The translations under genes were made by a program, and so were the position numbers. The notes under the pieces are model-generated. The model saw only the letters and a list, made by a program, of their open reading frames with translations. It did not search any database and was not told where the DNA came from. DNA of 64,000 bases, from NCBI GenBank assembly GCA_012517315.1, contig JAAYVE010000009.1, positions 124,001-188,000 of the forward strand. Reading direction: 5' to 3'. The DNA is from Deltaproteobacteria bacterium. GTDB taxonomy: Bacteria; Desulfobacterota; Syntrophobacteria; Syntrophobacterales; Syntrophobacteraceae. Shown here one piece after another: positions 1 to 64,000 of the stretch. Numbering within the stretch: position 1 is the stretch's first letter; the number at the start of each line of letters is the position of its first letter.

Positions 1-1
1 C

Positions 2-427
2 TGTTATTTCAACAACTTGGCCATTGCCATCGATCACCTCAGCAGAAAGGGCGCCATCGCTCGGGCCCACATTCTCGACTTCGACATGCATTACGGAGAC
101 GGGACAGTGAATATATTGGAGGGGAAAGGATACGTGACCATCCACAATCCGGAATCCCACGACCGGTTGAGGTACCTCAGGGAGGTGGAGACGGAGCTCT
201 CCCGGTGCAAGGCCGACATCATCGGAGTCTCGGCGGGTTTCGACAATCACGTGGATGATTGGGGCGGAGTGCTCCTCACGGAAGATTATCAAGCCATGGG
301 ACGACTCATCTTTGAAACCTGCCGTCGTCTGGGAATCGGCTGCTTCGGGGCTTTGGAAGGAGGCTACAACCACGCTGTGATCGGCCGTAACGTTCGCGCA
401 TTCCTCCGAGGTCTCCAGGGTCTTTAA
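2..427 (+). CDS. Histone deacetylase family (AcuC/AphA-like) protein, 5' partial
   Basis: Only the C-terminal part (about 141 residues) is present; the frame is open to the left edge and begins CYFNN. Two features of the Zn-dependent class I/II deacetylase fold are visible: DFDMHYGDGT, which carries the aspartate and histidine metal ligands, and a late EGGYN motif that supplies the active-site tyrosine region. Bacterial members act on acetylated polyamines, acetoin-related compounds or protein lysines; the substrate cannot be told from this fragment. The gene ends 18 bases before a rhodanese-ferritin gene on the same strand, so the two may be cotranscribed. The family call is firm; the specificity is unknown. 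Confidence 0.9.
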   Translation, partial: CYFNNLAIAIDHLSRKGAIARAHILDFDMHYGDGTVNILEGKGYVTIHNPESHDRLRYLREVETELSRCKADIIGVSAGFDNHVDDWGGVLLTEDYQAMGRLIFETCRRLGIGCFGALEGGYNHAVIGRNVRAFLRGLQGL

Positions 428-445
428 GGAAAAAGAGGGATTGTC

Positions 446-1291
446 ATGACAGGGGAGAAACGCATCGATCCGATACGCGCCTTGTTTCCAGAGGAATTGA
501 AGGAATTCATCGAGAGTCACGAGGAAGGTTCCTATACACTCCTCGATGTGCGACAGCCGTTCGAGTACGAGGAGGCGCATCTTCCGGGGGCGAGGCTGAT
601 GCCTCTGCCCCATTTGCCTGACTCTCTCGATGAGATCGATCGGAAAAAACCGACCATCGTCTATTGCAGGTCGGGGGGCCGAAGCCAGGTTGCGGCTCAA
701 CTGCTCGCGCACCAGGGTTTCGAGGATGTGCAGCATCTCCAAGGAGGTATCAACGCTTGGGAGGAGCCCACTGCGGAAGGTCCGGTGGATTTTCACCTTT
801 CCTTTGTGAGCGGGCACGAATCGCCGAGTGACGTTCTCCGGACGGCATACCGCATGGAGGTCGGGCTGAAGTGTTTCCACGAAGAAGTCCTGGCGAGAAC
901 AAAGGAAGAGGACTTGGCAAAAGTGCTCCAAGTCCTCATCAAAGCCGAAGAGAAGCACATGACGACGGTGCGGGAACTGGCTTCCACGGAAGGACTCAAT
1001 GAAACTCAATTGGCGCGGGAGATCGAGGAGAGCGGTCCGCAACTCATGGAAGGGGGGTTCAACGTGAGTGACTTCCTGAAAGCCAACGAGCGACGTCTGA
1101 GTTCGCTGACGGACTTCGTGGAATTGGCCATGATGTTGGAAACACAGGCACTGGACCTTTACCTGCGCATGGCGGCAGAGTCTAGAAACGACAGAACCCG
1201 GAAAGTCCTCCTAAGAATCTCGGATGAAGAAAAGACCCATCTTGGCATGCTTGGCCGATACCTGGACGAAGTCTTCACACCCCAGGGGTAG
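446..1291 (+). CDS. Rhodanese domain fused to a ferritin-like domain
   Basis: This 281-residue protein has an N-terminal rhodanese domain (about residues 10-112) with the active-site loop YCRSGGRS. The predicted catalytic cysteine is C74, which would carry a persulfide. The C-terminal half (about 125-278) is all-helical, with repeated Glu and E-x-x-H spacing (EEKHM, DEEKTH) typical of ferritin-like or rubrerythrin-type diiron bundles. The fusion suggests coupling of sulfane-sulfur transfer to a di-iron or oxidative-stress function in an anaerobe, which is inference. The start at 446 follows an AAAAAGAGGGA-like Shine-Dalgarno. It lies directly downstream of the deacetylase-family gene and converges on the response regulator gene. 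It has no transmembrane segment or signal peptide and is likely cytoplasmic. Confidence 0.88.
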   Translation: MTGEKRIDPIRALFPEELKEFIESHEEGSYTLLDVRQPFEYEEAHLPGARLMPLPHLPDSLDEIDRKKPTIVYCRSGGRSQVAAQLLAHQGFEDVQHLQGGINAWEEPTAEGPVDFHLSFVSGHESPSDVLRTAYRMEVGLKCFHEEVLARTKEEDLAKVLQVLIKAEEKHMTTVRELASTEGLNETQLAREIEESGPQLMEGGFNVSDFLKANERRLSSLTDFVELAMMLETQALDLYLRMAAESRNDRTRKVLLRISDEEKTHLGMLGRYLDEVFTPQG

Positions 1292-1563
1292 GTTGTGCTG
1301 GAAGTCCGGAGAAACGTGCTCTTGGTTGTCCCAACCGCTGGGAAAGGGAGGCTCTTCAAGGCCTCTGAAGCGTCTGTGGAATGTCATCCTGCTGGAAAAT
1401 CCGGGAGATTCGCCCAGGGACAATGGATCTCAAAGCTGTTTGTACCTTCGGATGGGGATCGATTCGATGAGTTGGGGATTCGGCGAGGCAAGGCCCGTGA
1501 AGTGGGGCACAACGAGATGCTTTCAAACGAGGAGAGAATGTCGACTCCTGAAGACTCAGTTGT

Positions 1564-1944
1564 TCATGCATTCCCTACCACATAAGTCTGCACGATCTGA
1601 AATAGCTCTGAAATGTTGAACGGCTTGGCCAGAAAAGCATCAGCCCCAAGTTTCCTGGCCACTTCCTCGCTGGTACGGTCTCCCGACATCATGACACAAA
1701 CGGTCTTGGGAGACTTCTCCTTGATCCGGACCAACAACTCAAGCCCGGTCATTTCCGACATGTTCACATCCGAAAGGACAAGGTCCGGTTCCCCCTCCTT
1801 CTCGAAATGTTCCCAAGCCGAAAGGGCGTTTTCAAATTCAAGGACCTTCCGGTTGACACAAAACATGAGGACATCCACAAGGAGGCCTCGTGTCAGTTCG
1901 TTGTCGTCCACCACAGCCATTTTCACATTCTGTATCATGGTCAC
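1564..1944 (-). CDS. Stand-alone response regulator (receiver domain only)
   Basis: This 126-residue protein consists of a single CheY-like receiver domain. The acidic pocket D13-D14, the phospho-acceptor D59 (LSDVNM), the conserved Ser in MMSGD and the Lys in LAKPF are all present, so it should be phosphorylatable. There is no output domain, so it probably acts by protein-protein contact. It is the last of three co-oriented minus-strand genes after the Flp pilin and a small membrane protein, which suggests, but does not prove, a link to pilus or surface behaviour. No cognate histidine kinase lies next to it. Confidence 0.92.
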   Translation of the reverse strand: MTMIQNVKMAVVDDNELTRGLLVDVLMFCVNRKVLEFENALSAWEHFEKEGEPDLVLSDVNMSEMTGLELLVRIKEKSPKTVCVMMSGDRTSEEVARKLGADAFLAKPFNISELFQIVQTYVVGNA

Positions 1945-2060
1945 ATCCTGGTTGGGATTTGAGCGTTGAACTCTAGCCGGCGATTGATGCTTAAACGGGC
2001 TTTGAGGAACAAAAGGACGGAGGAATCATTTTCCACCGCATTCCTCCACGCCCACCCTCC

Positions 2061-2225
2061 TCAACGGAAGTGTTCGCAGCTCACTTTTCGGATCCGCTGA
2101 AGCTTTTGGAGCCACCACCCCTTTTTCCCCCCAGAATCCCAAAGGAAAGCCCAGGGAGAACGACAACACATAAAAACCAGAAGAATTCCAAGAAAGAAAC
2201 CGGCCAAGAACGCTGAAATCACCAT
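2061..2225 (-). CDS. Small single-span membrane protein, unknown
   Basis: This is a 54-residue ORF with one hydrophobic segment (about residues 2-20, ISAFLAGFFLGILLVFM) followed by a basic, Trp-rich tail. The start chosen has a good Shine-Dalgarno (AGGAAGGA) seven bases upstream; the frame extends further 5' but without a ribosome site. It lies between the Flp pilin and the response regulator on the same strand, with about 220 bases separating it from the pilin gene. I do not recognise a family. It may be a real small membrane protein or a chance ORF. Confidence 0.42.
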   Translation of the reverse strand: MVISAFLAGFFLGILLVFMCCRSPWAFLWDSGGKKGWWLQKLQRIRKVSCEHFR

Positions 2226-2446
2226 CCGAAAATCCTTCCTGTTCTTGCGGCGCAATCCTCTGCTCAAACCGATGTCCAATGCGCCCACAGCAGTGACGCA
2301 AAGATCCAGCCTTCAAGGTGCTTGAGCGTACGTACCCTCTCTCTAAGCGAAATAATAATTCGTTCCGCTCACTCCGTGCTAAGGGCCCTGCGTTCTTACT
2401 CGTCAGGATACGGTGGGACGGCGACGGTCAAACAAGCGTCCTCATT

Positions 2447-2635
2447 TCATGAAGACGCGGCCTGGTGTGCTTCGTCAAGTTTTTCCCTGACAAAATTGAA
2501 AATATTCCCCATGGAGTTGGTGTACAGACCGAGGATTATGACCAGCGCACCGGTGATCACTGCGAGCAGTATAGCGTATTCGGCCATGCTCGCCCCATCG
2601 TCTTCCCTGAGGAACCTCTTGAGCATTTCCCGCAT
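2447..2635 (-). CDS. flp: Flp/Fap-type type IVb pilin
   Basis: This 62-residue protein has the Flp pilin layout: a short basic leader (MREMLKRFLREDDG), the prepilin cleavage context GASMAEYAIL with the essential Glu five residues after the cleavage site, then one hydrophobic helix (about 17-40) and a short tail. The start at 2635 is preferred over the ATG at 2650 because GAGAGG lies five bases upstream of it; the upstream ATG has no ribosome site. Flp subunits are normally assembled by Tad/Cpa machinery, but no tad or cpa gene is present in this window. A sigma-54-like promoter lies about 85 bases upstream. Confidence 0.9.
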   Translation of the reverse strand: MREMLKRFLREDDGASMAEYAILLAVITGALVIILGLYTNSMGNIFNFVREKLDEAHQAASS

Positions 2636-2719
2636 CGATGCCTCTCTCATTGGCGTTTGCAGTTCAATCCGCTTGTTACCCTCCTTGCGAGGGTCCCCTC
2701 CCTATGCAAAGTGTATAAA

Positions 2720-2735
2720 TACAACCTCTGTGCCA
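2720..2735 (-). promoter_or_regulatory. Candidate sigma-54 (-24/-12) promoter for the Flp pilin
   Basis: Read on the minus strand, this is TGGCAC-N5-TTGTA. It matches the RpoN consensus TGGCAC-N5-TTGCW except for one base in the -12 element and has the required spacing. It points at the pilin start about 85 bases downstream. Sigma-54 control of pilins is well known in Gram-negative bacteria. No enhancer-binding activator gene is visible in the window. Confidence 0.55.
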
Positions 2736-3288
2736 TTCTCTCGCAGCGAAAGAGGAGTCTCATGCCCATGGGGTGCTGAGCCCTTTGTGCTGGCGGGTGT
2801 CACGCGTTTGGATGGGAGATGGCGATCGGCCGTTCACCGGATCTCACCATGAGGATTCTTCTACTGAAGGTAGAGCCTCCCCATCGGTTTATTCCCAACC
2901 CCTGGCTCCAGGCCGATTCGTCCCTTCCCATGCATTTTCGGAGGTGCCTCGTTCTTCTACCCGGAGTAGATGAAAGGATCCGGGGGCGCCGAGCCCCTGA
3001 AGTCTTTCGAAAGGGTGGGCGTGGGAGAAACTAAACTGCGGGTGGTCTTCCGGTCATGGGGTCTTGCAGGTGCGGACCATTGTTTTGGTTGCGAGATGCG
3101 GAGGGTGTTATGAAAACCGGTTCGCAGGGCGGTTCGAGCAAATTGCCTTCCCGTAGCCGGAAACCAAGACGGCAGGGGATTCAGTGCAGTGGCACAAACT
3201 GTTGGCGGGTGTTTCTGGGCGAATCAGTGAGGAGGTTGGCTGGGAAGCGCCGCAAAAAACGGCAGCAGGTGCCCATTTCGCTTTTGTT
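2736..3288. other. Non-coding stretch upstream of the Flp pilin
   Basis: About 550 bases lie between the pilin promoter and the end of the next minus-strand gene. Short ORFs occur in several frames, but none has a good ribosome site or protein-like composition. I see no RNA gene, repeat or clear terminator. If the sigma-54 promoter is real, activator binding sites would be expected here. Confidence 0.4.
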
Positions 3289-3705
3289 CTATGCGACGCC
3301 GATAGAAACGGCGTCGCCCGTGATCGGTTTGACGTGAACGACGCGGAGAATTTCAGAGAGGGTCCTTGCGACGGCCTGCCTGCTGTAATTCCCCAAGGGA
3401 CGGCCGCTCTCCATGGCTTCTGCCATGATGAAGAGGAGTTCCATCCTTGCGTAAAATAAGGGATCCGTTTTCCTCCCCAATGGTCCGCCCATCCAGGAGG
3501 GGATGGTATCCTGGGGATTCCGGTTGAAAACCAATGTTCTCAGACTCCGAACGTTGTTCATCAGCGAGTCCCGGCGGAATTTTCCCATGGGACAGTCTTC
3601 AAGACAGGCTTTCATCATGATGATGAGAAGCTTGAAGCGAACGAAGGCCACCTCCTCCAGCCTCATTGTCCCCATTTTATGAGCTGGAGCTCCAAATCTG
3701 AGCAT
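3289..3705 (-). CDS. Hypothetical protein, 138 aa
   Basis: I do not recognise a family. The start at 3705 (MLRFGAP) was chosen because an AAGG-containing stretch precedes it; the frame extends a further 36 residues upstream, but that part is hydrophobic and compositionally different. The protein is soluble, with Met- and Leu-rich helices, a CLEDCP cysteine pair near the N-terminus and an Arg-rich middle. It has no signal peptide. It stands alone between a long non-coding stretch and an AT-rich upstream region. The coding call rests on ORF length and composition. Confidence 0.45.
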   Translation of the reverse strand: MLRFGAPAHKMGTMRLEEVAFVRFKLLIIMMKACLEDCPMGKFRRDSLMNNVRSLRTLVFNRNPQDTIPSWMGGPLGRKTDPLFYARMELLFIMAEAMESGRPLGNYSRQAVARTLSEILRVVHVKPITGDAVSIGVA

Positions 3706-3819
3706 ATCCTTACTTCCCGTCGTGCCTTTTTTTGAAATGGACACCACTATCGCAGAGAAGATCAGGATACATATATCTGTTCTACAGGTCAACAACGACT
3801 TCCATTTCGTCAAAAGAAG

Positions 3820-3990
3820 TCAACTTCTCCAAATGAATAGAAAAGTCTATAAGGCATAACAGATGATCTCAGAAAATTATATTTATGCCAAGTAAAGAGG
3901 AGAAAAAGTCTATTGATATAAAGCTTTAAGTCCTAAGAACATGAATATATAAGTAAAAAATGTCAAACAGCACAAAGAGGAGGGAACTTA
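3820..3990. other. AT-rich intergenic segment
   Basis: This stretch is far richer in A+T than the surrounding GC-rich sequence and contains no supportable gene. It lies upstream of the minus-strand hypothetical gene at 3289-3705 and downstream of the YcaO gene's end. It probably carries the promoter of the hypothetical gene, but several -10-like AT boxes overlap and I cannot single one out. Confidence 0.35.
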
Positions 3991-4079
3991 GTTGGAGGGG
4001 TCTGAGTGAAAAGGGATTCTTTCGTGACGAGAAGCAGAGCGCTAGAGGGAAGGGGCAGGGCGCGGCGGGGAGGAAGGAA

Positions 4080-5822
4080 TCAGCCTCCCTGCAGTTCCCC
4101 TTCCAACCTAGCAATGTTCTCACGGGCAAAATCAATGTCGGGGTCAAGTTCCAGGGCCATGCGGTAAAGTCGGACCGCCTCTCTCTTATGGCCCAGTTCC
4201 CTCAGGTTGGAACCGATGTTGGCGTAGTCAATTGCGGAGCCAGGATCGATCTCAATGGCTCTCTCAAAGGCGGCAATGGCATCCTCGTGCCTCTTGAGCT
4301 TGAACAGGCAGAAGCCTCTGAGGTTGTGGATCTCCTTCAATTCTTTATTATAACCCTCAGCGGTCTGCAATGCCTCCAGGGCTTCTTCGTAGCGTCCCAG
4401 TTCCTTGAGGCACGAGGCGATGTGGATGTGAATGCTTGCGGTTTCCTGAGGATCAGGCTGCTGGCGCAGTGCCTCCTGATAATGCTTGAGGGCTTTCTCC
4501 GTCTGACCCTCCAGTTCGAAGGCATGGGCGACGAAGAAGGAAAGGTCGTAGCGAGGTCCGAAAATGCCTGCCAGGCGTTCCATCAGCGGAAGAACACAGT
4601 CCCCGGAAGCACCCTGGAGAAGCACCCTGGCCGCATGTTGAGGAAAATCGGTATCCCGGGTCCGATCCAGAAAATGGGCGCCCGGAATAATAGTGTAGAC
4701 ACAAGGAATGCCGAGGAGCGGGTGGGAGGAGTTGACCACCAGCACTTCCAGGTCAATGCCGCCCAATGCGGAAACGCACCGTTCGATCTCCACCCTCAGG
4801 TTGGAATCCTGCAAATCCGGAAGAGAGGAGATGGAAACGGTTCTGCCCGGCTTCATGAGATAGTCCGCGTCCTCGAGCCTGGTATACTTTGGCAGTGTGG
4901 GTCGGTAAGTGGTGCGAGACTGGAAGTCTCCGGCCAGTTGCGCCACTTCAGTAAGGGCTCTGCACAACGATTTCTCCGGGTTTGATGTGGTGCCGGCCGT
5001 AAAAACGATTTCACTTCGTTCCGGGAATGTGGCAGGGTCGTATGCGATTGCGCCCACCGTGGGAATACCCGTGTCGAGGGAAAAGTCCTTCAAGAAAAGT
5101 CGGATCCCCTCTTTTTCGAAACATTCCACCAGTTGGATGGCAACGGGGTCTCTCAAGGAGTGGGGGTCTATGGTCGGGGTTTCCATCCGTTGGTGGCTGA
5201 TGATGGAGCCCACGTGCCGCTCGACTACCTCGCAAAGGCTCTGCAGGATGGCTTCTTCCAGGGTGTTGCCGGCAGCCGGTCCGTTGTATTCGTTGATGAG
5301 ATAGAACCAATCGATAGGCACCCATTGGTTTTGATGGTGAGTCAGGTTATGAGCGCAGACCCAGCGCATGGGAAAGGCGTCCAGGAAGTCCCGGCACTGC
5401 CGGAGTGAGGAGTGCCTGTCGTGCAAAGACAGGAGGAGACGTTCCACGGGAACTGCGTCGGATCCTATTGCACCATATGGGAGCAGGGGAAAAGCAGACT
5501 GCTTCATGAACGCAAAGAAGCTGTAGCGCTCCACAAGTTCCATGATAGCACTCGCTTCCGACTGGCTCGGAGTGGCTCCTTTCCCCATCTGCTTTTTCGT
5601 GCCTGTGAGGCGGGTGGCGTCTTCACCGCAAAGACTGATAAAGACCGGTATTCCAAGCCTACCGCTGTCGATCCTCACCGTTTCAGTGAGAACCTTCAGG
5701 TCGATGGAAGCCAGCCGATCCTTCACCCTTCGAATTGTCTCCTGGGGAGTCAGGACCTTGTCTTGGTCATGACGGTACGTCTTGTAACAGTCCCGAATGA
5801 GGATACGCGAATTCGATTCCAT
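4080..5822 (-). CDS. YcaO-domain protein with C-terminal TPR repeats
   Basis: This 580-residue protein has a YcaO domain over about residues 60-400. Two Glu-rich ATP/Mg motifs are recognisable: GATPSQSEASAIMELVERY and EAILQSLCEVVERH. The C-terminal 160 residues form about four tetratricopeptide repeats (pattern A-x2-HYQEAL, GRYEEALEAL, KRHEDAIAAF, GHKREAVRLY). YcaO proteins use ATP to activate backbone amides, giving azolines, thioamides or amidines; TPR fusions are known in sulfate reducers but poorly characterised. No precursor peptide or partner maturase gene was found nearby, so a modified-peptide role is unproven. It starts 10 bases after the RNase D gene, so the two form an operon. Confidence 0.9.
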   Translation of the reverse strand: MESNSRILIRDCYKTYRHDQDKVLTPQETIRRVKDRLASIDLKVLTETVRIDSGRLGIPVFISLCGEDATRLTGTKKQMGKGATPSQSEASAIMELVERYSFFAFMKQSAFPLLPYGAIGSDAVPVERLLLSLHDRHSSLRQCRDFLDAFPMRWVCAHNLTHHQNQWVPIDWFYLINEYNGPAAGNTLEEAILQSLCEVVERHVGSIISHQRMETPTIDPHSLRDPVAIQLVECFEKEGIRLFLKDFSLDTGIPTVGAIAYDPATFPERSEIVFTAGTTSNPEKSLCRALTEVAQLAGDFQSRTTYRPTLPKYTRLEDADYLMKPGRTVSISSLPDLQDSNLRVEIERCVSALGGIDLEVLVVNSSHPLLGIPCVYTIIPGAHFLDRTRDTDFPQHAARVLLQGASGDCVLPLMERLAGIFGPRYDLSFFVAHAFELEGQTEKALKHYQEALRQQPDPQETASIHIHIASCLKELGRYEEALEALQTAEGYNKELKEIHNLRGFCLFKLKRHEDAIAAFERAIEIDPGSAIDYANIGSNLRELGHKREAVRLYRMALELDPDIDFARENIARLEGELQGG

Positions 5823-5832
5823 GCAGCCGATC

Positions 5833-6717
5833 CTAAGCTTCCATCTCTTCAGACTTTGCCGGGGCGCGCCGGATGATTTGGAGCAGTCCTTGGGCCATGT
5901 GACTGCGGTGGTAGCTTTTGGGCAATCCTTTGACCCTGTTCAGTTCTTCCAAACTGTTGGGCGGATTCTGGGCAAGCCGCACGAGGGTTTCGTTGGAGAG
6001 CACACGAAAAGGAGCTCGGTTGCGACGTTTTGCTTCTCTCTCCCGGTATCGATAAAGATCCTTCAGGAGCCTCCTTGCGAGCGGATCGAGATTTTGGGCT
6101 CCCTTGAGGTGGTTGAAGCCGTTGGGTTGGAAAACCTTCGTTTGCACCTCCTGGGTGCAGATCTTCAGGAAAATTCCCCGGGCCTGTTCCTGCAGACCAT
6201 GATCCATGAGGGCCTGGTTCAATCGATGCCGCAGGGGAATGAGATAATGCGTGTCGAGGCGTGCGTAATCGATCTGTTCCTGCTTCAAAGGACGTTTTCC
6301 CCAATCACACCGCTGCCATTTCTTGTCGAGCGTCACGCCGAAGTGTTCCGCAAGAACGTGCGCAAGCCCGAGTTTCCTGTGTCCGAGAAGTTTGCAGGCT
6401 ACTGCCGTATCAAAAAGGTTCCGAGTGCAGCAATGGAAATCGCGCTTGATGCCGATGAGGTCGTTTGACGCTGCATGAAAGACCTTCTGGATGTGTTCCG
6501 CGTGGAGGATGCGGCAAAATGCACTCAGGTCTCTTAAAGAGAAGGGGTCGATCACGTAATCTTCTTCCTCGGTGGAAATCTGGATGAGACAAACCCTTTC
6601 GAAGTAAGCGAAGAAACTGTTGGATTCCGTGTCTACGGCGATCTGAGGGGCGTGAGCGAGCCCTTCCATCAGACTGTCGAAGTCGCACTGTGTTTCGATG
6701 AGAACCGCAGGTCGCAT
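5833..6717 (-). CDS. rnd: Ribonuclease D family 3'-5' exonuclease
   Basis: This 294-residue protein carries the DEDD-type exonuclease domain over about residues 1-190. Exo I is D-T-E in AVDTESNS (D29, E31), Exo II is in ASNDLIGIKRD, and Exo III is YARLDTHYL. An HRDC-type helical domain follows (about 205-285). RNase D trims the 3' ends of tRNA and other stable RNAs. The start at 6717 (MRPAVLIET) is chosen because the longer frame would overlap the divergent Smr gene and its extension is not RNase-D-like. It is cotranscribed with the YcaO-TPR gene; the intergenic region shared with the divergent smr gene is only 65 bases. Confidence 0.93.
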   Translation of the reverse strand: MRPAVLIETQCDFDSLMEGLAHAPQIAVDTESNSFFAYFERVCLIQISTEEEDYVIDPFSLRDLSAFCRILHAEHIQKVFHAASNDLIGIKRDFHCCTRNLFDTAVACKLLGHRKLGLAHVLAEHFGVTLDKKWQRCDWGKRPLKQEQIDYARLDTHYLIPLRHRLNQALMDHGLQEQARGIFLKICTQEVQTKVFQPNGFNHLKGAQNLDPLARRLLKDLYRYREREAKRRNRAPFRVLSNETLVRLAQNPPNSLEELNRVKGLPKSYHRSHMAQGLLQIIRRAPAKSEEMEA

Positions 6718-6782
6718 GAAGTGGTGATCCCATCCCTTTCCGGATGCTGTATATTGTATTTCTAAAGCAAAGGGAAGCGAGC

Positions 6783-7547
6783 ATGATGATGGATGACAAA
6801 AAGAAAGACCCCAACCATCCTGCACGTCGCCGTTCGAAAGGGCGAAAAGTTCTCGCGCGGGGATTCTATACCCCCTTTGGCGACTTGGATCAACACCTCA
6901 TAAGGGTTTTTAGAGGAAAAGAGTCAGATTCAAGGGGCGAGGAACGGCCTGTGGCCTCCTTGGATCCTTCAAGGGAGGAGGAGCGTCTCTTTCAGGAGGC
7001 CATGAGGGATGTGGTTCCCTTATCCGCCAGACATCGGAGCCGGATTCCCTCCCCCGCGACCGCCAAGCGACCTCCTTCCTTTCTCGCCCTGGAAGAGTTG
7101 GATGTCAAAACTCATCTCATGGACTTAGTGAGAGGGGAGGTACCCTTCCAAGTCACTCACTCGGATGAATACATCGACGGAGCCATTAGAGGACTCTCCC
7201 CCAAGGTGCTCAAGAAACTCAGAGACGGGGATTTTAGCTACCAGGCGCATTTGGATCTGCATGGACTCAATCGCATGCAGGCCTATCCCCTGGTGGTCCA
7301 GTTCATAAAAGAGAGTTTTGCCCAGAAAAGGCGGTGTGTCCTCATCGTTTCCGGCAGGGGGCTGAATTCGGTGGAGAAGGAGCCCATTTTGAAGCTGAGT
7401 CTCGTCCATTGGCTGACTCACGCCCCCCTGAAACGGCTGGTGCTGGCTTTTGCATCCGCAAGGTCATACGACGGTGGGGCGGGTGCTTTCTACATTCTCC
7501 TTCGGCGAAACGAGTCGAGACACCCTGTTCACGTTCCTGCGCCGTAA
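6783..7547 (+). CDS. Smr domain protein
   Basis: This 254-residue protein has a basic, low-complexity N-terminal third and a C-terminal Smr domain (about 160-252). The Smr hallmarks are the LDLHG motif (DLHGLNRMQAY), the VSGRG turn and the late GGAGAFYILLRR segment. Smr domains, as in MutS2 and stand-alone Smr proteins, bind and often nick branched DNA or cleave RNA. The start at 6783 has AAGGGAAGCGAG just upstream; an in-frame ATG at 6744 lacks a ribosome site. It is divergent from rnd-ycaO. Its substrate is unknown. Confidence 0.88.
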   Translation: MMMDDKKKDPNHPARRRSKGRKVLARGFYTPFGDLDQHLIRVFRGKESDSRGEERPVASLDPSREEERLFQEAMRDVVPLSARHRSRIPSPATAKRPPSFLALEELDVKTHLMDLVRGEVPFQVTHSDEYIDGAIRGLSPKVLKKLRDGDFSYQAHLDLHGLNRMQAYPLVVQFIKESFAQKRRCVLIVSGRGLNSVEKEPILKLSLVHWLTHAPLKRLVLAFASARSYDGGAGAFYILLRRNESRHPVHVPAP

Positions 7548-8006
7548 CCACCAGGGATGACGCATCGATCCTGTCGGGACGGTTTGCAGTGTTTGCCGGC
7601 GCAGCGAACGACCTTCGCGGGAACTCCTCAGGATCCCAGTGCCGACTTTGCGCAAGACGGGCGCTCTTCGGCCGCTGTGAAACAATGAGGTGTTTCCTTA
7701 CAGTAGAAGCACGCACAGAGTGGCCGCCGTTCCTTCCCTCGCCTCTTCCCTCCCTTCCAACATCGTTGTGCCGAGCCCCGTTTTACTTCCTCGCACAGTG
7801 AACTCCAAAGGGCTCCCTCGCGGTCGCCTGCCATGAGTGACCTGGCCTTTTGCAGCCAAAGTTTCCATTTTAGAAGTGAATGAAATATCAGTTTAATGTA
7901 ACATATGATACTTAAGCTTCTTGACAGTGACGAAGTACATTGAGTAGCAAATCTTTACCAAAAAGATCTACACCCTCAACTCCGAGCGAAAAGAGGAGGG
8001 CTACAC
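7548..8006. other. Intergenic region before the broken phosphate transporter
   Basis: These 459 bases hold no supportable gene. A TTGACA hexamer occurs at about 7920 but has no convincing -10 at the right distance. The last 20 bases include the AGAGGAGGG ribosome site of the transporter gene. I see no clear Pho-box-like repeat. Confidence 0.4.
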
Positions 8007-8979
8007 ATGGACAGTTTTCTACTGGTGGGAATGCTTGTTTCCGGGTTGTTTTTCGGCTGGACCATCGGATCCCATTACACGTGGGCGACGATGGGCATGG
8101 CTTACGGTTCGGGCGTCATCAAAAGCCCTTTGACGGCAGCTGTCTTGATCGCGTTCTTTGTGTTGCTCGGTGCCACTTTCGAGAGCCACAACGTGGAGAA
8201 AACGGTCGGCACCGGCATCATTCGGGGAGAGGACATGACCCCCCTCGGCGCCATGGTCATGATGTTCACCGCCGCTCTTGTCACAGCGGCCAACACCTGG
8301 ATGAAATGGCCGGTCTCCACTTCACAGTCGGCTTGCTTCTCCGTAGTCGGGGCCGCTCTCGCCATGGGGGCTCCTGTCTTCTGGGGGACGACCATTGTGT
8401 TTCTGTGCGTGACCTGAGTGGGAACTCCAATCCTGAGCGCAATCTTGGGGTTTGTGTTCACGCACTTGACGACCGCCCTCACGAAGAGTCGATCGGAAAT
8501 GGCGAACGGGATTCTCGGCTATGCGCTGCTGGCTGCGTGCTGCTATGCGGCGTACACCCTGGGATGCAACAACACGGGGAACGCCGCGGGTGTCTTCTAT
8601 GGACTCAAGCTCACCAAACCCATGAAGGCAGGATTTATCGGCGGAATCGTCATGGCCATGGGAGCCGTCACTTGGGGCAGGCCCATTCTGGAAAAGGTGG
8701 GCAAGGGGATCGTCCAGCTCGACTTGAGTATGGGCGTCGGGGCGAAAATGGCCCAGAGTCTGACTGCCCATACCGCTGCTTTTCTTGCTTATCCCAATTC
8801 CATGAACCAGGCCCTCATCGGTGGGGCCGCGGGAGCAGGGGATGCACGAGGGCTCAAAGACCATTGATCTCAAGGCGATGAGGGAAATTGTCATTTCCTG
8901 GTTTCTCACCCCCTTGGTGGCGGGTATTGTCTCTTTCGTCCTCTACCACATCTTTTCATTCGTCTTCAAAGTCCACTAA
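8007..8979 (+). pseudogene. Inorganic phosphate transporter (PiT family), disrupted by a stop and a frameshift
   Basis: Joined across two lesions, this encodes a PiT-type multi-span phosphate permease. It has the N-terminal repeat with PVSTSQS (the PVSTTHA-like signature), a central region, and a C-terminal repeat ending VISWFLTPLVAG. The first lesion is TGA at 8415-8417, where family members have Trp before the TPIL helix, so a single TGG-to-TGA change explains it. The second is near 8852, where the frame must move forward by one base (after GLK, to TIDLKAMR). AGAGGAGGG precedes the ATG. Either the gene is decaying or the read contains two errors; as given, no full transporter can be made. 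Confidence 0.85.
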
Positions 8980-9007
8980 AGAGTGATCAAAAGGAAGGAC
9001 GGCCCCA

Positions 9008-10180
9008 ATGCGCACGGTGCTTATCCTGGGTCTTGTGAGTCTACTCACCGACATCAGCAGTGAGATGGTCTATCCTGTACTCTCCCTCTATCTCACGACA
9101 ATTCTCGGAACGACTCCAGCCATCGTGGGAATCATTGAAGGGATTGCGGAGAGCCTCGCCAGTCTGCTCAAAACTTACTCGGGCTATGTGTCAGACAAGG
9201 TACAGCGCCGGAAGCCCCTGGCAATCCTTGGCTACGGCTCTTCAACGCTGGGGAGGCTCTTCCTTTACTTTTCCACGTCCTGGGGATGGGTGCTTGCGGG
9301 GCGGGTCGTCGACCGGTTCGGCAAAGGGGTGCGGACAGCTCCGAGAGACGCCCTGATTGCAGAGGCCTCGCGGTCGGACCGCCTGGGACATTCCTTTGGC
9401 ATCCACAGGGCACTGGATACCTTGGGTGCGGTGATCGGCATTGCCATCGCCTATTTTCTTTTCAAGAGTACACAGCAGGCATACACAAAGATATTTCTCC
9501 TCTCCATGATCCCCGGAGTGGTGGGTGTTCTCCTGCTTTTTTCGGTCCGTGAGAAGCAGCCTATGAAAACGGGAGTCAGGCCTAAGGCCTTTGCCGCATG
9601 GAGGGGGCTTCATCCGAGATTGAAAGCGTTTTTTCTCATTGCGTTTCTATTTGCTTTAGGAAACTCTTCCAACCAGTTTCTTCTTCTGCGTGCTAAGAAC
9701 CTCGGTTTTGAAGCGGCAGAGGTGATTCTGGCGTACCTGCTCTTCAACGTGGTCTATGCCCTCACTTCTTATCCCGCGGGTAGACTCTCCGACCACATAG
9801 GCAGAAAGAAACTGCTGGTAATCGGATACATCTCTTACGGGCTCGTCTATCTGGGGTTCTCATGGGCTTCGTTGCCTGCGCACTTATGGGGACTGTTCGG
9901 AGTGTACGGTCTCTATACCGGCCTCACGGAGGGGGTGGAAAAGGCCTTGGTGGCTGATCTATGCCCCGGTGAAAGCCGGGCGACCATGTTGGGGATTCAC
10001 GCAACGCTTATAGGTATAGGCCTTTTGCCCGCCTCTGTGATCGGAGGGTTTCTCTGGAACATCTTCGGCGCCGAGGTCACGTTCTATTTCGGCGCCGCTA
10101 TAGGTCTTCTCGCCGCTTTGGGGATGTACCTTGTGGTTCCAAGGCTGAAAAGGGATGTTTGCTTTCTATCGTCTGAGTGA
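9008..10180 (+). CDS. Major facilitator superfamily transporter
   Basis: This 390-residue protein has about 11-12 hydrophobic helices. The MFS loop 2-3 motif appears in modified form (GYVSDKVQRRKPL) and is repeated in the second half (GRLSDHIGRKKLL). The N-terminus (LLTDISSEMVYPVLSLYL) resembles a subgroup of putative drug or metabolite exporters. AAAGGAAGGAC precedes the ATG. It starts 28 bases after the broken PiT gene and is probably in the same transcript. The substrate cannot be assigned. Confidence 0.9.
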   Translation: MRTVLILGLVSLLTDISSEMVYPVLSLYLTTILGTTPAIVGIIEGIAESLASLLKTYSGYVSDKVQRRKPLAILGYGSSTLGRLFLYFSTSWGWVLAGRVVDRFGKGVRTAPRDALIAEASRSDRLGHSFGIHRALDTLGAVIGIAIAYFLFKSTQQAYTKIFLLSMIPGVVGVLLLFSVREKQPMKTGVRPKAFAAWRGLHPRLKAFFLIAFLFALGNSSNQFLLLRAKNLGFEAAEVILAYLLFNVVYALTSYPAGRLSDHIGRKKLLVIGYISYGLVYLGFSWASLPAHLWGLFGVYGLYTGLTEGVEKALVADLCPGESRATMLGIHATLIGIGLLPASVIGGFLWNIFGAEVTFYFGAAIGLLAALGMYLVVPRLKRDVCFLSSE

Positions 10181-10205
10181 CGTAAAGAACGTACAGATTC
10201 TCTGC

Positions 10206-10562
10206 ATGGTGACATCCCGACCGAGCTCTTTCCAGAAGACTTTATCGAGTTTGGAGCGTGGCCGCAGTGCCCTGCGTTTTCTGAGACGCATCGTTAGGCC
10301 CCGTGACTGCTGGCGGAGCCTCTGGAGGCTCACGCCCGCATCGGATCCAGAGCTTGTGGTGATGGCCCCCAAGCTGGGGGTCGCAGTTGCCTCCTGGGAA
10401 GAGCGGGAGTGCATGGTTCGGCGGTTGACCGATTTCCTCGTTTCGGCCCGCTGGTACCTTCACGAGGACAAGGAGAATGTCCTCACCGCATTTTATGCTG
10501 GTCAAAGATTGAATGCTGCGTTTCTGAATGACCTGAACTTCGGCCTGAGGAAAATCGAATGA
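10206..10562 (+). CDS. Hypothetical ORF, possibly spurious
   Basis: This Arg-rich ORF of about 118 residues lies between the MFS gene and the broken MutS-like gene. I recognise no domain. Its C-terminal half (AFYAGQRLNAAFLNDLNFGL) is more protein-like than its N-terminus. It may be the eroded 5' part of the MutS-like gene that follows rather than a gene in its own right. The start is uncertain, with no good ribosome site. Confidence 0.22.
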   Translation: MVTSRPSSFQKTLSSLERGRSALRFLRRIVRPRDCWRSLWRLTPASDPELVVMAPKLGVAVASWEERECMVRRLTDFLVSARWYLHEDKENVLTAFYAGQRLNAAFLNDLNFGLRKIE

Positions 10563-11554
10563 GCAGGAACCGCAAGAATCACAGCCTCGAGGAAAAGGTG
10601 GCCATTCTATCCGATCATGTCCGAGAGAGAGGCTCGACTCCATGCGGATACGTTCAAAGCAACTCCGAACTGGCTCATTTCCAACATGGCAAATTCCATT
10701 TGCCGTTGAGCCAGGACATTATCAGATGCATCACATTCCTCCCTCGAAACGCAAGTCAGTGCGCCGACCACATTCTGAGTTTTTTCAACTTGCTGAGGAC
10801 AGAGTTGGCGTTCTGCGCCGGTTGTCTCAACTTGCATGAGCAACTACCAGGAAGGGAGAGCTCCTGTCCTTTTCTGTCCCCGTGCCGTCCAGTGAACGGC
10901 CGCATTTTTTTCGGGACTCTATGATGTCTGTCTTTCCCTGAAATTGGGGCTGAGAGCTGTGGGGAACGATGTGAATTGAATGCAGACGACAAAGACCTCA
11001 TCATGATCACGGGCGCCGATCAAGGTGGGAAATCCACTTTCTTGAGGGCCGTCGGGCTGTCCCAATCGATGATGCAATGTGGTATGTTTGTGCCTGCAGA
11101 CTCTTTCAGTTCCAACATCTGCCAAGGCCTTTTCACAGATTACAGGCTGGAAGGGGACGCGACCATGCGCAGCGGCAGGCTGGACGGGGAGTTGAGCAGA
11201 ATGAGCGGCATAGCAGGCAATGTCAGGCCCGATTCCCTGGTTCTGTTCAATGAATCGTTTGCGGCGACAAACGAGAGGGAAGGGTCGGAAATTGCCGGTC
11301 AGATCATTTCCGCTCTGATAGAAAACCGTGTCAAGGTTTTCTTTGTGACCCACCTGTATGCATTTGCCCACGGTTTCTATGACCGAAGGATGGGCAACCC
11401 CCTTTTTCTCATGGCTGAAAGGCGTCCCGACGGGGGGAGAACCTTCAAACTCATGGAGGGTGCACCCTTCAAAACGAGTCATGGAGAAGATTTGTACAGG
11501 ATGATATTCGATTCGTCAAAATCGGTGCCGGTGTCGGGAGTCGTCAATTCATGA
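10559..11554 (+). pseudogene. MutS-like ATPase domain protein, frameshifted
   Basis: Three reading frames together give one MutS domain V-type ATPase. The first has ADHILSFFNLLRTELAF...CLNLHEQL (about 10758-10840). After a T7 run at 10905-10911 the frame shifts to SGLYDVCLSLKLG...VGNDVN. After an AAT-TG-AAT duplication at 10974-10980 it continues as NADDKDLIMITGADQGGKST (Walker A) through LVLFNESFAATNEREGSEIA (Walker B and signature) and FFVTHLYAFAHGF. MutS ATPases of this stand-alone type lack mismatch-recognition domains and their role is unclear. The 3' end overlaps the ChrB-like gene by four bases (ATGA). It is probably inactive as written. Confidence 0.75.
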
Positions 11555-12081
11555 AATGGATCTTTTTCTCCTACAGTTTGCCGGCAGAGCCTTCCAGGGT
11601 GAGGGTGTACGTCTGGAGGCAATTGAAGAAGTTAGGGGCGATCTGTCATCAATCGGTCTGGGTGGTTCCCCATGCGAAGGAGCGCCTCAATTCCCTCAAC
11701 AGACTTGTTGAGGAGATTGAAGGCTGGAACGGGGCGGCGTTGCTCATTACGGGAACGATTGTGGTCAAGGCGCAGGAACAGGAGATCATCCGGGCTTTCA
11801 CTGATTCAAGAAATGAGGAGTACAGGGAGATTATCCAGAAGTGTGAGGAATTCTTAAAAGAAATACAGTTTGAAATCGGAAGGGAGAATTTTATTTTTGC
11901 TGAAGTGGAGGAGAATGAGGAGGAGCTCGAAAAGTTGAAGCACTGGCTGAAAAAAGTGGAGAAAAGGGATGTCATCAAGCCTCCCTTGCGGAAGACAACC
12001 CTGGAGAGAATCAAACAGTGCGAGAGTATTTTCAATGACTTTGCCCGCAGGGTTTACGAGCACCAGAAAGCCCGAGCTTGA
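11551..12081 (+). CDS. ChrB N-terminal domain-like protein
   Basis: This 176-residue protein opens with a strand and loop pattern (FFSYSLPAEPSRVRVYVWRQLKKLGA) that matches the N-terminal domain of ChrB, a chromate-resistance regulator with PaaX-like winged-helix features. A Glu/Lys-rich coiled region follows (about 85-150). No ChrA chromate transporter or rhodanese-like ChrB C-terminal domain is nearby. The start overlaps the stop of the MutS-like pseudogene, which implies translational coupling in the ancestral operon. The domain call is good; a chromate role is not shown. Confidence 0.75.
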   Translation: MKWIFFSYSLPAEPSRVRVYVWRQLKKLGAICHQSVWVVPHAKERLNSLNRLVEEIEGWNGAALLITGTIVVKAQEQEIIRAFTDSRNEEYREIIQKCEEFLKEIQFEIGRENFIFAEVEENEEELEKLKHWLKKVEKRDVIKPPLRKTTLERIKQCESIFNDFARRVYEHQKARA

Positions 12082-12126
12082 AAGTCTCCTCTTTTAAGAT
12101 CCGCCAGTCCCATTGACGACTTCTCC

Positions 12127-12720
12127 TCAGAACGTCTGCAGGTCCAACCGCAGCTTTTCCGGATGTTTTCTGATCTCTCCCATCATTTCGTCCAGTACCA
12201 CTCCCCACTCCTCTGAAATCTCCCCGAAGCCAAGGATATTCTTGACTCCTGTCTCCATGAGCGTCAGTTCCATGAAAACGAGCGACGTGTCAATCATCCG
12301 AAGGGCGCTCTTGCGGGGTTCTCTCAAGGGAATGTCGAGTCGTTTGAGAGTGTACGCCATCAATTGCCGGATCACCGCAATCCTTTTTGTGATGAGTTCA
12401 TTTTGATCCGGTGTGATGTCCCGAATGAAATGGTCGAAGGGGGATGAGGGTTTCGAATCAAGGATGTGTTCGATACTCGTGAGGGATTCGTCCAAGTGTT
12501 CCATCGTGATGAGGAGATGCTTCTTGTGGTCTTCGTTCAATCCACGTACGGCGGAAGTCTTCCACCAATAGCTTTGTGAAAAAGAGAAAGTGGCAACCAG
12601 GGATCGATCCTGCGCATCAAACCTCAGCGTCCAAATACCGTGGGCTGCAGATTTCCCCGGCACCGACGCTGTAAATAATTCCTCCAAGCCATGCTTCCCG
12701 CTCGTCTTTGTTCTGCTCAA
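12127..12720 (-). CDS. Hypothetical protein, 197 aa
   Basis: I do not recognise this protein. It is soluble and mostly helical after about residue 65, with an N-terminal beta-rich part (GIWTLRFDAQDRSLVATFSFSQSYWW) and no signal peptide or membrane segment. It has Glu/Lys-rich helices over most of the C-terminal half. It is convergent with the ChrB-like gene, 45 bases away. The composition and length look genuine. Confidence 0.6.
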   Translation of the reverse strand: MSRTKTSGKHGLEELFTASVPGKSAAHGIWTLRFDAQDRSLVATFSFSQSYWWKTSAVRGLNEDHKKHLLITMEHLDESLTSIEHILDSKPSSPFDHFIRDITPDQNELITKRIAVIRQLMAYTLKRLDIPLREPRKSALRMIDTSLVFMELTLMETGVKNILGFGEISEEWGVVLDEMMGEIRKHPEKLRLDLQTF

Positions 12721-13090
12721 AACCTTGGCGCGTATCCTGGTTTCATTGCATAGCTCTGCAAGTCCTCGGCAATCCCTGAAAAGCGTCTTGAGGCTTCTTC
12801 AATGAAGAGCGGTCGAGGTGGACTGGATGGTCGCGTCTCGCAGTTGCCGACAACATTCTCCGTTCCTTTCCTCCATGAAGCGGACAACCTTGGTGGACGC
12901 GAACTCTTTCATTCGCCCGGCCGCTTCTCCTGAAGTCGGGAGAGGCAGTGCTTGCGACGATCTTTCAGCATTTGCAATCCTTCTTCAGGGTCTGGGGTTT
13001 TACGCCCTGTCAGGGCCGACTCCTGCCTCCCCCTGGTGAGACCGTCTTCTCGCATTTGCGGGAGTTTCCCAACCGGGCGATGAATGCTTC
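12721..13090. other. Intergenic stretch without a supportable gene
   Basis: ORFs cross this region on both strands, but none has a credible start or recognisable protein features. It lies between a hypothetical gene and a probable gene remnant, and may itself be decayed coding sequence. Confidence 0.3.
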
Positions 13091-13565
13091 TCAGCTGCTT
13101 TCCAGAACTTTCGGGATGCCTTTCAAACCTTCCAGAAGCAACGAAACTTTTGGGTCGAAGTAATCCCTGAAGCCCTCGGGTAATGGACCGTGGTGCCTGA
13201 GATGATGACTTTGAATTTCCACAAGAGTGCCCCACGGACCGGAACATTTGGCCCTCATGGATTTCGCTGAATCCTTGGTTTTGCCCTCAAGTCCCAGGCT
13301 GTTTCTCAGTTCGGACAGTTGTTCCTTCATGGTGCCGATTGTGCCGCGTGAGACAATTCCACTGATCGGCATGAAGGGTGCTTTTCTCCGTATAGAGAAC
13401 GGATCGGACTTCGCGACCGGCGGCCCAGTGTTCACAGTCGCAGAGGGCTTCATCCAGGATGCTGAGGGCCGTTGCAATTCCGGACCGCTGCCTTGAACTC
13501 AGTTCTGCAAAAACCGTGTTGGCTTCTATTTGTGTGCCATCCCATCCATTTGTCCGGGATCTCCG
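13091..13565 (-). pseudogene. Probable frameshifted hypothetical gene
   Basis: Two minus-strand frames look coding and appear to belong together. From about 13560 to 13330 one frame reads ANTVFAELSSRQRSG, SILDEALCDCEHWAAG and REVRSVLYTEK. From about 13331 another frame continues with MKEQLSELRNSLGLEG and ends FDPKVSLLLEGLKGIP near 13149. The ribosome site for the second part alone is weak. I do not recognise the family; the break may be a real lesion. An alternative is two unrelated short ORFs. Confidence 0.35.
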
Positions 13566-13691
13566 GTTCCATCACGCCGTGCTGAGGTTTGGTGAGAGAG
13601 ACTCGAATTCCGGCAGGGAGAAACCTGAAAGGGCGATCCCGGGAATCCCACCGGGGGTGAAAACATGTTCTACCGAAGCGACTGTGACGCA

Positions 13692-14081
13692 TCACCCCAC
13701 CCCTTTGGATCCTTCCAAGATTTTCAGAACATCTCGTCGAATCATTTTCACGGGATGATGTGAAAGACTCTCCAGGAATCCCATCGCTTCCGGCGAACCT
13801 GTCTCGCCGAGTGCTCTCACTGCCGCTCTGGCGAGATAGATGTCCTCCGCGCTCCGGATAGTCTCGATCAAAGCCGCGACCGGCCGGGAATCTCCCATTT
13901 TTCCCAGCAGCCATGGGATCCGAAGGGGGGTGGTGGGTTCCGGGCGGTGAAGGGCGAGGACGAGTTTCTCCACTCGGTCCTTGGAATCCCAAAAGATCAG
14001 GATCTCAGTTGCGCAGCTGGGGCAGTGGACAAGATCTTCATCAAAATCATGCCAGCACGCTGGGCAAAAAAATCGAGGCAT
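13692..14081 (-). CDS. Zinc-ribbon and HEAT-repeat protein
   Basis: This 129-residue protein begins MPRFFCPACWHDF and continues to CPSC, a C-x2-C...C-x2-C zinc ribbon over about residues 5-30. The rest is made of HEAT-like helical pairs (PLRIPWLLGKMGDSRPVAAL, YLARAAVRALGETGSPEAM). The start at 14081 is preferred over an upstream ATG because it opens directly on the zinc ribbon and has GGGAG upstream. Proteins of this design usually act as scaffolds; no partner can be named. Confidence 0.72.
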   Translation of the reverse strand: MPRFFCPACWHDFDEDLVHCPSCATEILIFWDSKDRVEKLVLALHRPEPTTPLRIPWLLGKMGDSRPVAALIETIRSAEDIYLARAAVRALGETGSPEAMGFLESLSHHPVKMIRRDVLKILEGSKGVG

Positions 14082-14501
14082 GGCATAAGAAAACTCCCGC
14101 CAGGATGGACCTGGGGGAGCTTTGTCCGTCAAAAACCCCGAGACTCCCACCAGGTCCATCACCTCAGTAGGAGTCATCAGCCGGTCGGGCTATCCGACCG
14201 GACTCCATCGCCCTTTAGAAAATGCCTTCTCCATGGTGGCCGGGGAAAGTCAGGAGGGTCCCTTTCCCCTGTCGCACTACCGGTGCATTCTAATGACCTC
14301 CCGCTTGAGAGGCAATGCATTCTTGCAGGTCCCGAGAGCCATGCCTCCTTATTTTCCTTCCCGCTGCATGAGGGAGCGTGGGAACAATCCTCGTCCCTCC
14401 CAGCTGCCCATTTGATCACGTATCATCGGCATCACCCCGATGAGCCGAACAGGGAAGGCCCCCTCGCCGCGTTCCCTTTGTGCCCGTCCCACAATCGACC
14501 A
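14082..14501. other. Intergenic stretch, no gene seen
   Basis: These 420 bases separate two minus-strand genes. ORFs on both strands have low-complexity, Arg/Pro-rich translations typical of non-coding GC-rich DNA. I see no promoter or RNA that I can support. Confidence 0.35.
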
Positions 14502-14798
14502 TTATTTCGTCTCTTCGACCACCTCCCAATTTGCATCGAAGGTGTTGTCGTAGAGCGTGTAGGCATAGCCGAGCATCTTGCCCACACCCTGCAGGACTCC
14601 GGGACGGATACGCCAATAGTTCAGATAAACCCCGGGGAGCAGTCGAGGCTCTCCCGTCTTGGGGTCGTCATCCGTCGGAACCCACACCTCCTTCTTCTCG
14701 ATGACTCGCCACAGTGTTCCGTATTTTTTACTCCGTACCGTCTGTCCAACTCTTGGAAGCTTTCTGTCCTCAATCACCTGATCGTGCGTCTCTTTCAT
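14502..14798 (-). CDS. Hypothetical protein, 98 aa
   Basis: This is a small soluble protein with many aromatic residues (GTLWRVIEKKEVWVP, VYLNYWRIRPG, YAYTLYDNTF), suggesting a compact beta fold. The start at 14798 has an excellent ribosome site (GGGAGGT). The frame continues upstream to 15065, but without a start supported by a ribosome site. No family is recognised. It stands alone, upstream of the ISAs1 remnant. Confidence 0.65.
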   Translation of the reverse strand: MKETHDQVIEDRKLPRVGQTVRSKKYGTLWRVIEKKEVWVPTDDDPKTGEPRLLPGVYLNYWRIRPGVLQGVGKMLGYAYTLYDNTFDANWEVVEETK

Positions 14799-15220
14799 GA
14801 TCCACCTCCCTTTGGTAAAACCCCTCCCGAAAACGACTCTTCTTTCAGGTCCGGCATCCATGAAACGGATTCCTCCAGCACACAAACCCATCGTGGTGAG
14901 ATTGCACGCCCCACCGGATATGGACCTGAACCTTCCGACACGAAGGGCACGTCCCGGACTCTCCGAGTGGAAATGAATCAGGAAGTACAAGGAATGATCG
15001 CGTGACTCAGGACTGTGGGGAACAAGGGTGTTGAGGGGGAAATCATCAGTTTCAACCCCAACCATTACATCATGCGAGACGCATCCGGCAAAAAAACTTC
15101 CACCGTGTCAACGTGCAGAAGTCATCATCCCGAGAGTGCCGGGCTGTTCAGGCAAACTTCATCGCCAATCGAATTTGACAAAAAATATCATGTTTGAAGA
15201 GAGGTTGTCAACTCGTTGCA
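14799..15220. other. Intergenic stretch before the mini insertion element
   Basis: These 422 bases run from the start of the small minus-strand gene to the target-site duplication of the ISAs1 derivative. No gene or RNA is supported. The promoter of the minus-strand gene should lie near 14800-14850, but no clear boxes are seen. Confidence 0.35.
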
Positions 15221-15230
15221 CCTTGTAGTC
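15221..15230. repeat. Left target-site duplication of the ISAs1 derivative
   Basis: CCTTGTAGTC here matches CCTTGCAGTC at 15711-15720 in nine of ten bases and abuts the left terminal repeat. ISAs1-family elements duplicate 8-10 bases on insertion. Confidence 0.75.
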
Positions 15231-15710
15231 TAGGGCGATTGCACGTCATAGTGCTGGACCTTCTGATCGAAGTGTAAGACGATACCTTGGTGAAATGCAT
15301 CCCAAGGAGGACTCGCTATGCCGGAGACTGTGTTGTGCACTTCGATCATGGAACATTTCTCCACATTGCCCGACCCACGAATTCTGTTGAAGACGGGCCA
15401 TAAACTGGTGGACATCGTATCCAGCCTTCCCAGTGACGCAAAGCGATTCGCCGAGGCGGCACGCGGGCACTGGGCAGTCGAGAATAGTCTGCATTGGTGT
15501 CTCGACATTGCCTTCCGTGAAGATGACAGCCGCGTCAGATCCGGGCACGCGCAAGAGAACCTCGGGACCATTCGTCGTCTGGCCCTGAACCTCATCAAGC
15601 AGGATTCCCAGCAGAAAATCGGCGTTAAAGCCAGCCGAAAGCGGGCGGGATGGGATATGGACTACATCAAGAAGCTTCTTGGCATCGCTTAATTTCATGC
15701 GATTGCCCTA
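15231..15710 (+). mobile_element. Non-autonomous ISAs1-family deletion derivative (480 bp)
   Basis: The element is bounded by imperfect inverted repeats. The left end is TAGGGCGATTGCACG and the right end read inward is TAGGGCAATCGCATG, with 12 of 15 identical. It carries one ORF joining the first 30-odd residues of an ISAs1 transposase in frame to its C-terminal domain, so about two-thirds of the transposase is missing. A 10-bp direct repeat flanks it. It cannot move by itself but could be mobilised by a full ISAs1 copy, none of which is in the window. Confidence 0.85.
15318..15692 (+). CDS. Internally deleted ISAs1 transposase, 124 aa in-frame fusion
   Basis: Residues 11-33 (MEHFSTLPDPR...GHKLVDI) match the N-terminus of ISAs1 transposases. 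From about residue 34 the sequence jumps to the C-terminal region (SSLPSDAKRFAEAARGHW, ENSLHWCLDIAFREDDSRVR, GHAQENLGTIRRLALNLIKQ). The central DDE core with its first acidic residues is gone, so it should be inactive, although the terminal domain, which includes the conserved E of the FREDDSR region, remains. A perfect AAGGAGG precedes the ATG, so the protein may be made and could act as a DNA-binding inhibitor; that is speculation. Confidence 0.85.
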   Translation: MPETVLCTSIMEHFSTLPDPRILLKTGHKLVDIVSSLPSDAKRFAEAARGHWAVENSLHWCLDIAFREDDSRVRSGHAQENLGTIRRLALNLIKQDSQQKIGVKASRKRAGWDMDYIKKLLGIA

Positions 15711-15720
15711 CCTTGCAGTC
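15711..15720. repeat. Right target-site duplication of the ISAs1 derivative
   Basis: CCTTGCAGTC directly follows the right terminal repeat and pairs with the copy at 15221-15230. The single mismatch suggests the insertion is not very recent. Confidence 0.75.
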
Positions 15721-15899
15721 CGCCGATGGTGCGTTGATGGCCACCCGATCTTCCAGGTGGCCATCTGGATACCGTGCTTGGGTCACCGGGACACAAAAGA
15801 AGATGGTGTGCATACTGAAAAGATAATCCCGGCCCGAGAGCAACGGGGATACTCTCAATAACGGGATCCCGCCACACAATGCCCTGCGATGGCTGCGGA

Positions 15900-16361
15900 T
15901 CAATCCCAGGTGAGAATTTCCTCATCGTACATGGTCTCAATGCGACGCTTGTGTTTCAGTTCTTCCTGGGCCAGCATTTCAAAAACCTTGGCGGTCTTTT
16001 CGTGCATGCACTTATCCTTCCATGCGGAATAGAATGCGTGGGCCTTCTCTTCTTTCTTCATGGCAAGCGTTAGGGCTTCCTGGTAGGTGATTTCGGCGGT
16101 GAACTGCACATCCACCAGATAATCGCTGATGCGAAGGTCTTCAATCTGCTCGAGCTTCGCGCCACCGAGAGCCAATGGGTCCAGGTCCTTGAGCAGTTTC
16201 CTGTGGCGCTCTTCTTCTTCCGCCATCTCTTGGAAGAATTTCTTTATTCCGGGATTCTTGGCTCGTTCCGCGCAGCTCTTGTAAAACTCCATCGCCTTCT
16301 CTTCTTTTTCAATGGCGAAGTTGACTACATCATCCATCGAACTGCATGAGACCGTGGACAT
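15900..16361 (-). CDS. Rubrerythrin-like ferritin-family protein
   Basis: This 153-residue protein is a four-helix ferritin-like bundle with two E-x6-Y / E-E-x-x-H half-sites (EKEEKAMEFY with EEEERHRKLL; KKEEKAHAFY with QEELKHKRRI). These are the expected diiron ligands. It lacks the C-terminal rubredoxin domain of classical rubrerythrin. Such proteins reduce peroxide or buffer iron in anaerobes. The start has GGAGGAGG seven bases upstream. It is monocistronic. Confidence 0.9.
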   Translation of the reverse strand: MSTVSCSSMDDVVNFAIEKEEKAMEFYKSCAERAKNPGIKKFFQEMAEEEERHRKLLKDLDPLALGGAKLEQIEDLRISDYLVDVQFTAEITYQEALTLAMKKEEKAHAFYSAWKDKCMHEKTAKVFEMLAQEELKHKRRIETMYDEEILTWD

Positions 16362-16556
16362 AATTTCCTCCTCCGGGTTTGACCCCTCATGAAGATTTCA
16401 GGTTGGTTGATTCCCGAGTGCCATGGCATTGTTCCAGCACGCTTCAAAAAAAATAATCATGCTGATGAGCGATCACAGGAAAACACAGATGCAAAACAGC
16501 CATAAAATCCGATGGGTTCAACTTAACAAAAGGCGTTCCCTGCCGCAATGCGATTT

Positions 16557-18287
16557 TCAGATGGATTTGAAGAGGGGTACGATTGAGAAAGTGGAGACAT
16601 CCACCAGTCCGAGATCGGTCATTTTCAACTGGGGAATGACGGGCAGGGCGAGGAAAGACAGCGCCATGAAGACGTTCTTCAACGGGGATCCCATGGCGGT
16701 CGCCAGCTTTTTGAGGAGCAGGAGACGTTCGACCACCCTCTCGATGGGATCACTGGACATGAGTCCGGCAATGGGAAGGGGAAGGACCGCGATTGGACCA
16801 TTTTGATTGCCGATGGCCATTCCACCGCCCGTATCCCTCAGTGCATCCACCGTACGCAGAATTGCTTCATCGGAGGCTCCCACGGCGATGAGATTGTGAG
16901 AATCGTGAGCGATGGTGGTGGCAGCGGCTCCTTCCGCCAGTCCGATGCCTGTGACGAACCCCACCGCGGGCGGGCGATCAGGGATATAACGGTTGAAGAC
17001 GGCCAGCTTGAGAATATCCCGGGCCGGATCGGCGGTTACAAAGCCATTGTCAATGGTGGGGGTGAAAAGAAGCTCTTCAGTCAAGAGGGTTCCCTCGCGC
17101 ACCCCAATCGTTCGAAGGAGCCCCGGCTGAAGGGGCACTTTGAGGAGAGACAGATCAAGGGGGCCGATGCGCATGGGACTCCCCGGGGCCCGGGCAGCCA
17201 TTTCGGCTGTGCGCTTCTTCAACAACTTGCCGCGCCTTGCTACCTCCATTCCCCTCTTGAATACATGGACAGGTTCCCAGGGATGCAGAGAGGGACTCAT
17301 GCTGAAATCGGCGGCATAACCCGGTGCAATGGCTCCGCGGCGGGGAAGGCGGAAGTATCGGCAGGGCGTCCAGGTGGCGAGGGTGAGTGCCCGCACGGGG
17401 TCCATTCCCAATCGGACCGCCTTGTTCACGATGGCATTCATGTGACCGTTTTCCATCAGGTCATCGGGATGGCGGTCATCGCTCACAAACATGCACCGGG
17501 GCCAGGTATGGTCATTCACAATAGGGAGAAGCGCCTCTAGGTCCTTTGATTGGCTTCCTTCGCGGATCATGATGGTCATGCCCTTGGATAGCTTTTCCTC
17601 CGCTTCTTCGCGGGTGGTGCATTCGTGATCGGAGCCGATCCCTGCGGCCAAGTAACCGTTCAGTTCCCTGTCCTTCAAAAGGGGAGCATGGCCGTCCAGG
17701 ATCCTGTCCTGAAAGAGAAGCAGCTTGTCGGTCACATCCTCTGCATGATGCAGGACGCCTGGGAAGTTCATCATCTCAGCCAGGCCCAGGATTCTCTCGT
17801 GGGGGATCAAGGAATAAAGATCCGTCGCCCTGAGCTGTGCACCTGAGGTTTCAAGGGGAGATGCCGGAACACAACTGGGCAGGTTGAAAAATATGTCTAC
17901 AAGCTGGTTTTCCGACGAGCGAAGAACGTAGCGAATTCCTTCCAGACCGAGGACGTTTGCGATCTCGTGCGGGTCTGCAATGACTGCGGAGGTCCCCCAG
18001 GGGGCGACGGCATTGCTGAAATGAAACGGGTTCAAAAGCGAACTCTCCAGGTGGATGTGCCCGTCCACAAAACCGGGACAGACATAGAGGCCTTCCGCAT
18101 CCCAAGTTGCTTTTGCCCGGTAGTCGCCCCATCCCACGATCAAATCCTGAAAGATGGTCAGATCCCGGGTTTCGACCCTACCCGTCAGCACATTGACGAT
18201 CCGGCAGTTGCGGATGCAGAGATCGGCAGGCTGCACTCCTCGTGCCACATCGACGACTTGCGTCAGCTTGGGTCTGTCCCACCTCAT
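16557..18287 (-). CDS. ade: Adenine deaminase
   Basis: This 576-residue protein is an amidohydrolase-superfamily adenine deaminase that converts adenine to hypoxanthine for purine salvage. It has the metal-binding GFVDGHIHLESS motif (H77, H79), a central region with GIGSDHECTTREEAEEKL, and the DDRHPDDL segment carrying a catalytic Asp. The C-terminal domain is full length (GMAIGNQNGP). The length matches Ade-type enzymes of the AdeC/YfiQ family rather than the shorter ADAL-type deaminases. There is no adjacent purine permease. It is the only purine-salvage gene in the window; the biosynthetic genes lie at 32617-37373. Confidence 0.93.
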   Translation of the reverse strand: MRWDRPKLTQVVDVARGVQPADLCIRNCRIVNVLTGRVETRDLTIFQDLIVGWGDYRAKATWDAEGLYVCPGFVDGHIHLESSLLNPFHFSNAVAPWGTSAVIADPHEIANVLGLEGIRYVLRSSENQLVDIFFNLPSCVPASPLETSGAQLRATDLYSLIPHERILGLAEMMNFPGVLHHAEDVTDKLLLFQDRILDGHAPLLKDRELNGYLAAGIGSDHECTTREEAEEKLSKGMTIMIREGSQSKDLEALLPIVNDHTWPRCMFVSDDRHPDDLMENGHMNAIVNKAVRLGMDPVRALTLATWTPCRYFRLPRRGAIAPGYAADFSMSPSLHPWEPVHVFKRGMEVARRGKLLKKRTAEMAARAPGSPMRIGPLDLSLLKVPLQPGLLRTIGVREGTLLTEELLFTPTIDNGFVTADPARDILKLAVFNRYIPDRPPAVGFVTGIGLAEGAAATTIAHDSHNLIAVGASDEAILRTVDALRDTGGGMAIGNQNGPIAVLPLPIAGLMSSDPIERVVERLLLLKKLATAMGSPLKNVFMALSFLALPVIPQLKMTDLGLVDVSTFSIVPLFKSI

Positions 18288-18479
18288 GGCCGTACTTCCC
18301 TTGTTCGCTTAAAACTCGAGTTGTCATGTCGGTTTGAGCGCCCCCCACCTGGGCGAAGGAAAACCGGAACAACTTGTCAAACCCCAACGGCAGACACATC
18401 CTGCCCCGGTAAAGTGGGGATGGTCCGTACTCTGTGATGCACGCTTGAGCGTGTTGTAGGGAGGCGATCCAAGAACTCG

Positions 18480-18977
18480 TTACATCTTGTACTTGCTGAA
18501 ATCCGAAGGATCAAGATCTTCGAGGATCTCGGCCCATTTCTCCTGTTTTCCCCGGTCGAAAACCGGTTGTGCCCCCGGTTCCGACTTCTGGTACTTTGCA
18601 AGCACCTCTTCGGCGACATAAATGGGGGCATTTGTGCGCAGGGCAATGGCAATGGCATCGCTTGGCCTTGCATCGATGGGACTGATGCCCTCCTTGTCCC
18701 GCAGGTATATGTGGGCATAATACGTGTTGTTGCGCAGATCGCACACTTCGATGCGATCTACCTTCACCTGAAGAAGATCGAAGCAGTTCTTGAGCAGGTC
18801 GTGAGTCATCGGTCTGGGGAATTGGATCTTCTCCAGTTCGGTTGCGATTGCCGTGGCTTCCAGGAGACCGATCCATATCGGTAAAGTCGTTTCGCTTTCG
18901 GGATCGGACAGGATGAGTATGGGCGTGTTGGTTTGCGGGTCCATGACTAAACCTGTCACTTTCATTTGCCTGAGCAT
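18480..18977 (-). CDS. Bifunctional nuclease (BFN/DUF151) domain protein
   Basis: This 165-residue protein is a DUF151/BFN-domain protein. It opens MKVTGLVMDPQTNTPILIL and has LPIWIGLLEATAIA and DARPSDAIAIALRTNAPIYV, the most conserved blocks of the family. Plant homologues have nuclease activity; the bacterial role is not settled. The start at 18977 has a perfect AAGGAGG, better than the upstream ATG at 18995. It lies 42 bases downstream of miaB on the same strand, and the two are likely cotranscribed. Confidence 0.9.
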   Translation of the reverse strand: MLRQMKVTGLVMDPQTNTPILILSDPESETTLPIWIGLLEATAIATELEKIQFPRPMTHDLLKNCFDLLQVKVDRIEVCDLRNNTYYAHIYLRDKEGISPIDARPSDAIAIALRTNAPIYVAEEVLAKYQKSEPGAQPVFDRGKQEKWAEILEDLDPSDFSKYKM

Positions 18978-19019
18978 GATACCTCCTTGCTTCACTCGGT
19001 GTGAGGCGTGCTGCCTTCT

Positions 19020-20432
19020 TTATTGAGAAGGCAGCAGCTCCCCTCTCAAGGAGTGCGAAAAGGCAGAAACAATCCTCACATGAACCGTTTTTCCCCGAAG
19101 CCCGGCAGATCCCTGGAAATTGACAATACGATTCTGCATGGTCCTTCCCGACATTTGACCGTTGGAAGCCGCCTTGCTCGGACCCTCAACAAGCACTTCC
19201 CTCACCTTGCCCTGCTCTGCACGCTGCTTTTCCAGTGTGATCAATTCTTGAACGGCCTGCAGTTCTCTCAGGCGCTTTGCCTTGACATCTTCGTCGACTT
19301 TGCCCGGAAACTGAGAGGACTTGGTACCCGGGCGATCGGAGTAGCGAAAGGAGAAAAGTGTATCGAACCGTACGGTCTCCATGAGGCGAAGAGTTGCTTG
19401 GAAGTCCTCGTCCGTTTCCCCTGGAAAGCCTACCATGACATCCGCAGACAAAGCAATATCAGGACATGCCTCACGCAAATTTTGTATCTTTTCCAGATAC
19501 TCGCCGGCCGTGTAGCCTCGCCCCATGCGCTCGAGAACCTTGTCGGACCCAGCCTGGAAGGGAAGGTGAAGATGCTTGGCCAGTTTTGGCAGTTGTGCGA
19601 GAGACCGGATCAATGCGTCCGTGAGATCCTTCGGGTGGGAGGTGGTGAAGCGGATCCTGAGCAGACCGGGGATGGCATGAATCCGACGCAGCAACTGTGC
19701 GAAATCCGTCTGCTCGTCGAGCCCTCTTCCGTAAGAGTTGACATTCTGGCCGAGGAGGACAACCTCCCGTGTTCCCGAATCAACAAGCCCCTGAATCTCC
19801 TCCAGAATGAGCCTGCTGGGACGGCTTTTTTCGCGGCCGCGCACATACGGCACGATGCAGTAAGTACAGAAATTGTCGCAGCCCTGCATGATAGTCACAG
19901 AGGCGGAAACAGGGCATTCTGGGGTCCCTCCTGAGGGAGGGCAGGGGATGTCCCACTCCGGGTCCGACTCGGGGAGATGCGCTATTTTCACGGGGGAGTG
20001 CCGGAGTTCGTCCAACAGCCGTCCCACGGTGGAGAAGCCCTGTGTGCCCACGACAAGGTCCACATGCTCGAATCGGGTCAGAAGCAGGTCTCCCATTTGC
20101 TGTGCCAGGCACCCTGCCACGATGATCTTGACTGCGGGGTTGCGCATCTTGAGATGTCGCAGTCGGCCGAGAAACGAGAAGGCTTTCTGCTCCGCCTTTT
20201 CCCTCACACAACAGGTGTTGAGGAATATCACGTCGGCCCGGTGCAACCGGTTTGTCAGACAAGCGCCACGGGATGCCAGGGAGACGATCACCCGGCGGGA
20301 ATCATATTCATTCATCTGGCATCCAAACGTCTGGACGTACACTTGGAAGCCGCTGGAGCACCGCCGATTCAGGGGAGGGTCAGGCGCTTCCTGGATTCTG
20401 GATAGGTGGGAGTTTTCCGGTTTGACACACAA
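19020..20432 (-). CDS. miaB: tRNA-2-methylthio-N6-dimethylallyladenosine synthase MiaB
   Basis: This 470-residue radical-SAM methylthiotransferase modifies A37 of tRNAs that read UNN codons. The N-terminal UPF0004 domain starts at VYVQTFGCQMNEYDS and contributes three cysteines (GCQM, NTCCVREKA, GCLAQQ) for the auxiliary 4Fe-4S cluster. The radical-SAM motif C-x3-C-x2-C is CDNFCTYC. A TRAM domain ends the protein (about 400-465). The N-terminal 30 residues before the conserved core are poorly conserved, so the true start may be slightly inside. It is followed by the BFN gene. Confidence 0.95.
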   Translation of the reverse strand: MCVKPENSHLSRIQEAPDPPLNRRCSSGFQVYVQTFGCQMNEYDSRRVIVSLASRGACLTNRLHRADVIFLNTCCVREKAEQKAFSFLGRLRHLKMRNPAVKIIVAGCLAQQMGDLLLTRFEHVDLVVGTQGFSTVGRLLDELRHSPVKIAHLPESDPEWDIPCPPSGGTPECPVSASVTIMQGCDNFCTYCIVPYVRGREKSRPSRLILEEIQGLVDSGTREVVLLGQNVNSYGRGLDEQTDFAQLLRRIHAIPGLLRIRFTTSHPKDLTDALIRSLAQLPKLAKHLHLPFQAGSDKVLERMGRGYTAGEYLEKIQNLREACPDIALSADVMVGFPGETDEDFQATLRLMETVRFDTLFSFRYSDRPGTKSSQFPGKVDEDVKAKRLRELQAVQELITLEKQRAEQGKVREVLVEGPSKAASNGQMSGRTMQNRIVNFQGSAGLRGKTVHVRIVSAFSHSLRGELLPSQ

Positions 20433-20583
20433 GGGTCAATCTCCTCGTGCATAGCCTCGCGGCTGGCACACCGTTTCGAGTACAACCATTCGCCCATACC
20501 TGTCTCCGCCTTAATGGCGAGAAGGGGACGCGGTTCGGACTGTCGCTGACGAACGGGAAAGTCCTGAAGAACGATTGTGGGTC

Positions 20584-21336
20584 CTAAGCGATCGGATTTC
20601 CTTCCGAGAGTTTCGCGATGAGTGCCTGCATGATCTTCAAGGCGATGTCGGGGTAGTCTTTAATGACCACTTCCAAGTCATCAATGGTGTACATTTCAAC
20701 AGCACTCTCTCCGATGCTGGTGACCTGAGCTTGGTGCACACCGTTGGCAAAACCGATGATTCCCCCGAAAAACTCGCCGGGCTTTTCGATACAGCCCAGT
20801 TCCTCGTTTCCCTTGGTCAAACGCAGCCCACCATGGCTTGAGACGAGCCGGTAGAATGTCCTGGTGGCCACATCCTCTCCGAGAATCACCTCTCCGTCGC
20901 TGTAAAAGTTAACCCGCACTTCACCGATAGAAAAGGACTCCGTCATCCCTGAGAGATTGTGGGTGGTCTGGCTCAGCTGCTGGAGCGTCGAGAGGAGAAA
21001 CGTCTGAATCATTTGGGGGCTGTGGTGAAAAAGGTATTCAAAAGAGTCGCGGCCGTACGTGGCGATACGGGATCTGCTCAAGGTCCTTGCTGTATATTGG
21101 GCGGGCTTGCGAAGGATCAGGTTGTCGAGGCCGAACACGTCCTGTTCCTCAAGGATTCTGACGTTCTTGCCCCCCTGACTGATGCGGACCTGCCCGCTCA
21201 GGATGACATAGAAGCCTTCCGTCTCCTCCCCTTCCCGGACGACCACGTCACCATAGGGATGAGTTTGGACGTTTAAGGCGCGAACGGACAGGGAGTGCTC
21301 CACTTCCGTCTGGCTGTATCTTTCATCCATATGCAT
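20584..21336 (-). CDS. Protein with two cyclic-nucleotide-binding-like domains
   Basis: This 250-residue protein has a clear cNMP-binding fold at about residues 22-115 (VVREGEETEGFYVILSGQV, DVFGLDNLIL) and a second, more diverged copy at about 135-230 (FYSDGEVILGEDVATRTFYRLV, GEFFGGIIGFAN). There is no DNA-binding domain, so it is not a Crp-type regulator. The phosphate-binding cassettes lack the canonical RTA Arg-Thr pair in at least the second copy, so ligand binding is uncertain. It is separate from miaB by 151 bases. Confidence 0.85.
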   Translation of the reverse strand: MHMDERYSQTEVEHSLSVRALNVQTHPYGDVVVREGEETEGFYVILSGQVRISQGGKNVRILEEQDVFGLDNLILRKPAQYTARTLSRSRIATYGRDSFEYLFHHSPQMIQTFLLSTLQQLSQTTHNLSGMTESFSIGEVRVNFYSDGEVILGEDVATRTFYRLVSSHGGLRLTKGNEELGCIEKPGEFFGGIIGFANGVHQAQVTSIGESAVEMYTIDDLEVVIKDYPDIALKIMQALIAKLSEGNPIA

Positions 21337-21556
21337 TCAACCTGTTCATGAGGTTTCGACCCTGTGGAGGACGCAGCGCGTCGAAATTGGTTGGGAACGA
21401 TACCTCCAGGGAACATTTATGCATCTCGGCAGGCTTTCCAGATCACTTGAACAAAACATGGCCTTCGGATTGAGTTTCTTAGCCAATGCTGAAATTTTTT
21501 GCAAGCGGATCATGGGAGGCAGTGGAAGCAAGTGCGCACGAAAGGCAGGGCAGATG

Positions 21557-21793
21557 TCATGTGGTGCTTTCCACCAGTTGCAGCCGGAGGTTTTCCCCCT
21601 CACCTTCCAGAATCCTCTGGACGTCTTCTTCACAACCGGGAGCGATATCGATCCTGACCAGTCCCAGGCGGGAGTCTTGGGTGCTCACAACGGCGATTCC
21701 TTCGTAAGCCTCGAGAAGATAACGCAGGTAATGAATCTGAGGCGGCGCGACGAGACAACGTCGGAAGCTGCTTTCTAACTGGAAGTTCGGCAA
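21557..21793 (-). CDS. DUF4911-like small protein
   Basis: This 78-residue protein shows the pattern IHYLRYLLEAYEGIAVVSTQD...LVRIDIAPG that I associate with DUF4911. It is small, soluble and of unknown function. The start is TTG, with AAAGGAGA seven bases upstream. It is divergent from the secreted-protein gene at 21936. Confidence 0.72.
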   Translation of the reverse strand: MPNFQLESSFRRCLVAPPQIHYLRYLLEAYEGIAVVSTQDSRLGLVRIDIAPGCEEDVQRILEGEGENLRLQLVESTT

Positions 21794-21935
21794 CGAATTC
21801 TCCTTTAGTTTGCAGTTTGACTATGTTACCACATATACCCCGTAAAAGGGAGACGGCCCACCTGCCTGAGGGAGAAAAGAGTCGGTCGCCTGAGGATGTG
21901 TTCCGGTGCCGTTCGCCGTTGGTTGGAGTATGGTC

Positions 21936-23270
21936 ATGGGATCAAGACCCTTTAATTACACCACCCTTTGCCATCTCGTTTCGTGCTGCCTCGTTTTTCT
22001 TTGCCTCGGTTTTGCCGCCGCGGGGGACTTGCCGTCGGATGCCGTAGTCGCTGAATACTTCAGCCAGGGACGAGCCATGGTCCATGGGGAGAATCACGCG
22101 ATGAGCCGAGAGGAAGCTTTCCTGGATTTCCTGACACAAGCCGTGGTTCAGGCAACCTCCCGAATTCTTTCTCCATCGGGGATGGAGACTCGGTATGCGG
22201 TTTTGAAGGAAAAAATCTTCAAGGAACCGGGACGTTATGTTCAGAGTTATCAGATTTTTTCTGAAGGGATGGCAGGAGGAAATCACTACCATGTGGCAGG
22301 CAGGGTAACGGTTGCGATGGAGGCGCTTCGTGGGGATCTGATGCAAATGGATGTGATCCTCGATTCAGATCTGGCAGAGGAATCGGTTCCTCCCCCGGTC
22401 TCTTCTCAAGAGTCCATTGTGGAGTCGGACACGGACGCACGGCGTGACCCGGCAGGATCAAACACGGCCGGTCCGATGGGGGGGGGCGGCGTGTTCTGGG
22501 CCGTTGCGGAACGGTGGGAGGAGGCTTGGCATATTCCGCACAGCCGAACGGATCCCCAGGGTCTTTTTGGGGCAAACGTCTATGAGGAACTGTCCAGCAT
22601 TGGCTGGTCGATCTGGTTTCCAGGAGAGAAGTCCTTGCCGGTGAACGAGGCCGGGATGATCCCGCCGGGGGATGTGCTGAGGCTGGCCAAGACAGCCGGG
22701 GTCAGCCGGGCCGTTGTCGGTACGGTTGACGTTCGCCGGGACGACAACGCCCGTCTCCGCCTTGCCACCACCCTGGTTGTTCTGGATGTGCACAGTGGGG
22801 GGACCCTTGGGGAGATTCACAAGCAACTGCCCGTGGACGAAGGGGCGACCCTCGATGGAACGATGGAACTCGCGGCTTTTGTCGTTCCGAACCTGGAACG
22901 TTTGCTCCGGGATCATGGGGACAAGAAGACGGTTCCACCCTCTGAACAGCCGGAACCGGAGATGACCACGATACGAGAAGAGGCGGATCATCTTGTTTTG
23001 CGTATCGTTTCCCAGAGGTCCCAGGCAGATTGGGAAGCATTGGAGGGCATTCTCCGCGAAAAATCTCCAAATCTGGAAGTGACGGGATTCAAACTGGGAG
23101 AGAATGGGGGGGCGGTGCAATTGCGCGGCGTCGGAAGGGCAACAGTGAATGCCCTGAATGGAATGCGCCTTCAGGACGGTGGAGAGGTCAAAGTGGAGGA
23201 GCCTCACTCCGCGGATGCGGATGTGGTGTTGACCGTGGTTCACTCGGAAACATCTCAGTCTAATCCATGA
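21936..23270 (+). CDS. Secreted/envelope protein with FlgT-like features
   Basis: This 444-residue protein has an N-terminal signal sequence (CLVFLCLGFAAAGD). It is followed by a region (MSREEAFLDFLTQAVVQATSRIL) like the start of FlgT/assembly-T-type proteins that replace basic N-terminal helices with periplasmic domains. The C-terminal 90 residues repeat this theme (LVLRIVSQRSQADWEALEGIL). The start at 21936 has GGAG seven bases upstream. The stop overlaps the start of the phosphatidyltransferase gene by four bases (ATGA), so the two are translationally coupled. The function is unknown. Confidence 0.72.
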   Translation: MGSRPFNYTTLCHLVSCCLVFLCLGFAAAGDLPSDAVVAEYFSQGRAMVHGENHAMSREEAFLDFLTQAVVQATSRILSPSGMETRYAVLKEKIFKEPGRYVQSYQIFSEGMAGGNHYHVAGRVTVAMEALRGDLMQMDVILDSDLAEESVPPPVSSQESIVESDTDARRDPAGSNTAGPMGGGGVFWAVAERWEEAWHIPHSRTDPQGLFGANVYEELSSIGWSIWFPGEKSLPVNEAGMIPPGDVLRLAKTAGVSRAVVGTVDVRRDDNARLRLATTLVVLDVHSGGTLGEIHKQLPVDEGATLDGTMELAAFVVPNLERLLRDHGDKKTVPPSEQPEPEMTTIREEADHLVLRIVSQRSQADWEALEGILREKSPNLEVTGFKLGENGGAVQLRGVGRATVNALNGMRLQDGGEVKVEEPHSADADVVLTVVHSETSQSNP

Positions 23271-23818
23271 CGATGACCATTCCCAATGTACTCACATTGA
23301 TCCGGATTTTTCTCACGCCATACCTTGTGTGGCTTCTCCTGGACAACAGGCTCAACCACGCTCTTCTCGTTTTCTTCCTGGCGGGGATCACCGACGGACT
23401 CGACGGTCTCATCGCCCGCGCGTTCCAACAGAAGTCCAAGCTGGGAGCCTACCTGGATCCACTTGCAGACAAACTCCTCCTTGTCAGTTCCTTCATTCTT
23501 CTCGGATATCTGGGCTTGGTTCCCAATTGGCTTGTCATTGTTGCGGTGAGTCGTGACGCCATGATCCTGCTGGGCTTGATCACACTTTGTTTTTTCCAGG
23601 TACAGGTGCAAATCAGTCCCAGCGTGGTGAGCAAGATCACCACACTTCTTCAACTCTTCACTGTTCTTTTCGTGTTGAGTTCATCCGTGGTGAACTGGCC
23701 GCCGTGGAGCTTTGTTCCTTTGTTCGGAACCACAGCCGCGCTGACCGTCGCGAGCGGAGTTCACTACCTGCTGATCGGTCTCTCCCTGCTGGAAGGACGG
23801 CGGCACGGAAGGAGCTGA
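23267..23818 (+). CDS. CDP-alcohol phosphatidyltransferase
   Basis: This 183-residue integral membrane enzyme carries the complete D-x2-D-G-x2-A-R-x8-G-x3-D-x3-D signature (D43, D46, G47, A50, R51, G60, D64, D68). It transfers a CDP-activated phosphatidyl group to an alcohol. Its length and the N-terminal TIPNVLTLIRI resemble PgsA (phosphatidylglycerophosphate synthase), but substrate identity cannot be set from sequence alone. It has about five membrane helices. It is coupled to the secreted-protein gene. Confidence 0.9.
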   Translation: MTMTIPNVLTLIRIFLTPYLVWLLLDNRLNHALLVFFLAGITDGLDGLIARAFQQKSKLGAYLDPLADKLLLVSSFILLGYLGLVPNWLVIVAVSRDAMILLGLITLCFFQVQVQISPSVVSKITTLLQLFTVLFVLSSSVVNWPPWSFVPLFGTTAALTVASGVHYLLIGLSLLEGRRHGRS

Positions 23819-23908
23819 TCTTTTTCCGGGACAAGAGCGAAAGGGTGGGCCGGGACGCAGGACCCCCCCCGGAGGGAGGTCGTGAAGAAGAATCGGGCCC
23901 GGAATGGG

Positions 23909-23932
23909 ATGCTTGCTGAGACAGCATTTTTC
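23909..23932 (+). terminator. Weak candidate terminator after the phosphatidyltransferase gene
   Basis: A short stem (TGCTG-AGA-CAGCA) is followed by a five-T run. It lies between the phosphatidyltransferase stop and the tRNA promoter. The stem is short, so termination efficiency is doubtful. Confidence 0.35.
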
Positions 23933-23961
23933 TTGACATGGTTTTGGGGGACCGCTATAGA
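23933..23961 (+). promoter_or_regulatory. Sigma-70 promoter of tRNA-Val
   Basis: TTGACA (23933-23938) and TATAGA (23956-23961) are separated by exactly 17 bases and lie just upstream of the tRNA. The -35 is perfect and the -10 matches four of six bases. Confidence 0.8.
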
Positions 23962-23975
23962 GTCAAACAATTCCT

Positions 23976-24050
23976 AGGCACGTAGCTCAGTGGGAGAGCG
24001 CTACCTTGACGCGGTAGAAGTCGGCGGTTCGAAACCGCCCGTGCCTACCA
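23976..24050 (+). tRNA. tRNA-Val (GAC)
   Basis: This 75-nt cloverleaf has the acceptor stem AGGCACG/CGTGCCT, D-arm GCTCAGTGGGAGAGC, anticodon stem CTACC/GGTAG with loop TTGACGC (anticodon GAC), and T-arm GGCGG-TTCGAAA-CCGCC. The discriminator A and encoded CCA are present. It reads GUC (Val) codons. Confidence 0.97.
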
Positions 24051-24187
24051 CCCATGGAATCTCATGACGTATCGAGGGAATGCACCAGTTGATTCGTTTG
24101 ATTCAATGAGAAGCAGCGTTGGCTGTTGAAGTAGGAAAACCAGCGGCTTGCGGATGCCGTCGTGCGAGACATGTCGGTTCCTTCCAG

Positions 24188-24223
24188 GGCATCTTCCCCC
24201 CTTCAGGGGCAGGTGCCTTTTTT
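24188..24223 (+). terminator. Strong intrinsic terminator between tRNA-Val and thrS
   Basis: GGCATCT and AGGTGCC form an outer stem (one G-U pair) and CCCC/GGGG an inner stem, separated by a one-base internal bulge on each side. A run of six T follows at 24218-24223. It is 138 bases after the tRNA and 113 bases before thrS, so it could end the tRNA transcript or act as an attenuator in the thrS leader. No T-box core sequence was found. Confidence 0.8.
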
Positions 24224-24336
24224 GTTATGGAGATTCCTTGTCACAACACCGTTTCGTGTGTAAACATATTGCGTTGAATTCGGAAGCGGCGAAGGATCGT
24301 CCGACGAAACCGCTGGGCTAGCTTCAGGGAAATTAC

Positions 24337-26280
24337 ATGAACGCTGACAAGATAGAGGTTGAATTGGCAGGGAGTGGCAGTGTGCTGTTCCCTAAGGGCG
24401 TGTCGGTACAGGAGATTCTCAGTGGCCAGGATGGTGGGGGGCGCGATGGATTCATTGCCGCCCGAGTCGATGGGGAATTGGTGGATCTTTCCACGAAGTT
24501 GAACAAAGATGCGCGGGTTGAAGGAATCAGAGCGGACAACGCGGAAGGTCTGGAGATCCTGAGGCACAGTGCGTCGCACATCATGGCTCAGGCGGTCAAG
24601 GCGCTTTTCCCTGATGCCAAGGTGGCCATCGGTCCGGCCATAGAAAACGGGTTTTACTATGATTTCGATGTGGAAAAGCCTTTCAGCCCGGAAGATCTGG
24701 AACGGATCGAGGCGAAAATGGCGGAAATTGTGGCTGAAAAGCTCGAATTCCACAGGAGAGAAATGCCTCGAGAGGGGGCAATACAGTTCTTCCGCGATCG
24801 TGGTGAGCCATACAAGGTGGAACTGATCGAAGGTTTCGACGGCCCTATCGTTTCCTTTTACGAGCAAGGAGATTTCGTAGACCTGTGCCGTGGTCCTCAT
24901 ATTCCGCATACGGGATTCCTTAAGGCCTTCAAACTGACGGGGGTCGCTGGCGCCTACTGGCGCGGCGACGAACGAAATCCCATGCTGCAAAGAATCTATG
25001 GGACCGCGTTTCCTGACAGGGAGGCACTGAAGAAATATCTAAAGTTTCTCGAAGAGGCACAGAAGCGTGACCATCGGCGCCTGGGGAAGGATCTCGACCT
25101 TTTCAGCTTCAGTGATGATGTGGGAGCGGGGATGGTCATTTACCATCCCAAGGGAGCCCTCATAAGGCATATCCTGGAGACGTTCGAAAAGAGAGAGCAC
25201 CTGCGCAGAGGGTATCACATCGTTGTGGGACCCACTCTGCTGAAGACGGAACTCTGGAAGAGGTCGGGGCATTTCGAACACTACCGGGAGAACATGTACT
25301 TCACGGAAATCGACGGGCAGTCTTACGGGATCAAACCCATGAACTGCCTCTCCCACATGCTCATTTACAAATCCAAGATCCGCAGCTACAGAGACCTCCC
25401 ACTGCGGTACTTTGAGCTGGGTACCGTCCATCGCCATGAGAAATCCGGCGTGTTGCACGGTCTGCTTCGCGTCCGCCAGTTCACACAGGACGATGCCCAT
25501 ATTCTGTGCATGCCTGAGCAGCTCAACACGGAAATTCAGGGGATCATCGACTTCGTCATTGAAGTCATGGGAATTTTCGGCTTTTCATATGAGATGGAAA
25601 TCAGCACGCGTCCGGAAAAGTCCATTGGCACGGATGCAGACTGGGAAAGAGCGACCAGGGCCCTTATGGGGGCCTTGGAGGATAAGGGGATTGCCTTCAG
25701 CCTTTGCGAGGGGGAGGGCGCCTTCTATGGGCCGAAAATTGATGTGAAACTCAGGGACGCCTTGGAACGGCGCTGGCAATGCGCCACAATTCAGTGCGAT
25801 TTTACGCTCCCCGAGCGGTTTGACCTGACCTACATCGGAGCGGATGGAAACCGCCACAGGCCCGTCATGCTGCACCGCGTCATTCTCGGGGCGATAGAGC
25901 GTTTCATGGGGGTGCTGGTAGAACACTATGGAGGAGCGTTCCCTACTTGGCTGGCTCCTGTTCAAGCGGTGGTGATGACGGTAACGGACGCGCAACTGGA
26001 GTTTGCCCGCCGGTTGGTGGACGAAGTGCGGAATGCGGGGGTCAGGGTGGATCTGGACGATCGGAGCGAAAAACTAAACTACAAGATCCGGGAGGCTCAA
26101 CTGCAGAAGATTCCTTACATGCTCGTCGTGGGAGATCGGGAGGTTGCGGCGGGGGGTGTGAAACCCCGCAGGCGCGACGGAACCCAACTGGATCTCATGC
26201 TTCCCGGCGGGTTTGCCGAAATGATCGAGAAAGAGTGTCTCGAAGCGACCAAGGGGCGCATTGGCCTGGGGATTGTCTGA
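24337..26280 (+). CDS. thrS: Threonine-tRNA ligase
   Basis: This 647-residue enzyme charges tRNA-Thr. It has a TGS domain (about 1-65), the second-additional (editing) domain with [10 protein letters not shown] and a late CRGPHIP motif, and the class II catalytic core with motif 2 ([17 protein letters not shown]) and motif 3. The zinc ligands are the Cys in PMNCLSH, a His in the motif 2 region and the His in VMLHRVILG. The C-terminal anticodon-binding domain is complete. The start at 24337 follows CAGGGAA. It heads the translation cluster; infC begins 46 bases downstream. Confidence 0.97.
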
Positions 26281-26325
26281 CCACCGTCGAACTATCATGA
26301 CAACTTTTGAGAAGGAGGATTTGTT

Positions 26326-26835
26326 CTGGAAAAGCAGGTCAACGTGAATGAAAAGATTCGGGCTCAGGAAGTCCGGGTGATCGGCAAAGACGGTCAGCAA
26401 TTGGGCGTTCTCCCATTGAAAAAGGCTCTGGAGCAAGCGATCCTCGACGAGCTGGACCTCGTCGAAGTGGCTCCCAACGCGGACCCGCCCGTCTGTAAGA
26501 TCATGGATTACGGAAAATTCAAGTACCAGCAAAACAAGCGATCTCAGGAGGCGAAGAAGAAGCAGACCGTGATCCAGGTGAAGGAGGTGAAGGTCCGTCC
26601 CAAGACCGACGAACACGACCTGCTCGTGAAGATCAAGCACGTGAAGCGGTTCCTTGCCCAGAAGGATAAGGCGAAGGTCACCATCATGTTCCGGGGGCGA
26701 GAGATCGCCTACACGGACCAAGGCGCCAAGGTACTGGAGCGCATCCAGGAGGAACTGAAAGAAGAGGCGCTGGTGGAACAGCCGCCCAAGATGGAAGGGC
26801 GCAACATGGTCATGATCCTGGCCCCCAAGTCCTAG
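26326..26835 (+). CDS. infC: Translation initiation factor IF-3, probable CTG start
   Basis: This 169-residue IF-3 has the N-domain (VNVNEKIRAQEVRVIGKDG), the basic linker and the C-domain (VKVRPKTDEHDLLVKIKHV, KAKVTIMFRGRE). A perfect AAGGAGG (26312-26318) lies seven bases before an in-frame CTG at 26326. The nearest in-frame alternative, GTG at 26344, has no ribosome site and would cut off six residues. infC genes are known for rare start codons such as AUU, which IF-3 itself discriminates against, giving autoregulation, so CTG fits. It follows thrS by 46 bases. Confidence 0.92.
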   Translation: MEKQVNVNEKIRAQEVRVIGKDGQQLGVLPLKKALEQAILDELDLVEVAPNADPPVCKIMDYGKFKYQQNKRSQEAKKKQTVIQVKEVKVRPKTDEHDLLVKIKHVKRFLAQKDKAKVTIMFRGREIAYTDQGAKVLERIQEELKEEALVEQPPKMEGRNMVMILAPKS

Positions 26836-26871
26836 CTGGATTTGCTTCCGGATTCCGGACCTTGAAAAGGC

Positions 26872-26900
26872 TTGACACCCCTTTCAAACCCCAATAGATT
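26872..26900 (+). promoter_or_regulatory. Sigma-70-like promoter for rpmI-rplT
   Basis: TTGACA (26872-26877) and TAGATT (26895-26900) are spaced 17 bases. It lies just after infC, leaving a leader of about 240 nt before rpmI. In many bacteria L20 binds a leader structure to repress this operon; I could not define the fold here. Confidence 0.6.
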
Positions 26901-27148
26901 ACGTCCTTTCACAAATCTGGTGGAATACAGGGGCAACGGAAACCCGTTTGGAAAAGAGGGAAGGCGCCCGCTCAAAAGGGGCCTCGAGGAGGGCGGTTCG
27001 GGAGCCTGGGGGGGCCGGAGCTGTGGGTTCTCCAAAGGGGAACCTTACTGTTGCGCGGGTGGGCCGGATTGCCTCAAGTGCCCCGGAAAAATTCTCGATC
27101 GTCGTCGATGTGGTTGCTCCCGGTCGTGCAACCACAGTGGAGGGAGGA

Positions 27149-27346
27149 ATGCCGAAACTCAAGACCAATCGCGCTGCAGCCAAACGTTTCAAGAAAACCG
27201 GTACCGGGAAGATCATGAGGGCTCGAGCCAACAAGAGCCACATTCTCACCAAGAAAGGGTCTGATCGCAAGCGGCGCCTTCGACAGAGCACCCTTGTGGA
27301 TGCCATCAATGTGAGGGCGCTCCGCAGGATGATGCCCTACCTCTGA
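27149..27346 (+). CDS. rpmI: 50S ribosomal protein L35 (bL35)
   Basis: This 65-residue basic protein begins [20 protein letters not shown], the typical bL35 N-terminus, and contains [24 protein letters not shown] precedes the ATG. The frame is open far upstream, but the extension is not L35-like. The 313-base gap after infC is unusually long and holds the promoter annotated at 26872. Confidence 0.96.
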
Positions 27347-27397
27347 GGGTGGTTCCTGATGAATTGACCGGAATGAAATGCAGAAGGAGTGATGCCC

Positions 27398-27751
27398 ATG
27401 CCTAGGGTGAAAAAAGCAGTGGCGTCCCGCCAGCGTCGGAAGAAGGTTCTGGACATGGCGAGAGGATATCGGGGGGGACGAGGGACTCTTCTGAGGACGG
27501 CAAAGGAGTCGGTGGATCGTGCCCTCAAATTCGCTTACAGGGATCGTAAAACAAGAAAAAGGTCCTTTAGAAGCCTCTGGATCATGCGGATCAATGCCGC
27601 TGCGAGGCAGCATGATCTCAGCTACTCCAGGTTCATGAACGGCCTGAAGAAGGCCAATGTGATGCTGGATCGAAAGGTCTTGGCGGCCTTGGCCATGAAC
27701 GACCCGGAGGCGTTTGCGAAACTGGCCCAAATCGCCAAAGAAGCAGCGTAG
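27398..27751 (+). CDS. rplT: 50S ribosomal protein L20 (bL20)
   Basis: This 117-residue protein begins [20 protein letters not shown] and ends LNDPEAF-like ([17 protein letters not shown]), matching bL20 throughout, including the [18 protein letters not shown] block. It is essential for early 50S assembly and autoregulates its operon in several bacteria. The start at 27398 has AGAAGGAG eight bases upstream; two ATG-like codons just before are out of favour. The pheS start follows after three bases. Confidence 0.97.
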
Positions 27752-27754
27752 ACC

Positions 27755-28765
27755 ATGCAGTCCGACGTGGAAAGACTCCTGGAAACGGCAACCCGGGACA
27801 TCGCGGAGGCTCAGGGCAGCTCCAGGGCCCTGGAACAGCTCAAGGTGAACTACCTAGGCCGCAAAGGTCAACTCTCCCGCCTTTTCAAGCAGATGGGACA
27901 GGCCAGCGAGGTGGAACGGCCGATTTGGGGAAAGCTCCTCAACGAAGCCAAGGAGCAGTTGGAAAAAGCTTTCTCCATTGCCCTGGAGGAATCCAAGAAA
28001 GAGGCCCAAAAACAGAAGCCATCCTTTGACATCACCGTTCCTGGACGGCGGTCTTTGAAGGGGCGCTTGCACCCCATCACTCAGGTCGTGGTGGAGATTT
28101 CCAGGATATTCAACTGGCTGGGTTTCGAAGTGGTTGAAGGACCGGAGGTTGAACTGGACTATTACAACTTCGAAGCTCTCAATATTCCCAAGGATCACCC
28201 CGCCCGGGACATGCAGGACACCTTTTATGTTTCCGATGATGTTGTCCTGCGCACTCACACCTCCCCCATCCAGGTCCGGGTTATGGAAGCGCGGCGACCT
28301 CCAATCCGGGTGATCGCACCGGGCCGTACTTACCGCTGTGATTCCGACGTCACTCATACTCCCATGTTCCACCAGGTTGAAGGCCTCATGGTGGGAGAGG
28401 ACATCTCTTTCGGCGACCTGAAAGGAATACTCACCATTTTTGTACACCAGATGTTCGGTGAGGATGTGGGCTTGAGGTTCCGTCCCAGTTTCTTTCCCTT
28501 TACGGAGCCCAGCGCGGAAGTGGACATCCAGTGCGTCATGTGCAAGGGCCAGGGATGTAGAGTCTGTTCCCAGACGGGATGGCTGGAAATCTTGGGTTCG
28601 GGCATGGTGGACCCGGAGGTCTTCAAGAAGGTGGGATACGACCCGGAAATCTTCACCGGCTTTGCCTTCGGAATGGGAATCGAGCGGATTGCCATGCTCA
28701 AGTACGGTATCGACGATCTGCGCCTGTTTTTCGAGAATGACCTGAGGTTCCTCAAGCAGTTTTGA
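27755..28765 (+). CDS. pheS: Phenylalanine-tRNA ligase alpha subunit
   Basis: This 336-residue subunit has the N-terminal coiled-coil arm (about 1-85) and the class II catalytic domain. Motif 1 is [14 protein letters not shown], motif 2 is [20 protein letters not shown], and motif 3 is [17 protein letters not shown]. It pairs with PheT to form the alpha2-beta2 enzyme. It begins three bases after rplT, so it belongs to the same transcript. The length matches the family. Confidence 0.97.
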
Positions 28766-29091
28766 GCAACTCCGCCGAGGGGGCTCGTTTCGTTTGTGCC
28801 ATCGACTTTTTGTCCATTGTCCGTGGTATCGGAGGGACAAGGATTTCCCGCCGCGCACTCTCCCTGCAGGGCGAAACATGGCTACCGTCCCTGTTGTCCT
28901 TCCGCATACCCCCAGGCTCTACTGCAAGAGCATTTGAGAATGACGTTTTGTCGTGCAGAGCACGTGTCTGTGGATCTGTCGGCGAATTGCCCGCCGCAGG
29001 TGGCCCTCTGCTTCACATGCAGGGGGTATCCGGTTTTCCAAATGCTCGTGCTCCAGGGAAAAGCCTGGGAAGATCAGAAAGGCCCGCAGGG
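28766..29091 (+). other. Unusually long pheS-pheT gap
   Basis: These 326 bases separate pheS from the conserved PheT start; the two usually abut. The pheT frame is open across the whole gap, but its translation has low-complexity features and no similarity to PheT N-termini that I can recall. I see no RNA structure I can support. It could hold an internal promoter or a real N-terminal extension. Confidence 0.4.
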
Positions 29092-31497
29092 ATGATCATC
29101 AGCTTGAATTGGCTCGAAAATTATGTTCATGTGCCCGTGACCCCTGAGGAACTGGCCCATCGTCTCACTATGGCAGGTCTGGAAGTTGAAGGGTTGACCC
29201 GCACCGAGGCATCCCTTTCACGAGTCGTTGCCGGGAAACTCGAAGAGTGCCGGCCCCATCCCGACGCAGACCGATTGACACTGTGCAAGGTTTCCACTGG
29301 GTCAGTCGTATACCAGGTCGTCTGTGGGGCTCCCGACCTGATAGTGGGCAGCATGGTTCCCTTGGCCCTCCCCGGGGCGGTTCTTCCTGACGGGAGAACG
29401 ATCGGAGAGACGACAGTCCGTGGCCAGTTGTCCCAGGGGATGCTGTGTTCTCAGCAGGAACTGGGGCTCGGTGCTGACGCCGCATCCATCTGGAGGCTTC
29501 CCCCGGACACGCCGGCAGGGCTTTCCCTATCCCAGGCACTGCAGCTGGAGGACGTGCTCCTGGACATCAGTGTCACCCCAAACCGGGGCGACTGCCTCTC
29601 TGTTGTGGGTGTGGCCAGGGAAGTGGCGGCCCTCTGCGGCACCCGGTTGAAATACCCTTCCACTGAAGTTCTGGAGTCCGGTCCTCCCATCAGTTCCGTC
29701 ACATCCATCGAGGTGGACGATCCTGAAGGTTGCCCCCGGTATTGCGCCCGTGTCGTCAGGGTGATCGCCATCGGTCCGTCTCCTCCATGGCTGTCAAGGA
29801 GGCTGGAGGCGGCGGGGATCCGTTCCATCAACAATGTGGTCGATGTGACCAATTTCGTGCTCCTCGAACTGGGCCAGCCGCTGCACGCCTTTGACTTTGA
29901 CCGCCTCAGGGAGAGGCGGATCCGAGTGCGGCGGGCGCTGGAAGGAGAGAGGTTTTGCACCTTGGACGGGGTAGAGAGGGTTCTTTTCGACGACACGCTG
30001 CTCATTTGCGATGGGATGGGTCCTGTCGCTGTGGCGGGCATCATGGGGGGATTGGATTCCGAGATTGTTCCAGAGACGCGAAATGTGCTCATCGAGAGTG
30101 CATACTTTGACCCGGTGTGCATCCGGAGGAGTTCGCGAAAGCTGGGGCTGCGCACGGAATCGAGCTATCGTTTTGAAAGGGGCGTGGATCCGGAAGGGGT
30201 CATCAGGGCGTTGGACCGTGCCGCCCAGTTGATGCAGGAATTGGGAGGCGGAGAGGTGGCCACGGGGATTATCGACGTCTATCGTGCTCCCATGGTTCCC
30301 CCGACCATCACCCTTCGGGTGGGGCGGACCAATCGTTTCCTGGGAACCGCCCTCCAGTCTTCGGAAATGGCGGAAGCGTTGAGAAAAATCGAAATGGAGG
30401 TTGAGCCGGTTTCCAGCGATGAATTGCTCGTTCGGCCGCCCTCCTTTCGCGCAGACATCACCCGGCAGGTAGATCTCGCAGAAGAAATCGCGAGAATCAT
30501 CGGTTACGAGCGAATTCCCGTAACCACTCCACGATGTGAAATGGCTCCGGCCCGACTGGACCCGCACCTCAGGTGCCGCATGGAAATAAAACATCTTATA
30601 GAGTCGGCCGGATTTCTGGAAGCGATCACCTACTCGTTCATCCCCTTTGAATCGCTTCGGAGGCTCGGCTATCCCGATAATGACCCCATGTTGCAGGCGG
30701 TCTCCATCAGAAATCCCCTCAGCGAGGATCTGGGCGTCATGCGCACCTCCCTGCTCCCGGGGTTGCTTCAAGTCGCCCGAAGCAATTTCGATCGCGGAAA
30801 TGACGATCTGCGTCTGTTTGAACTGAGCAAGGTTTTTCTTCCCGAGGCAGGTGAACCTCTGCCGCGGGAGCCTCACCGATTGACGGGGATCATGTCGGGC
30901 AGGCGCGTTCCCCTGTCACTTTATGGCTCCGACGAACAGGTGGACTTCACGGATATCAAGGGAGCGGTTGAAGAAATCCTGCATTTCTTTTTCCTGGAGA
31001 GCATTGAATACGTCCGAGAGGCACTGCCGCCATATCTGGATTCATCCTGTTCAGCGGTCATCTATGCAGGGGACGAACCCTTGGGATGCTGTGGAAAACT
31101 GGCCCGGAACGTTCAAGAGTCGTTCGATTTGAAGAATGTTGTTTATCTTTTTGAGCTTGATTTCGATAGGATGTATGCTAGACGCCGCTTGCGGCCATTG
31201 TTCCAGGCGCTTCCGAGATTTCCTTCTGTGGTGAGAGATGTGGCGTTGGTGGTGAACGAAGATGTGCCTGCGGGGGAGCCGTTGAAGTTTATCCGTGGGT
31301 ATGAATGTGATTACCTTGAATGTGTTGAAATCTTTGACATTTTCCGTAGTCCCCAGTTGGGTTCGGCAAAGAAGAGCCTGGGTTACCGGCTCGTGTACAG
31401 GGCTCCCCATCGCAGTCTCACCGACGAAGAGGTGAATGTTCTGCACGATCAACTGCTGGAAAGGCTGCTGAAAGCTTTCGATGCCACCCTGAGGTGA
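29092..31497 (+). CDS. pheT: Phenylalanine-tRNA ligase beta subunit
   Basis: This 801-residue beta subunit begins MIISLNWLENYV, the normal PheT N-terminus. It contains the EMAP/OB tRNA-binding domain (about 40-150), the B3/B4 editing domain (CARVVRVIAIGPSPPWL, NVVDVTNFVLLELGQPLHAFD), B5, the catalytic-like core and the C-terminal FDX-ACB domain (LPRFPSVVRDVALVVNEDV). The length matches E. coli PheT. GCAGGG is a modest ribosome site. A 110-residue upstream extension in frame is open but not PheT-like. Confidence 0.96.
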   Translation: MIISLNWLENYVHVPVTPEELAHRLTMAGLEVEGLTRTEASLSRVVAGKLEECRPHPDADRLTLCKVSTGSVVYQVVCGAPDLIVGSMVPLALPGAVLPDGRTIGETTVRGQLSQGMLCSQQELGLGADAASIWRLPPDTPAGLSLSQALQLEDVLLDISVTPNRGDCLSVVGVAREVAALCGTRLKYPSTEVLESGPPISSVTSIEVDDPEGCPRYCARVVRVIAIGPSPPWLSRRLEAAGIRSINNVVDVTNFVLLELGQPLHAFDFDRLRERRIRVRRALEGERFCTLDGVERVLFDDTLLICDGMGPVAVAGIMGGLDSEIVPETRNVLIESAYFDPVCIRRSSRKLGLRTESSYRFERGVDPEGVIRALDRAAQLMQELGGGEVATGIIDVYRAPMVPPTITLRVGRTNRFLGTALQSSEMAEALRKIEMEVEPVSSDELLVRPPSFRADITRQVDLAEEIARIIGYERIPVTTPRCEMAPARLDPHLRCRMEIKHLIESAGFLEAITYSFIPFESLRRLGYPDNDPMLQAVSIRNPLSEDLGVMRTSLLPGLLQVARSNFDRGNDDLRLFELSKVFLPEAGEPLPREPHRLTGIMSGRRVPLSLYGSDEQVDFTDIKGAVEEILHFFFLESIEYVREALPPYLDSSCSAVIYAGDEPLGCCGKLARNVQESFDLKNVVYLFELDFDRMYARRRLRPLFQALPRFPSVVRDVALVVNEDVPAGEPLKFIRGYECDYLECVEIFDIFRSPQLGSAKKSLGYRLVYRAPHRSLTDEEVNVLHDQLLERLLKAFDATLR

Positions 31498-31509
31498 TAG
31501 AAAAGACAG

Positions 31510-31893
31510 ATGGCGGACAAGGAGAGTCAGACACCTAAGGTTGAGCCCCTTGACAAGAAAAACCCTTGTCAGGTGACCTACTACATTGAGCAACAGGCGT
31601 TTCAGGGAACCTCCACGCATTTCAACGAGCGAGGAATCCTGGTGAACTGCCCTCAACCGGCGCCGCTGAACACAAAGGTGAGACTGGCCCTTCAATTTCC
31701 TGGGCTCAAGAACATCATCGAGCTTCAGGGGGAGGTGGTGTGGACGAACATTCACGGACCAGCGGAAACCCTCTCCCCGCGGGGGATGGGTGTCAGGTTT
31801 TCCAATATCGACAGGGACATGGAACGGCTCCTCGCGGAACTGGCCAGCCAGTTTGACACACAAGCGAGCATTTTCAGTTGTTATTACAGTTAA
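31510..31893 (+). CDS. PilZ-like domain protein
   Basis: This 127-residue protein has a PilZ-like beta barrel (about 20-115): VTYYIEQQAFQGTSTHFNERGILVNC, VRLALQFPGLKNIIELQGEVVWTN and GMGVRFSNI. The second c-di-GMP motif (D/N-x-S-x-x-G) appears as N-E-R-G, and the RxxxR first motif is absent, so nucleotide binding is doubtful. It lies 12 bases after pheT and upstream of mntP; the linkage with pheT is probably transcriptional only. Confidence 0.75.
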   Translation: MADKESQTPKVEPLDKKNPCQVTYYIEQQAFQGTSTHFNERGILVNCPQPAPLNTKVRLALQFPGLKNIIELQGEVVWTNIHGPAETLSPRGMGVRFSNIDRDMERLLAELASQFDTQASIFSCYYS

Positions 31894-31993
31894 GGGGGAA
31901 TCGTCCGGAAGGAATCGCTCAACTCACGGCGCCTCTCCCTTCGCCGGTTCCCTGGCACGCCTCCCAATCAGAATAGAACGCGGGCAAACCGTA

Positions 31994-32542
31994 TTGAATC
32001 CACTAGAAACTGTCATGGTTGCACTAGCCCTTGGCTGTGACGCCTTTGCCGTAGGGCTGGGCGTCGGCACGCGCTTTTGCTCTCCCCGGCAAGTCTTCCG
32101 CCTGTCGTTTCACTTCGGTTTTTTCCAGTTCATGATGCCTCTTCTTGGATGGCTGTTGGGGATGAGCGTTGTGGGAGTGGCCCGCAGTTGGGGACCTTGG
32201 ATTGGTTTTGGATTGCTGCTGACGATCGGGGCGAAGATGATCTACGAGAGCTTCAAGCCTGACGAGGAGAGGGAATCTCAAAATTGTCCCGATCCCACAA
32301 AGGGTTTGAGCCTTGTCATGCTCTCCCTTGCCACGAGCATTGATGCCCTGGGGGTCGGTTTCAGCCTCGGGATGTTGAAGCAGAACCTGTTTCATGCAGC
32401 AGTGTGCATTGGGATCGTGGCTTGTCTCATGACTTGGGCGGCCATGAAGGCGGGGAACCGACTTTCGTCCAGTTTTGGAAGGCGCATGGAAGTCATAGGG
32501 GGGTTGATCCTCATCGCCATTGGAGTCAAGTTGCTGATTTGA
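31994..32542 (+). CDS. mntP: MntP-family manganese efflux pump
   Basis: This 182-residue protein has six hydrophobic helices in two repeats. The metal-site motifs ALGCDAFAVGLG and SLATSIDALGVGFSLG are conserved in MntP (aspartates in helices 1 and 4). It exports Mn2+. The start is most likely TTG at 31994, which gives the usual short N-terminus (MNPLETVMVALALG); ATG at 32015 is the alternative. The ribosome site is weak. No yybP-ykoY-type manganese riboswitch was recognised in the 100 bases upstream. Confidence 0.9.
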   Translation: MNPLETVMVALALGCDAFAVGLGVGTRFCSPRQVFRLSFHFGFFQFMMPLLGWLLGMSVVGVARSWGPWIGFGLLLTIGAKMIYESFKPDEERESQNCPDPTKGLSLVMLSLATSIDALGVGFSLGMLKQNLFHAAVCIGIVACLMTWAAMKAGNRLSSSFGRRMEVIGGLILIAIGVKLLI

Positions 32543-32616
32543 CCGGCAACATGGCCATCCCGAGGAATCTTGCAGCCCCTGCCCGTTTACTGAAACCCTT
32601 GATGTGGAACAGACAC

Positions 32617-35604
32617 ATGGCCGTGCGAATGGAGATCGCCCTGAAGGAACACTTGCACGATCCCGAAGGGATGAGTCTTTGTGCGAGAATCCGGGACTAC
32701 TTCGGGTGGGAAGTGGAAACCGCCCGAGTCATCCATGTTCTCACCCTGGATACTTCCCTCACCCAGGACGAACTGGAGTCCGTTCGGCAGGAGATCTTTA
32801 CCAACCCGGTGACCCAGGAGTCCTGTTTTGGAACCCTTGCAAGGGATTTCGACTGGGCGGTCTGGGTGGGCTTCCGCCCCGGTGTGCGGGACACTGCGGG
32901 AAGCGTTGCCATGGAAGCCATTGCCGAATATCTTCGCAAGCCCATGGGAACGGACGAGGTGGCGTACACATCCAAACTCTTCCTTCTCCAAGGGACCTTT
33001 CTGGAGCGCTGGCAGGTGGAGACCATCGCCCGTGAGTTGCTGGCAAACGACATCATCCAGCAGTGGCGCATTCACGGACCTTCAGGCTGGAAGGCCAAGG
33101 ATGGTATGGGGATCGTTCTGCCGAAAGTGATACTGTCCCATGAGCCCTCCTTTTCTGAAATACCCATCCCGACAGACGCCTCCCTGGCGGAGCTGAGCCG
33201 GGAGCGCAATCTCGCCCTGAATCCTCAGGACATTCCAGTGATTCGGGATTACTTCCTTCGTGAGGAGGTCCTGGAGCAAAGACGCCGAGTGGGCTTGTCA
33301 TTGCCCACTGATGTGGAGTTGGAGGCCATTTCCCAGGCGCGTAGCGATCACTGCAACCACAACACTTTCCGCGGTAGATTTCGGTACCTTGAAGTGGAGA
33401 CGGGCAGGATGGAGGTGGTGGAGAGCCTTTTCAAAACCTGCATTGAAGCCCCCACTCTGGAAATCCAGAAGAACCGCGACTGGGTGGTTTCAGTCCTGTG
33501 GGACAACGCGGGGGTGGCGCGGTTTGATGAGAACAGCAATTACTCCATTACAGGGGAGACCCACAACAGTCCCTCCAACATGGAGGCATATGGCGGCGCT
33601 CTCACGGGGATCGTCGGTATCTACCGCGACATCATGGGAACGGGCAAGGGTGCCCGCCTCATCGCCGGCCTTTACGGTTATTGCGTGGGACCAAGGGACT
33701 ATTCGGGCTCCCTTCGCCCCCATCTGCATCCGCGCCGCCTTCTTGACGGTGTTGTGGAAGGGGTCAGGGACGGGGGCAACAAGCACGGAGTTCCAACCCT
33801 TTTTGGAAATCTCGTCCACCACCCGTCTTTCCTGGGAAAGTGCCTGGTCTTCGTCGCCGCATTGGGCATCATGCCACGGGAGATAGGGGGTGAGAAAACC
33901 CACGAAAAGAGTCCAAGACCGGGCGACAGAATCGTCATGTGCGGGGGGCGCGTGGGGAAAGACGGAATCCACGGCGTGACGGCCTCCAGCGAGATTTATA
34001 CGGAGCACACGCCGGCGGGCCATGTACAGATCGGCGATCCCTATACCCAGAAGAAGATGCACGACTTTCTCCTGGAGGCGCGGGACGAAGGGCTGATCAG
34101 CTTCATCACCGACAACGGAGGTGGAGGCCTTTCTTCCTCCATCGGGGAATCAGCTCGTTTTTCAGGGGGCGCCCTCGTGGAATTGGACAAAGTGCCGCTC
34201 AAGTACGAAGGTCTGGACGTCTGGGAGATCTGGGTGTCAGAGTCCCAGGAACGGATGACTGTTGCCGTGAGTCCTGAAAAGCTCGAGCGTTTCATGGCCC
34301 TCTCCAGACTGCACGAAGTGGAGAGCACCGTCGTGGGTCATTACACTGACAGCGGAAAGCTCCATTTGACCTACGGAGGGAAGACCTGCGCTTATCTGGA
34401 TCTGAGCTTCTTTGCCGAGGATTTCCCCCAGTGGGAATTTGATGCACGATGGTTGTCCCCAAGACTCCGGGGATTGACGGAGCCTGTTCTGACAGAACCG
34501 AAAGACTATGGGGCCCTCCTGCATGCTCTCCTCGTCCGCCCCAACATCTGCTCGAGGGAATGGATTCACCGTCAATACGACCATGAAGTTCAGGGTGGGA
34601 GCGCCGTCAAGAGTTTTGTGGGCAGGGACCGGGACGTCCCCAGCGATGCCGTGGTGGTCCGTCCCGACCTGAGAAGCAGACGGGGTTTGGCGATTGCCCA
34701 GGCCGTCAATCCCGTGTACTCCCTCATCGATACCTACCACATGGTGGCCGCCACCATTGATGAGAGTGTGAGACGACTTTTGGCCGTGGGAGCAAGATTG
34801 GATGAAATCGGAGGGGTGGACAATTTCTGCTGGCCGAGTGTCCAGTTCGATTCCCGTTTGAACCCCGACGGAGACTACAAGGCCGCTCAGTTGGTACGGG
34901 CCAATTTTGCCCTCCGGGATGTGTGCTTGGCCTATGGGATCCCTCTGCTTTCGGGAAAAGACAGCATGTACGTGGACGGACATCTGCCGGGCCGTTTCGG
35001 CGAAAGGCACAAGGTGTCCGGATTGCCGACCATGCAGTTCACGGCGACGGGGATCGTCCCGGATGTCAACCTCAGTGTCACCATGGAGGCGAAGGTCCCA
35101 GGGGATCTCGTCTACGTCCTTGGAGAGACGGGCGACGAACTGGGAGGTGGGGAATACTACGAGATGCTCGGATACACGGGATGCAACGTTCCCGTTCTCA
35201 GCCCATCCAGGTTGCTTCCCTTGTACGCCGCTTTGGAGAAGGCGTTGAATCGTGGGGTGCTGGCTTCCTGTCACGGGCTTTACAGAGGGGGGCTGGGTGT
35301 CCATGCAGCCATGGTCGCCATGGGAGGTGAACTGGGCATTCAGTTGGATCTGCGAGAGGTTCCCCGCAAAGGTCGTCTCCGATGTGACCAGATCCTGTTC
35401 AGCGAATCCTGTGGACGCTTTCTTGTGACGGTTCAGCCCCAAAAGCGGGACGAAGTGGAAAGCCTCCTCCAAGGACTGCCTTTTGCCTTGGTTGGCTCCG
35501 TCCTGGACACACCGGAACTCCAATGGATCGGTGAAGATGGGGAGATCATTCTGAGAGAGACCGTCGCCAGCCTCAAGAAATCCTGGAAACACGGAACGCT
35601 TTGA
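32617..35604 (+). CDS. purL: Phosphoribosylformylglycinamidine synthase, fused PurS-PurL
   Basis: This protein of about 995 residues makes FGAM from FGAR in purine biosynthesis. The N-terminal 80 residues are PurS-like (MEIALKEHLHDPEG, IFTNPVTQES), followed by the PurL body with two AIRS-type ATP-binding halves. Conserved blocks include SDHCNHNTFRG, SITGETHNSPSN, and GGGGLSSSIGESARFSGG. There is no glutaminase domain; that is PurQ, encoded 14 bases downstream. The start is uncertain: 32617 (MAVRMEIAL) fits the PurS domain best, and ATG at 32602 or 32551 is possible. Confidence 0.95.
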   Translation: MAVRMEIALKEHLHDPEGMSLCARIRDYFGWEVETARVIHVLTLDTSLTQDELESVRQEIFTNPVTQESCFGTLARDFDWAVWVGFRPGVRDTAGSVAMEAIAEYLRKPMGTDEVAYTSKLFLLQGTFLERWQVETIARELLANDIIQQWRIHGPSGWKAKDGMGIVLPKVILSHEPSFSEIPIPTDASLAELSRERNLALNPQDIPVIRDYFLREEVLEQRRRVGLSLPTDVELEAISQARSDHCNHNTFRGRFRYLEVETGRMEVVESLFKTCIEAPTLEIQKNRDWVVSVLWDNAGVARFDENSNYSITGETHNSPSNMEAYGGALTGIVGIYRDIMGTGKGARLIAGLYGYCVGPRDYSGSLRPHLHPRRLLDGVVEGVRDGGNKHGVPTLFGNLVHHPSFLGKCLVFVAALGIMPREIGGEKTHEKSPRPGDRIVMCGGRVGKDGIHGVTASSEIYTEHTPAGHVQIGDPYTQKKMHDFLLEARDEGLISFITDNGGGGLSSSIGESARFSGGALVELDKVPLKYEGLDVWEIWVSESQERMTVAVSPEKLERFMALSRLHEVESTVVGHYTDSGKLHLTYGGKTCAYLDLSFFAEDFPQWEFDARWLSPRLRGLTEPVLTEPKDYGALLHALLVRPNICSREWIHRQYDHEVQGGSAVKSFVGRDRDVPSDAVVVRPDLRSRRGLAIAQAVNPVYSLIDTYHMVAATIDESVRRLLAVGARLDEIGGVDNFCWPSVQFDSRLNPDGDYKAAQLVRANFALRDVCLAYGIPLLSGKDSMYVDGHLPGRFGERHKVSGLPTMQFTATGIVPDVNLSVTMEAKVPGDLVYVLGETGDELGGGEYYEMLGYTGCNVPVLSPSRLLPLYAALEKALNRGVLASCHGLYRGGLGVHAAMVAMGGELGIQLDLREVPRKGRLRCDQILFSESCGRFLVTVQPQKRDEVESLLQGLPFALVGSVLDTPELQWIGEDGEIILRETVASLKKSWKHGTL

Positions 35605-35618
35605 GAAAAGGTTGGACC

Positions 35619-36428
35619 ATGAGTCCTGTGCGCGCACTGGTGTTGACCGGTTTTGGACTGAACTGTGATCTGGAAACGGCCTACGTGTTGGAAGCGGCAG
35701 GAGCCCGGGTGGAGCGGGTTCATCTCAACCGCCTCGTTGCTGGAGAAAAACGCTTGGGAGATTTCCAGATTTTTGTGGTGGGAGGAGGCTTTTCCTGGGG
35801 GGACGACCACGGTGCCGGCGTGATCATGGCCATGCGTCTGAAGCATCGCTTGAGCGACGAGTTGATGGACTTCATCGGGAAGGGGAACGTGGTCATCGGC
35901 ATCTGCAACGGTTTTCAGGTCCTGGTGAATTTGGGGATCCTTCCGGGTTTTCAGGACGCTCAACTGAGTCGTGAAGTTGCTCTCATTCACAATGACTGCG
36001 GCACGTTCCGGGACCAATGGGTCCATCTGCAAGTGAACCGGGATTCCCCGTGTATTCTGACACGGAACTTGGATCTCCTGGAACTTCCCGTTCGGCACGG
36101 AGAAGGGAAATTCTACGCGGAGCCGGACGTAATTCAACGTTTGATCGACGCAAACCAGGTAATCCTGCGCTATGCAAGTGCGGACGGCCAGCCTGCGGGC
36201 GGCCTTTTTCCGCTGAACCCCAACGGCTCCGTCCACGACATCGCCGGGATCTGTGATCCTACCGGAAAGATCATCGGCCTCATGCCGCACCCGGAAGCTT
36301 TCAATCACTGGACGAACCATCCAGACTGGACCTGGAAGAGGGAGCGATCGAGGCGAGAGGGAAGGGCCATCCCCGAGGAAGGTCAAGGCATCCGTCTCTT
36401 TCGCAATGTGGTGGAGCATTTTGCCTGA
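35619..36428 (+). CDS. purQ: Phosphoribosylformylglycinamidine synthase glutaminase subunit PurQ
   Basis: This 269-residue class I glutamine amidotransferase supplies ammonia to PurL. The nucleophile elbow is GICNGFQ, and the His-x-Glu of the triad is in LMPHPEAF. The conserved FGLNCDLETA start and the GGGFSWGDD block are typical of PurQ. At 269 residues it is the longer form that pairs with large PurL proteins. The start at 35619 follows AAAAGGTTGG. It is in an operon with purL. Confidence 0.95.
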   Translation: MSPVRALVLTGFGLNCDLETAYVLEAAGARVERVHLNRLVAGEKRLGDFQIFVVGGGFSWGDDHGAGVIMAMRLKHRLSDELMDFIGKGNVVIGICNGFQVLVNLGILPGFQDAQLSREVALIHNDCGTFRDQWVHLQVNRDSPCILTRNLDLLELPVRHGEGKFYAEPDVIQRLIDANQVILRYASADGQPAGGLFPLNPNGSVHDIAGICDPTGKIIGLMPHPEAFNHWTNHPDWTWKRERSRREGRAIPEEGQGIRLFRNVVEHFA

Positions 36429-36554
36429 AGGCGTCACTCGTCTTTCCTCTGACGGCGACGGCCCGAATCGCCCTGGAAACCTTGAGACGAGGATATGCAT
36501 TGAGCACGCCGGCTGAAGGCGTTGCCCCCCCAACGACCTGGAGGAAACGAATCC

Positions 36555-37373
36555 ATGGACGGCCAATTAAAAAAATTGCGCCTGGCGGTTCTCATCTCAG
36601 GGGGGGGAACCAACCTCCAGTCGTTGATCGATCGCTCTTTAGCGGGCGAGTTGCATGCGGACATCGTGGCCGTGGTGAGCGATCGTCCGGACGCCTACGG
36701 CTTGAAGCGTGCCGAGCAGGCAGGCATTCCGCGGCATGTAGTCGACTATCGCCAGCATAGGGATGCCAGCCCCGAAACAATCTTCAAGGAGGATCCGGGC
36801 TGGGATCTGGAAACCTTGGACGCCAGCCAGCGAATCCTGAAAGAACCCGAGAGGAGGAAACGGCTCTTGAGCCTGAGTCGTCTCGTGGCCGCAGAAAAAC
36901 AAATCCTCCACATTCTCCGTGAATACCACCCAGACTACGTGTGCCTAGCGGGGTACATGCGGCTCGTGTCCCCCTATTTCATTCATTCTCTCAACCGGGA
37001 GGGTTCCCATCGCATCCTCAATATCCATCCCGCCCTGCTTCCGGCCTTTCCTGGGCGGCACGGATACGAGGATACTTTTGCTTACGGCTGCCGCTGGGGC
37101 GGGGTCACCGTGCATTTTGTGGATGAAGGGGAGGATTCGGGCCCCATTCTCGCCCAGGGTGTCTATCCCATCTGGCCCGGTGACGACCTGGAAAAGATTC
37201 GAAGGCGCGGGCTCAGGATCGAGTACGAAGTGTATGCCCAATGTATCAACTGGCTTGCAGCGGGATTCATCCAAATGGTCTGTGAAGAAAACGGGCGATG
37301 TCTCGCTTTCATAAGGGATCCGGAATATGCGAAAATTCTCAAGTCATGGGTGAAACTCGCCTTCTCCCCATGA
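36555..37373 (+). CDS. purN: PurN-like phosphoribosylglycinamide formyltransferase with an insertion
   Basis: This 272-residue protein uses 10-formyl-THF to formylate GAR. The folate and catalytic motif NIHPALLPAFPG (Asn and His) and the Asp region (VHFVDEGEDSGPI) are intact. GGGTNLQSLID near the N-terminus is the phosphate loop. It is about 60 residues longer than E. coli PurN (212), because of a charged insertion at about residues 65-110 between the first strand set and the YMRL segment. GGAGG lies about 10 bases before the ATG. It completes a purL-purQ-purN block. Confidence 0.92.
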   Translation: MDGQLKKLRLAVLISGGGTNLQSLIDRSLAGELHADIVAVVSDRPDAYGLKRAEQAGIPRHVVDYRQHRDASPETIFKEDPGWDLETLDASQRILKEPERRKRLLSLSRLVAAEKQILHILREYHPDYVCLAGYMRLVSPYFIHSLNREGSHRILNIHPALLPAFPGRHGYEDTFAYGCRWGGVTVHFVDEGEDSGPILAQGVYPIWPGDDLEKIRRRGLRIEYEVYAQCINWLAAGFIQMVCEENGRCLAFIRDPEYAKILKSWVKLAFSP

Positions 37374-37473
37374 CCCCTTCCATAGGCGATTTTCACCAGC
37401 CACGGCTCATTTCCCCGTTAACCGTTTCGCGTTTTAGGACGCACACCTTTCGCTTTAAGTAATTATTAGAATA

Positions 37474-37501
37474 TTGACATACATAAAAAATTATATATAC
37501 T
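37474..37501 (+). promoter_or_regulatory. Sigma-70 promoter of the arsR-type regulator
   Basis: TTGACA (37474-37479) and TATACT (37496-37501) are spaced 16 bases in a very AT-rich setting, 37 bases before the regulator start. An ArsR-type autoregulatory operator probably overlaps it, but no clear inverted repeat was resolved. Confidence 0.75.
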
Positions 37502-37538
37502 TTCTTTCATATGAGTGGGCAAAAAAGAGGGGGAGAGT

Positions 37539-37859
37539 ATGGTGACCTGTGGGTCTGGATCCATGGAAGCCGCCTATCTTGAGAGAGCGGCTGAAACACT
37601 CAAGACGGTGGCGCATCCCGTGCGCATTCAGATCATCGATCTTCTGGAAAAGGGGGAGATGTCGGTAAACGAGCTCAGCAATTGTCTCGGGTTGGCTCAG
37701 CCATACACGTCACAACAGCTCAACCTCATGAAATCGAAAGGGATTCTTGCTTCGCGGCGGGAGGGAAACATGGTGTATTACAGCATTGCCAATTTGAGTG
37801 TGGTGAAAATCATCCATTGTGTCCGCGGCCAGGCGGGTGCGGATACGGGGCAAACGTGA
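37539..37859 (+). CDS. ArsR-family transcriptional regulator
   Basis: This 106-residue protein is a winged-helix regulator: LKTVAHPVRIQIIDLLEKGEMSVNELSNCLGL, then AQPYTSQQLNLMKSKGIL and the wing ASRREGNMVYYSI. An N-terminal Cys (MVTC) and one in the recognition region (SNCLGL) could sense metal or sulfur species; the classical metal-site CVC motif is absent. The start at 37539 has AGAGGGGGAG upstream. It is followed at 38034 by a DsrE-like gene, so it may regulate sulfur-related functions. Confidence 0.9.
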   Translation: MVTCGSGSMEAAYLERAAETLKTVAHPVRIQIIDLLEKGEMSVNELSNCLGLAQPYTSQQLNLMKSKGILASRREGNMVYYSIANLSVVKIIHCVRGQAGADTGQT

Positions 37860-38033
37860 AAGCGGGTGCTTCACGCCCGATATTGGTCACGAGGAGAGGA
37901 GACGCAGGCGGTTGGGATGCATCGGCGTGCATCGAGGAAAGCGGCACGAAAGGTTCCAACGGGAGAGTTTGCCGGCCGTTGGGCAGTTGGCGGCGTATCT
38001 TGAAAAAGCAGAGAGAGGGAAAAGGGATCAGGG

Positions 38034-38483
38034 ATGGAAAAGGTGGAAGCACAGGAAATGTGTACGTTCATATGCAGTCGGGGAAGCCTGGACGGAGCGT
38101 ATCCAGCACTTGTCCTGGCGATCAATGCAAGAAGGCTTGGGATGGAGGCGACCATTTTCTATACGTTCATGGGGATCAATGTCATCCGGAAAAATGGAAC
38201 GAAACGCTGTAAATTCTATCCTCCCGGCGCGATGGGAGCCATTCCCGGAATGGCTGGGGTGGCTACGCGCATGATGCGCAAACAGATCAAGGAAGCGGAG
38301 ATTCCCGCCTTGGAAGATCTCCTGGAGATGGCTCAACTGGAAGGGGTGAAGTTTGTCGCCTGCAGGATGACCTTGGACATGATGGGTTTGAAAGTGGATG
38401 ACTTTATCGAGGGGGTCTCGATACAGACTGCGGAAGACTACCTGAAACATGCCAGAAACTGTAAGGTAAACATGTTCACCTGA
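38034..38483 (+). CDS. DsrE/DsrF/DrsH-like family protein
   Basis: This 149-residue protein has the DsrE-like fold: TFICSRGSLDGAYPALVLAINARRLGMEATIFYTFMGI and a late GVKFVACRMTLDMMGL. The Cys in that last block matches the sulfur-carrying Cys of this peroxiredoxin-like subgroup. Such proteins relay persulfide sulfur in the cytoplasm. It follows the ArsR gene by 174 bases on the same strand and is probably under its control. Confidence 0.88.
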   Translation: MEKVEAQEMCTFICSRGSLDGAYPALVLAINARRLGMEATIFYTFMGINVIRKNGTKRCKFYPPGAMGAIPGMAGVATRMMRKQIKEAEIPALEDLLEMAQLEGVKFVACRMTLDMMGLKVDDFIEGVSIQTAEDYLKHARNCKVNMFT

Positions 38484-38549
38484 CAAGTTGCGGTGGCGGG
38501 GGTTGCAGAGGAGGATTCCCCACGGGATGCGTCCGTTGCGGCCTCGCAC

Positions 38550-38732
38550 TCACGGCGATGATAAGGAAGTCTGTACGTCCTTTTTGGCGTGCTTTTCTTG
38601 CAACTCCTTGTACTGAGGGCATCTCCACATGGCCGCCCTTTTTTCTTCCATCTCCTGCTTGGTGCGAAAGATCCAGGTGGCAGAGTCTGAGTAGCAATAA
38701 ACGGCCAGTTCGCATTCTTTGCATGCATTCAT
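38550..38732 (-). CDS. Small Cys-rich protein, unknown
   Basis: This 60-residue protein begins MNACKECELAVYCYSDSATW and has a second Cys in WRCPQYKELQ, so it may bind a metal or iron-sulfur cluster. The start at 38732 has GAGGAA nine bases upstream. It begins five bases after the HNH gene's stop, so the two form a pair. I recall similar short proteins in sulfate reducers, but no function is known. Confidence 0.65.
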   Translation of the reverse strand: MNACKECELAVYCYSDSATWIFRTKQEMEEKRAAMWRCPQYKELQEKHAKKDVQTSLSSP

Positions 38733-38736
38733 CGGA

Positions 38737-39093
38737 TCATTCCTCGAGATTTCCGCCGGGATGGAGCACAGCATCCTGATCAACGCGCGCTAGGATTCTC
38801 ATGTAGTCGTTCCACTCTGTAGGGAGCAAGTACTTTTTCCGATTGTTGCAGTCCTTGCAAGCAGCCGCCAAATTCCCCCGGGAAGACTTCCCGCCCCGCA
38901 CGAGGGGCACGATGTGATCCATGGTGAGTTCCCCCGGGGGAACATGCCTGCCGCAATAATGACAGATGCCCTGAGAAATTTTCCTTTGCCACCATTGAGA
39001 CCTGCGAAGTGCTCTGGCCTTTTCCTTTTCCCGCCGGATCTCGGCAGAGTCCAGCGCGGCTGGGATGAAGAACGGGGTATCAAGAGCTTTCAT
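38737..39093 (-). CDS. HNH endonuclease
   Basis: This 118-residue protein has an HNH domain with the zinc pairs CHYCG and CKDCNN and the catalytic core DHIVPLVRGGKSSRGNLAAAC. The basic N-terminus (KARALRRSQWWQRK) is typical of the small stand-alone HNH family. GGAGG lies eight bases before the ATG. There is no restriction or intron context; it sits upstream of the small Cys protein. Confidence 0.9.
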   Translation of the reverse strand: MKALDTPFFIPAALDSAEIRREKEKARALRRSQWWQRKISQGICHYCGRHVPPGELTMDHIVPLVRGGKSSRGNLAAACKDCNNRKKYLLPTEWNDYMRILARVDQDAVLHPGGNLEE

Positions 39094-39163
39094 TATGTTG
39101 CCTCCCCAGAGATCCCTCCGTGGCCGAGGGAATAAGCCAGAGAGCCGTCGCCCGCCGCCGCCG

Positions 39164-40618
<1,455 letters not shown>

Positions 40619-40934
40619 GATGGTTGCAGCTCCTTTCTCTTGCTCGTAACGCAATTCGTGGACCCTTTGTTGGTCCTTCTTTCTCCATGGGGAAAAACAA
40701 GAACGGTGAGGGGACGACCAGCGATTTTATCTTCCAAGCCCGTCTTTGCCAACAGTCTAATATAGAAAAAATAAGCAATTCCAATGAAAAAGCAACACAG
40801 GAAACCATCGGAGAGCCGAGACAGAGGAGAAAGGAAGTGTTTCTGCTGCAATTTTGGCAAAGTGCGTTTTTGGCCGGGGGGCCCTCAGCCACTCGTTGAA
40901 AGACACTGGGGGGCGAGGATATCAGGATCTGGAT

Positions 40935-43178
40935 TCACCATCTGATGACCACAGGAGCAGGGGGGGTCCTCACAGGCTGCTCCCGCCCATAGCTTTCAAT
41001 GCTCAACCCGCCACGGGGGAGAATTGAGAAAAGGGAACGCGACTCCCCGTAATTGTTCAGATCGATGGAGAGGCGCATGACGGGCAATTCATGACGGTCC
41101 AGATGGCTCTCCAGTCTTCGAATGTGAATGCCGGGCGGCAGGGAAGCGAGACCGGTGAGGATTTCTGTGGGCTTTGCCCCAACGATGGCAATGTGGAATG
41201 TGAGGGTGTGTCTCCAGGGTTTTTCGTCGTTCCAGGTGACTCTGAGGAGTTGCTGGGGATGCAGGTCGTGACGCACCGTGATGTCCTGGCAATCCTCCTG
41301 GTGGAAGGTGATTCCCCGTTCGCTCAAGGTGGCCACCACCTTTTCCTGCCCTGGATACGGTCTGCAGCACCTGGCGAATTTGTGAGTCGCCTTGTCCAGT
41401 TCACTGACGTCGAGTACATTTTGCTCAAAAGTGGCGCGTTCGCGCACATCCCCCGCCGTGGGTTTTTGCATGTCTTCGGCTTTGGGTATGAGGTAGTAGA
41501 GCAGCAGTTGGGGAGAGAGCAGGTCCTGCCCGAGGCGCGTGAATAGATCGCTGAAGTCTTTGACATTCAACAGTTCTAGGATCAACTGGATATTCTCACC
41601 CTGGAGGACGGATTCGGAAAGGTGGTGTCTTCGGATCTCCTGGAGGAGGATCTGTTTTCCAACCTCTTGGGCATAGTGGACGCGCTTTTGTTGGAGTTGT
41701 TTGTTGATCGCGGTGCGGGCCTTAGGTGTTTTGCACAATTCCTCGAGATCCGGTTCCACATCCAAGGGTTCGGGAGAAGTGATGATCTCGACGGAGTCTC
41801 CATCCTGGAGCTGGCGTGTGGGGAGGGACCATTCATTGTTGACCAGGGCTCCCCCGCAGTATTCGCCCAGTTCGGAGTGGATCTTGTAAGCAAAGTCCAG
41901 GACAATGCTGCCTTTGGGGAGGAAGTAGATGTCTCCCCTTGGAGAGTATGCGAATATCTCCTCGGACTCGGAGAGGCGGATGAGCGCCTTTCGCTGAGGC
42001 GCCGCTCCACCGTATTCACCGATGCTTTTCAGCAGCTCACTGATCTCCTGCCAGTGTTCGTCACTCATGGGCTTCTGGGCATCCCACTCGCTCACGATAC
42101 CGTATGTGGCCCAGCGGTCCATCTCCGGCGTCCGGATCTTCACCAGGTAATTCTGCGCTTTCACGAGGATACGCACGTGCAGGCTTTGATATCCGTTATT
42201 CTTGGAGTTGGCGATGAAGTCCCTCAGGCTCCTGGGAACAGGGGCGAAGTGGGTGCTGATCAAGCCCAGCACAGTATAACAATCGATGAGATTCTCCGTC
42301 TCGAGGATGATGGCGAAATCAATGTGGTTTTCCGCATTGGTCACATCGATGGTCTTCTTGAGATGACTGTAATAGCTCCCAAGTCCCTTGGCCCGTGTGC
42401 GAACGACTGCGTTGAAATTGGCGTCTGCGAGAATACGCTCGATGCTCTGCTCGATTTCAGCCACTTGGGGTGACGAGCGAAACGCTCGGACATGTTGAAG
42501 GATTCGCTTGCTTTTACGCGGGTAGAGAAAAGAGAGGGCCAGGTGATAGAGTTCCCTTTTGAGGGGGTAAATGTTGAAGCGGGCTGCGATGGGCGCATAC
42601 ACCTCCACCGTTTCCTGGGCAATCCTTTGCCTTTTGGACTGAGGCAGGTAATGGAGGGTACGCAGGTTGTGGAGCCGATCGGCCAGTTTGATGATGAGGA
42701 CCCCCAATCGACGGCTCGCGCTCAGGAAGATCTTGCTGTGGGTCAGGTCTTTGAGAGCGGCTTTGTCCAAATGCCGGCGGGTCAGTTTGGTGCAACCGTC
42801 CACCAATTCCGCCACGACCGGTCCAAATCGGTCGGCGATGTCGTCAATTTGCACCGACGGGATGTCCTCCACAACATCGTGCAGGATCGCGGCAGATAGG
42901 AGAAAAGGGTCCCTGAATTCCAGCTCCCTTGCCAAGATTTCAGCCACTGCACAGGGATGACTGATATATGGCGCCCCCGATTTGCGCCTCTGGCCGGAAT
43001 GAAGGGAATGTGCGAAATCCAGGGCTTCGAAAAAAACCTGGTTCTCCCGCCGATCCTTTTGGAGGTACTTCTCCATTCGGACCCTGTAGTGGGGAAGGTC
43101 GAAAAAGACCACTTCACCCGGGTCGGTTCTTGGAGACTGAACGGTGGCTCTTTGCCCTGCAGTGATCTGTGATGCCAC
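40935..43178 (-). CDS. Rel/SpoT-family protein with intact hydrolase and degenerate synthetase motifs
   Basis: This 747-residue long RSH protein has HD hydrolase (about 50-200), synthetase (about 250-370), TGS (about 410-470) and C-terminal ACT domains. The hydrolase ligands are present: ISHP (H74), HDVVED (H100, D101, E104, D105) and KLADRLHN. In the synthetase domain the conserved D-x-x-A-x-R segment reads NHIDFAIILE, so the Asp and Arg are not in place. The E-x-Q-I-R-T motif reads YLVKIRT with Leu for the catalytic Glu. It may therefore be a ppGpp hydrolase only. The start is GTG with GAGGA upstream. Confidence 0.9.
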   Translation of the reverse strand: MASQITAGQRATVQSPRTDPGEVVFFDLPHYRVRMEKYLQKDRRENQVFFEALDFAHSLHSGQRRKSGAPYISHPCAVAEILARELEFRDPFLLSAAILHDVVEDIPSVQIDDIADRFGPVVAELVDGCTKLTRRHLDKAALKDLTHSKIFLSASRRLGVLIIKLADRLHNLRTLHYLPQSKRQRIAQETVEVYAPIAARFNIYPLKRELYHLALSFLYPRKSKRILQHVRAFRSSPQVAEIEQSIERILADANFNAVVRTRAKGLGSYYSHLKKTIDVTNAENHIDFAIILETENLIDCYTVLGLISTHFAPVPRSLRDFIANSKNNGYQSLHVRILVKAQNYLVKIRTPEMDRWATYGIVSEWDAQKPMSDEHWQEISELLKSIGEYGGAAPQRKALIRLSESEEIFAYSPRGDIYFLPKGSIVLDFAYKIHSELGEYCGGALVNNEWSLPTRQLQDGDSVEIITSPEPLDVEPDLEELCKTPKARTAINKQLQQKRVHYAQEVGKQILLQEIRRHHLSESVLQGENIQLILELLNVKDFSDLFTRLGQDLLSPQLLLYYLIPKAEDMQKPTAGDVRERATFEQNVLDVSELDKATHKFARCCRPYPGQEKVVATLSERGITFHQEDCQDITVRHDLHPQQLLRVTWNDEKPWRHTLTFHIAIVGAKPTEILTGLASLPPGIHIRRLESHLDRHELPVMRLSIDLNNYGESRSLFSILPRGGLSIESYGREQPVRTPPAPVVIRW

Positions 43179-43532
43179 TTTTGTCCTCGGACTCCTTTTG
43201 AGCGGCGTCCGGACATTCCGGATCTGCCCCCTCCCGCTGCGGACACAATATCCCGGCTGCGGGCGTTCCCGGTGAAGTCACCGCCCAGGCTCTTTGCGAA
43301 AACCGAGAAAATACAGGCTTCAACCTGACGGATGGCTCAGCAGATTCACAAAACCGGAGCAAGTACTGGGGGCAAGCGAAACAATCCCACGTCTATTCAA
43401 TTATATAAGACATGGAACCCGTGAGACAAGCATTCTCTTGGCGACTCATGAAAGACCTCATTCACGGGGATTTGCGAGACTGCTCCTCGTGGTGTCCTTG
43501 AGAGCCTCAGTTCGGTTTTCGGAAAGGTGCTA

Positions 43533-43561
43533 TTGAAAAACGGCATGGAATAACTTATGAA
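43533..43561 (+). promoter_or_regulatory. Candidate sigma-70 promoter of the nosL-ABC operon
   Basis: TTGAAA (43533-43538) and TATGAA (43556-43561) are spaced 17 bases, leaving a leader of about 165 nt before the nosL-like gene. It lies within a 555-base divergent intergenic region (43179-43733) that also must hold the rel promoter; no other gene is seen there. Confidence 0.5.
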
Positions 43562-43733
43562 CCTCACCAACCCAAATGATGGTTGGATGGAGTCTCTTGG
43601 AGCCGGAACGTCCTCATGCCGCTGCGAGAGAGCTTTGGAGAGCCTACGGAGACGAAGGGAATCCGTGAAGAGGACATCTTGGGAAACCGGAACGGATTCG
43701 ATCCTTGATGCATCACTTTTGAGGAGAAAAACC

Positions 43734-44207
43734 ATGAAGACCGCTCTCGCCGCATCTGTTCTGATTCTCTTCATGTCTGCTTCCGTTTTTGCACAGGAGG
43801 GGAAGGCGCGCCATCCCACGTCCTCGGACAAGTGTCCTGTCTGCGGAATGTTTGTGGCGAAATACCCCGACTTTCTTGCGCAGATCATCTTCAAAGATGG
43901 TTCGGTCGTGTTTTTCGATGGGGTCAAGGACATGTTCAAGTACTATTTCAATATGGGTAAGTATGATCCTTCCAGGAGCCAGGCGGACGTCGCGGCAGTC
44001 TTTGTGACCGACTACTACAGCCTGCAACCCATAGACGGCACCATGGCCTATTACGTAAGGGGAAGTAATGTATACGGTCCCATGGGCAAAGAACTGATTC
44101 CCCTTGGATCGGAAGAAGAGGCCAGTGAGTTCATGTTCGATCATGTGGGGAAGGAAGTGGTCCTCTTCAAGGCGGTGACTCCCGAAATGATCAAGGACCT
44201 CGATTGA
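43734..44207 (+). CDS. NosL-like periplasmic metal-binding protein
   Basis: This 157-residue protein has a signal peptide cleaved near VFA-QE (residue 20). Directly after it is SSDKCPVCGMF (C34, C37, M39), the copper-binding motif style of NosL. The region FKDGSVVFFDGVKDMFKYY is typical of the NosL fold. NosL binds Cu(I) and helps mature nitrous oxide reductase, but no nosZ gene is near. There is no lipobox Cys at the cleavage site. GAGGAG precedes the ATG. It heads a five-gene operon and overlaps the next start (TGATG). Confidence 0.88.
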   Translation: MKTALAASVLILFMSASVFAQEGKARHPTSSDKCPVCGMFVAKYPDFLAQIIFKDGSVVFFDGVKDMFKYYFNMGKYDPSRSQADVAAVFVTDYYSLQPIDGTMAYYVRGSNVYGPMGKELIPLGSEEEASEFMFDHVGKEVVLFKAVTPEMIKDLD

Positions 44208-44515
44208 TGCCGTCAAGGATGTCCACCCGGTTTGTCATTTTCCTCGTGACCTGCGTGGCGCTTGTCTGGGGCATGCTGCTGCATGCGCACATGTCTCGCA
44301 GCAGCACCGGCCATGCGCTTCAGGAGCGCAGAGAGGTCATCAGGCGCTTCCAATTGTCCGATCTTTGCCTCTTCACGGATGCCCGTTATATCCGGCATCC
44401 CGTAGCGGCGGACTTGCACACGCCTTTCCAGGATTATCCCCTGTCGATGGAACACTTTCCCTCGGGATCTCTCATGCCCGTACCTCCCCATCTGCGACGC
44501 GGAGGGGGTGAATAG
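44207..44515 (+). CDS. Small single-span protein of the nosL-ABC operon
   Basis: This 102-residue protein has an N-terminal membrane anchor (FVIFLVTCVALVWGMLL) and a periplasmic or soluble tail rich in His and Pro (DARYIRHPVAADLHTPFQDYP). I recognise no family. The start overlaps the nosL stop (TGATG); ATG at 44219 is an alternative. It ends three bases before the permease gene. The tight coupling suggests it works with the transporter, perhaps as an adaptor. Confidence 0.7.
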   Translation: MPSRMSTRFVIFLVTCVALVWGMLLHAHMSRSSTGHALQERREVIRRFQLSDLCLFTDARYIRHPVAADLHTPFQDYPLSMEHFPSGSLMPVPPHLRRGGGE

Positions 44516-44518
44516 GTC

Positions 44519-45652
44519 ATGAGGGTTATCGAAAAACACAGGAACATTCTGGATTTCACCCTCTCCTCCCTTGCGAGAAGGAAGGGAAAGAATCTGTCTC
44601 TCGTTTTTGTCTACACTTTCGTCGTCTTCCTCATCGCCTCGGTCACGTTTTTCACTCACTCCCTCAAAACGGAAGCGGAAGTCATACTCCGGGATGCTCC
44701 GGAGATGATGGTACAGCGGCTGGTGGCCGGAAGACACGATCTCATTCCCATGAGTTACATGGACACCATTCGCCAGATCCGAGGGGTGCAATCGGTGACA
44801 TCCCGTCTGTGGGGATACTATTTCGACCCGACCAACGGCGCCAACTACACGCTGCTGGTCAAACCTGAGGAGCACAGCACCAGCGGGACAATCCTGGTGG
44901 GCCGTGGGGTTGCCCGCAGTGTCCGTTCCAAACAGACGGGGACCATTCCTTTCAAGACCTACGATGGGTCGTATCTTTTTCTCCGTATCAAGGAAGTGTT
45001 CACGGCGGAATCGGAGCTGGCCAACGCGGACCTCATCCTCATTTCGGAAGCTGATTTCAAGAGACTTTTTGCTTACCCGGACGGCTATGCAACGGATTTG
45101 GTGCTCCACGTGAGAAATGCCAACGAACTGCCGACCATCGCAACGAAAATCACTCATCTCCTGCCGGACACCCGGCCCATCCTGCGGGAGGAAATCGTGA
45201 GGACCTACGATGCAGTGTTCAGTTGGAGGGGAGGCCTCGTCATCGTGGTTCTCCTGGGTGTCGTTCTCGCATTTTTCATTCTCGCCTGGGAGAAAGCCAC
45301 CGGCTTGAGTGCGGAAGAAAGAAGGGAGATCGGGATCCTCAAAGGACTCGGTTGGGAGACGACGGATGTCCTATTCATGAAATTCTGGGAGGGTGCCGTC
45401 ATTTCCCTTTCCGCCTTTTTTCTCGGGATTCTCTGTGCATATGGACACGTCTTTTTCACTTCCTCCATGCTATTTGAACCGGCTTTGAAAGGGTGGTCCG
45501 TGATTTATCCCGATTTCAGACTCACTCCAGTCATCAGTGCGTACCAGATTTCCACCCTCTTTTTCCTCACGGTTCTGCCCTACACGGTGGCAACCATTGT
45601 GCCCGCGTGGCGCGCCGCGACGGTGGATCCGGACACGGTCATGCGGGCATGA
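44519..45652 (+). CDS. FtsX-like (MacB/LolE-type) ABC transporter permease
   Basis: This 377-residue permease has an N-terminal helix (about 24-44), a large periplasmic domain of about 190 residues and three C-terminal helices (about 237-258, 293-317, 345-370). The FtsX signature lies in the last part (EIGILKGLGWETTDVLFMKFWEG). Such permeases move lipoproteins, drive envelope processes or export small molecules without a substrate channel. It pairs with the ATPase encoded 40 bases downstream. The substrate is unknown. Confidence 0.92.
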   Translation: MRVIEKHRNILDFTLSSLARRKGKNLSLVFVYTFVVFLIASVTFFTHSLKTEAEVILRDAPEMMVQRLVAGRHDLIPMSYMDTIRQIRGVQSVTSRLWGYYFDPTNGANYTLLVKPEEHSTSGTILVGRGVARSVRSKQTGTIPFKTYDGSYLFLRIKEVFTAESELANADLILISEADFKRLFAYPDGYATDLVLHVRNANELPTIATKITHLLPDTRPILREEIVRTYDAVFSWRGGLVIVVLLGVVLAFFILAWEKATGLSAEERREIGILKGLGWETTDVLFMKFWEGAVISLSAFFLGILCAYGHVFFTSSMLFEPALKGWSVIYPDFRLTPVISAYQISTLFFLTVLPYTVATIVPAWRAATVDPDTVMRA

Positions 45653-45692
45653 GCTGTTTCAGAGAGAGTTCTGTATTGCGCCGGTTGGTGAG

Positions 45693-46367
45693 ATGATAGA
45701 GATCAAAGACGTGAGGAAAGTGTTCAATTGGGGGAGGCCCAACGAATTTGTGGCCATCGACGGTGTGAACCTTTGCCTCCATTCTCAAAGCGTGACGGTT
45801 CTCAAGGGGCCAAGCGGGTCGGGCAAGACCACCCTGTTGACCCTCATCGCCTGCATGGCAAGACCTACATCGGGGAGGATCACCTTGATGGACAGGGAAA
45901 TCACGAGCCTTCCCGAGCGCTTTCTCACGGAGATCCGGCGTCGGACCTTCGGTTTCATGTTTCAGCAGTTCAACCTCATCAAAGGGCTGACGGCTCTGGA
46001 AAACGTGATGCTTCCCGCATATCCGGCCGGAGAGAAGCATGCAGTTCTTGAAAAGCGAGCCGGTGAACTGCTCGGACTGTTCAACCTTTCGGAGAAATCG
46101 CGAGCCAAGGTGGAGTGGCTCTCAGGAGGAGAGGCGCAACGGGTGGCCATTGCCAGAGCCCTCATCAACAATCCGTCCATCATCATCGCGGACGAACCCA
46201 CCGCGCACCTGGACACGAAGCTTTCCCGGGAGTTCATGGAGATCCTGCTCAGTCTGGCACGGGACGGCAAGACCATCCTCATCGCAAGTCACGATCCCAT
46301 CGTTTATGAATCGGACATGGTTGAGAGAGTTGTGGAAATGAGGGACGGAAAGATCGTCGGGGAGTGA
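45693..46367 (+). CDS. LolD/MacB-type ABC transporter ATP-binding protein
   Basis: This 224-residue ATPase has Walker A (GPSGSGKTT, 39-47), Q-loop (FMFQQFNL), signature LSGGEAQR (143-150), Walker B (IIIADEP) and the switch His (IASHDP). It resembles LolD and MacB ATPases. The start at 45693 gives the standard N-terminus MIEIKDVRKVF; the frame extends upstream into the permease gene without similarity. It ends three bases before the next gene. Confidence 0.94.
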   Translation: MIEIKDVRKVFNWGRPNEFVAIDGVNLCLHSQSVTVLKGPSGSGKTTLLTLIACMARPTSGRITLMDREITSLPERFLTEIRRRTFGFMFQQFNLIKGLTALENVMLPAYPAGEKHAVLEKRAGELLGLFNLSEKSRAKVEWLSGGEAQRVAIARALINNPSIIIADEPTAHLDTKLSREFMEILLSLARDGKTILIASHDPIVYESDMVERVVEMRDGKIVGE

Positions 46368-46370
46368 ATC

Positions 46371-47366
46371 ATGCTGCTGCACCCTGCAATCATTTCTCTG
46401 GTCACGGGTTCCCTGCTGGTGAGCGGTATGTTGCTGTATGCATCGTATTATGGCTTGAAGATCATCAGAAAGTGGAACCTCCTGAGCGGAAGTGAAGTGC
46501 AACTGGGTCTGGAGCGGCGAACTTACCTCATATCGACTCTCATGATCAATGCCATGGCCTTTCAGCTATTGTCCCTGTTCCTGTTCATCTACACGGCGGA
46601 CCGGATGGCTCCCCTCTTTGTCGGTGCCATGTGTGCTGCGGGGACGCTGAAAGTCAACATCTGGGGATATCCGACGCTTCTGTTGAAAATCATTAACTGG
46701 CTTCTGGCTGGAATATGGCTGATCCTGAACTACACGGACAACCGGGGCTATGACTACCCCCTGATCCGGAAGAAATACGCGGCCCTGTTGTTCATGGCTC
46801 CCTTGATGCTCGTGGAGACCGCCGCCCAAGCCGCCTATTTCCTCCAAATGCAGCCTGCGGTCATCACATCCTGCTGTGGCACTCTCTTCACCTCCGATGC
46901 GGAAGGGGTTACTGCCGGAATCGTCGGTCTTCCCAAGACCCCCGTCGAAATTGCCTTCTATGGGGGCATGTTTCTGACCCTCGCCGTTGGCGTCATTTAT
47001 TGCATCAAGGGAAAACTGGGCTATCCTTATGCGCTCCTCAGCCTCTTCGCGTCAGTCATTTCTGCCGTAGCCCTCATTTCCTTCATCTCCCTCTATTTCT
47101 ACGAACTGCCCACGCATCATTGTCCTTTCTGCATTCTTCAGAAAGAGTACGGCTTCGTGGGCTACCCCCTTTACTTTGCTCTCCTGGGGGGAGCCGTCAC
47201 CGGGGTGGGAGGGGCCATGATCATGCCTTTCAGGGGAAGGAAAAGCCTTGCGGAGGTCATCCCCCGCATTCAGCGGGGTCTGGCGGTCATTTCCGTTTCG
47301 TGTTTCGCCCTTTTCTCCATGATCGTCGTCGCGGGAATCGCCCTGTCCAATCTCAGGCTTCGATGA
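46371..47366 (+). CDS. Multi-span membrane protein with CC and CPFC cysteine pairs
   Basis: This 331-residue protein has about eight hydrophobic helices. C168-C169 lie in a loop (QPAVITSCCG), and a second pair C251-x2-C254 is in PTHHCPFCILQKEYG, recalling the C-x-x-C of DsbB or VKOR-type thiol oxidoreductases, but the fold is not recognised. It is the last gene of the nosL-ABC operon. A thiol-redox or copper-handling role is inferred from the cysteines and the neighbours only. Confidence 0.8.
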   Translation: MLLHPAIISLVTGSLLVSGMLLYASYYGLKIIRKWNLLSGSEVQLGLERRTYLISTLMINAMAFQLLSLFLFIYTADRMAPLFVGAMCAAGTLKVNIWGYPTLLLKIINWLLAGIWLILNYTDNRGYDYPLIRKKYAALLFMAPLMLVETAAQAAYFLQMQPAVITSCCGTLFTSDAEGVTAGIVGLPKTPVEIAFYGGMFLTLAVGVIYCIKGKLGYPYALLSLFASVISAVALISFISLYFYELPTHHCPFCILQKEYGFVGYPLYFALLGGAVTGVGGAMIMPFRGRKSLAEVIPRIQRGLAVISVSCFALFSMIVVAGIALSNLRLR

Positions 47367-47554
47367 GGGCAAAAGCTCTAGAATTCTTGGCGGGAAAGAC
47401 TGGAAGCGGAAGCGCGAAGGAAGTGCGGGCTCTTTCATCCGCAAGGTTACGGAGCATCGTTTCCACAAGCTTCAGAACGCGGTGAAGAGAGATCCTTGGC
47501 CGTGCACCCCGCGTCGAACCCGTTGGGGCCGCGCCGCCCGCCTTCGAGCACCTG

Positions 47555-47652
47555 ATTAGAGTGAACCACGACACCGACGGTAATACTTACCGCTGCTTCC
47601 TTCCGGACCTGACGGGGTTCGTAGCCGCCTGTTGCGCGGTGTCCAATCGGCA
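47555..47652 (-). ncRNA. ffs: Signal recognition particle RNA (small bacterial 4.5S type)
   Basis: Read on the minus strand, this contains the near-invariant apical core GTCAGGTCCGGAAGGAAGCA with the GGAA tetraloop (+ strand 47593-47612). Flanking arms pair (GACACCG with CGGTGTC). The CTACGAACCCC arm and GCGGTAAG are typical of the small SRP RNA of many Proteobacteria. It binds Ffh for co-translational membrane targeting. The exact ends are approximate. Confidence 0.92.
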
Positions 47653-47807
47653 CAGGAATTTGGAACGGCCGGCTCAACGCAAGCCCTTCACGGGGAATTC
47701 AGCCCCGCTGAGCGGATTTCGGGCGACAGGGCACCGCTAACTCCCCGCCTAGCACGACCAAGGACGATGCTTTCTTCCGTTCACGGACCATCATCTACCA
47801 TTTGGGA

Positions 47808-48620
47808 TCAGAAAAGTAAACCATTTGTGCTCGGCGACGGCAGGGGAGAACGGGGTGAGCGACCACGGATTTCATCCATTGAGCCCCTGTTTCGAACCTC
47901 CCGCATGCATCGGTCCAAGAGTGCACATCCACAGGTGATCCCTTTCAGATAGTCCCTCAGTCGGGGTTGGTTCACCCCGTAAACAAGATGCATCCATCCC
48001 CCCACGAAAAGGGGGCGTTTCGGATCAAGAGTCTGCAAGCCGCTGAAGATCCTTTTGGCGAGATGCTGTTCACGCTCGAGAGTGAAACGGTCATGAGGCC
48101 AACGGGAGAACGGGAGGGATTCCCCGTTCGCGGCGGGACCATTATCAATGCAGGCAGCCGCCAAACGGTAGATGCGCGAGATGGGAGGAAGGTCTTGGTT
48201 TTTCAGGGTCACGAGGGTCTGTATGTTTTTCTGTGACAGCAGGTGCGGCCAATGCCGAATCCAGATTCGGCTCCACTTGGGATGGTCCACCAGCAAGACA
48301 GGAGTTCCTGTGAGATGGTGGTGCCGCCGAGCGGCCCTGTACTCAAACGGAAGAGTGATTTGTCTGCGTATGGCCGACACTTGGGGATGCTTCACAACAT
48401 AGCGAAGAGGCAGCGCACATCCCCTGGAAGTCTCGCGGATCGCCTTGTTCAGGGCCTCTTGGAGAGCGCGCCCGTTTTTCCTGCGAAACTCCATCCCGTA
48501 AGGACTGCATTCCAACAGGATGCAGTCTGGATCGAATGCTCGGAGAAAAACGCAAAGCCTCCTGAAGCCGTCGGGGTCTCGGTGGACCGTGCCGAGCAAG
48601 AAAACCGGGCAGGGAGACAT
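47808..48620 (-). CDS. TraB/PrgY-like protein, putative
   Basis: This 270-residue protein begins VFLLGTVHRDPDG, with an LLECSPYG segment and a later FVGGWMHLVYG. The GT-x-H and GG-x-M-H-L motifs recall the TraB/GumN/Tiki fold, which may be a metal-dependent hydrolase. It has no signal peptide, unlike GumN. GAGGGG lies upstream of the ATG. It is followed downstream by the SRP RNA gene on the same strand. The assignment is tentative. Confidence 0.6.
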   Translation of the reverse strand: MSPCPVFLLGTVHRDPDGFRRLCVFLRAFDPDCILLECSPYGMEFRRKNGRALQEALNKAIRETSRGCALPLRYVVKHPQVSAIRRQITLPFEYRAARRHHHLTGTPVLLVDHPKWSRIWIRHWPHLLSQKNIQTLVTLKNQDLPPISRIYRLAAACIDNGPAANGESLPFSRWPHDRFTLEREQHLAKRIFSGLQTLDPKRPLFVGGWMHLVYGVNQPRLRDYLKGITCGCALLDRCMREVRNRGSMDEIRGRSPRSPLPSPSTNGLLF

Positions 48621-48651
48621 GGAATCCCCTCGGTGTCGCTATGATGCGCGT

Positions 48652-49368
48652 TCACAAACCCGATGCCCTCTCACGTGGCCTTTGGCCGTTGCCGGCACCG
48701 TTTCCTGTGTCGTTGGAGAGGATGGCATGGAGCTGGTTGAAGTGGCTGATGTGCAAATGAGCCTTAAGTTGGGGGTTTTTGTAGGCAGCGAAAAAGACCC
48801 CCGTATTCACTGCGAAAGCTTCGTCGACGGCCGAGTCGCCCACGTAGAGAATCTGTTGGGGAGCCACCCGAAACTCTTCTTGGATCCGCTCCATGATGTC
48901 CGGGTGGGGTTTTGGGCGCTTCACGTCGGCAGCCGACACCACCAGGTCAAAGTAGATGTCCAGTTGAAAATGAGCGAGGACCTCGTGGGTGGAAACGGTG
49001 CGATTGGTGGCCATGGCGGTGTGGTAGCAGGACTTGGCCAGTTGCAGTACTTCGAGGATGCCGGGTTCCTTCTGCAGGTGCTTGTTGAAAGGCCAAATGT
49101 CCATGGTCCGCACGTATCTGCACGCCTTCTGGAAGGCCTCCCCGTCACCCAGGAGAAACCTCAGGGACTCCAGCACGGGATGCATGTGAATATAGGCTCT
49201 TTGCTCCGTTTGCACCGGCAGCGGATGCCCGATCTCACGCAGAATGTGGTCGTAGAATTGGACATTGGCTTCTCTGGAGTCGAAGATGACTCCATCACAA
49301 TCGAATGCGACCACAGCGAGGGTTTCCAGGAATTGATGTTGCAAGCTCGAATTGCCTCCTTCGGCCAT
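48652..49368 (-). CDS. HAD-family phosphatase (phosphoglycolate phosphatase-like)
   Basis: This 238-residue protein has HAD motif I AFDCDGVIFDS (nucleophile first Asp), motif II ATNRT, motif III Lys in KRPKPHPD and motif IV GDSAVDE. The helical cap between motifs I and II makes it a subfamily I enzyme like Gph or PgmB. The substrate is unknown. A TTG at 49344 with AAGGAGG upstream is a possible alternative start. It ends 31 bases before the TraB-like gene starts, so they may be cotranscribed. Confidence 0.9.
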   Translation of the reverse strand: MAEGGNSSLQHQFLETLAVVAFDCDGVIFDSREANVQFYDHILREIGHPLPVQTEQRAYIHMHPVLESLRFLLGDGEAFQKACRYVRTMDIWPFNKHLQKEPGILEVLQLAKSCYHTAMATNRTVSTHEVLAHFQLDIYFDLVVSAADVKRPKPHPDIMERIQEEFRVAPQQILYVGDSAVDEAFAVNTGVFFAAYKNPQLKAHLHISHFNQLHAILSNDTGNGAGNGQRPRERASGL

Positions 49369-49739
49369 CTTGGGTGTTCACGTCGGAAAAACCCCCTGGA
49401 AAGAAAACCCGGCCGCCATGGAGGATCTCGCCGCATGCGCCGTAAGCGGGATTCCCTTCAAGACGACGGGCCCTTTACAAGGCTCTACATATAGAATAGA
49501 GTGCCGAGAGTCAAGGTTTTGCAGGAGATCGCGCGGAAAGCCTCTCCATCCCTTGCCTTCACGACGGAAAAGGGCGGACCCAATCGTAAGGGTACCTGTT
49601 TCCGGTGCTGGCGGGTTGTCTGAGGAAAAGATGTTTATTGTCGCTGTGCGCCCGTTTCGACTGAACCGGCTCAGGTTTTCGTGGAGAGGGGAGTCCGGGA
49701 AAACCATGTTGCGAATCTTCCCCAGCTGAAAGCTTCCCA
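49369..49739. other. Divergent intergenic region between the HAD gene and nadB
   Basis: These 371 bases hold no gene. They should contain promoters for both sides; an AT-richer patch lies near 49480-49500, but no box pair is convincing. No riboswitch was recognised upstream of nadB. Confidence 0.4.
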
Positions 49740-51416
49740 ATGGAATATGTGTTCGACTACCTCGTGATTGGAAGCGGAATCGCCGGGCTCTCATTTGCCC
49801 TGGAAGGAGCCAGGAACGGCACCGTCGCCGTGGTGACCAAGAAAGACAAGCTGGAAACCAACACCAACTACGCCCAGGGAGGGATCGCTTCGGTCCTGGG
49901 ACCGGATGATTCCTTCCAGCTGCATGTTCAGGACACCCTGAACGCGGGGGATGGCCTCTGCCATGAGGATGTGGTGGACTTGGTCGTTCGATCAGGACCC
50001 GACCGCATCATGGAATTGATGAATCTCGGCGCTCCTTTCAACAGGGGGGTGGACCCTGAATCTCCTTTCGATCTCGGCCGGGAGGGCGGGCACAGTAGAA
50101 ACCGGATTGTTCACGCGCAGGATGCGACGGGCCGTGCGGTGGAGCGCGTGCTCATCGACGCCGCCGAATCCCATCCCAACATCCGGATCTTCGAGAATCA
50201 CCTTGTCTTGGATTTGATCATCGCACACCACTCCATCAAGGCCGGCTCCCTCGCCATCCGGCATCAGGATGACTGTTTCGGGGCTTTCGTGCTCGATATC
50301 GCAGGTCAGGGAATCCATCATTTCCTGGCGAGGGCGACCCTTCTTTGCACAGGAGGAGCCGGAAAGGTCTATCTATACACGAGCAATCCCGACGTGGCTA
50401 CCGGCGATGGTCTCGCCATCGCCTACCGCGCAGGGGCGCGCCTTGCCAACCTGGAATTCGTCCAGTTCCACCCCACTTGTCTTTACCATCCCCACGCGAA
50501 GAATTTCCTCATATCCGAAGCCGTGCGCGGGGAAGGTGGGCGCCTCGTGGACAAACGCGGTAGAGCGTTCATGGAAGCATACCATCCCCTTAAGGATCTC
50601 GCATTCCGGGATATTGTGGCCAGAGCGATCGACACGGAGATGAAAAAGTCGGGGGACGACTGCGTCTTTCTCGACATCTCCCACCGGGATGCCGGCTTTC
50701 TCAAAGAAAGGTTTCCCAACATTTATCAGAAATGTCTCTCCCTCGGCATTGACATCACCCGAGATCCTATTCCCGTCGTTCCCGCCGCGCATTACATGTG
50801 CGGGGGCATCGTCACGGATCTTCACGGTCAGACGAGCATCGAAGGCCTTTATGCGTTGGGTGAATGCGCCTGTACAGGTCTCCACGGCGCCAACCGGCTG
50901 GCGAGCAACTCCCTTCTCGAGGCCATGGTCTTTGCCCACCAGGCGGCGTATCACTGTGCGGCCCGACTGGAAGAACGCCGAAAGCGCCAGTTCCCCAACA
51001 TACCCAGTTGCTTTGGACCCCCCGCAGGCAGTGACGCCGCCACCAGCGAAATGATACTCATATCCCACAACTGGGATATCATGAGACGTCTCATGTGGAA
51101 TTACGTGGGGATTGTTCGGACGGACAAGCGCCTGAATCTGGCGCGGATGCATATCGCGCAGATTCGTCTGGAAATCAGGGAACACCTCCCACACATTCCC
51201 CTCAACAGCGACCTGGTGGAACTGCAGAACCTGGCACAAGTCGCCGAACTGATCATTTACTGTGCAATGCAGAGGAAAGAGAGCCGGGGTTTACACTACA
51301 ATCTGGACCACCCTCGCAAGGACGACGCCCATTGGCGCCGGGACACCGTCGTTTCACGAGAACGTGCAGAAGATGGGCTCTGTGCGATTCCCGCAAGGGA
51401 GATGGGGATGGATTAG
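49740..51416 (+). CDS. nadB: L-aspartate oxidase
   Basis: This 558-residue flavoenzyme oxidises L-aspartate to iminoaspartate, the first step of NAD synthesis. It has the FAD dinucleotide motif GSGIAGLS near the N-terminus, TNYAQGGIA, the active-site block HSRNRIVHAQDATGRAV, EFVQFHPT and the C-terminal three-helix domain. In anaerobes fumarate serves as oxidant. nadA and nadC are not in the window. The ribosome site is weak. Confidence 0.96.
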   Translation: MEYVFDYLVIGSGIAGLSFALEGARNGTVAVVTKKDKLETNTNYAQGGIASVLGPDDSFQLHVQDTLNAGDGLCHEDVVDLVVRSGPDRIMELMNLGAPFNRGVDPESPFDLGREGGHSRNRIVHAQDATGRAVERVLIDAAESHPNIRIFENHLVLDLIIAHHSIKAGSLAIRHQDDCFGAFVLDIAGQGIHHFLARATLLCTGGAGKVYLYTSNPDVATGDGLAIAYRAGARLANLEFVQFHPTCLYHPHAKNFLISEAVRGEGGRLVDKRGRAFMEAYHPLKDLAFRDIVARAIDTEMKKSGDDCVFLDISHRDAGFLKERFPNIYQKCLSLGIDITRDPIPVVPAAHYMCGGIVTDLHGQTSIEGLYALGECACTGLHGANRLASNSLLEAMVFAHQAAYHCAARLEERRKRQFPNIPSCFGPPAGSDAATSEMILISHNWDIMRRLMWNYVGIVRTDKRLNLARMHIAQIRLEIREHLPHIPLNSDLVELQNLAQVAELIIYCAMQRKESRGLHYNLDHPRKDDAHWRRDTVVSRERAEDGLCAIPAREMGMD

Positions 51417-51430
51417 GAAGGAGGAAGGCC

Positions 51431-51856
51431 CTACTGGGATGGTTGGGGATTCACCGGCTCTGCGTCCAGCACGTTGCTGGAGGGAGCTTCCAATAAAGGG
51501 CGGGGATTGTGTTCCAGTCGCATGGTGACCATTCCCCCCATGATGCTGATTTCAAGGTTCTTGTCCGACAAATCCACATCTTGGAAACTCTTTCGCAGTT
51601 CGTTGAACTTCTTGTTGGCCTTTCTGTAAATGAAGATACAACCCCAGGCCGCCAGGCCAAATGCCAGGGCAAAGGCCCAGAGAGGCGTTACCAGGACTTG
51701 GCCGAACACGACTATGGCCACGATGATGCCAAAAAGGAAGAAGACCTGGAGGGCAATGATGACATAGAGATAATACACTCCATCATTGATGGTCGCCTCT
51801 CCACGTGCTCCGTCGCTTCCATTCTGATTGCCCTTGAAAAGGCGCTTCAACCACAT
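51431..51856 (-). CDS. Small two-span membrane protein
   Basis: This 141-residue protein has two membrane helices (about 30-52 and 58-78), then a basic, amphipathic helix (KANKKFNELRKSFQ) and a beta-like tail. No family is recognised. It begins 33 bases after the 261-residue membrane protein on the same strand, so they are likely an operon. It converges on nadB, 14 bases apart. Confidence 0.65.
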   Translation of the reverse strand: MWLKRLFKGNQNGSDGARGEATINDGVYYLYVIIALQVFFLFGIIVAIVVFGQVLVTPLWAFALAFGLAAWGCIFIYRKANKKFNELRKSFQDVDLSDKNLEISIMGGMVTMRLEHNPRPLLEAPSSNVLDAEPVNPQPSQ

Positions 51857-51889
51857 GTGCCAATGCTCCTCAGGGTGTGCGCTCTGCTT

Positions 51890-52675
51890 TCAGTGTTCTT
51901 GTGCCTCACTCACGGGGTTGGGCAGGAGTTGAGGAGTCTCCCTCTGCAAAAGCAACTGTTGTTCAAGGCGATACTTCTCCAAGTGTAACTGGTTTTCCAG
52001 CATCTGCTTGGACAGTCTGTACCGAAGATAAATCACCCAGAGGATCAGAATCCCCAGAAAGACTGCGGTCCCGAGGAAAAACCACTGATAGTCCCTTACG
52101 GCGACCGCTGCGATCCTGGCGAAATCTCCCAGGAAGTTGGGAATCATCCACAGGGTGAGCACACCCAAAAGAATCACAAAACCCACATGGAACACGGAAA
52201 AGCCCTGAAAGGCAAAGGAGAGGGATTCAAGACGCCCCTTTTGCCTGGATGACGACCCATCGGCTTCGGGGGATGCTTCTCCCCCTTCCCCGTAAACCAA
52301 GCTCAAGTAGGCTTTCACCAGGAAAGCCATCAGCAGGATAAGCCCCACGGGAATGCCGATTGCCGCAGTCAACCATGCTCTGAAAGGAAATGGGTGTGTT
52401 TCGGTGCGCACCTGCAACTGATAGTTGCGCAAAGGCCCATTGTTCGATTCAAAAACATGCTTTTCATAGCTTGTCAGCGTGGTGCCGCTCGTTTCATAGA
52501 CCTTCTTTCCAGCGGCATCCAGGATGGTCACCCGTGACTTCTCTCCAGACTGGCTGGCGGCAGCCAGATAGACAAGCAATTCCAGGAAAAGAAACGCCAG
52601 CACGCTGACAAGGAGGATGACCTTATGGTAGCGCTTCCCTTCAAACAGATCCAAGAGGCGAAGTTTTTGCGGCAT
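51890..52675 (-). CDS. Four-span membrane protein, unknown
   Basis: This 261-residue protein has hydrophobic segments at about 19-40, 105-127, 163-185 and 195-217, a first periplasmic loop of about 60 residues and a C-terminal coiled coil (KQMLENQLHLEKYRLEQQLLL). I recognise no family. It is upstream of the 141-residue membrane protein. The function is unknown. Confidence 0.65.
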   Translation of the reverse strand: MPQKLRLLDLFEGKRYHKVILLVSVLAFLFLELLVYLAAASQSGEKSRVTILDAAGKKVYETSGTTLTSYEKHVFESNNGPLRNYQLQVRTETHPFPFRAWLTAAIGIPVGLILLMAFLVKAYLSLVYGEGGEASPEADGSSSRQKGRLESLSFAFQGFSVFHVGFVILLGVLTLWMIPNFLGDFARIAAVAVRDYQWFFLGTAVFLGILILWVIYLRYRLSKQMLENQLHLEKYRLEQQLLLQRETPQLLPNPVSEAQEH

Positions 52676-53287
52676 GGTTCATTTCTGCAAAAAGACTTTG
52701 AGCCATGGGGCGGCGGCGTTTGCTGGCCAGGGGCCGCCGTGTTGAACCTGGTGGATGGGCCGGGATCCGATACCTTGGGATGGCACACTCCGCGCAGGGC
52801 GACTCACATCTCACTCCCGCCGAAGGTTGTACAAAGAAAACCCCCCTGAACAACGCAGGTGGAATGGGTGGTTCCAGGCCCTCCTACAAACTCGGGAAAA
52901 TGTCCCTCGCTGCGGTAATGAGGGAGGCTAGCACCAGGCCACAGGGGTGTCAAACGAAAACGCTCCCCCACCTCTGCCCCCCTGTTTCCGAGAGACTTCC
53001 AAAACCAGATCGTTGAAAGCTGTGTTTCCGCAGTATGCGACGCACGTCCTCTCGCGAGGGAGTCATTTCGAAACGGCTGCCAAACTCCCCTGTAACCGAA
53101 GTTTCCATTCATCTTAACCCGACAGCCTGGGTTTTCAAAGGTCTGCCCCACAAAGAGCCGTTTCGGAGGGAACGCAAACGCCCTCGCAGCTCGGCCAGGA
53201 GCTTGGAGGGCGCAGCAGTGTCTTCTTCAGTGCCGTGCCTTCATCACCAATGAGGTAAGGGCCGTTCCACGTCCCCGCCGCACCTCT
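52676..53287. other. Intergenic stretch between unknown membrane genes and qrcD
   Basis: These 612 bases hold no supportable gene, though short ORFs occur on both strands. It should contain the promoter for the minus-strand membrane genes and a terminator for the qrc operon; I could not define either. No RNA or repeat was recognised. Confidence 0.4.
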
Positions 53288-54538
53288 CTAATGGACCGGA
53301 TTAAGCTCCTTTTCCTGGGGAAAAAGCGGCAGATAGCGGTAAGAGATGGAGATGACCAGCGCGCAGTATGCGATGAGAGCCATTCCCGGCAGCCATTCGT
53401 ACATGGTCGGAACGTAAATTTCCCATCGGTCGAAGGGCATGACTGGGGTGGCGATGGCCTGAACGGTCATGACATAACGATTGGTGGTGACACCGATGAT
53501 GTCGAGCACAAAGGCGGTGAACATGAGCCCGTTGCTGTTCCGTCCCTGAGGGGTCAGGAGGATGATGGCCGGGATCACTCCGCCCAGAACGATTTCCACG
53601 AAGAGCAGCCAGTAACCGTAGACCGGTCCCAGATAGAAGTCCGCCAGCTTGAAACCGAAACTCGGGGCCAAGACCAACGCCCAGTAAAGGGTGTCGATGA
53701 TTTTCAAGGTGACGTAAATGGCTAGGAGCGTTCCCACGATCTTGGCCAAAAGTTCATAGACGCTGCGGTCCACGAGTCGCTTCTTGCTCACCTTCTCGAT
53801 GATCCGGCACACACATGCGGTGAGGGCTGGGCCTGATGCAATGGCGGAGAGAATGAACAGGAAGAAAGTCCACGGCCAGATGAAGAAACCCGTCCGGTAG
53901 GCAAAAGGTCTGGCGAAAAGCACTCCCGCCACACCGCCCAGGGACCCTTGGTGAAAGAAACTCAGAAAAGTGCCCGTCAAGGCAAAAATGGCCATCACTT
54001 CGTGCAGGGTGTGGCCGAAAAGGCGAAGGGGCGGGACTTCCTTGAGCTTGCGGTTTTCCAGGATAATGGGGATGTACTCGATGATGAGCACGATGGCGTA
54101 GCAGGTGATGCAGAAAATCACTTCCGTGAGCATCGAGTGCACATTGGCATGCCAATAGGGAAACCAGCCGCGCAGCGGTTGCCCGATTTCCAGGAGCAGA
54201 ATCAGGATGGCCCCTGTGTAACAGACAAACCCGATGATGACCGCAAGGTTGATGATCTTGTTCAATTCCTTGAGAGCAGGGAAAAAGCGCGAAAGCCCAT
54301 AGTACAGAAACCCGGAGAAGAATGCGCCTGCTCCAACGGCAATGATGGCCAGATCGATGGTGATGTAAAAGCCGAAACCGAAATAATCGTTCAATCCGGT
54401 GACGTTCAAGGCCTTGAGCAAAACCACGGCTCCAGCCAAAACCCCTGCCCCGATCATGCCGAGCAGCACCACGATCCACAGGGCAAAAACGGGGAACGGG
54501 CAGCGCTTCAGTCCTTCAGGAATCAATGCATTGTCCAT
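53288..54538 (-). CDS. qrcD: Menaquinone reductase, integral membrane subunit QrcD (NrfD-like)
   Basis: This 416-residue protein has ten hydrophobic helices and is an NrfD/PsrC-type quinone-interacting subunit. It is the last gene of a four-gene operon in the order multihaem cytochrome, molybdopterin-family protein, iron-sulfur protein and NrfD, which matches QrcABCD of sulfate reducers. Qrc moves electrons from periplasmic hydrogenases and formate dehydrogenases, through cytochrome c3, to menaquinone. Confidence 0.92.
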   Translation of the reverse strand: MDNALIPEGLKRCPFPVFALWIVVLLGMIGAGVLAGAVVLLKALNVTGLNDYFGFGFYITIDLAIIAVGAGAFFSGFLYYGLSRFFPALKELNKIINLAVIIGFVCYTGAILILLLEIGQPLRGWFPYWHANVHSMLTEVIFCITCYAIVLIIEYIPIILENRKLKEVPPLRLFGHTLHEVMAIFALTGTFLSFFHQGSLGGVAGVLFARPFAYRTGFFIWPWTFFLFILSAIASGPALTACVCRIIEKVSKKRLVDRSVYELLAKIVGTLLAIYVTLKIIDTLYWALVLAPSFGFKLADFYLGPVYGYWLLFVEIVLGGVIPAIILLTPQGRNSNGLMFTAFVLDIIGVTTNRYVMTVQAIATPVMPFDRWEIYVPTMYEWLPGMALIAYCALVISISYRYLPLFPQEKELNPVH

Positions 54539-54630
54539 TCTCGACCCCTTGCATCCAAATCAATGAGGTGAAACCAAACCCATGGACCATCCATCTCAAG
54601 ACGTTTCCCGCGGGCAGGAGAGTCAGGTCC

Positions 54631-55383
54631 TCAGAGTCCTTTGTCTGCGAGCTTGTGCACCCACTGGGAACTGCTCAGGTAGTACACTTTCGGTTCCGTG
54701 TGCAGTTTGCTGAGAATTCGGAACGCCCGGGGATCCTTGGCCAACTTGGCCACTTCGCTCGCTGGGTCCCTCAGATTTCCAAAGGTGATCGCCTTCGTGG
54801 GACAGGCTTCCACACAGGCTGGGGAATAGACGACCTCATCCGGATCGTTCCCTTCGAGGTAGGCCTTGGATCGTGCATCCAGCAGACGATGATGGCAGAA
54901 GGTGCACTTCTCCACAACCCCGCGCATGCGCGTGCTCACCTTGGGACTGAGCATCTTTTCCATGGGCTTGGGCCAGTAAGGATCCCACCAGTTGAAGTCC
55001 CGGGCATGGTATGGACAGGCCACGATGCAATACCTGCAGCCGATGCAGCGTGGGTAAATGTGAGCGACGATTCCATTGGTCTCATCTCGTATTGTGGCAT
55101 TCACCGGGCACACAAAGGTGCAGGGGGAATGATGTGGCGCGTCGCAATGCATGCAGGGTCTGGGGAGATAGATGAACTGGTAATCGGGATAGTCCTTCCC
55201 GTTATGGAGCTGGTACACCTCCATCCAGGTGATGGAACGGGTCTTGAGGCTCTCGTCCGGGAGGAACGAGACATTGTTCTCTCCTTGGCAGGCAACGGTG
55301 CACGCCATGCAACCCGTACACCGATCGAGGTCGATCACCATACCGTAGCGTACTTTGCTTTCCGCATGGCCATTTCCACTCAC
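54631..55383 (-). CDS. qrcC: Menaquinone reductase, iron-sulfur subunit QrcC
   Basis: This 250-residue protein has four ferredoxin-type cysteine clusters: CTGCMACTVAC, CMHCDAPHHSPCTFVCP, CIGCRYCIVACP and a CTFC...CVEACP set. It has no signal peptide; in Qrc it is carried with the Tat substrate QrcB. It conducts electrons between the cytochrome and quinone sites. It ends 92 bases before qrcD starts. Confidence 0.92.
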   Translation of the reverse strand: MSGNGHAESKVRYGMVIDLDRCTGCMACTVACQGENNVSFLPDESLKTRSITWMEVYQLHNGKDYPDYQFIYLPRPCMHCDAPHHSPCTFVCPVNATIRDETNGIVAHIYPRCIGCRYCIVACPYHARDFNWWDPYWPKPMEKMLSPKVSTRMRGVVEKCTFCHHRLLDARSKAYLEGNDPDEVVYSPACVEACPTKAITFGNLRDPASEVAKLAKDPRAFRILSKLHTEPKVYYLSSSQWVHKLADKGL

Positions 55384-55477
55384 AGGTCAGTCCCCCTTGT
55401 TCAACTGGAAAAACATCAAAGGGAAGCACGCTTGCATCTCGCCCCCAGGCGAAAGACCGGGACGGCGATCCGCCGTG

Positions 55478-57958
55478 CTAGACTCGCCGAAGCTGGGCGC
55501 GGGTGGCCCATACTGTTCCCAGACCCGTTACCGGGTCCACCTGCACTTCGATGAGATTGTTGGCGTTGATTCCCTTTCCTTGGATGTATTCATCGTATGC
55601 CTGGTGGCCAAGGCCGTGGACGATATATACGATCCCCGGCCGGGCGGCTCCGGACAGATGCACGGCGACCGGCTCTTCGCCCTGGGTGGTCTTGAGAACC
55701 GCGCGATCTCCCTCCGCCAGGCCCAGACTGCCCGCCGTCTGGGGGTTGATCTCCACCAGGAGCTCCTTGCCCCTGAGTATGAAATCAAAAATCCCTTTGG
55801 TCATGAAAGGCGGATTGGGATGGTATCCGGAGGTGATGAACATGGTCCGGTAGCTCACCAGCCACAGAGGGAACTCCTTCTCGTCCCCCGAAGGGCGAAG
55901 GGGGGAGTAGTGAGGGAGGTATGCGACATCGTCGCCTGCCGTGACGCCCATCTTCTGGAGCCCCTGGCAAGCGAGTTCCAGTTTTCCCGATGCCGTTTCA
56001 CAGCGGCCGAGAGGGTCCTCGGGAGCATCGTACCAGGAGGCTCCTGCCATAAGCTTCTTCCAGAGATCGGCGGCATCCTTGAAATTGGCCTGAAGGGCGT
56101 CACCCGGCTGCAGCTTCCGGAGGGCGACTCCCGACCGGTCCGCCAGAGCCCCTTTGCCACTCGCCGCAAGACCCTTGACCCGTTCCTTGAGAAACTCCTC
56201 GTAGTTCTTCCAAGGGAGGGATGCAGCGACGGGGTCGCCCAGAGTCTTTCCTGTCTCCAGAAGGATGTCGCCGGTGTGCTTCGTGTCCAGTTGAGGCTTA
56301 AGAATGGGGGCTGACAAAGCAAAATACCCGTAGGGAGCCCCCGGAATGCCTTCCAGGTCGTCCAAGCGTTCCAACCTCATGTGATTGGGGAGGATGAGAT
56401 CCGCCTGCACGCTGGTTTCATCCATGTAGGAGGAATAGGAGACGACAAAGTCGATCTTCTCCAGCGCCTTCTGGTACAATCGATTCTCCGGCAGGCTGTG
56501 GGCGGGGTTGCATTCGTGGACCATCAGCAACGAAATGGGGTAGGCTGCTCCCTTGGCGACGCCGTCGAGGAAGGTGAGCAGTGCGCCTTCAGGGCTGGGG
56601 GACTTCTTTCCTGTGGCCTTTTCCACGAACGCGTTTTCCAGACCGCGTTTGGCCACTGCGTCCAGTTTGACTTCGGGCAACCCTCCCAGTGGCGCGGAAG
56701 GTTCGAGGGCCACGAGTCCGCCTGATCGGAAATTCCCCTTCAGGACATTCAGTGCGTTATAGCAGAGTTCGTGATAGAGATTGCTGGGGGTGCCGGCCTG
56801 ATTGTCGCCCCACACGGCCACAGCATTGTTGTGGGACGCAAAGGCCTTGGCCAGTTCCCGGATCTTGGCGGCTTCCACGCCGGTTCCCTTGGACACTTCT
56901 TCGGGAGTACAGGGAGCGGTGAGGACAAACGAGCGGAACCCCTGTCTCTTCTTACCCTGAGGGTCCGTCCAGTCTTCGAACCCGAAGACATTGGCCCTGA
57001 CGAACTCAGCGTCGAAGAGGTTCTCCTTCACCATCACATGGGCGATCCCCAATGCGAGGAGTGCCTCGGTTCCCGGATTGACGGCAATCCACTGATCCGC
57101 CTTGGAAGCCGTCATGGAACACCGCGATTCCACTTGGACGATTCTGGTTGCACCATTGCCCGATGGTGACCGCCAGTGGAGAAATGCGGCCTGCATGCGT
57201 CCAGGGGCCCCCCACCCCTCAACGAGCGGCGCGGAGAAACTCAAAATGTAGTCGGCGTTTTCCACGGAGAAAGCGAACGGAGATGCCTCGCCCAGAACGA
57301 GCTTTGCGGCGATTTTGCCGCTGTCCGATGGTGAAGGCATCCGGAACAGATTGGGTGACCCGAAGGCGGTGAAAAACTGCTGCCACAACCGGTCCATGCT
57401 GCTGCGGCGCTGGCCGGTGACGCAGGCGACAGTCTCGGGCTTTCCGTCCGTACGCGCCTTAGCGAGACGGGCGGTCACCTCCTTCATGGCATCCCCCCAG
57501 GAAATGGGCTGGAACCCTTTGGGATCTCCGCGCTTCCTGGATTGCTTCATGGGTTGTGCAACCCGGGAGGGTGCGTAGAGGAACTGAAGCCCGGACGCTC
57601 CCAGGGGACAGATGCCACCCGCATTCACCGGGTGGGAAGGATTGCCCTCCAGGAGGATGGCCCTGCGCTTTTCCACGAGGTGGGCCGTGAGGCCGCAGCC
57701 GCCCTCGCAAAATGTGCAAACAGTGGGGACCTTTGTGATCTCTCCTCTTTCGGGGGATGGTCGCCATGACCAGTTCTGGCTCCATATGGCCACGTCATCG
57801 GTCAGCTTCCAAGGTATTGGGGAAAGCAAGGTGCCACCCACGGCTCCAGCAGCGAACTGTAAAAAAGCTCTCCTCCCGAAACTCATTCCTCTAACCCTCT
57901 CATCCACTACTGACGTTTTTGATTGTCTGGTCCTCCGCTCCGGCTCCCCGCGGCTCAT
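55478..57958 (-). CDS. qrcB: Menaquinone reductase, molybdopterin-family subunit QrcB
   Basis: This protein of up to 826 residues belongs to the molybdopterin oxidoreductase superfamily. It has a Tat signal (GRRAFLQFAAG) and a 4Fe-4S site (VCTFCEGGC, with a later Cys in GICPLG). In characterised Qrc the homologue binds no molybdenum. The start is uncertain: 57958 has an ideal GGAAGGAAGG, while ATG at 57886 (MSFGRR) gives a shorter Tat leader. The gene order with qrcA, C and D is conserved in sulfate reducers. Confidence 0.92.
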   Translation of the reverse strand: MSRGEPERRTRQSKTSVVDERVRGMSFGRRAFLQFAAGAVGGTLLSPIPWKLTDDVAIWSQNWSWRPSPERGEITKVPTVCTFCEGGCGLTAHLVEKRRAILLEGNPSHPVNAGGICPLGASGLQFLYAPSRVAQPMKQSRKRGDPKGFQPISWGDAMKEVTARLAKARTDGKPETVACVTGQRRSSMDRLWQQFFTAFGSPNLFRMPSPSDSGKIAAKLVLGEASPFAFSVENADYILSFSAPLVEGWGAPGRMQAAFLHWRSPSGNGATRIVQVESRCSMTASKADQWIAVNPGTEALLALGIAHVMVKENLFDAEFVRANVFGFEDWTDPQGKKRQGFRSFVLTAPCTPEEVSKGTGVEAAKIRELAKAFASHNNAVAVWGDNQAGTPSNLYHELCYNALNVLKGNFRSGGLVALEPSAPLGGLPEVKLDAVAKRGLENAFVEKATGKKSPSPEGALLTFLDGVAKGAAYPISLLMVHECNPAHSLPENRLYQKALEKIDFVVSYSSYMDETSVQADLILPNHMRLERLDDLEGIPGAPYGYFALSAPILKPQLDTKHTGDILLETGKTLGDPVAASLPWKNYEEFLKERVKGLAASGKGALADRSGVALRKLQPGDALQANFKDAADLWKKLMAGASWYDAPEDPLGRCETASGKLELACQGLQKMGVTAGDDVAYLPHYSPLRPSGDEKEFPLWLVSYRTMFITSGYHPNPPFMTKGIFDFILRGKELLVEINPQTAGSLGLAEGDRAVLKTTQGEEPVAVHLSGAARPGIVYIVHGLGHQAYDEYIQGKGINANNLIEVQVDPVTGLGTVWATRAQLRRV

Positions 57959-58045
57959 GGAGCCTTCCTTCCGCCGAGGTGCAAAAAAAGACGGGCAACC
58001 ACGGCGAAACAAGGGCGGGCCTCCCTTGCAACGGCACGAAACCGC

Positions 58046-58603
58046 CTACTTGTGGCAGATTCCGCAATTGTTGCTTGCCCCCATCTTGGCATGGCATTTT
58101 TCACAGGCGTCCATTTTCATGGTTTCAGAACTGTACCCGGTGATGCGGTTCTCTTTGTAGGCTGGGTTCTTCTGCTCTTTGGACACGTCTCGGTGACACT
58201 CCGTACAGGCAACGTCCTTGGCCTTGTGGGATGCGTGGGAGAAGTAGACGTTATCGGGTTGCCAGGCGTAAACCTTCCAGGGGATCTCCCTCTCTTTCTG
58301 AATGTATTCCTCCACGAGGATCCGTTCATCCTCGGAAGAGCCCATCTGGGACTCATGACACTGGACGCAATTTTCCAATCGTGGGATACCCGTATAGGTC
58401 CCGTCATCGCGGAAGGTGTGACAGTCTTCACAGGAAGAATCTTGATGAGCCGCATGGCTGAAGTTGAACGGCTGACTCTTCTCCGAAAAGAGCAGGCCGG
58501 GGAAAACCACCCAACCGAAAACCAGTGCGAGGACGAAACCCGCAAGAAAGATCATCCCCCCCAAGACGGCCTTACCGGACTCGTTCCTAGTGTCTGTGCT
58601 CAT
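58046..58603 (-). CDS. qrcA: Menaquinone reductase, multihaem cytochrome c subunit QrcA
   Basis: This 185-residue protein has an N-terminal membrane anchor (about 15-37) and five canonical haem sites (CEDCH, CVQCH, CTECH, CEKCH, CGICH). It accepts electrons from periplasmic cytochrome c3. The characterised QrcA is described as hexahaem; only five C-x2-C-H motifs are visible here, so a sixth may be non-canonical or absent. The start at 58603 has CACGAGG upstream. It is first in the operon. Confidence 0.92.
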   Translation of the reverse strand: MSTDTRNESGKAVLGGMIFLAGFVLALVFGWVVFPGLLFSEKSQPFNFSHAAHQDSSCEDCHTFRDDGTYTGIPRLENCVQCHESQMGSSEDERILVEEYIQKEREIPWKVYAWQPDNVYFSHASHKAKDVACTECHRDVSKEQKNPAYKENRITGYSSETMKMDACEKCHAKMGASNNCGICHK

Positions 58604-58749
58604 AAAATGCCTCGTGGATGAAAAATTCGGATGTTTCCGCCAAGACGTACCTCTGACGTTTGCACATATAAAAAGTGCTGGATCGTGCGGCTTCACTCAT
58701 TGTCCACACATGCTATGGGGCGGTGCTTTTAAACTTCGTGGGGTGCCTC

Positions 58750-58778
58750 TTTTTAGCGACCGCTCAAGGGGATGTCAA
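58750..58778 (-). promoter_or_regulatory. Sigma-70 promoter of the qrc operon
   Basis: On the minus strand, TTGACA (58773-58778) and TAAAAA (58750-58755) are spaced 17 bases. Transcription would start near 58743, giving a leader of about 140 nt before qrcA. The rest of the divergent gap (58604-59087) holds no gene that I can support. Confidence 0.7.
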
Positions 58779-59087
58779 GAAAAAACCGGCCCCCCTCCGG
58801 TGTGTCCCCTTGTGTGGTGCCATGCGGTGAATTCTGGCACAATGGCATTGGCAAGCAGTCTGTTCCGCAGGGGGAAGACTCGGAAAAACCCTGAGGGTGA
58901 GCGGGGGCGGATCGCGGTTCTGTGGACCTCTCGCGAGCCAAGTATGCCCTTGCCCGTCAGGCTGAGATGTGGGTACTATTGCACCTGTTTTTTTGGATGT
59001 TGGTTCCCCCTTTGCTGCCTCACGCATGATGAACTGTCGACCGACCACCCCTGGATGGGGAAAGCGATTGGGAAAAGGGACGCAAGA

Positions 59088-59882
59088 ATGCTCTGCATGA
59101 CGTTTAATCTTCGCTTCGAAAACGATCGCGACGGCGAAAACGCATGGGTCTATCGGAGAGACCTGGTTTTGAACGTCATCAACAGGTACAAACCGGCCCT
59201 TCTGGGAACCCAGGAGGGGACCCGGCGACAGCTGCTGTATCTTCAGGATCGCCTCCCGCAATATCACATGCACGTACCCTTCCGCACCTGGGATGAGACG
59301 TGTCAGTATCCGACGCTCTACTTCCTCCCTCAGTTGTTCAGCCTGAAAGAGGGCGAGGAATTCTGGCTGTCCTCCACCCCATCCATTCATCGCAGCAAGG
59401 ACTGGGAAAGCGCTTTCCCCAGGATGATGAGTTGCGCCCTACTGGAAGACCTTTCCAACAGAAGATCCGTATGGGTTGCGGTCACGCACCTGGACCATAT
59501 GAGTGCAAAGGCGAGGCTCGAGCAAGGCAGGATGATCGCCCGGTGGGTTCGTGGGAAGGGAGGAGCCGCGATTGTCATGGGGGATTTCAACGACGCTCCT
59601 TGCTCGTCTGTCCACTGCGCCCTGATCGGTCGCCAGACGGGGCTCAAGGACACGTGGATGGAACTGGGGCGACAGGAAAACGATAAGAGCATGACCCATC
59701 ACGATTTCCACGGGATCCCGGAGAAATGCCGCATGGACTGGATACTTGTCACCAGGGACTTTGAGGTCCTGGACGCCATGATTGTGCGCGACAACGAAAA
59801 GGGGCGTTTCCCGTCCGACCATTTTCCTTATGCTGCCAGGCTGCAATGGGTTCCTGAACGGATGCTGTCTTCCGATGAATGA
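59088..59882 (+). CDS. Endonuclease/exonuclease/phosphatase (EEP) family protein
   Basis: This 264-residue protein has the EEP fold motifs: CMTFNLRFEND (Asn), GTQEG (Glu), VMGDFNDAP (Asp, Asn) and PSDHFPY (Asp, His). These bind Mg2+ and activate water for phosphodiester hydrolysis. Its substrate may be nucleic acid, phosphoinositide-like lipid or another phosphodiester. The start at 59088 follows GGAAAAGGGA; the frame is open upstream but not homologous. It is 115 bases upstream of the histidine kinase on the same strand. Confidence 0.88.
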   Translation: MLCMTFNLRFENDRDGENAWVYRRDLVLNVINRYKPALLGTQEGTRRQLLYLQDRLPQYHMHVPFRTWDETCQYPTLYFLPQLFSLKEGEEFWLSSTPSIHRSKDWESAFPRMMSCALLEDLSNRRSVWVAVTHLDHMSAKARLEQGRMIARWVRGKGGAAIVMGDFNDAPCSSVHCALIGRQTGLKDTWMELGRQENDKSMTHHDFHGIPEKCRMDWILVTRDFEVLDAMIVRDNEKGRFPSDHFPYAARLQWVPERMLSSDE

Positions 59883-59997
59883 GGAATTCTTTATCGGTCT
59901 ATCCCGGTTCCGACAGCGACACGGATCCTGTCGCACTCGGCCCGACAGAAGACCTGGACCGGGCTTTGGAAGCCCCGGAATCACAGAAGGAGTGGTC

Positions 59998-62433
59998 TTG
60001 AAAAATTGCAAGAGGGCAAGAGAAGGCCGGACAATCCTCGCGCGGTTCCGTTTCCCCGGCAGAGTCTGTCTCGCCTTGATGATCTGGTGGCTCGTTCAGT
60101 TGCTCCCCATCGGGGGGGTGTGCTCTGCGGAGGGCGGTCCCCCTGATTTCGACCGGGCAGTCGGGCAGGCGACATGGGTGGGGAAGCCATGGAAATACTC
60201 TGTCGAAAACTCCGTTGTACTGCCGGTTTTCAATAGCGTGGACGAGCGCAGCGGCTTCCTGTGGGGCGATCCCGTTGCCTGGATCGCTATGGCGGCGGGT
60301 GTGGGAACAGTGGTCCTGGTGGTTGTGGGAATGCTGCTCTGGAACAGATCACTGCGACGCAACGTGGAACAAAAGACGCGGGAACTGCAGGAGCAGCTCG
60401 GCGAGAGGAATAAGGCCGAGGAAGCGTTGCAGAAAGCCCGGGATGAACTGGAGGCGAAAGTTTCGGAGCGCACGGCGGATCTGGTTTATGCCAATCAGCA
60501 GCTTCAGCTGGAAGTGATCCAACACAAAGTCACTGCGGCAAAGCTTTCTGAAAGCGAGGAGAGATTTCGTCTCTTCGCGGAGTTCGCCCCCTTTTGCATC
60601 GCCTTGCGGAACCGCTACGGTGCGTTTGAGTACCTGAATCCTCGCTTTGTGGCAGAGTTCGGGTTCACATTGAAGGACATTCCCACGGAGGAAGCGTGGT
60701 TGGAACAGGCCTTTGACGATCCCGAGGAACGTGAGATCAGGCGGAAACAATGGCAGGCCCGGTCTTTCGATACGCCGGAAGCGGGGGCCGCCGGGGAGAG
60801 CACATTCCGGATCCGATGCAAGGACGGAAGTCGAAAGGCGGTTTCCTTGCGGGCGGTGGCCCTGGCAAACGGCGGTGGAATCCTTTGTCTCGAAAACGTG
60901 ACGGACCGTTTGGAGAGCGAAGAAGAACGGGCGCGGCTGGCCACCGTGATGGAGCAGGCCTCGGAATTGGTCATCCTCACCGACCTGCAGGGGCGTGTTC
61001 AGTATGTGAACCGCGCTTTCGAGATGACCACGGGCTTCGGACGCGCAGAGGTGATCGGCAGAGCCCTTCCCGTGTTGGCGAAAGGCGAGGGGGGCCAGCC
61101 GGAGCAAAGGGGGCTCTTGAACATTCTGCAAGCCGGAGAAGTGTGGCGAGGACATCTTCCCTGCAAGACCAAGCAAGGAACCCATTACGATGTGCAGGCG
61201 ATCTTCTTTCCCATTCGCGGACCTTCCGGGGAAATGGTCGGCTTTGCGTCGTTGCAACGGGATGTGACTCACGAGATGCTGCTGGAAAAGCAGTTGCGCC
61301 AGTCTCAAAAATTGGAGGCCATCGGAACCCTTGCTGGGGGAATCGCCCACGATTTCAATAACATCCTGGCTGCAATCATGGGTTACACAGAGATGTCCCT
61401 GGACATGATCCCTGGGGGCAGCCTCGCCCAGCACAATATCGAGCAGGTCCTCAAGGCCGCCAATCGAGCCAAGGATCTCGTGAAGCAGATTCTGCTGTTC
61501 AGCCGCCGGGGTGAGCAGGAACGGCAGCCCCTTATCTTCGCTTCCACCGTGAAGGAGGCCCTCAAACTTCTTCGAGCCTCACTGCCCGCCACCATCGACA
61601 TGCGCACCGACATCCGTGTGAGGCCCGAGTCTCAGATTTTGGCCGATGCGACGCAGATCCACCAGGTCGTTATCAATCTCTGCACGAACGCCGCTCACGC
61701 CATGCGTGACAAGGGCGGGGTCCTGGAAGTGGAACTGGCCGAAGAGGTGCTTGACGCCTCTCAATTGACGTCGGAGCATCAACTGCGGCCCGGCCCTTAT
61801 CTGCGCCTCACCGTGAAGGACTGTGGCCACGGAATGGAAAGGGAGATCCTGGAGCGCATTTTCGAACCGTTTTTCACCACAAAGAATTCGTTTGAGGGGA
61901 CGGGAATGGGACTTGCCGTCGTCCACGGCATTGTGACCCGTCACGACGGCTTCATAAGGGTTGCGAGCGAACCTGGGGCGGGCACGGTTTTTGACGTGTA
62001 CTTCCCAAAACACACCGGCCCCATCTCCATTGGAGACGCGGATCCGAAAACCATCCCCCGGGGGCAGGGGCACATCCTTTTTGTGGATGACGAGGAAGCC
62101 CTCACACGGCTCGCCCGGGAGGTGCTGGAGAGCCTTGGATACGAGGTTTCCGTCGAAGAAGACTGCACAAGGGCCCTTGAGAAATTTGCAGTGCAACTGG
62201 ACCACTTCGATCTGGTGATCACGGACTACACCATGCCCGGGATGACCGGACTGGATTTGGCCCAGGAGATCCGACGCATTCGGCCGGAAACCCCGATCAT
62301 TCTCTGCAGCGGCTATAGCGAGGGGCTTTCCCGGGAGAGAATGGAGGAGACGGGCATCAAGGCGTTCATGATGAAGCCCCTCAGGGTTCACGAGATCGCG
62401 GAAACCGTTTCCAGGGTGCTCAGCGGAGGATAG
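59998..62433 (+). CDS. Hybrid sensor histidine kinase with PAS domains and receiver
   Basis: This 811-residue membrane kinase has two helices (about 22-43 and 93-115), a coiled coil, and two PAS domains (about 175-300 and 315-435). The HisKA site is GGIAHDFNNILA, followed by a HATPase domain (VINLCTNAAHAMRDKGG, GMGLAVVHGI) and a C-terminal receiver (ILFVDDEEAL, phospho-Asp in VITDYTMPGM, Lys in MMKPL). The HDFNN form suggests the NtrB-like HPK4 subgroup. The start is TTG with AAGGAG five bases upstream. No cognate DNA-binding regulator is adjacent. Confidence 0.9.
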   Translation: MKNCKRAREGRTILARFRFPGRVCLALMIWWLVQLLPIGGVCSAEGGPPDFDRAVGQATWVGKPWKYSVENSVVLPVFNSVDERSGFLWGDPVAWIAMAAGVGTVVLVVVGMLLWNRSLRRNVEQKTRELQEQLGERNKAEEALQKARDELEAKVSERTADLVYANQQLQLEVIQHKVTAAKLSESEERFRLFAEFAPFCIALRNRYGAFEYLNPRFVAEFGFTLKDIPTEEAWLEQAFDDPEEREIRRKQWQARSFDTPEAGAAGESTFRIRCKDGSRKAVSLRAVALANGGGILCLENVTDRLESEEERARLATVMEQASELVILTDLQGRVQYVNRAFEMTTGFGRAEVIGRALPVLAKGEGGQPEQRGLLNILQAGEVWRGHLPCKTKQGTHYDVQAIFFPIRGPSGEMVGFASLQRDVTHEMLLEKQLRQSQKLEAIGTLAGGIAHDFNNILAAIMGYTEMSLDMIPGGSLAQHNIEQVLKAANRAKDLVKQILLFSRRGEQERQPLIFASTVKEALKLLRASLPATIDMRTDIRVRPESQILADATQIHQVVINLCTNAAHAMRDKGGVLEVELAEEVLDASQLTSEHQLRPGPYLRLTVKDCGHGMEREILERIFEPFFTTKNSFEGTGMGLAVVHGIVTRHDGFIRVASEPGAGTVFDVYFPKHTGPISIGDADPKTIPRGQGHILFVDDEEALTRLAREVLESLGYEVSVEEDCTRALEKFAVQLDHFDLVITDYTMPGMTGLDLAQEIRRIRPETPIILCSGYSEGLSRERMEETGIKAFMMKPLRVHEIAETVSRVLSGG

Positions 62434-62451
62434 CCACGCCAAGGGGATAGA

Positions 62452-63273
62452 ATGAAAGACAACATACGCGTCGCATTGGTTCAGCCCAAGCCCTATCCTT
62501 CTTTCGACGATCCGAGGAACCTGGGGCACGCATTGCTTCTGCTGGAAAAATGCCGTGGTGAGGACCTGGATCTCGTCGTGCTGCCGGAATACTTCCCATA
62601 CCATGGAGAAAGGGAGGTGGCAGGGGCGGCGCGGCAGCTCAATGCATATGTGGTGGCGGGTTTGGTGGAAACAGAAGGGGGAAGGACCTTCAATACGGCG
62701 ACCCTTTTCGATCGGTCCGGTCGTCTCTTGGGACGTCAAAGGAAGAACAACGTGGCAAGCCTGGAGCGCAGCGACCTGGGTATTGTTCCCGGAGACGGCA
62801 GTTATCGGGCTTTCACGGCGGACTTCGGCAGGATCGGGATGCCGGTCGCCGCAGATCTCTGGGGGCAGCCTGAAGCTGCACGGCAGTTAACGGATCTTGG
62901 GGCCGACATGCTGGTGAGCATCGGTGTCTTTCCCATCCTGCGGGGGCACTGCAGGACGGGCGCCCTCGTGAGGGCTTTCGACAATTTCATTCCCGTGGTG
63001 ACCACCAACACGGCGGATTACAATGCCCTCATTCACAACCGGAGAATCCACTTGCACGGGGGCCACAGCCTCGTCATCCAGCCGCCCAAGATGCTCGACA
63101 GGCATGATTTTCGGCGGTGGCTGAGGAGCGTGGACACCGTGGATGACTGGGTGCGGGTAGAACTGGATGAACTGGAGCAGATCCACGTGGCGGAAGTGAA
63201 TCTGAGCACCGCTCGAAGATTTCGGAAGGAGTTCTGGGAGCGGTTGGGCTACCAAAGGTTACCTTCTTTGTGA
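62452..63273 (+). CDS. Nitrilase-superfamily protein lacking the catalytic Cys
   Basis: This 273-residue protein has the carbon-nitrogen hydrolase fold: VALVQPKPYP, the Glu in VVLPEYFPY (E46) and Lys in GRQRKNN (K98). Where the family has I-C-Y-D with the nucleophile Cys, it reads PVAADLWGQPE, with Ala at 133. The enzyme should therefore be inactive as an amidase, or the fold serves another role. The start has AAGGGGA upstream. It follows the histidine kinase by 18 bases, so they may be cotranscribed. Confidence 0.85.
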   Translation: MKDNIRVALVQPKPYPSFDDPRNLGHALLLLEKCRGEDLDLVVLPEYFPYHGEREVAGAARQLNAYVVAGLVETEGGRTFNTATLFDRSGRLLGRQRKNNVASLERSDLGIVPGDGSYRAFTADFGRIGMPVAADLWGQPEAARQLTDLGADMLVSIGVFPILRGHCRTGALVRAFDNFIPVVTTNTADYNALIHNRRIHLHGGHSLVIQPPKMLDRHDFRRWLRSVDTVDDWVRVELDELEQIHVAEVNLSTARRFRKEFWERLGYQRLPSL

Positions 63274-63391
63274 GGGGGCATGGCGGCATGCCGCTCTTTC
63301 AGAGCGCTTCCTGGAATCTTCCGGAGACCGGCAGGAGAGTCTTACCTCTCTCCCCGATGATACGCGAGGTGAGCCATCTAGAGGAGATCCC

Positions 63392-64000
63392 ATGTCCGAA
63401 AAGGGCAAGAGGCACGTTTACCTTCACATGAGAAGCCTGCAGGAGGCCAGGGCGCTGTGGGAGGCTGAGACCGAGGCGCTGTACTGCAAGATCGAACACG
63501 TTTCGACCCAGGAAGCCCTACACCGAGTGACTGCCCAGGCCATTACCGCACGGAGGTCCGTCCCCCATTACCACGGAGCCGCAATGGACGGCTTTGCGGT
63601 GAGGGCTCGGGACACCTTCGGTGCGAGCGACATACGGCCTTTTCGACTGGCGCTCTACGAGACCGCCTTTCCCGTCGACACGGGGGATCCCCTCCCCCAC
63701 GAGACGGATGCCGTCATCATGATCGAACACGCGGAAAGGGTGGGCGAGGGAGAAGTGGAAATCCGCGCCGCGGCTTACCCATGGCAGCATGTGCGCAAGG
63801 TCGGTGAAGACATCGTGGCCGGTGAACTGCTCCTTCCCCAAAACCATCGATTGCGTCCCCCGGACTTGGGGGCTCTTCTTGCGGCAGGGGTTCTTCAAGT
63901 GCCGGTCCATGCCCGCCCAAGGATCTGGATCCAGCCGACGGGTACGGAACTGGTTCCCCCGTCTCAGGCCCATGAAGCCCATGAGGGACAGATCGTGGAG
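63392..64000 (+). CDS. MoeA-like molybdopterin molybdenumtransferase, 3' partial
   Basis: The frame runs 203 codons to the end of the window. It has AAMDGFAVRA, DTGDPLPHETDAVIMIE, HVRKVGEDIVAGELLL and QPTGTELVPP, blocks typical of MoeA, which inserts molybdenum into molybdopterin. GAGGAG lies five bases before the ATG. The protein should continue beyond 64000, perhaps with a C-terminal substrate-binding extension as in some anaerobes. It is the only molybdenum-cofactor gene seen. Confidence 0.92.
   Translation, partial: MSEKGKRHVYLHMRSLQEARALWEAETEALYCKIEHVSTQEALHRVTAQAITARRSVPHYHGAAMDGFAVRARDTFGASDIRPFRLALYETAFPVDTGDPLPHETDAVIMIEHAERVGEGEVEIRAAAYPWQHVRKVGEDIVAGELLLPQNHRLRPPDLGALLAAGVLQVPVHARPRIWIQPTGTELVPPSQAHEAHEGQIVE

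Follow-up and report, generated by a model that had tools for sequence, protein, structure and literature searches.

Does the long RelA/SpoT homologue (RSH) encoded in the window, the 64,000-nucleotide stretch of DNA analysed here, both make and degrade (p)ppGpp, or has it kept only one of these two activities? The gene in question is an rshD-type gene of 747 codons that occupies positions 40935..43178 on the minus strand; it begins with a GTG start codon and has a Shine-Dalgarno-like AAAAGGAG and a GAGG upstream. From the open reading frame, its translation, its Pfam matches, and a table of its motifs, we predict that the product is hydrolase-only [Hs]. The HD_4, RelA_SpoT, TGS, and AH/RIS domains all score above their Pfam cut-offs, and the features that follow all lie on the minus strand. 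The HD (ppGpp hydrolase) domain comprises residues 52-202 (42573..43025; HD_4, 112 bits), and a pseudo-synthetase domain that has lost its catalytic residues comprises residues 262-366 (42081..42395). The latter matches RelA_SpoT with only 57.9 bits, compared with 148.2 bits for the second RSH of the same genome. Next come a TGS domain at residues 408-467 (41778..41957; PF02824, 60.7 bits), whose His434 is invariant in 58 of 58 RshD proteins, and an AH/RIS helical region at residues 479-576 (41451..41744; PF19296, 26.7 bits). Conservation reveals a zinc-finger-like CC...H...C domain at approximately residues 591-650 (41229..41408), in which C604, C605, H626, and C630 are invariant. Pfam detects ACT_4 in the second RSH but not in the window protein, whose C-terminal ACT/RRM region, after the zinc finger, is diverged beyond Pfam recognition. 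With an HD domain, a synthetase fold, a TGS domain, and conserved zinc-finger residues, the protein belongs to the long RSH superfamily. Its length of 747 residues, together with the synthetase fold and TGS domain, rules out a small alarmone hydrolase, which consists of an HD domain alone in approximately 180-200 residues. Rfam and promoter scans of the rshD locus yielded nothing above chance.

To locate the hydrolase site, we mapped onto the window protein the residues that have been studied in A. baumannii SpoT (SpoT-Ab; PMC9974481). All 14 of the 14 mapped residues are kept: R65, K66, Y71, H74, H100, D101, E104, D105, K164, D167, R168, N171, K182, and R185 correspond to R45, K46, Y51, H54, H78, D79, E82, D83, K140, D143, R144, N147, K158, and R161 of A. 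baumannii SpoT, which bears out the original prediction that the HD-site residues are all present. In the A. baumannii enzyme, replacement of the Asn residue N147, of E82, or of D83 with alanine abolishes hydrolysis (PMC9974481). The HD octet R44-H53-H77-D78-E81-D82-D144-N148 is intact in every one of 58 sampled RshD proteins. At the Y51 column, two RshD members have Phe (L037 and L070) and one has Asp (L044), and the hydrolase residue set is incomplete in those three.

The synthetase site is altered at its catalytic positions, which are numbered here after T. thermophilus Rel (RelTt). The strings NHIDFAIILE and YLVKIRT had been read as standing in place of the synthetase motifs, and both readings are correct. 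In the alignment, the catalytic Asp D272 (RelSeq D264) is replaced by Asn284, whose codon lies at 42327..42329 on the minus strand, and R277 is replaced by Ala289. The ExQ motif column is occupied by Leu345-Val346-Lys347 (codons at 42138..42146, minus strand), such that E345 is replaced by Leu345 and Q347 by Lys347. An Asp and a Glu in the active positions would have spoken against a hydrolase-only protein, as the original prediction recognized; the residues found there are Asn284 and Leu345. Thus, the catalytic residues of the HD domain are present and those of the synthetase domain are absent, as expected of an [Hs] protein, and we reject the identity of a bifunctional Rel[HS] because N284, L345, and K347 leave the protein without the catalytic Asp and the ExQ motif. 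All 58 RshD orthologues share the changes from Glu to Leu and from Gln to Lys, which are thus fixed, and D272 is replaced in every one of them as well; this class-wide conservation excludes chance, sequencing error, or a pseudogene as the source of the substitutions. RshD pseudo-synthetase domains keep K326, Y330, and H334 in 58 of 58 cases, K264 in 56, and R262 in 53, and they have newly fixed R336, G329, L345, and K347. An acidic residue (D/E) occupies position 287 in 56 of the 58, whereas this column is Ala in all 99 Rel proteins; in the window protein it is Asp287, the acid nearest to the lost catalytic Asp and three residues away from it. Judged from its residues, the RshD pseudo-site looks repurposed rather than merely eroded.

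Measures of constraint and fold were obtained for the same domains. Mean pairwise identities of the HD and synthetase domains are 0.62 and 0.51 for RshD, 0.45 and 0.69 for Rel[hS], and 0.63 and 0.67 for Rel[HS], with opposite, mirror-image patterns of constraint in RshD and Rel[hS]. The pseudo-synthetase domain is under purifying selection relative to the orthologue in genome G001 (pN 0.098, pS 0.73); pN is quoted here in place of dN/dS because synonymous sites are near saturation. An AF2 model of residues 20-385 (pLDDT 78, pTM 0.76) keeps the HD and synthetase fold and superimposes on the N-terminal halves of RelSeq and RelBs with TM scores to target of 0.81-0.86. The full-length AF2 model is poor (pLDDT 60, pTM 0.39) and is too weak to judge the compact tau state described for SpoT-Ab.

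A hydrolase-only protein implies another synthetase elsewhere, as had been predicted, and a search of the genome found one. The genome (4.43 Mb, 61 contigs, 99% complete) holds exactly two RelA_SpoT loci and exactly two HD_4 loci, and no small alarmone synthetase (SAS) or hydrolase (SAH) was found elsewhere in it. The second RSH lies on contig C42 (L001:784-2952), where its start overlaps the end of an ispG-like gene that we identified by reading the sequence. This C42 protein is a Rel with an intact synthetase site (DVIAFR and EIQIRT, the DRYEQ residues) and a destroyed hydrolase site, in which HD has become HN (D78), ED has become LY (E81-D82), and N148 has become Glu. Since the genome has two RSH loci and their sites are mirror images of one another, the C42 Rel is its only predicted synthetase and the window protein its only predicted hydrolase.

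Given these residue states, it is very likely that the window protein is a dedicated (p)ppGpp hydrolase that carries a dead synthetase fold and is paired with a synthetase-only Rel. We predict that its HD domain binds Mn2+ and removes the 3'-pyrophosphate of (p)ppGpp. The retained synthetase fold would be catalytically dead, lacking as it does the Mg-binding Asp, the Glu base, and the Gln. The cell's one remaining RSH, the Rel with an intact synthetase and a destroyed HD domain, would be the partner of the window protein, and two one-way enzymes, in place of one that can be switched, would set the alarmone level. Regulation is probably why the pseudo-synthetase, TGS, and zinc-finger modules have been kept: they would lock the HD domain in its on or its off state. 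We infer these catalytic activities and this regulation, for both proteins, from the residue states, gene content, conservation, and distribution that we observed.

Several other explanations of the dead synthetase site were weighed against this one. One is that the pseudo-synthetase domain is a working ligand sensor, which would bind a guanine nucleotide, gate the HD domain, and so replace the HD/synthetase switch of a bifunctional Rel. The retention of the nucleotide-side residues Y330, K326, H334, K264, and R262 is consistent with such a role, as are the newly fixed residues and the acid at position 287; by contrast, the equivalents R249, R277, and Y329 are changed in A. baumannii SpoT, which does not bind GDP (PMC9974481). 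However, this conservation may be structural, and R277, which helps to coordinate the nucleotide in Rel, is lost, so we regard a working sensor as a tentative proposal with the odds somewhat against it. It is very unlikely that the site has residual or altered activity, with the shifted carboxylate of D287 or some other residue supporting a weak or different pyrophosphokinase reaction. Although the acid at 287 in a column that is Ala in Rel fits this idea, the fixation of ExQ as Leu and Lys leaves no general base, R277 is lost, and the window protein falls below the RelA/SpoT subfamily cut-off (437 versus 499 bits).

The HD domain itself might instead act on a different substrate, ppApp or NADPH for instance, as some small alarmone hydrolases do, with ppGpp being removed by other means. 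HD-only relatives of this kind are known, and structures of MESH1 and of a small alarmone hydrolase are among the fold matches of the window protein; nevertheless, every mapped catalytic and ppGpp-contacting residue of SpoT-Ab is kept. Moreover, no RSH hydrolase would then remain, given that the genome encodes no further HD_4 protein and that its other RSH is HD-dead. A change of substrate is therefore improbable, if marginally less so than a residual synthetase. Least probable of all, to the point of being hardly credible, is a decaying duplicate on its way to loss. The lost synthetase residues would fit decay, as would the poorly conserved ACT region, with 58% identity to the closest orthologue, but the gene is present in 38 of the 40 nearest genomes and in 37 of 394 genomes of the phylum as a coherent clade, its HD domain is strictly conserved, and it has no stops and a low pN. 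A dedicated hydrolase paired with a synthetase-only Rel thus remains the preferred reading.

The pair extends well beyond this genome. Of the 40 nearest genomes, 38 have two RelA_SpoT loci, of which one is strong and the other degenerate, and an RshD profile run over the 394 genomes of the phylum scored 37 at 673-1221 bits, with the next best locus at 496 bits. In a phylogenetic tree, RshD forms one clade with 100% SH-aLRT support, apart from Rel, and the Rel partners fall inside the Rel of the phylum. The close named relatives are Syntrophobacteraceae/Syntrophobacterales MAGs, and the clade spans a Syntrophobacteria-like class and Desulfobulbia-like families; judging by published taxa, the other RshD-bearing families presumably belong to Desulfobulbia. 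The window clade is probably the RshD of Atkinson 2011, judging by its taxa and its two-lineage pattern, which we compared by description. That study described RshD as second long RSHs in four delta-proteobacteria, wrote them as [HS] with a Rel[HS] partner, and left their origin open; it also recovered a 100% supported pair of Desulfotalea psychrophila and Syntrophobacter fumaroxidans RshDs (PMC3153485). Like the window clade, its RshD is a second, divergent long RSH of delta-proteobacteria with a Syntrophobacter/Desulfotalea-type distribution; where that study has an [HS] protein and a Rel[HS] partner (PMC3153485), however, the residues of the window family read [Hs] and those of its partner, in nearly all genomes, [hS]. 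Open-access searches of the literature beyond that study found no description of this RshD/Rel pair and no later RshD paper.

The state of the partner Rel largely goes with the presence of RshD. The HD domain of Rel is dead in 51 of the 52 RshD genomes in which both genes could be read (50 of 51 RshD genomes plus G050), with N148 lost and usually more. Where a genome of the phylum has a single RSH with a readable HD domain, that domain is intact in every case (50 of 50). These counts are phylogenetically non-independent, with few independent losses, and a sign test on independent pairs is without power. The lone exception, G399, has RshD together with an intact Rel HD domain. The 50 single-RSH genomes consist of 30 genomes, G038, and 19 of the 20 in a second set, the 20th Rel being truncated at its N terminus; the first Rel comparison set had been chosen by synthetase score, and the second was chosen regardless of score as a correction. 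To explain HD loss, several changes must be placed on the Rel tree, and for the group the label has to change no fewer than three times. One MAG, G016 (L149, L219), has a hydrolase-dead Rel and no RshD that we could find in it; the contig with the expected protease ends approximately 330 nt upstream of that protease, so RshD may have been lost there or may fall in an assembly gap.

Two further kinds of RSH with an intact HD domain and a dead synthetase were observed. A second type of long RSH (L151, L153, L180, L182, L184; f24, f47, f80, f93) has D272 replaced by Asn and ExQ replaced by S/R/N-x-Y/N, and the Rel HD domain is damaged in all five of the pairs read. A third, shorter type (L155, L174, L186, L188, L190; f81, f97, f105) has approximately 500-540 residues, ends after the TGS domain, and reads R-R-T/S-E/D-Y-R-E at its synthetase site; its partner Rel HD domain is intact in G331, G316, and G378 and damaged in G264 (E81A) and G226. 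As for an independent origin of RshD and these two types, a single synthetase-dead clade was not rejected (AU p 0.73; long branches). Extra divergent RelA_SpoT proteins of approximately 340-510 residues (L050 in G033; L076 and L039 in G011) also occur, in these genomes alongside the pair.

The hydrolase-only copy probably arose before Rel lost its hydrolase activity, because there are genomes that combine such a copy with a still-intact Rel. More speculatively, Desulfobacterota may have undergone a full split of Rel independent of that of RelA and SpoT. The synthetase-dead hydrolase would then have existed before Rel repeatedly lost its hydrolase activity, and the pseudo-synthetase would have turned into a regulatory site that binds nucleotide and has fixed residues of its own; taken as a whole, we consider this history possible but doubtful.

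Pfam identifies the gene downstream of rshD as a DegP/HtrA-type serine protease with two PDZ domains (39164..40654, minus strand). The protease adjoins rshD in 24 of the 34 Syntrophobacteria loci that have at least 700 nt of downstream sequence, and in none of the Desulfobulbia-like rshD loci. A link of rshD and the protease to envelope stress is conceivable. On the other side lies a divergent plus-strand cluster (43557-46367) that, by Pfam, encodes a NosL-like protein, an FtsX-like permease, and an ABC ATPase.

The division of RSH function between proteins has so far been described mainly in gamma- and beta-proteobacteria, and the only recorded case in which two long RSHs divide synthesis and hydrolysis completely between them is that of Moraxellaceae (PMC3153485). 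Relatives of sulfate reducers, too, appear to have divided a two-way enzyme into two proteins that each work in one direction. If this is true, the split would be the rule in entire families of these anaerobes, the [HS] label published for RshD and the automatic annotation of these genes as bifunctional would be corrected, and RshD would offer a pseudoenzyme in which new residues have become fixed at the dead site. Intermediates that are still redundant, namely G399 and, for the short type, G331, G316, and G378, would allow the order of duplication and then loss to be tested.

Among known systems, the window protein resembles the SpoT[Hs] of Moraxellaceae (A. baumannii, 7qpr; PMC9974481), a long RSH with an active HD domain, a dead synthetase, a TGS domain, a zinc finger, and a synthetase-only RelA partner, the arrangement that is predicted here. 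A. baumannii SpoT is the fourth-best PDB sequence match of the window protein and the first Foldseek match of its full-length, low-confidence model. It differs in lineage and in the residues of its dead site, and the window protein keeps the nucleotide-stacking Tyr and the TGS His of Rel/RelA, which are absent from SpoT-Ab. The original prediction had called the protein a hydrolase-only SpoT; by its residues it is hydrolase-only, but by descent it is not SpoT, given that it scores 318.7 bits against the 947-bit cut-off of the SpoT equivalog model NF008303 and that E. coli SpoT groups with Rel, outside the RshD clade. The C42 Rel, for its part, resembles the RelA[hS] of beta- and gamma-proteobacteria in having an intact synthetase and a degenerate HD domain. 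In the trees it nests with the Desulfobacterota Rel proteins, however, and has lost different HD residues, so its HD loss appears, from its sequence, to be independent of that of RelA[hS]. Finally, the window protein shares its domain order and the fold of its N-terminal half (TM approximately 0.8) with bifunctional Rel[HS], from which it and the C42 Rel both differ in that each has only one intact activity site.
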